DNA of 11,556 bases from Candidatus Desantisbacteria bacterium CG1_02_49_89 (GTDB lineage Bacteria; Desantisbacteria; UBA1551): positions 1 to 11,556 of the forward strand of contig MNUP01000008.1 of NCBI GenBank assembly GCA_001871075.1, read 5' to 3'. The translations under genes and the position numbers were made by a program. Shown piece by piece: positions 1 to 11,556 of this stretch; the stretch's first letter is position 1; every line of letters begins with the position of its first letter. The notes under the pieces are model-generated. The model had not been told where the DNA came from. It did no database searches and worked only from the letters and a program-made list of their open reading frames with translations.

Positions 1-111
1 GATTTTCTGCTCATCTTTTAACACAATAATCTTTTTGTTGGGGATAAGACACACGGTTACTTCTTGCTCCGGAAATCGACCTACCTTCCAGATTCTGCCT
101 TCGAGAGTACC
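1..111 (-). pseudogene. Transposase C-terminal fragment (left copy)
   Basis: The minus strand has an open frame whose codons fall on 1-3, 4-6 and so on, giving residues beginning GTLEGRIWKVGRFPEQEVTV. It looks like the small beta-rich C-terminal domain of DDE integrase/transposase proteins. The frame is cut by the window edge at base 1. On its 5' side it merges into the REP-like palindrome and then meets an in-frame stop at 181-183, so the catalytic domain is absent. The right-hand copy shows the true C-terminus. The DDE assignment rests on general resemblance and on the neighbouring IS ends. Confidence 0.45.
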
Positions 112-119
112 CACCCCCC

Positions 120-166
120 TCACCCTACCCCTCTCCCTCGAGGGGAGAGGATAAAGGAGAGGGTGA
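120..166. repeat. REP-like palindrome (left copy)
   Basis: An interrupted palindrome with outer arms TCACCCT and AGGGTGA and inner arms CCTCTCCC and GGGGAGAGG. It belongs to the TCACCCT/CCTCTCC type of dispersed palindrome common between genes in many bacterial genomes. It lies at the 5' edge of the transposase fragment and is repeated exactly at 11414-11460. Confidence 0.6.
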
Positions 167-264
167 TTATTACCTGATTTTTAAACCAGCCAGCCTAAAT
201 CAATTTCCCCCAGATAGGTATACTTCTGATTGTTCCCCAGGTATACTTTTGATTATTTCCGCAC

Positions 265-294
265 AGTTAAAAAGTATTTAGTTAAAAAGTATTT
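265..294. repeat. Two tandem copies of a 15-bp unit
   Basis: The unit AGTTAAAAAGTATTT occurs exactly twice, at 265-279 and 280-294, directly abutting the outer tip of the IS end. Its AAAAGTAT core resembles the transposase-binding motif of the IS end, so it may be a decayed further binding site; that is inference. Confidence 0.6.
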
Positions 295-295
295 A

Positions 296-437
296 GGACA
301 TTTGAGACATTAAGTACATCAAAAACATTAAATTCATTAACTTCATTAAACACATTATCTATACATTATAATCATTTAAAAATGCTTTCAATGGTTTCAA
401 TGTCTCTAATGTTTTTAATGTTTTCAATATTTTTCAA
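296..437. repeat. Low-complexity inverted repeat of ACATTAA-type units
   Basis: Bases 296-350 are degenerate 9-11-bp units such as ACATTAA and TCATTAA. Bases 370-437 are the same kind of unit on the other strand (AATGTTTTT, AATGTCTC, CAATGGTTT). Together they can form a long imperfect hairpin just downstream of the peptidase stop codon. This could end transcription of the toxin-antitoxin-peptidase operon, though it has no classic GC stem with a U tract. I see no gene between 1 and 433 apart from the transposase fragment. Confidence 0.45.
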
Positions 438-1210
438 TCCAGATACCGGGCAACCGCCGCTATTGTCAGCGGGTTCGGGTCGTCTATGTCCACGCTGGAC
501 CACGCGTCCATCATATAATCATTAATGTATTTATACGGAAGGAAACCGTATCCCCCATCGCCCCAATCCGCAGACCAGCTGTTCTTGAATTTAACCAGTT
601 CTTTCCTGTCATCATAACCCACCGGGCAGATAGCGTGACCGCCTAACGGCCGTTCTCCCGTTGCAGGCATAGGCACAACACCGCTGAGCGTGTTCATCAT
701 TCCGCTGAAAACCATTACCCCTATCACACAGGGACCTTTGGCTGAAAGCGACATCCGCAGTTCGTCCAGGTCCAGTATCCTGGCATAGGTAAGCTGCCTG
801 AACTTTGCAGCGTCTTCTTTCGCGCCTTTTTTAGCCCTGTTTTTCTGAAGCGGCATGTAAGGCCAGAACTTTTCCCTGCACACGCCCTTTTTCTTCAGGA
901 CCTTCATTGCCACCCTTATGGACGTGCCTTCTGAATCCGGCGCCCCGTCTATTTTCTTGCATTCGCTGTAAACAAACCTGGGTGACAGATCAATTATCTT
1001 CGCGTAGTCAACCCGTTCCTGGTATTCCTTCATTCCAGCAACGGAAGCGAATCCCACGCAGGTGCCTTCATCGCCCTGGTCCCGGATCGCGGTCATTTTT
1101 CCGGTATAATCCACCCGCATCGGCAGTTTCACCGCGGGAAGGTAAGCCCTCATTAAGTAATCCCTGTTGTCTTTCTTGTCCCTTCTGCATCCTAATTTAT
1201 GCATATCCAT
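434..1210 (-). CDS. C1-family (papain-like) cysteine peptidase
   Basis: 258 aa. The papain catalytic set is visible: oxyanion Gln45 and nucleophile Cys51 in DQGDEGTCVGFA, His192 in LGGHAICPVGYDD, and Asn210 in FKNSWSADWGDGGYGF, the usual NSWG-type block. The N-terminus (GCRRDKKDNRDY) matches the short lead-in of bacterial and phage C1 proteins. There is no signal peptide and no long inhibitory propeptide, so the enzyme is predicted to be cytoplasmic and active as made. Two ATGs (1210 and 1204) follow a GGGG stretch and either could start it. The gene begins 27 bp after the stop of a RelE-type toxin gene and has no promoter of its own that I can see, so it probably belongs to that operon. The substrate is unknown. 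Cleavage of the antitoxin, or of a protein in a neighbouring conflict system, is possible but untested. Confidence 0.85.
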   Translation of the reverse strand: MDMHKLGCRRDKKDNRDYLMRAYLPAVKLPMRVDYTGKMTAIRDQGDEGTCVGFASVAGMKEYQERVDYAKIIDLSPRFVYSECKKIDGAPDSEGTSIRVAMKVLKKKGVCREKFWPYMPLQKNRAKKGAKEDAAKFRQLTYARILDLDELRMSLSAKGPCVIGVMVFSGMMNTLSGVVPMPATGERPLGGHAICPVGYDDRKELVKFKNSWSADWGDGGYGFLPYKYINDYMMDAWSSVDIDDPNPLTIAAVARYLD

Positions 1211-1237
1211 CCCCGATCGAAAATTGACCCACCCCGC

Positions 1238-1513
1238 TTAATCTAATTTTTTGTACACATCTCCGCGCGGAAGGATCAGTATCACATGGACTATTTTTTC
1301 TTTTGGGTCTATCCAATAAACAGATCTTAGACAGGCATTCTCAATCCTGTATAAACCGGCGTGTCCCTTTAATTGTTTTATCTTCCCCGGGTAATAGAAT
1401 GGATTGTCTTCTAAAAGCGTAAAGTCTTCTGTCAGCGCCTTCCTCGTTTTTTCTACGGATTTTCTATAATACTTGAGCGCCCTTTTGTGCAGCCGGACCT
1501 CAAACTTTGCCAT
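1238..1513 (-). CDS. RelE/ParE-superfamily toxin
   Basis: 91 aa, the usual size for type II toxins of the RelE/ParE fold. The pattern is a beta strand (AKFEVRLHKRA), a helical hairpin (residues 12-36), DNPFYYPGKIKQLKG, then strands carrying LYRI (Arg56), RSVYWID (Arg63) and IVHVILILPRGDVYKK (Arg83, Tyr87). These positions match the residues that cut ribosome-bound mRNA in RelE or form the ParE surface. The usual GDYRIIY motif is changed to NACLRSVY, so the target cannot be predicted. The gene starts one base after the stop of the ribbon-helix-helix antitoxin gene, so the two are translationally coupled. The peptidase gene follows 27 bp later. Confidence 0.82.
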   Translation of the reverse strand: MAKFEVRLHKRALKYYRKSVEKTRKALTEDFTLLEDNPFYYPGKIKQLKGHAGLYRIENACLRSVYWIDPKEKIVHVILILPRGDVYKKLD

Positions 1514-1514
1514 A

Positions 1515-1748
1515 TTACGCTTTTCTCCAGCTGGTCCCTTTTTCTTTATAGGACTCTGCCAGCGCCTGTTCTATCATTGCCCACTCTTTAATGGTGAATT
1601 CGTCTTCTATTTTCTCAACAACGGTCTGCCTTATTACTTCGGAAACGCTTTTGTATTGCCTGCGGGCAAGATTGTTAAGATAATCATAAAGCACGGCAGG
1701 GACTCTTACCCCGATCGTTCTTTCCTTATTTTTAATTTTAGTTTCCAT
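1515..1748 (-). CDS. Ribbon-helix-helix (CopG/ParD-like) antitoxin
   Basis: 77 aa. The N-terminal part has the ribbon-helix-helix layout: strand RTIGVRVP (about residues 10-17), helix LYDYLNNLARRQ, turn, and helix SVSEVIRQTVVEKIED. The charged C-terminal tail (from about residue 50, ending WRKA) would wrap the toxin. Members of this family bind their own promoter as dimers and neutralise the toxin by direct contact. A strong Shine-Dalgarno (GGAGG) lies 7 bases before the ATG. The gene is first in the operon, immediately behind a near-consensus promoter with an overlapping palindrome at 1768-1792, so autorepression is likely. Confidence 0.83.
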   Translation of the reverse strand: METKIKNKERTIGVRVPAVLYDYLNNLARRQYKSVSEVIRQTVVEKIEDEFTIKEWAMIEQALAESYKEKGTSWRKA

Positions 1749-1767
1749 GCCTGACCTCCGTCTATCG

Positions 1768-1809
1768 CTATGTTAAACATATTATAACATAGTTTTACAT
1801 GCTTGTCAA
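1768..1809 (-). promoter_or_regulatory. Promoter and operator of the RHH/RelE operon
   Basis: On the minus strand the -35 box is TTGACA (1804-1809) and the -10 box is TATAAT (1781-1786), 17 bp apart: a perfect sigma70-type consensus. A 25-bp interrupted palindrome with 8-bp arms CTATGTTA (1768-1775) and its complement (1785-1792) covers the -10 box and probable start site. It is the natural candidate for the antitoxin operator. The promoter is read from the sequence; binding by the antitoxin is inference. Confidence 0.8.
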
Positions 1810-1810
1810 G

Positions 1811-1844
1811 AGAAAAATAAAAACCGCGTGATTTGTGCGATTTT
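1811..1844 (-). terminator. Probable intrinsic terminator of the immunity gene operon
   Basis: After the stop of the immunity gene the minus strand has an 8-bp stem, AAAATCGC with GCGGTTTT (one G-T pair), a 9-base loop, and then a T-rich run (TATTTTTCTC). It lies between the immunity gene and the promoter of the next operon, the expected place. The stem is only half GC, so strength is uncertain. Confidence 0.45.
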
Positions 1845-1857
1845 TCAAAATAGGTTT

Positions 1858-2337
1858 CTAGGGCAGGCGTATTGCAGACCTAAGGTGTTTTGGAAGACGC
1901 CGTGATTGCCAATCCTGCCATTCCTGCCTCAGATCTTTTGGAAGACGCCGTGACAGCCGGTTAAGTTCCCTGGCAATTTTAACCCTGGCATTGGCAGGAT
2001 CAGCTGCCGCAGCGGCTTTAAGAACATAGCAGGCGGCGCCGAAGGCGTGTTGGGCAACATGCGCGGTTGCCGCTGCCTGGCCTGCAGCGCGCGCGGCAAA
2101 ACAAGCCGCGTCATTTTCTTTCACTTCGCGGGCTGCCGCGTGAGCAGCGAGCGAAACTTTGCGTATATCAACCATCCTGAACACGCCTGTGCGGGCCCAT
2201 GCCCTGCATGCTTCTATGGCTTTGCAGGGCCGGTCGTCCTCCGGGTACGCCTTCTCAAAAAATGGAAGCACCCGTTCTGCGCTTTCCGCGGCCCAGGTCG
2301 CAAGCGCTCTCTGATCCTGTTTGTTGAATTTCTTCAT
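1858..2337 (-). CDS. Imm5-like putative immunity protein
   Basis: 159 aa, alanine-rich and predicted all-helical. The order ALATWAAESAERVLPFFEKAYP, DDRPCKAIEACRAWARTG, AAHAAAREV, AARAAGQAAATAHVAQHAFGAACYVLKA is characteristic of the bacterial putative-immunity family related to Imm5, whose members are often found near polymorphic toxins or alone. No toxin gene is next to it here. The C-terminus contains a partial duplication: the stretch encoding SRRLPKDLR is repeated 48 bp later as SRRLPKHLR, keeping frame (16 codons), so the tail may be longer than normal. The gene begins 29 bp after the stop of the truncated DUF1016 gene, with only a weak Shine-Dalgarno, so it is probably transcribed with it. 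The cognate toxin is unknown. Confidence 0.68.
   Translation of the reverse strand: MKKFNKQDQRALATWAAESAERVLPFFEKAYPEDDRPCKAIEACRAWARTGVFRMVDIRKVSLAAHAAAREVKENDAACFAARAAGQAAATAHVAQHAFGAACYVLKAAAAADPANARVKIARELNRLSRRLPKDLRQEWQDWQSRRLPKHLRSAIRLP
1888..1953 (-). repeat. In-frame 48-bp internal repeat in the immunity gene
   Basis: An 18-base string beginning TTTTGGAAGACG occurs at 1888-1905 and again at 1936-1953, offset 48 bp. It adds 16 codons without breaking frame near the C-terminus of the Imm5-like protein. Confidence 0.7.
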
Positions 2338-2366
2338 GAATTATCTTACTGATTTCCAAGCCACAT

Positions 2367-2942
2367 TTAGTGCCAAAAGTAGGCAAAAATGGCGCTAAAT
2401 CCAATAACCAAATCCGCCTTATGCGCTATTTTGGCAGGGAGAGCTCTTGCAAAATTATGGGTCTTTTTCTCGCTCATGTATCTGTCGAAAGAACGGGATT
2501 CTATCTGGTGAATCAGAATATTACGGCTCCATCCGTATTTAATTGTCATTCTAAGGTAATATTCCCGGCGATACGTATCACTGCATTTTTCTATTATAAC
2601 AACATTCTGTCCCCAGGGAATTTCTCGCACAACCTGTGCGAGTTTTGGGCTGTCTACGTAGGTAATATAGAATTTTCTCATTCTGTCTAAATTGGCATAG
2701 GAAAAGCCTATGGTCCTGGGGATCTCTTTCTGCAGATCGTCGGCAAGCCGCTGTATTATCTTTTGTCCCCAGCCCAATTTTTTTTGCTTCTCAACTATGG
2801 ACTTTCCTATCTTCCAGTAAAGATCTATGAGTTCTTTGTTAACCGAACGGTAGGCAGATATCCGCGCCTGCTTAATTCTCGTTTTTAAGTCATTGAGAAA
2901 CTTAAGATACTCACCATTTTCTGAAATCAATTTTTTATCCAT
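2367..2942 (-). pseudogene. Truncated YhcG/DUF1016 family nuclease (N-terminal domain only)
   Basis: 191 aa. Residues 10-168 match the N-terminal domain of YhcG/DUF1016 proteins: LIDLYWKIGKSIVEKQKKLGWG, IIQRLADDLQKEIP, GFSYANLDRMRKFY, VREIPWGQNVVIIEKC, REYYLRMTIKYGWSRNIL. Full-length members are roughly 340-380 aa and carry a C-terminal PDDEXK nuclease domain. Here the similarity stops near THNFARALPA, and a short unrelated tail follows that runs into a repeat found again at 4783. The nuclease half is therefore missing and the gene is probably inactive as a nuclease, although the N-terminal domain could still bind partners. An AGGAGG/GGGGAG Shine-Dalgarno precedes the ATG and a good promoter lies at 3005-3033, so it is probably still expressed and drives the downstream immunity gene. 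Confidence 0.8.
2372..2399. repeat. 28-bp repeat at the DUF1016 break (copy 1)
   Basis: A 28-bp block starting GCCAAAAGTAGG recurs at 4783-4810 with one mismatch (22 bp exact). It can form a small hairpin (AGTGCCA with TGGCGCT). Here it encodes the last residues (FSAIFAYFW) of the truncated DUF1016 protein. Confidence 0.65.
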
Positions 2943-3004
2943 TTGCTACTCCCCAATCCTCCTGTCCACAGTTCTACTTATTCAGGTCTAAACAATCAAG
3001 ATGT

Positions 3005-3033
3005 ATTATACCACATTTCTACGATAAAATCAA
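3005..3033 (-). promoter_or_regulatory. Promoter of the DUF1016-immunity operon
   Basis: On the minus strand, -35 TTGATT (3028-3033) and -10 TATAAT (3005-3010) are separated by 17 bp, about 62 bp before the ATG at 2942. No operator palindrome is obvious. Confidence 0.65.
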
Positions 3034-3051
3034 AATAAAAGGGTTTTATCC

Positions 3052-3576
3052 TCAGAAGCATTCCTTGTTCAGCTCCACCTGCCTGATGCAGTCGTCTATC
3101 GTGCGGACAGGATGCCTTGGGAACGGCCACCACTTGCCTGATGCCCTTCTCCAGTACAGGTGCCATCTCTTGTCATAGCCGGTATAGCGGATATGGAACA
3201 CGGATGAACGACACCAGCGGGACGGGTCTGAGAAAACAGGCCTTCTTTCATAGACGGTAATCCTGTTGCCCCGAACATCGGCGGCAAAGCCGATCTTGTG
3301 TTTATGCATCTCCGGAATACTGTCACATTTGTCGCGCAGGTATGTGGATATCCTGCCTAATGCCTCCAGACGTATATCGTCAGGCAGTTTCTTGTTATAC
3401 GTAAGCGCCTTGATGCCGGATTCGCCTGCCGCCTCATAAGCGTTCAGGTAATAGGCGAGCTGATTTACGCTGAGCTTGCTCTCCCTGGCTAAATCATAGA
3501 AGTCATCGTCGGAAACTGCCTTAAGCGCTTTCTTTGCCCAGCAGCACTTCTTCTGAAAGGTAATGTTGGTTTTCAT
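3052..3576 (-). CDS. HTH-containing DUF3024 family protein
   Basis: 174 aa. Residues 18-60 (KALKAVSDDDFYDLARESKL, SVNQLAYYLNAYEAAGESGI) look like a homeodomain-like helix-turn-helix of the kind found in transposase N-termini. Residues 95-174 match DUF3024: ITVYERRPVF, SSVFHIRYTGYDKRWHLYWRRASGKWWPFP, then a final helix with DDCIRQVE. This HTH-plus-DUF3024 arrangement is widespread and of unknown function; DNA binding is the reasonable guess. The gene lies 5 bases after the stop of the upstream charged protein gene, so the two form an operon. Downstream is a weak AT-rich hairpin (about 3036-3051) and then the promoter for the DUF1016 gene. Confidence 0.7.
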   Translation of the reverse strand: MKTNITFQKKCCWAKKALKAVSDDDFYDLARESKLSVNQLAYYLNAYEAAGESGIKALTYNKKLPDDIRLEALGRISTYLRDKCDSIPEMHKHKIGFAADVRGNRITVYERRPVFSDPSRWCRSSVFHIRYTGYDKRWHLYWRRASGKWWPFPRHPVRTIDDCIRQVELNKECF

Positions 3577-3581
3577 CGCGG

Positions 3582-4295
3582 TTATTTCTTTTGTCTATAT
3601 TTTACCAGGTTTCTAATGTCCGGCATGAATTCATCTGTTTTATGGACGAAACACATATATTCCATTACGACCCTGAATACTTTTTCTTCCTTTTCTGCTG
3701 CGTCTTTCTTAAGCTTTTCCAGCGTATCCCAGAGGAGCTGCTGCGTTTTATCACTAAAGGTGCATTTCTGGATAATGAAAAACCACTTTTCCTTTTCAGC
3801 TGCGGATTCAGCGGAATCCTGATAATGCCAGGCCGACTGGTCGATATGGCCAAACAACTTCTTTCTCATCTCCCTTATTTCATCCGCAAGCCTTTTTCTT
3901 TCCTCAGAGGCGCCTGGACCTGATAGGTGTGCCAGGGCATTGGCTATGGCTTGCCTCAGCTCCTTTTTCTCCTTTTCTGTCTGGTCGTTTATCACTCCGC
4001 TGGCCTTAAGCTCCTGCTCTATGGCACTCTTTGTCTTCATGCCGCTCTTAACGAATCTGTCAAAGCTGGAGCGATAGAAGTCATCGGCTTCCTTTTCGAT
4101 CTTCTCTGTAGGCCTGTAAAATTTCACTCTCCCTACCCCTTCGATTGTCATAGTCTTTTCAGTCCACACCACTTCTTTCTTCTCTTCATCAGGCTGAGCT
4201 TCAGGCTCAGGTTCCTTTTCCTGGTTCTTTTTCTCCAATTCCTCTAAAAGCGCGGAGGCAAGCAGACCGGAGATAGACAGACCGAGAATATCCAT
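3582..4295 (-). CDS. Hypothetical charged, coiled-coil-rich protein
   Basis: 237 aa, family not recognised. A short hydrophobic or amphipathic N-terminus (MDILGLSISGLLASALLEEL) is followed by a low-complexity acidic linker (residues 21-40, many E, K and P). A small beta segment (TMTIEGVGRVKFYRP) comes next, and then charged helices, predicted coiled coil, over residues 60-220. The helices with ADDFYRSSFDRFVKSGMKTKSA and EIREMRKKLFGHI recall uncharacterised structural or chaperone-like proteins from large phages, but this is a weak resemblance. There is no transmembrane segment or clear signal peptide. An AGAGGT Shine-Dalgarno sits before the ATG. It is the first gene of an operon with the DUF3024 gene; no convincing promoter was found. 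Confidence 0.6.
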   Translation of the reverse strand: MDILGLSISGLLASALLEELEKKNQEKEPEPEAQPDEEKKEVVWTEKTMTIEGVGRVKFYRPTEKIEKEADDFYRSSFDRFVKSGMKTKSAIEQELKASGVINDQTEKEKKELRQAIANALAHLSGPGASEERKRLADEIREMRKKLFGHIDQSAWHYQDSAESAAEKEKWFFIIQKCTFSDKTQQLLWDTLEKLKKDAAEKEEKVFRVVMEYMCFVHKTDEFMPDIRNLVKYRQKK

Positions 4296-4378
4296 TTGAA
4301 ACCTCTTCTATAAAGTGTTGCTGTATTATGTTCAACAGGATACGTTAAATGACGAATTTGACGAGAAATTTAGAATTA

Positions 4379-4550
4379 TTAAGGGAGCAAAGGATACTTG
4401 CGGATAATTCCAAATACTACACGAGCATTTTTCAAAATCAAATTATTTTTCAGGATTCCCCAAAGTTTTTCTCTGTCAGGGCATTCCGTTAGTAATTTAT
4501 TCTTGATTGTCTCTAGTACTCTGTAACACAAATCATTGACTAATTTGTCT
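4379..4550 (-). pseudogene. Possible gene remnant (C-terminal fragment)
   Basis: The minus strand reads through about 57 codons of protein-like sequence (LVNDLCYRVLETIKNKLLTE, CPDREKLWGILKN, ARVVFGIIRKYPLLP) ending at TAA 4379-4381. There is no start codon: upstream the frame runs straight into the palindromic element at 4545 and soon meets a stop. It looks like the helical C-terminus of a protein whose 5' part was lost when the element inserted. The family is not recognised, and chance cannot be excluded. Confidence 0.35.
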
Positions 4551-4706
4551 TTGCGAGGTCCGATGGACTCTCCGAAGAGTCCGTATACTCCGTCCTTTCG
4601 GAGTCATCGGACCGAAGAGTCATACGGACTCCTTCGGAGAACGGCAGTGACGAAGCAATCTCGTATACAGATTGCCGCGCCCTTCGGGTCCAATGGACAA
4701 TGACAA
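4545..4706. repeat. MITE-like palindromic element
   Basis: A 162-bp element with imperfect terminal inverted repeats (TTGTCTTTG at the left, CAATGACAA at the right). The interior is full of nested palindromes (TCCGATGGACTC, ACTCCGTCC, GGACTCCTTCGGAGA) plus AAGCAATCTCG/CAGATTGC. This is the GCGAGG...GCAATCTC class of dispersed non-coding repeat seen in many environmental bacterial genomes. It lacks a transposase gene and would have to be mobilised in trans. Confidence 0.55.
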
Positions 4707-4782
4707 GCGGGTTAAAAATTAATGTTACAATGCACTAGTCTGCTATCTTTAACACTCGACAATTTTGCTTTATTGAGGATTA

Positions 4783-4810
4783 GCCAAAAGTAGGCAAAAA
4801 TGGCACTAAA
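4783..4810. repeat. 28-bp repeat (copy 2)
   Basis: Matches 2372-2399 with one mismatch. Here it is intergenic and not part of a gene, so the sequence is a dispersed element and not a conserved protein end. Confidence 0.6.
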
Positions 4811-4856
4811 ATGGGGTATTTGGGCTAAATTGCATAACTCGACTTAAATCTCTACA

Positions 4857-4942
4857 GAGAATGGAAAATGGAGCAATAGACCGCTCCGATGTAACATCGG
4901 AGCTCTAATTTTTCGCGCAGCGAAAAAAATGCCGGAGGAGAG
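4857..4942. repeat. Duplicated tRNA-adjacent block (copy A)
   Basis: An 86-bp block almost identical to 5035-5119. It includes a purine-rich unit (GAATGGAAAATGGAGCAATA), a 9-bp-stem hairpin at 4883-4903, a hairpin with arms TTTTTCGC at 4909-4927, and 12 bases equal to the 3' end of the tRNA-Leu gene (GCCGGAGGAGAG at 4931-4942). The hairpin loops are inverted relative to copy B. Confidence 0.8.
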
Positions 4943-4997
4943 CTGACTACGCTAAGGTTTACACTTCGTAGCTTTAGCGTAGTAGTGCTTCGTCAGC
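4942..4997. repeat. Palindrome between the duplicated blocks
   Basis: Ten-bp arms ACTACGCTAA (4946-4955) and TTAGCGTAGT (4974-4983) sit inside outer arms GCTGAC (4942-4947) and GTCAGC (4992-4997). It separates copy A of the tRNA-adjacent block from copy B and may be a REP-type insertion. Confidence 0.55.
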
Positions 4998-5034
4998 CAT
5001 GGATTTGTTCCTTTGTGAGACCTTGCCAAAAGCC

Positions 5035-5119
5035 GAGAATGGAAAATGGAGCAATAGACCGCTCCGATGTTACATCGGAGCTCTAATTTTTCGCTGCGCG
5101 AAAAATTGCCGGAGGAGAG
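5035..5119. repeat. Duplicated tRNA-adjacent block (copy B)
   Basis: The 85-bp counterpart of 4857-4942. Its last 13 bases are the genuine 3' end of tRNA-Leu with the discriminator. Hairpins lie at 5061-5081 and 5085-5107, immediately downstream of the tRNA in the direction of transcription, where they may help define the transcript end. Confidence 0.8.
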
Positions 5120-5189
5120 ATTTGAACTCTCAAGACCTTTCGGACAGTGGATTTTGAGTCCACCGCGTATACCATTCCGCCACTCCGGC
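5107..5189 (-). tRNA. tRNA-Leu (anticodon CAA)
   Basis: A class II tRNA of 83 nt including discriminator A73. The acceptor stem GCCGGAG pairs with CTCCGGC. The anticodon stem GTGGA/TCCAC encloses the loop CTCAAAA with anticodon CAA at 5154-5156 (reads UUG). A long variable arm (TGTCCGAAAGGTCTT) follows, and the T arm is GAGAG-TTCAAAT-CTCTC. CCA is not encoded. The long variable arm and A73 support leucine identity. The gene is flanked on both sides by inverted low-complexity repeats and on its 3' side by a duplicated block that repeats its last 12 bases, which makes the locus a plausible recombination or integration hot spot. Confidence 0.95.
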
Positions 5190-5321
5190 TAATAATCTAT
5201 TGCTCTATTCTCTATTTTCAGCTTTTAGATCTATTTTCTATTGCTCTATTCTCATTTTATAATCTATTATTCAATTGCTCCATTTTCGGATTTTGAGTTT
5301 ATTGTTCCATTCTCTATTTTC
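5190..5321. repeat. Degenerate ATTGCTCTATTCTC-type minisatellite
   Basis: About four imperfect copies of units such as ATTGCTCTATTCTCTATTTT, at roughly 5201, 5238, 5273 and 5300. On the minus strand they read as GAAAATAGAGAATAGAGCAATAGA-type units cut into pieces. The same purine-rich unit occurs in opposite orientation at 4857 and 5035, so the tRNA lies between inverted copies. Confidence 0.6.
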
Positions 5322-5561
5322 TTAGCTTATAGGTCGTGCGTAATGATCGACATAGCTGTCAACCAGTTCGCGGATTATTTTCTGGTATTTCGCGTGGGAT
5401 TGTTTCGCTATGTTTTTCAGGGTGTCTATGTTCGCCTTTTTCAGATAAAGCGTGACCTTTACTTTCTCTCCCCTCGCCATGAGCTCTTCGGGAGGTGGAA
5501 GAAAATCCTTTATCTTGACAAGTTCCCCGATAGGCATATTCAGATCAATTTTTTTCTTCAT
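5322..5561 (-). CDS. CopG-type ribbon-helix-helix antitoxin-like protein
   Basis: 79 aa from the ATG at 5561, chosen over the ATG at 5579 because AAAGGA lies 6 bases upstream of it. The N-terminal part (IDLNMPIGELVKIKDFLPPP, EELMARGEKVKV) and RHH part (VKVTLYLKKANIDTLKNIAK, then KYQKIIRELVDSYVDHYA) match the family of small CopG antitoxins whose usual partners are BrnT-like or related toxins. No such toxin gene is adjacent. The gene follows the HigA-like antitoxin gene by about 44 bp and lies in the same operon. It may be a second regulator of that operon or an orphan antitoxin left after its toxin was lost. Confidence 0.72.
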   Translation of the reverse strand: MKKKIDLNMPIGELVKIKDFLPPPEELMARGEKVKVTLYLKKANIDTLKNIAKQSHAKYQKIIRELVDSYVDHYARPIS

Positions 5562-5605
5562 AGTAATTCCTTTTTTCAATACCTTGTTTTAAATCTTCAC
5601 CGATG

Positions 5606-5905
5606 TTAAGTCAAGGTTATAAGAACCTTCTTGCCGAGAGCGTCTGCCACTTTTTCAAGCACTGACAGCGAGTATCCGCGGTAGTCCAGGGACTCCATTC
5701 TGGAAATTGCTTCCTGAGAGGTTTTTGCCAGCTTCGCAAGCTGGGATTGCGTGAGATTTTTTTTCTTTCTTGCCCTGATAAGCTGGAGCGCTGTCGCGAC
5801 AAAGGGATCGTCGTCCGCCTGCCGGGCGTATTTTCTGAATTCAGGGTTCTTAAGTTTCTTTTTCTCCCATTCCTCAAAACTCATCAGCTTTATTTTTTTC
5901 ATCAT
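5606..5905 (-). CDS. higA: HigA-like XRE-family antitoxin
   Basis: 99 aa. The N-terminal extension (SFEEWEKKKLKNPEFRKYAR) is typical of HigA proteins paired with Gp49/HigB toxins. An XRE helix-turn-helix follows at about residues 40-92: ALQLIRARKKKNLTQSQLAK, LAKTSQEAISRMES, YSLSVLEKVADALGKKV. It should neutralise the upstream toxin by binding it and repress the operon through the palindrome at 6285-6302. Its start overlaps the toxin stop by four bases (ATGA), so translation is coupled. A second ATG follows directly. Confidence 0.85.
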   Translation of the reverse strand: MMKKIKLMSFEEWEKKKLKNPEFRKYARQADDDPFVATALQLIRARKKKNLTQSQLAKLAKTSQEAISRMESLDYRGYSLSVLEKVADALGKKVLITLT

Positions 5906-6264
5906 AGCTTATACTCTCCCCGGGCGAACCTTGTTTCAAAATCCTTTTTAATTCTCAGCGCCCTTTCTATTTCTTCTTGCGGCACCCTGTCTGTCTTTTT
6001 GGTAAAGCCATGAGTGCATATTATGTGATTTTTCATAAAAAAGAAGTGTAAAACCCTGTGCTGATTGCCGCTGGATATCGCTCTCAATTCTCTTATGCCC
6101 TGGTCCAGATAATCCACATAGGGTCTTTTAAGCTCGTAGCCCATTTCCCGCAGAAGTTTTAACAGATTACTGATTTTAACCTGCGCCTTTACCGGCAGAC
6201 TATCCAGATATTCTTCAACCGGGCAGCCGCCGTCAGCAGACCTGTAGTATCTTATTTTCCACAT
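5902..6264 (-). CDS. higB: HigB-like (Gp49/RelE-superfamily) toxin
   Basis: 120 aa, matching the Gp49-like branch of HigB toxins: WKIRYYRSADGGCPVEEYLD, a helical part with KISNLLKLLREMG, then GIRELRAISSGNQHRVLHFF (residues 56-75), HGFTKKTDRVPQEEIERAL (85-103) and a basic C-terminal helix. The GIRELR, HRVL and HGFTKKT motifs are the conserved core of these mRNA interferases. A GGAG Shine-Dalgarno lies 5 bases before the ATG. The order toxin first, antitoxin second is the usual HigBA arrangement. The gene sits directly behind a TTGACA-17-TATAAT promoter with an operator-like palindrome. Confidence 0.87.
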   Translation of the reverse strand: MWKIRYYRSADGGCPVEEYLDSLPVKAQVKISNLLKLLREMGYELKRPYVDYLDQGIRELRAISSGNQHRVLHFFFMKNHIICTHGFTKKTDRVPQEEIERALRIKKDFETRFARGEYKL

Positions 6265-6280
6265 TCATGCTCCGTAATAT

Positions 6281-6309
6281 ATTATATATCAAAATTGATA
6301 TAATGTCAA
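6281..6309 (-). promoter_or_regulatory. Promoter and operator of the HigBA-RHH operon
   Basis: On the minus strand -35 TTGACA (6304-6309) and -10 TATAAT (6281-6286) are 17 bp apart. An 18-bp palindrome with 8-bp arms TATATCAA and TTGATATA (6285-6302) fills the spacer, as expected for an antitoxin operator that blocks RNA polymerase. Confidence 0.8.
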
Positions 6310-6401
6310 GAAAAATATAAAAATTCAATTATTTTTTAAATAACCGGCTAAACTTTCATTATTATTATACTCTTTCCCCCGTAACATCTACCCCTACTCG
6401 G

Positions 6402-7766
6402 TTATTCGACCTTTGATATTTTCATTGAGGCAACGGCGGGGCATTCTTCAGGAACAATATTCAGGCGGAGGTCGGCGCCGTTGCACCGCCCGCTGAAAAG
6501 CGCGTCCTTTACCGTGCATTCGACGGTCTTCCACGTTTTTGAATCGGTAAGCTTGAATACCTTAGCCAGTTTCCAGGAACCGGGTCCGTTCGGTCCCTTG
6601 ACCAGTTCGTCGCTTGAATCATAGACGATCTCGGCATAACCCGCGCCTTCATCAAAATAATCAACGCTGATAGCCACGCTGGGCGCCTTGCCGTCCTTGA
6701 ATTCGGGGTAATCAATATAAAAATACATATAGTATCCTTTTCGTTTTATATCTGGCTCCTTTACGCCCACCCATGCCGCCCGGCCGTCTTTCACTACCGG
6801 CACATTCTTAGAAAAATCCGCTGATTCGCCCAGGTAGATTCCGGCCTTTTTCTGTATCCTGTCCAGTGTCACGGAAATTTCTTTCAGGCCTTCAGGCAGG
6901 GGAAAACCGTAATGCGCGTCGAAACGGGAATCCACCTTCCCGCCGGAAACGCGTGTTCCGAACAACTGGCATCCGGTGGTCTGAATGCTTCCGCCGTTCT
7001 CGATAACAAATTCCGTGTCGCCGTAATGGCTCTTGTTAAGGTACACGTTCACCAGCTCGATACGTCCGCCTTCAGCGCGGATCTGGCCATACTGGTTGAA
7101 ATGCGCGAGCTCAAAGCGCAGCGTCCCGGACTGCGCCTTCACCGAGAACCTCGGCTTTCCCCACCAGAACATCGTGTTATATAAGGTAACGGCTGACTTG
7201 AATCCTTTGCCGGCCATAAAACATCCCGGTTCATCCGCGCTCTGCCCGGGCTCGTCGACGTCGCACTCGGTATTCACAAGCACAAGGCCGTTCTTTCCAA
7301 CGCCATCGAACACAACGCCCATTTTCGTGTAGTCTGAGCCGTGGCCGAGTACGAATCCGCTTGCGCCGTTGCCGCCTTCGGTTATGAAGTGAAGCCCTAT
7401 GCGCGAGTTAAAATTGAAATTCTCGAACTGGAGCTCGTTTTCGCAATAGCCGAAAACAAACGCTTCAAGATTTTCATTCTGGTATTTCAGCAGGGAAGCC
7501 AGGCCTGAACCGCCTTTTCCCTCTGTAAAATTCTTATCCTGGTACGGCGCGCGGCACCAGTAATGCCCATTGAACATAGCATTGCGCACCTCGCCGTTCT
7601 TTGAGCCTTTCCCGACACTGATACCGGTCCTCAGCGGCGCCCCGGCAACATAGTCAAGATAGTGGTCATCGCAGCGGTAAGAGGAAAAGTCCGCCAGGTA
7701 ATACGGGTTGAGGAATGTGGAGTTTATAACGTATATACCGGCGCCGCGCACAAAAACTTTTTTTCC
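6402..7766 (-). CDS. Secreted beta-helix protein, downstream part after a -1 frameshift
   Basis: About 454 codons from the frameshift point to the stop; with the upstream part (7724-8293) it makes a continuous protein of about 630 aa. The open frame can be extended back to an ATG at 7895, but those first residues are an out-of-frame reading of the carbohydrate-binding domain, so that start is not credible. From KKVFVRGAGIYVIN onward there are many short beta-rich turns (NGEVRNAMFNGHYW, LQFENFNFNSRIGLHF, ASGFVLGHGSDYTKMGVVFD, NGLVLVNTECD, SAVTLYNTMFWW, GRIELVNVYLN), which suggest a right-handed parallel beta-helix like those of polysaccharide lyases and some glycoside hydrolases. The last 150 residues form a separate beta-sandwich (YYMYFYIDYPEF through MKISKVE). 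The substrate is probably a polysaccharide; no catalytic motif could be fixed. Confidence 0.6.
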   Translation of the reverse strand, partial: GKKVFVRGAGIYVINSTFLNPYYLADFSSYRCDDHYLDYVAGAPLRTGISVGKGSKNGEVRNAMFNGHYWCRAPYQDKNFTEGKGGSGLASLLKYQNENLEAFVFGYCENELQFENFNFNSRIGLHFITEGGNGASGFVLGHGSDYTKMGVVFDGVGKNGLVLVNTECDVDEPGQSADEPGCFMAGKGFKSAVTLYNTMFWWGKPRFSVKAQSGTLRFELAHFNQYGQIRAEGGRIELVNVYLNKSHYGDTEFVIENGGSIQTTGCQLFGTRVSGGKVDSRFDAHYGFPLPEGLKEISVTLDRIQKKAGIYLGESADFSKNVPVVKDGRAAWVGVKEPDIKRKGYYMYFYIDYPEFKDGKAPSVAISVDYFDEGAGYAEIVYDSSDELVKGPNGPGSWKLAKVFKLTDSKTWKTVECTVKDALFSGRCNGADLRLNIVPEECPAVASMKISKVE

Positions 7767-8293
7767 TTTGAAGCGATCTTTATGCACGCTATCTCGCATT
7801 TCGGCTTGCCGTCGTTGGGCGGGTCTATCCTGAAACCGGTCACCTTTCCCTTCCAGTACTTGCTGCCCGACATGTCTATCTTGTACTCGTGCCATGCGCC
7901 GTCACCCGAAAAACCCGCCTGGGCCTTCTTGTTCTCATCCCACTTCTGGTCGTCCTCGGTGATGAAGAATATCGCGTCGCCCGCCCCGGTGCTCATTTTC
8001 ATTTTTATTATAATATCCGTAAATCTCGAAGCGTCTATGTCGACCGCGGGTGAAAAAATATAGGGGTCGTAGCCGTTGCATTCAAGAACAAGGGCGCCGG
8101 CGGCTATTTCCGCCTTCCCTATATTGCTCACCGGGCAACTCACCCAGTCTTCCCCGCCTTTGGAGAAATCCCAGTTGTAAAGCACGTCTACCCCGCCCTC
8201 TTTCGTCACTTCAGCCGCAGAAATACGGTTGAAGGTTAAAGGTTGAAGGTTAAAGGTTAAAACAAGAATCAGTAATAAAGAAATTCTGCGCAT
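7724..8293 (-). CDS. Secreted carbohydrate-binding-like domain, upstream part of the frameshifted protein
   Basis: 189 aa in this frame. A Sec signal peptide (MRRISLLLILVLTF, then a repeat-derived stretch, with cleavage likely after ISAA) is followed by a beta-sandwich resembling carbohydrate-binding modules, residues 30-178: YNWDFSKGGEDWV, GALVLECNGYDPYIFSP, RFTDIIIKMKM, WHEYKIDMSG, VTGFRIDPPND, CEIACIKIAS. Such domains are common at the front of secreted glycan-acting enzymes. At codons 177-179 (GAA AAA AAG) is the slippery heptamer A AAA AAG. A -1 shift there joins it to the long beta-helix frame, otherwise translation stops ten codons later. AAAGGGGG precedes the ATG. The cupin and metallophosphoesterase genes lie upstream. 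Confidence 0.65.
   Translation of the reverse strand: MRRISLLLILVLTFNLQPLTFNRISAAEVTKEGGVDVLYNWDFSKGGEDWVSCPVSNIGKAEIAAGALVLECNGYDPYIFSPAVDIDASRFTDIIIKMKMSTGAGDAIFFITEDDQKWDENKKAQAGFSGDGAWHEYKIDMSGSKYWKGKVTGFRIDPPNDGKPKCEIACIKIASKEKKFLCAAPVYTL
7757..7763 (-). other. A AAA AAG slippery site linking two reading frames
   Basis: The zero-frame codons GAA AAA AAG contain the dnaX-type heptamer A AAA AAG within a run of seven A. A -1 slip joins the 179-codon upstream part to the 451-codon downstream part. No obvious strong downstream stem-loop was found, so an indel in the homopolymer is as likely as programmed frameshifting. Confidence 0.55.
8228..8255 (-). repeat. 14-bp tandem repeat inside the signal-peptide coding region
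   Basis: The unit GTTGAAGGTTAAAG occurs twice exactly (8228-8241 and 8242-8255). Translated on the minus strand it gives LTFN...LTFN in the signal peptide of the carbohydrate-binding protein. The same text-like style of repeat fills the intergenic DNA just upstream. Confidence 0.7.
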
Positions 8294-8591
8294 AAAACCC
8301 CCTTTCCTTATCAGTGGCCAGTGTCCAGTTTAAAAATTAAAGATTGCAGATTGTAGATTGAAGGAATTTCATTTAATTAATTCCTTGTTGTTGCTCTGAC
8401 ACGCTGACACGCTGATGCGTTGACACGCCTTAAATCAAGGACACTGGTCGCCTCATCGGCGGGTCGCCGAAGTGGCGACAAGTGTCAAGAGTCAAGTTAA
8501 AAACAAATTCCGGACACCAGACGTTAAATTTAAAACTTTAAATAGAAATCCTTGTTGTTGATTCATAATTTATAATTCATAATTCATAATT
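8294..8591. other. Intergenic mosaic of short tandem motifs
   Basis: Between the cupin gene and the carbohydrate-binding gene lie AGATTG units (8342-8361), TGACACGC-type units (8397-8429), a strong hairpin (8440-8486), and TTCATAAT units (8561-8592). No coding region and no convincing promoter was found. A promoter for the downstream gene may be hidden here, since the hairpin would separate it from the cupin gene. Confidence 0.5.
8440..8486 (-). terminator. Strong hairpin downstream of the cupin gene
   Basis: Thirteen-base arms (GACACTGGTCGCC and GGCGACAAGTGTC) with one mismatch enclose a nested CGGCG/CGCCG stem. It lies about 105 bp after the cupin stop in the direction of transcription. 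There is no clear T tract, so it may be a REP-type palindrome or mRNA-protecting hairpin and not an intrinsic terminator. Confidence 0.4.
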
Positions 8592-8930
8592 TCAGTAGGT
8601 TATCTTGTCTTCGGGAAGGAACGGGCATTTGATAAAAATATACCTTACCGGGGCGCTTGTGTCGTTAACGATATCGTGTTTTTCCTTCGCTTCCAGGCGG
8701 AACACGTCCCCCTGCTTTACCCGGTGTTCCTTATCGTTCACCAGGATCTTCGGTTCGCCCTCGAAGAAATAAAACACCTCCTCGACCTCGTTATGGCCGT
8801 GCGCCCCCATCGCCTCGCCGGGTTCAAGCCGTATTATGCCCCATTCAAGTTTCGGTCCCCGCATCAGGTATTTCGGCCCCGACTTGTTGCCTTTCCTGTA
8901 TTCTTTTTCATTTTCATTTACTTTTTCCAT
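8592..8930 (-). CDS. Small single-domain cupin protein
   Basis: 112 aa from the ATG at 8930, which is preceded by AAGGGG at 6 bases; an upstream TTG at 8966 is less likely. Cupin motif 1 is GAHGHNEVEEVFYFFEG, giving the metal ligands His, His and Glu. Motif 2 is GDVFRLEAKEKHDIVN, giving the fourth ligand His, with the usual proline-glycine replaced by AK. The protein is therefore probably a metal-binding beta-barrel of the cupin_2 type, cytoplasmic. Such proteins include sugar isomerases, dioxygenases and sensors, and no substrate can be assigned. It lies between two secreted-protein genes, about 110 bp downstream of the metallophosphoesterase gene. Confidence 0.8.
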   Translation of the reverse strand: MEKVNENEKEYRKGNKSGPKYLMRGPKLEWGIIRLEPGEAMGAHGHNEVEEVFYFFEGEPKILVNDKEHRVKQGDVFRLEAKEKHDIVNDTSAPVRYIFIKCPFLPEDKITY

Positions 8931-8984
8931 CTTTTTCCCCTTGGATTTTTTAAGTGCAGTTTGCAAAGTTTATATAGTTTACAG

Positions 8985-9035
8985 AGTGAAAATCCGTGGA
9001 AATTCGTGTTAATTCGTGGTTACGGATATTTTTGT
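8985..9035 (-). repeat. ATCCGTGG/ATTCGTGG repeat with hairpin potential
   Basis: Degenerate units AATCCGTGG, AATTCGTGTT and AATTCGTGG, closed by arms AAAATCCGT and ACGGATATTTT. It lies directly after the metallophosphoesterase stop and could act as a weak transcription end. AATCCGTG-type units are a common intergenic repeat style in environmental genomes. Confidence 0.5.
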
Positions 9036-9040
9036 GAAGT

Positions 9041-11095
9041 TTATCTAACGCGCACGCTGAACCTTATCTCCCTTTCCTCTTCCGCTCCCAGCATCGCTAT
9101 CTTCCACCGCAGGCCTTTCACGTCTTCCTGCCCGAAATACGGAACGCTTCCCCAGGAATGCCACGCGCCAAGCCCGGGGTCAGAAGTATACGCCCAGGAA
9201 TCCGCCGGCGGGAACGTGTCCATCCCGATGAAGGAAACCGGGTTGTTTGAACAGGTATCGAATGCTTTCGCGTCAAGGATAACGATCTCCGTTGCTGTCT
9301 CTGTCCCGTTGTTCTTCACGGTTATGGTATATTCAAGCGCATCGCCTGCCGAGACCGGTATTGCCGCTGTGCCCGGCGTGTCAGAACCTGAATTCCTGTG
9401 GCTTTTTACAATTGAAATAACCGGCTGAACAACCGCCCAGGCCTGGGTATCGCAGAGTTCAAGGTCAGGCCGCGAAACCGTGATGACCGGAAAGCCTCCT
9501 ATCCTGTCCCTGTAGTAAAAAACAGCTGTTCCTGAAACCAGGCTTGCCGCGTCTATATTATTCCATTCAGTGCTGCTTACCGAGAAACTGCCTGCGGGTG
9601 ACGCGGTAACCAGGGATACCGTCCCGCCGAAGGTACCATCAATGCTGCCTGCCCCGTCCTGCGCTTCCACTGTGATCGCGGGCGAAGTCTCAACACAGCT
9701 GATGGAAAAAGGCAGGGATGTTATTCTTATCTGCGCCGGTCCTGTCTTTATTACCGCTAACGTAACAGTGGCGTCCGATGCTCCGGCCTGCGGTATATTG
9801 ACCCTTGCCAGCACGGCTGTTTTTGTCCCGCCCGCGTATCCGTATTCCGCTATTTTTTCACCGCCGTTCACCGCGTATCTGCCCGAAGCCAGAAGGAACC
9901 TGACGCGCCCGTCATAGAAATTCCTCTGGATCTTATTCAAGACCGTTATGGTATTCGCTGTCTGCGTGCCGTCGTCAGGCAGAGCGTGCGCCGCGGAAAC
10001 CCTCGCAGCCCCCCAGTCACCCACAAGCTGGATGTTATCAGAACCTCCGGCATGGCCTGAAAGCGGCGAGGAGCATGACCATCCGGAACCGGATTTCACG
10101 AACTCAAAAAAACCGCCGTTCGCGTAATTCTCGGCGCTCTGCGTGTAGACCGCGTAATAAGGGTTTGACTGCTTTATACCGTTGGCATGGGTATGTCCCA
10201 TAAGCATCAGATCGCAGGGCTTGTCTGTATCCGGAATAAACGCCGAAGGATTGGCATCAGTCCAGGCATGCTGGGCTATCAGCCTGTATTTTATGGAAGG
10301 ATCGTTCCAGTTCGTATTGTAATCGGACGCGGCCCATGTCTTCAGGGTTCCGTCGGTAAAATCATGCGCCAGCACGTAGAACGAGCCCATTATGAAGGAA
10401 AAACTTCGCTGGCCGAAACACGATTCCCATTTCGCGTTGACCCCGTCATCGTTATTGCCCTTTACCGTAACGCAGGGAACCCTGTATACTGTTTTCGCGG
10501 TTGTGTACCACGTAAATTTATTGTCCGTGTTCGTCCAGGCGTCGTCCACCTCGTCTCCCGTATTCAGCACAAGCCTCGGATTTATAAGATTGACAACAGG
10601 CGCAGCCCACCCTATAAGGCCCGCGCTCCTGTGTCCGTTCGCCTCAACGGCCGCGTCCTTGTCTATCTGCTCATCAGTAAGCTGTATTATGTAGAAGCTC
10701 GTTTCAAAGTCCCGGACAACGCTGACTGAATTTATCCAGCTCGCGCTTCCGCCGGCAGTGTGGGAAATATTCAACTTGAACAGCTCAGGCGGCGCGTCAG
10801 CCGGAACTCTGACCGTCAGGTTCCATCCGTTCTCCGTGCCGCGGTTTATTATGCCATAGGCAACATATGTCACGCTGCAGTTCCATGTCCTAAGGTCATT
10901 CTCCAGGGAAGCGCTCCACAAAGAAGCGGACAGGCCCGCGTCTCCCCTTATCTCAGCGATAATATCTTTGCCCGGCTCAGCGAAAGCGGGATTTGCCTGC
11001 CTGGGCGCCCATATTTCGATCGCCGCGCCCGCGCATTTTGCAGTCATTATCCCGCATATTAATACAATGATCCCTGCTTTGTTTTTACTGTTCAT
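9041..11095 (-). CDS. Secreted metallophosphoesterase with DUF11-like C-terminal domain
   Basis: 684 aa. A signal peptide (MNSKNKAGIIVLICGIMTAK, cleavage near CAGA) is followed by an N-terminal Ig-like domain (about 27-130: FAEPGKDIIAEI, WNLTVRVPADAPPELFKLNI). The calcineurin-like metallophosphoesterase domain spans about 133-335, with FYIIQLTDEQID (Asp141), LVLNTGDEVDD (Asp181), VKGNNDD (Asn214), AQHAW (His276) and LMLMGHTH (His301, His303). Gln143 replaces the usual His of the DxH motif, and GNND replaces GNHD/E. A further beta-rich region (385-555) precedes a DUF11-like adhesion/repeat domain (560-684: SAGDALEYTITVKNNGTETA). It should act outside the cytoplasmic membrane on a phosphate ester. 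It is the first gene after a good promoter; its Shine-Dalgarno is weak. Confidence 0.82.
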   Translation of the reverse strand: MNSKNKAGIIVLICGIMTAKCAGAAIEIWAPRQANPAFAEPGKDIIAEIRGDAGLSASLWSASLENDLRTWNCSVTYVAYGIINRGTENGWNLTVRVPADAPPELFKLNISHTAGGSASWINSVSVVRDFETSFYIIQLTDEQIDKDAAVEANGHRSAGLIGWAAPVVNLINPRLVLNTGDEVDDAWTNTDNKFTWYTTAKTVYRVPCVTVKGNNDDGVNAKWESCFGQRSFSFIMGSFYVLAHDFTDGTLKTWAASDYNTNWNDPSIKYRLIAQHAWTDANPSAFIPDTDKPCDLMLMGHTHANGIKQSNPYYAVYTQSAENYANGGFFEFVKSGSGWSCSSPLSGHAGGSDNIQLVGDWGAARVSAAHALPDDGTQTANTITVLNKIQRNFYDGRVRFLLASGRYAVNGGEKIAEYGYAGGTKTAVLARVNIPQAGASDATVTLAVIKTGPAQIRITSLPFSISCVETSPAITVEAQDGAGSIDGTFGGTVSLVTASPAGSFSVSSTEWNNIDAASLVSGTAVFYYRDRIGGFPVITVSRPDLELCDTQAWAVVQPVISIVKSHRNSGSDTPGTAAIPVSAGDALEYTITVKNNGTETATEIVILDAKAFDTCSNNPVSFIGMDTFPPADSWAYTSDPGLGAWHSWGSVPYFGQEDVKGLRWKIAMLGAEEEREIRFSVRVR

Positions 11096-11180
11096 TTTTT
11101 AAGGTTTCCGGGAAGGAGTCCGTCATATTTATCCGTCTACATCCGTTCTTTTGATCCGTCTGAATCTGCGCCCAACTTTT

Positions 11181-11208
11181 ATTATACTACTTAAAGATAA
11201 AAAGTCAA
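11181..11208 (-). promoter_or_regulatory. Promoter of the metallophosphoesterase gene
   Basis: On the minus strand -35 TTGACT (11203-11208) and -10 TATAAT (11181-11186) are 16 bp apart, about 85 bp before the ATG. The 5' leader contains ATCCGTC-type repeats (11128-11160). The -35 box lies 17 bp from the tip of the right-hand IS remnant, so the insertion sits close to it without disrupting it. Confidence 0.7.
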
Positions 11209-11276
11209 GCAATTTAATAAAGTATGTTCCGCAACATTCAAAAGTATACTTTTGGGAACCTTAAAAGTATACTTTC

Positions 11277-11405
11277 TCATAAATGATATTCCCCGATTTT
11301 CTGCTCATCTTTTAACACAATAATCTTTTTGTTGGGGATAAGACACACGGTTACTTCTTGCTCCGGAAATCGACCTACCTTCCAGATTCTGCCTTCGAGA
11401 GTACC
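11277..11405 (-). pseudogene. Transposase C-terminal fragment (right copy)
   Basis: The same reading frame as at 1-111, here with its natural end: residues continue KIIVLKDEQKIGEYHL and stop at TGA 11277-11279, two bases before the IS end motifs begin. The 5' part is replaced by the REP-like palindrome, so the domain with the catalytic acids is missing. It gives the orientation of the parent element: transposase reading leftwards, toward the end at 11225. Confidence 0.5.
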
Positions 11406-11413
11406 CACCCCCC

Positions 11414-11460
11414 TCACCCTACCCCTCTCCCTCGAGGGGAGAGGATAAAGGAGAGGGTGA
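11414..11460. repeat. REP-like palindrome (right copy)
   Basis: Identical to 120-166, with outer arms TCACCCT and AGGGTGA. Confidence 0.6.
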
Positions 11461-11556
11461 TTATTACCTGATTTTTAAACCAGCCAGCCTAAATAATTTT
11501 CCCCCAGATATATTCACTTTTAATTGTTCCCTATGTCCGCTTTTGATTATTTCCGC

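Follow-up and report, generated by a model that had tools for sequence, protein, structure and literature searches.

The window, that is, the whole stretch of 11,556 nucleotides analysed here (contig MNUP01000008.1 of Candidatus Desantisbacteria bacterium CG1_02_49_89), encodes on its minus strand a tRNA-Leu with anticodon CAA and no encoded CCA (5107-5189), identified with ARAGORN and Rfam (RF00005, 60.9 bits) and by a check of the acceptor stem. Beside it are two near-identical blocks, at 4857-4942 and 5035-5119, which share 93% identity and start 178 positions apart. A sequence-only reading had already placed them there and had attributed their differences to two hairpin loops; this describes most of the differences, to which a small change in an A/T run beside the tRNA end (AAAAAAATG versus AAAAATTG) has to be added. 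On the plus strand, hairpin 1 reads GCTCCGATGT(A/T)ACATCGGAGC (4883-4903 and 5061-5081) and hairpin 2 reads TTTTTCGC(GCA/TGC)GCGAAAAA (4909-4927 and 5087-5105).

Read in the sense of the tRNA, block 2 directly follows the 3′ end of tRNA-Leu(CAA) and has the sequence AATTTTTCGC-GCA-GCGAAAAATT, AGA, GCTCCGATG-TAA-CATCGGAGC, then GGTCTATTGCTCCATTTTCCATTCTC. From its sequence and fold, we describe it as an inner trailer (5035-5106, minus strand), composed of hairpin 2, which borders directly on the 3′ end of the tRNA and has a GCA loop (plus-strand TGC, 5095-5097), hairpin 1 with a central A (plus-strand TTA) and the GGTCTATTGCTCCATTTTCCATTCTC tail. A 92-nt stretch on the same strand, single-copy in the genome (4943-5034), separates it from block 1, which starts with a second copy of the last 13 nt of tRNA-Leu (CTCTCCTCCGGCA, 4930-4942, minus strand). 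The outer trailer (4857-4929, minus strand) lies beside this tRNA fragment and carries both loops in the opposite orientation, namely TGC in hairpin 2 (plus-strand GCA, 4917-4919) and a central T in hairpin 1 (plus-strand TAA). Thus, the duplication also includes the last 13 nt of the tRNA and its copies are separated by an insertion, two features absent from the earlier account. On the other side of the gene, the 5′ leader of tRNA-Leu (5190-5321, minus strand) contains purine repeats (GAGAATAGAGCAATAGA) with 84% complementarity, over 31 nt, to the tail of the trailer.

Two other features of the window were recorded. A gene resembling HTH_3 antitoxins (PF01381) and a Gp49/HigB-like gene (PF05973) at 5606-6264 on the minus strand form an ordinary higBA-type toxin-antitoxin pair. 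A direct repeat of ~200 bp is present at both contig ends (1-220 and 11297-11510), so the contig was probably cut by the assembler at a genomic repeat.

A structured trailer behind tRNA and tmRNA genes

Both blocks of the window are copies of a 3′ trailer common to most tRNAs and the tmRNA of this genome, a relationship that the sequence-only reading had not recognised. The trailer begins with a hairpin set directly against the 3′ end of the tRNA; next comes either another hairpin or an extended inverted repeat, and then a pyrimidine tail. We surveyed the 2.48 Mb assembly (150 contigs), which contains 43 tRNA genes and, with the tmRNA gene, 44 genes of these two kinds; matches were examined within the stretches of sequence surrounding them. 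A pattern describing the tail retrieved 44 matches genome-wide, compared with 0 for the reversed control, and all 44 were located on the same strand as a tRNA or tmRNA and no more than 430 nt downstream of it, where 0.2 were expected. Genome-wide, no match to the tail pattern was found away from a tRNA or tmRNA. The tail serves 35 of the 44 genes, nine of which have two copies. Trp and Ala-TGC, which, judging by their downstream sequence, appear to run into other genes, are among the tRNAs lacking a trailer. The trailer was weakly associated with CCA-less tRNAs (29/34 versus 4/9, p=0.02), an association that displaced tRNA ends may explain.

The trailers fall into two types. Type 1 contains hairpin 1, while in type 2 a long purine arm, AGAGCAATGGAGCAATAGAAAATAGAGAA, together with GCGANATTGC, replaces it ahead of the same GGTCTATT tail. 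The tmRNA is followed by a type 2 trailer and then by a tandem copy with a type 1 module of a different stem. A perfect hairpin of at least 9 bp abuts 30 of the 43 tRNA ends in this genome, while the same test gave 1/34 in the nearest relative compared, 0/24 in Elusimicrobia UBA5214 and 0 in shuffles of the genome's own set. Since this search required perfect stems, it is their variety, rather than their perfection, that is informative: the stem sequences of hairpin 2 vary by locus with pairing kept, and hairpin 1 shows exchanged stems (GCTCCG/CGGAGC, GTCCGCC/GGCGGAC and GTCCCAAC/GTTGGGAC). As the MAFFT alignment of the trailers misplaces hairpin 2, the loop served instead as the anchor for counting pair types. 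The predicted RNA folds of four trailers were more stable than those of shuffled sequences, with z from -3.0 to -5.5. When the tRNA was folded together with its trailer, the tail paired alternatively with the 5′ half of the tRNA.

The position, strand and structure of the trailer and its restriction to stable RNA genes are established, and its role would be in ending or trimming transcripts. It would most likely set the RNA 3′ end, acting as a terminator, as a block to exonucleases or as the edge of an RNase Z substrate. The hairpin starts at the discriminator base or within a few bases of it. In CCA-less tRNAs, this would coincide with the site cut by RNase Z, and 3′ exonucleases would be blocked. 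An intrinsic terminator has a G+C-rich hairpin with a U-tract directly after it; here, the hairpins fold strongly, but the tail that follows them is of mixed pyrimidines (TCTATTGCTCTATTTTC) rather than a run of U, and hairpin 2 has no canonical U-tract directly after it. The nearest precedent that we found is the archaeon Methanopyrus kandleri, in which a lineage-specific palindrome occupies a fixed place ~10 bp downstream of about half of the tRNA genes and has been proposed as a 3′-maturation signal (PMC5217627). The two systems share a lineage-specific palindrome at a fixed site 3′ of many tRNA genes. However, the archaeal one consists of a single palindrome set off from the gene, while the hairpin described here directly adjoins the tRNA, precedes a second element and a tail, and is also present on the tmRNA.

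Alternatively, the trailer could be a mobile palindromic repeat, of the REP or MITE-like kind, that inserts at the 3′ ends of stable RNAs without serving the host. Trailers at unlinked genes are highly similar in sequence, nine genes have two trailers, and the hairpin 1 core is present elsewhere in the genome and within the RNase P RNA, all of which is in line with such an origin. It is hard to reconcile with a tail that never occurs away from tRNA or tmRNA, and the change of stems with pairing kept is what selection for structure would be expected to produce. In addition, the Ser-GGA trailer sits with an apparently native CCA-less tRNA end, whereas the restored end with CCA has none. We therefore regard a purely mobile origin as rather unlikely and favour a trailer that acts at the RNA 3′ end.

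Dispersed repeats offer a related comparison. One family is that of the short tandemly repeated repetitive (STRR) sequences of cyanobacteria, and another is that of REP/BIME elements, which are characterised by dispersed extragenic copies with an end tag and by a RAYT transposase. REP-type palindromes are the subject of PMC3733652. As in these families, short degenerate repeat units and palindromes are present here in intergenic DNA and also within the RNase P RNA; unlike them, the trailer tail is restricted to stable-RNA genes (44/44). The RNase P RNA gene itself (locus L149, 787-1321, contig C90, minus strand) is about 535 nt long and contains inserted palindromes; one copy of the hairpin 1 core (CCGATGTNACATCGG) is located close to its 5′ end.

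Loop orientation in the two hairpins

When the two blocks were compared, the copies of hairpin 1 (TAA/TTA) and those of hairpin 2 (GCA/TGC) were in each case 100% reverse complementary, in agreement with what had been reported for the loops. The sequence-only reading concluded that both hairpins had flipped in one copy. This is partly supported, best for hairpin 2, where 3 of 3 loop bases have changed to the exact reverse complement, and as likely for hairpin 1, where a single base differs. The arms of hairpin 1 form a perfect, odd palindrome, so a change of its central A to T automatically reads as an inversion, and hairpin 2 is the one of the two that carries real information on inversion. 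By a rough estimate based on the 1-2% divergence elsewhere in the block, the odds of three independent substitutions at its three sites are below 1 in 100,000.

To place this pair in the context of the family, three-base loops were tabulated in the tRNA sense at 25 stable-RNA loci of the genome. The 13 loop types comprised 5 reverse-complement type pairs (AAA/TTT, GAA/TTC, GTT/AAC, TCT/AGA and GCA/TGC), compared with 1.46 expected (p=0.0008), and 19 pairs of loci were in this relationship compared with 5 expected (p about 5e-5). The controls gave 0 pairs for simple reversal and 2 for simple complement. Under a null model that permuted columns and counted types, the excess was weaker (p=0.04). 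At the centre of hairpin 1, a hand count of 16 trailer copies with intact arms gave A in 9, T in 6 and G in 1; A or T is, thus, present in 15 of the 16 (p=0.0003 against even odds). The excess of reverse-complement pairs indicates that the loops do occur in both orientations. Unrelated loops were recovered as well (GTA, ACA, GAG, AAA and others), and because of this variation the independent changes that the sequence-only reading had named as evidence against inversion are in part present. Furthermore, four of five pairs of sister trailers (Pro-GGG, tmRNA, Gly-GCC and Met) have an unchanged hairpin 2 loop, which indicates that flipping is occasional.

Independent point substitutions in unconstrained, fast-mutating loops would make the match between the two blocks a coincidence. 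The family is diverse, with its 13 loop types, one change is enough for hairpin 1, and 6% of random locus pairs in the family are reverse complements of each other. Nevertheless, all three bases of the hairpin 2 loop changed against one or two sites in ~75 flanking bases, reverse-complement pairs are in excess across the family, and G or C is almost never found at the centre of hairpin 1, all of which makes coincidence improbable. A site-specific recombinase or invertase that turns the loops over as a switch, the second mechanism that the sequence-only reading had put forward, fares far worse and is very improbable indeed. One block does have both loops flipped within unchanged flanks, as a switch would produce; the invertible segments, however, are 1-3 bases long, too short for a recombinase core and its flanking sites, the stems vary across loci and leave no common recombination site, and no recombinase was present among the ten window proteins scanned.

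Inversion by copying across the hairpin during replication, the other mechanism that had been suggested, is partly supported by the family-wide excess. It is the best explanation for the hairpin 2 loop and likely accounts for the change in hairpin 1 too. The arms are perfect over 9-10 bp, above the 6-bp requirement for holding a switched strand, the DNA folds at -8 to -9 kcal/mol, and the predicted hairpin stability is equal in both loop orientations. With such near-perfect stems, the strand being replicated would be able to take the opposite strand as its template for the loop, which would turn over as its exact reverse complement; this turnover would have hit hairpin 2, and probably hairpin 1, in one of the two copies. 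Template switching between the arms of inverted repeats is a documented type of mutation, and loop-only inversions are significantly enriched in rRNA trees, bacteria included (PMC8794818). Spacer inversion in yeast is ascribed to the same process (PMC8604942), and minute inversions recur in chloroplast spacers such as trnH-psbA (PMC2903610, which cites Kelchner and Wendel 1996 on minute chloroplast inversions). The window shares with these cases a short loop between near-perfect arms that becomes an exact reverse complement with its flanks intact. It differs from the template-switch reports, which follow species trees, in that the changes are found in tRNA 3′ trailers at paralogous loci inside one genome. 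Template switching suffices and no recombinase is needed; taken alone, the loop flips would be ordinary.

Probable origin of the second trailer by insertion

The arrangement of intact tRNA, insert and displaced tRNA end recurs in the genome. At five tRNAs (Leu-TAA, Pro-GGG, Ser-GCT, Arg-CCT and Ser-GGA), a displaced trailer stands behind a fragment of about 12-18 nt from the tRNA 3′ end, and an insert separates the fragment and its trailer from the intact tRNA. Including 4930-4942 in the window, inserts flanked by a restored tRNA and a displaced 3′ fragment were thus recorded here and on contigs C81, C122, C117, C109 and C115. The insert at Ser-GGA (C81) contains an ORF for a GIY-YIG protein of 84 aa (Pfam E=5e-14). 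At this locus, the intact tRNA has CCA and no trailer, while the displaced fragment lacks CCA and retains the trailer, an arrangement suggesting a native trailer and a foreign insert.

The Ser-GGA insert ends in CTGACGAAGCCTCGGCGTAGTCAG and the window insert, which contains CTGACGAAGC, ends in GCGTAGTCAG; in both cases the tRNA fragment follows immediately. In the 140 kb of the genome that were searched, CTGACGAAGC and a GCGTAGTCAG placed before a fragment were found only in the window and in the GIY-YIG insert. The matches that link the two inserts are short (10, 10 and 9 nt; BLAST E=0.05). The 92-nt insert contains no GIY-YIG ORF and can therefore be no more than a relic of such an element. 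From the match at the junction, it is probable that it descends from a GIY-YIG-type element, with a weak alignment between the two inserts.

The genome encodes eight GIY-YIG domains, of which five are located on the same strand as a tRNA and no more than 300 nt away from it (p about 1.5e-9). These tRNA-near sites are at 222-476 of locus L189 (C81), C122:3058-3267, C74:10911-11111, C142:772-972 and C81:15516-15725. In phages of the T4 type, SegB is encoded by a small free-standing GIY-YIG nuclease gene beside tRNA genes, and the genes found here resemble it in size, independence and location. SegB is described as a homing endonuclease in PMC13096335. Unlike in the phage, the genes reported here are in a bacterial chromosome, with duplicated tRNA 3′ fragments, and their homing is putative.

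A plain tandem duplication of the 85-bp stretch, into which 92 bp of unrelated origin were later inserted, would need no tRNA-targeting element. A trailer tandem free of any insert is present at the tmRNA, and partial ones are found at Gln, Met and Gly, which keeps this a serious, if lesser, possibility. It does not account for an insert that abuts the tRNA fragment exactly and whose end matches that of the Ser-GGA GIY-YIG insert, nor for the recurrence of tRNA 3′ fragments before displaced trailers at the five tRNAs. We conclude that the window probably acquired its second trailer through an insertion at the 3′ end of the tRNA. As judged from the junctions, an inserted element would have doubled the trailer, leaving the order tRNA, inner trailer, 92-nt relic, 13-nt tRNA fragment and outer trailer.

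A different insert of ~110 nt, AGGGATTTGAAGCC.ACCCGA.CGCC...GG.GGCCGGCTTCG..GAGAAGAAATCC, was observed at tRNA 3′ ends in both genomes of the order. It follows tRNA-Leu(TAA) in the present genome (locus L053, C122), where the tRNA 3′ end is duplicated behind it, and tRNA-Gly(GCC) and tRNA-Leu(TAG) in Ca. Desantisbacteria CG1_02_38_46.

Combined reading and occurrence in other genomes

Taken together, the locus is reasonably well explained, if with considerable reserve, as a tRNA-Leu(CAA) trailer of a genome-wide kind that was doubled by the insertion of an element and whose loops were inverted by cross-strand copying. According to this proposal, the genome would set a structured trailer after nearly all tRNA genes and the tmRNA gene, in which a perfect hairpin would stack on the 3′ end of the tRNA ahead of another hairpin, or of a long purine/pyrimidine inverted repeat, and of a pyrimidine-rich tail. 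More speculatively, and as a tentative idea at this stage, a lineage within the Desantisbacteria may have adopted, on nearly all of its stable RNA genes, a standard two-hairpin trailer of homogenised sequence as a dedicated 3′-end system for CCA-less tRNAs and tmRNA, which GIY-YIG elements homing to the 3′ ends of tRNAs would repeatedly reshuffle, displace and duplicate.

As far as could be searched, the trailer is lineage-specific and highly regular. It is absent from CG1_02_38_46, the only genome of the same order that was compared; that genome was recognised by tRNA hits agreeing place by place (locus L143), and the organism of the window was accordingly taken as related to this group. When 59 genomes were searched, only the genome of origin was matched by the part of the query that covers the trailer. 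The hairpin 1 palindrome had no match in IMG/VR, which gives no link to phages. A GTDB scan retrieved 15 stretches containing the 21-nt palindrome, from varied phyla and all without the trailer tail. In Elusimicrobia UBA5214, the palindrome is located 30-50 nt downstream of two tRNAs, inside other tRNA-end structures, and was treated as a lead, not as a homologue. Several tRNAs of the same genome (loci L141, L144 and L154) are followed by apparent duplicates of the tRNA 3′ half with palindromes, such as GTCCCGATGTNACATCGGGAC or CTCTCCGATGTGACATCGGAGAG.

The literature searched contained no description of such a genome-wide stable-RNA trailer. This is the new part, and the one worth following up, the mechanism of loop inversion being already known. 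With ~80% of tRNA/tmRNA genes carrying the same structured trailer, the set amounts to natural parallel experiments. It could reveal how bacteria define the tRNA 3′ end when CCA is not encoded, how pairing survives changes in hairpin sequence and loop orientation, and how elements that target tRNA ends add and move trailers.

Repeats other than the trailer were also observed near genes. Degenerate tandem repeats of 7-9 nt that resemble STRR (GGTTGAAGGTTAAAGG, CTGACACGCTGACACG and ATTCATAATTTATAATTC) are located in the window at 8227-8260, 8395-8430 and 8560-8592. Such repeats are also present upstream of many tRNAs, and in several tRNA leaders they end with CTGTAGTT or a similar sequence. Finally, a purine repeat (GAGCAATAGAAAATAGA) is found in the 5′ leader of two protein genes, just before the ribosome site, at C111:9694 (L146) and C57:20570-20605 (L147).
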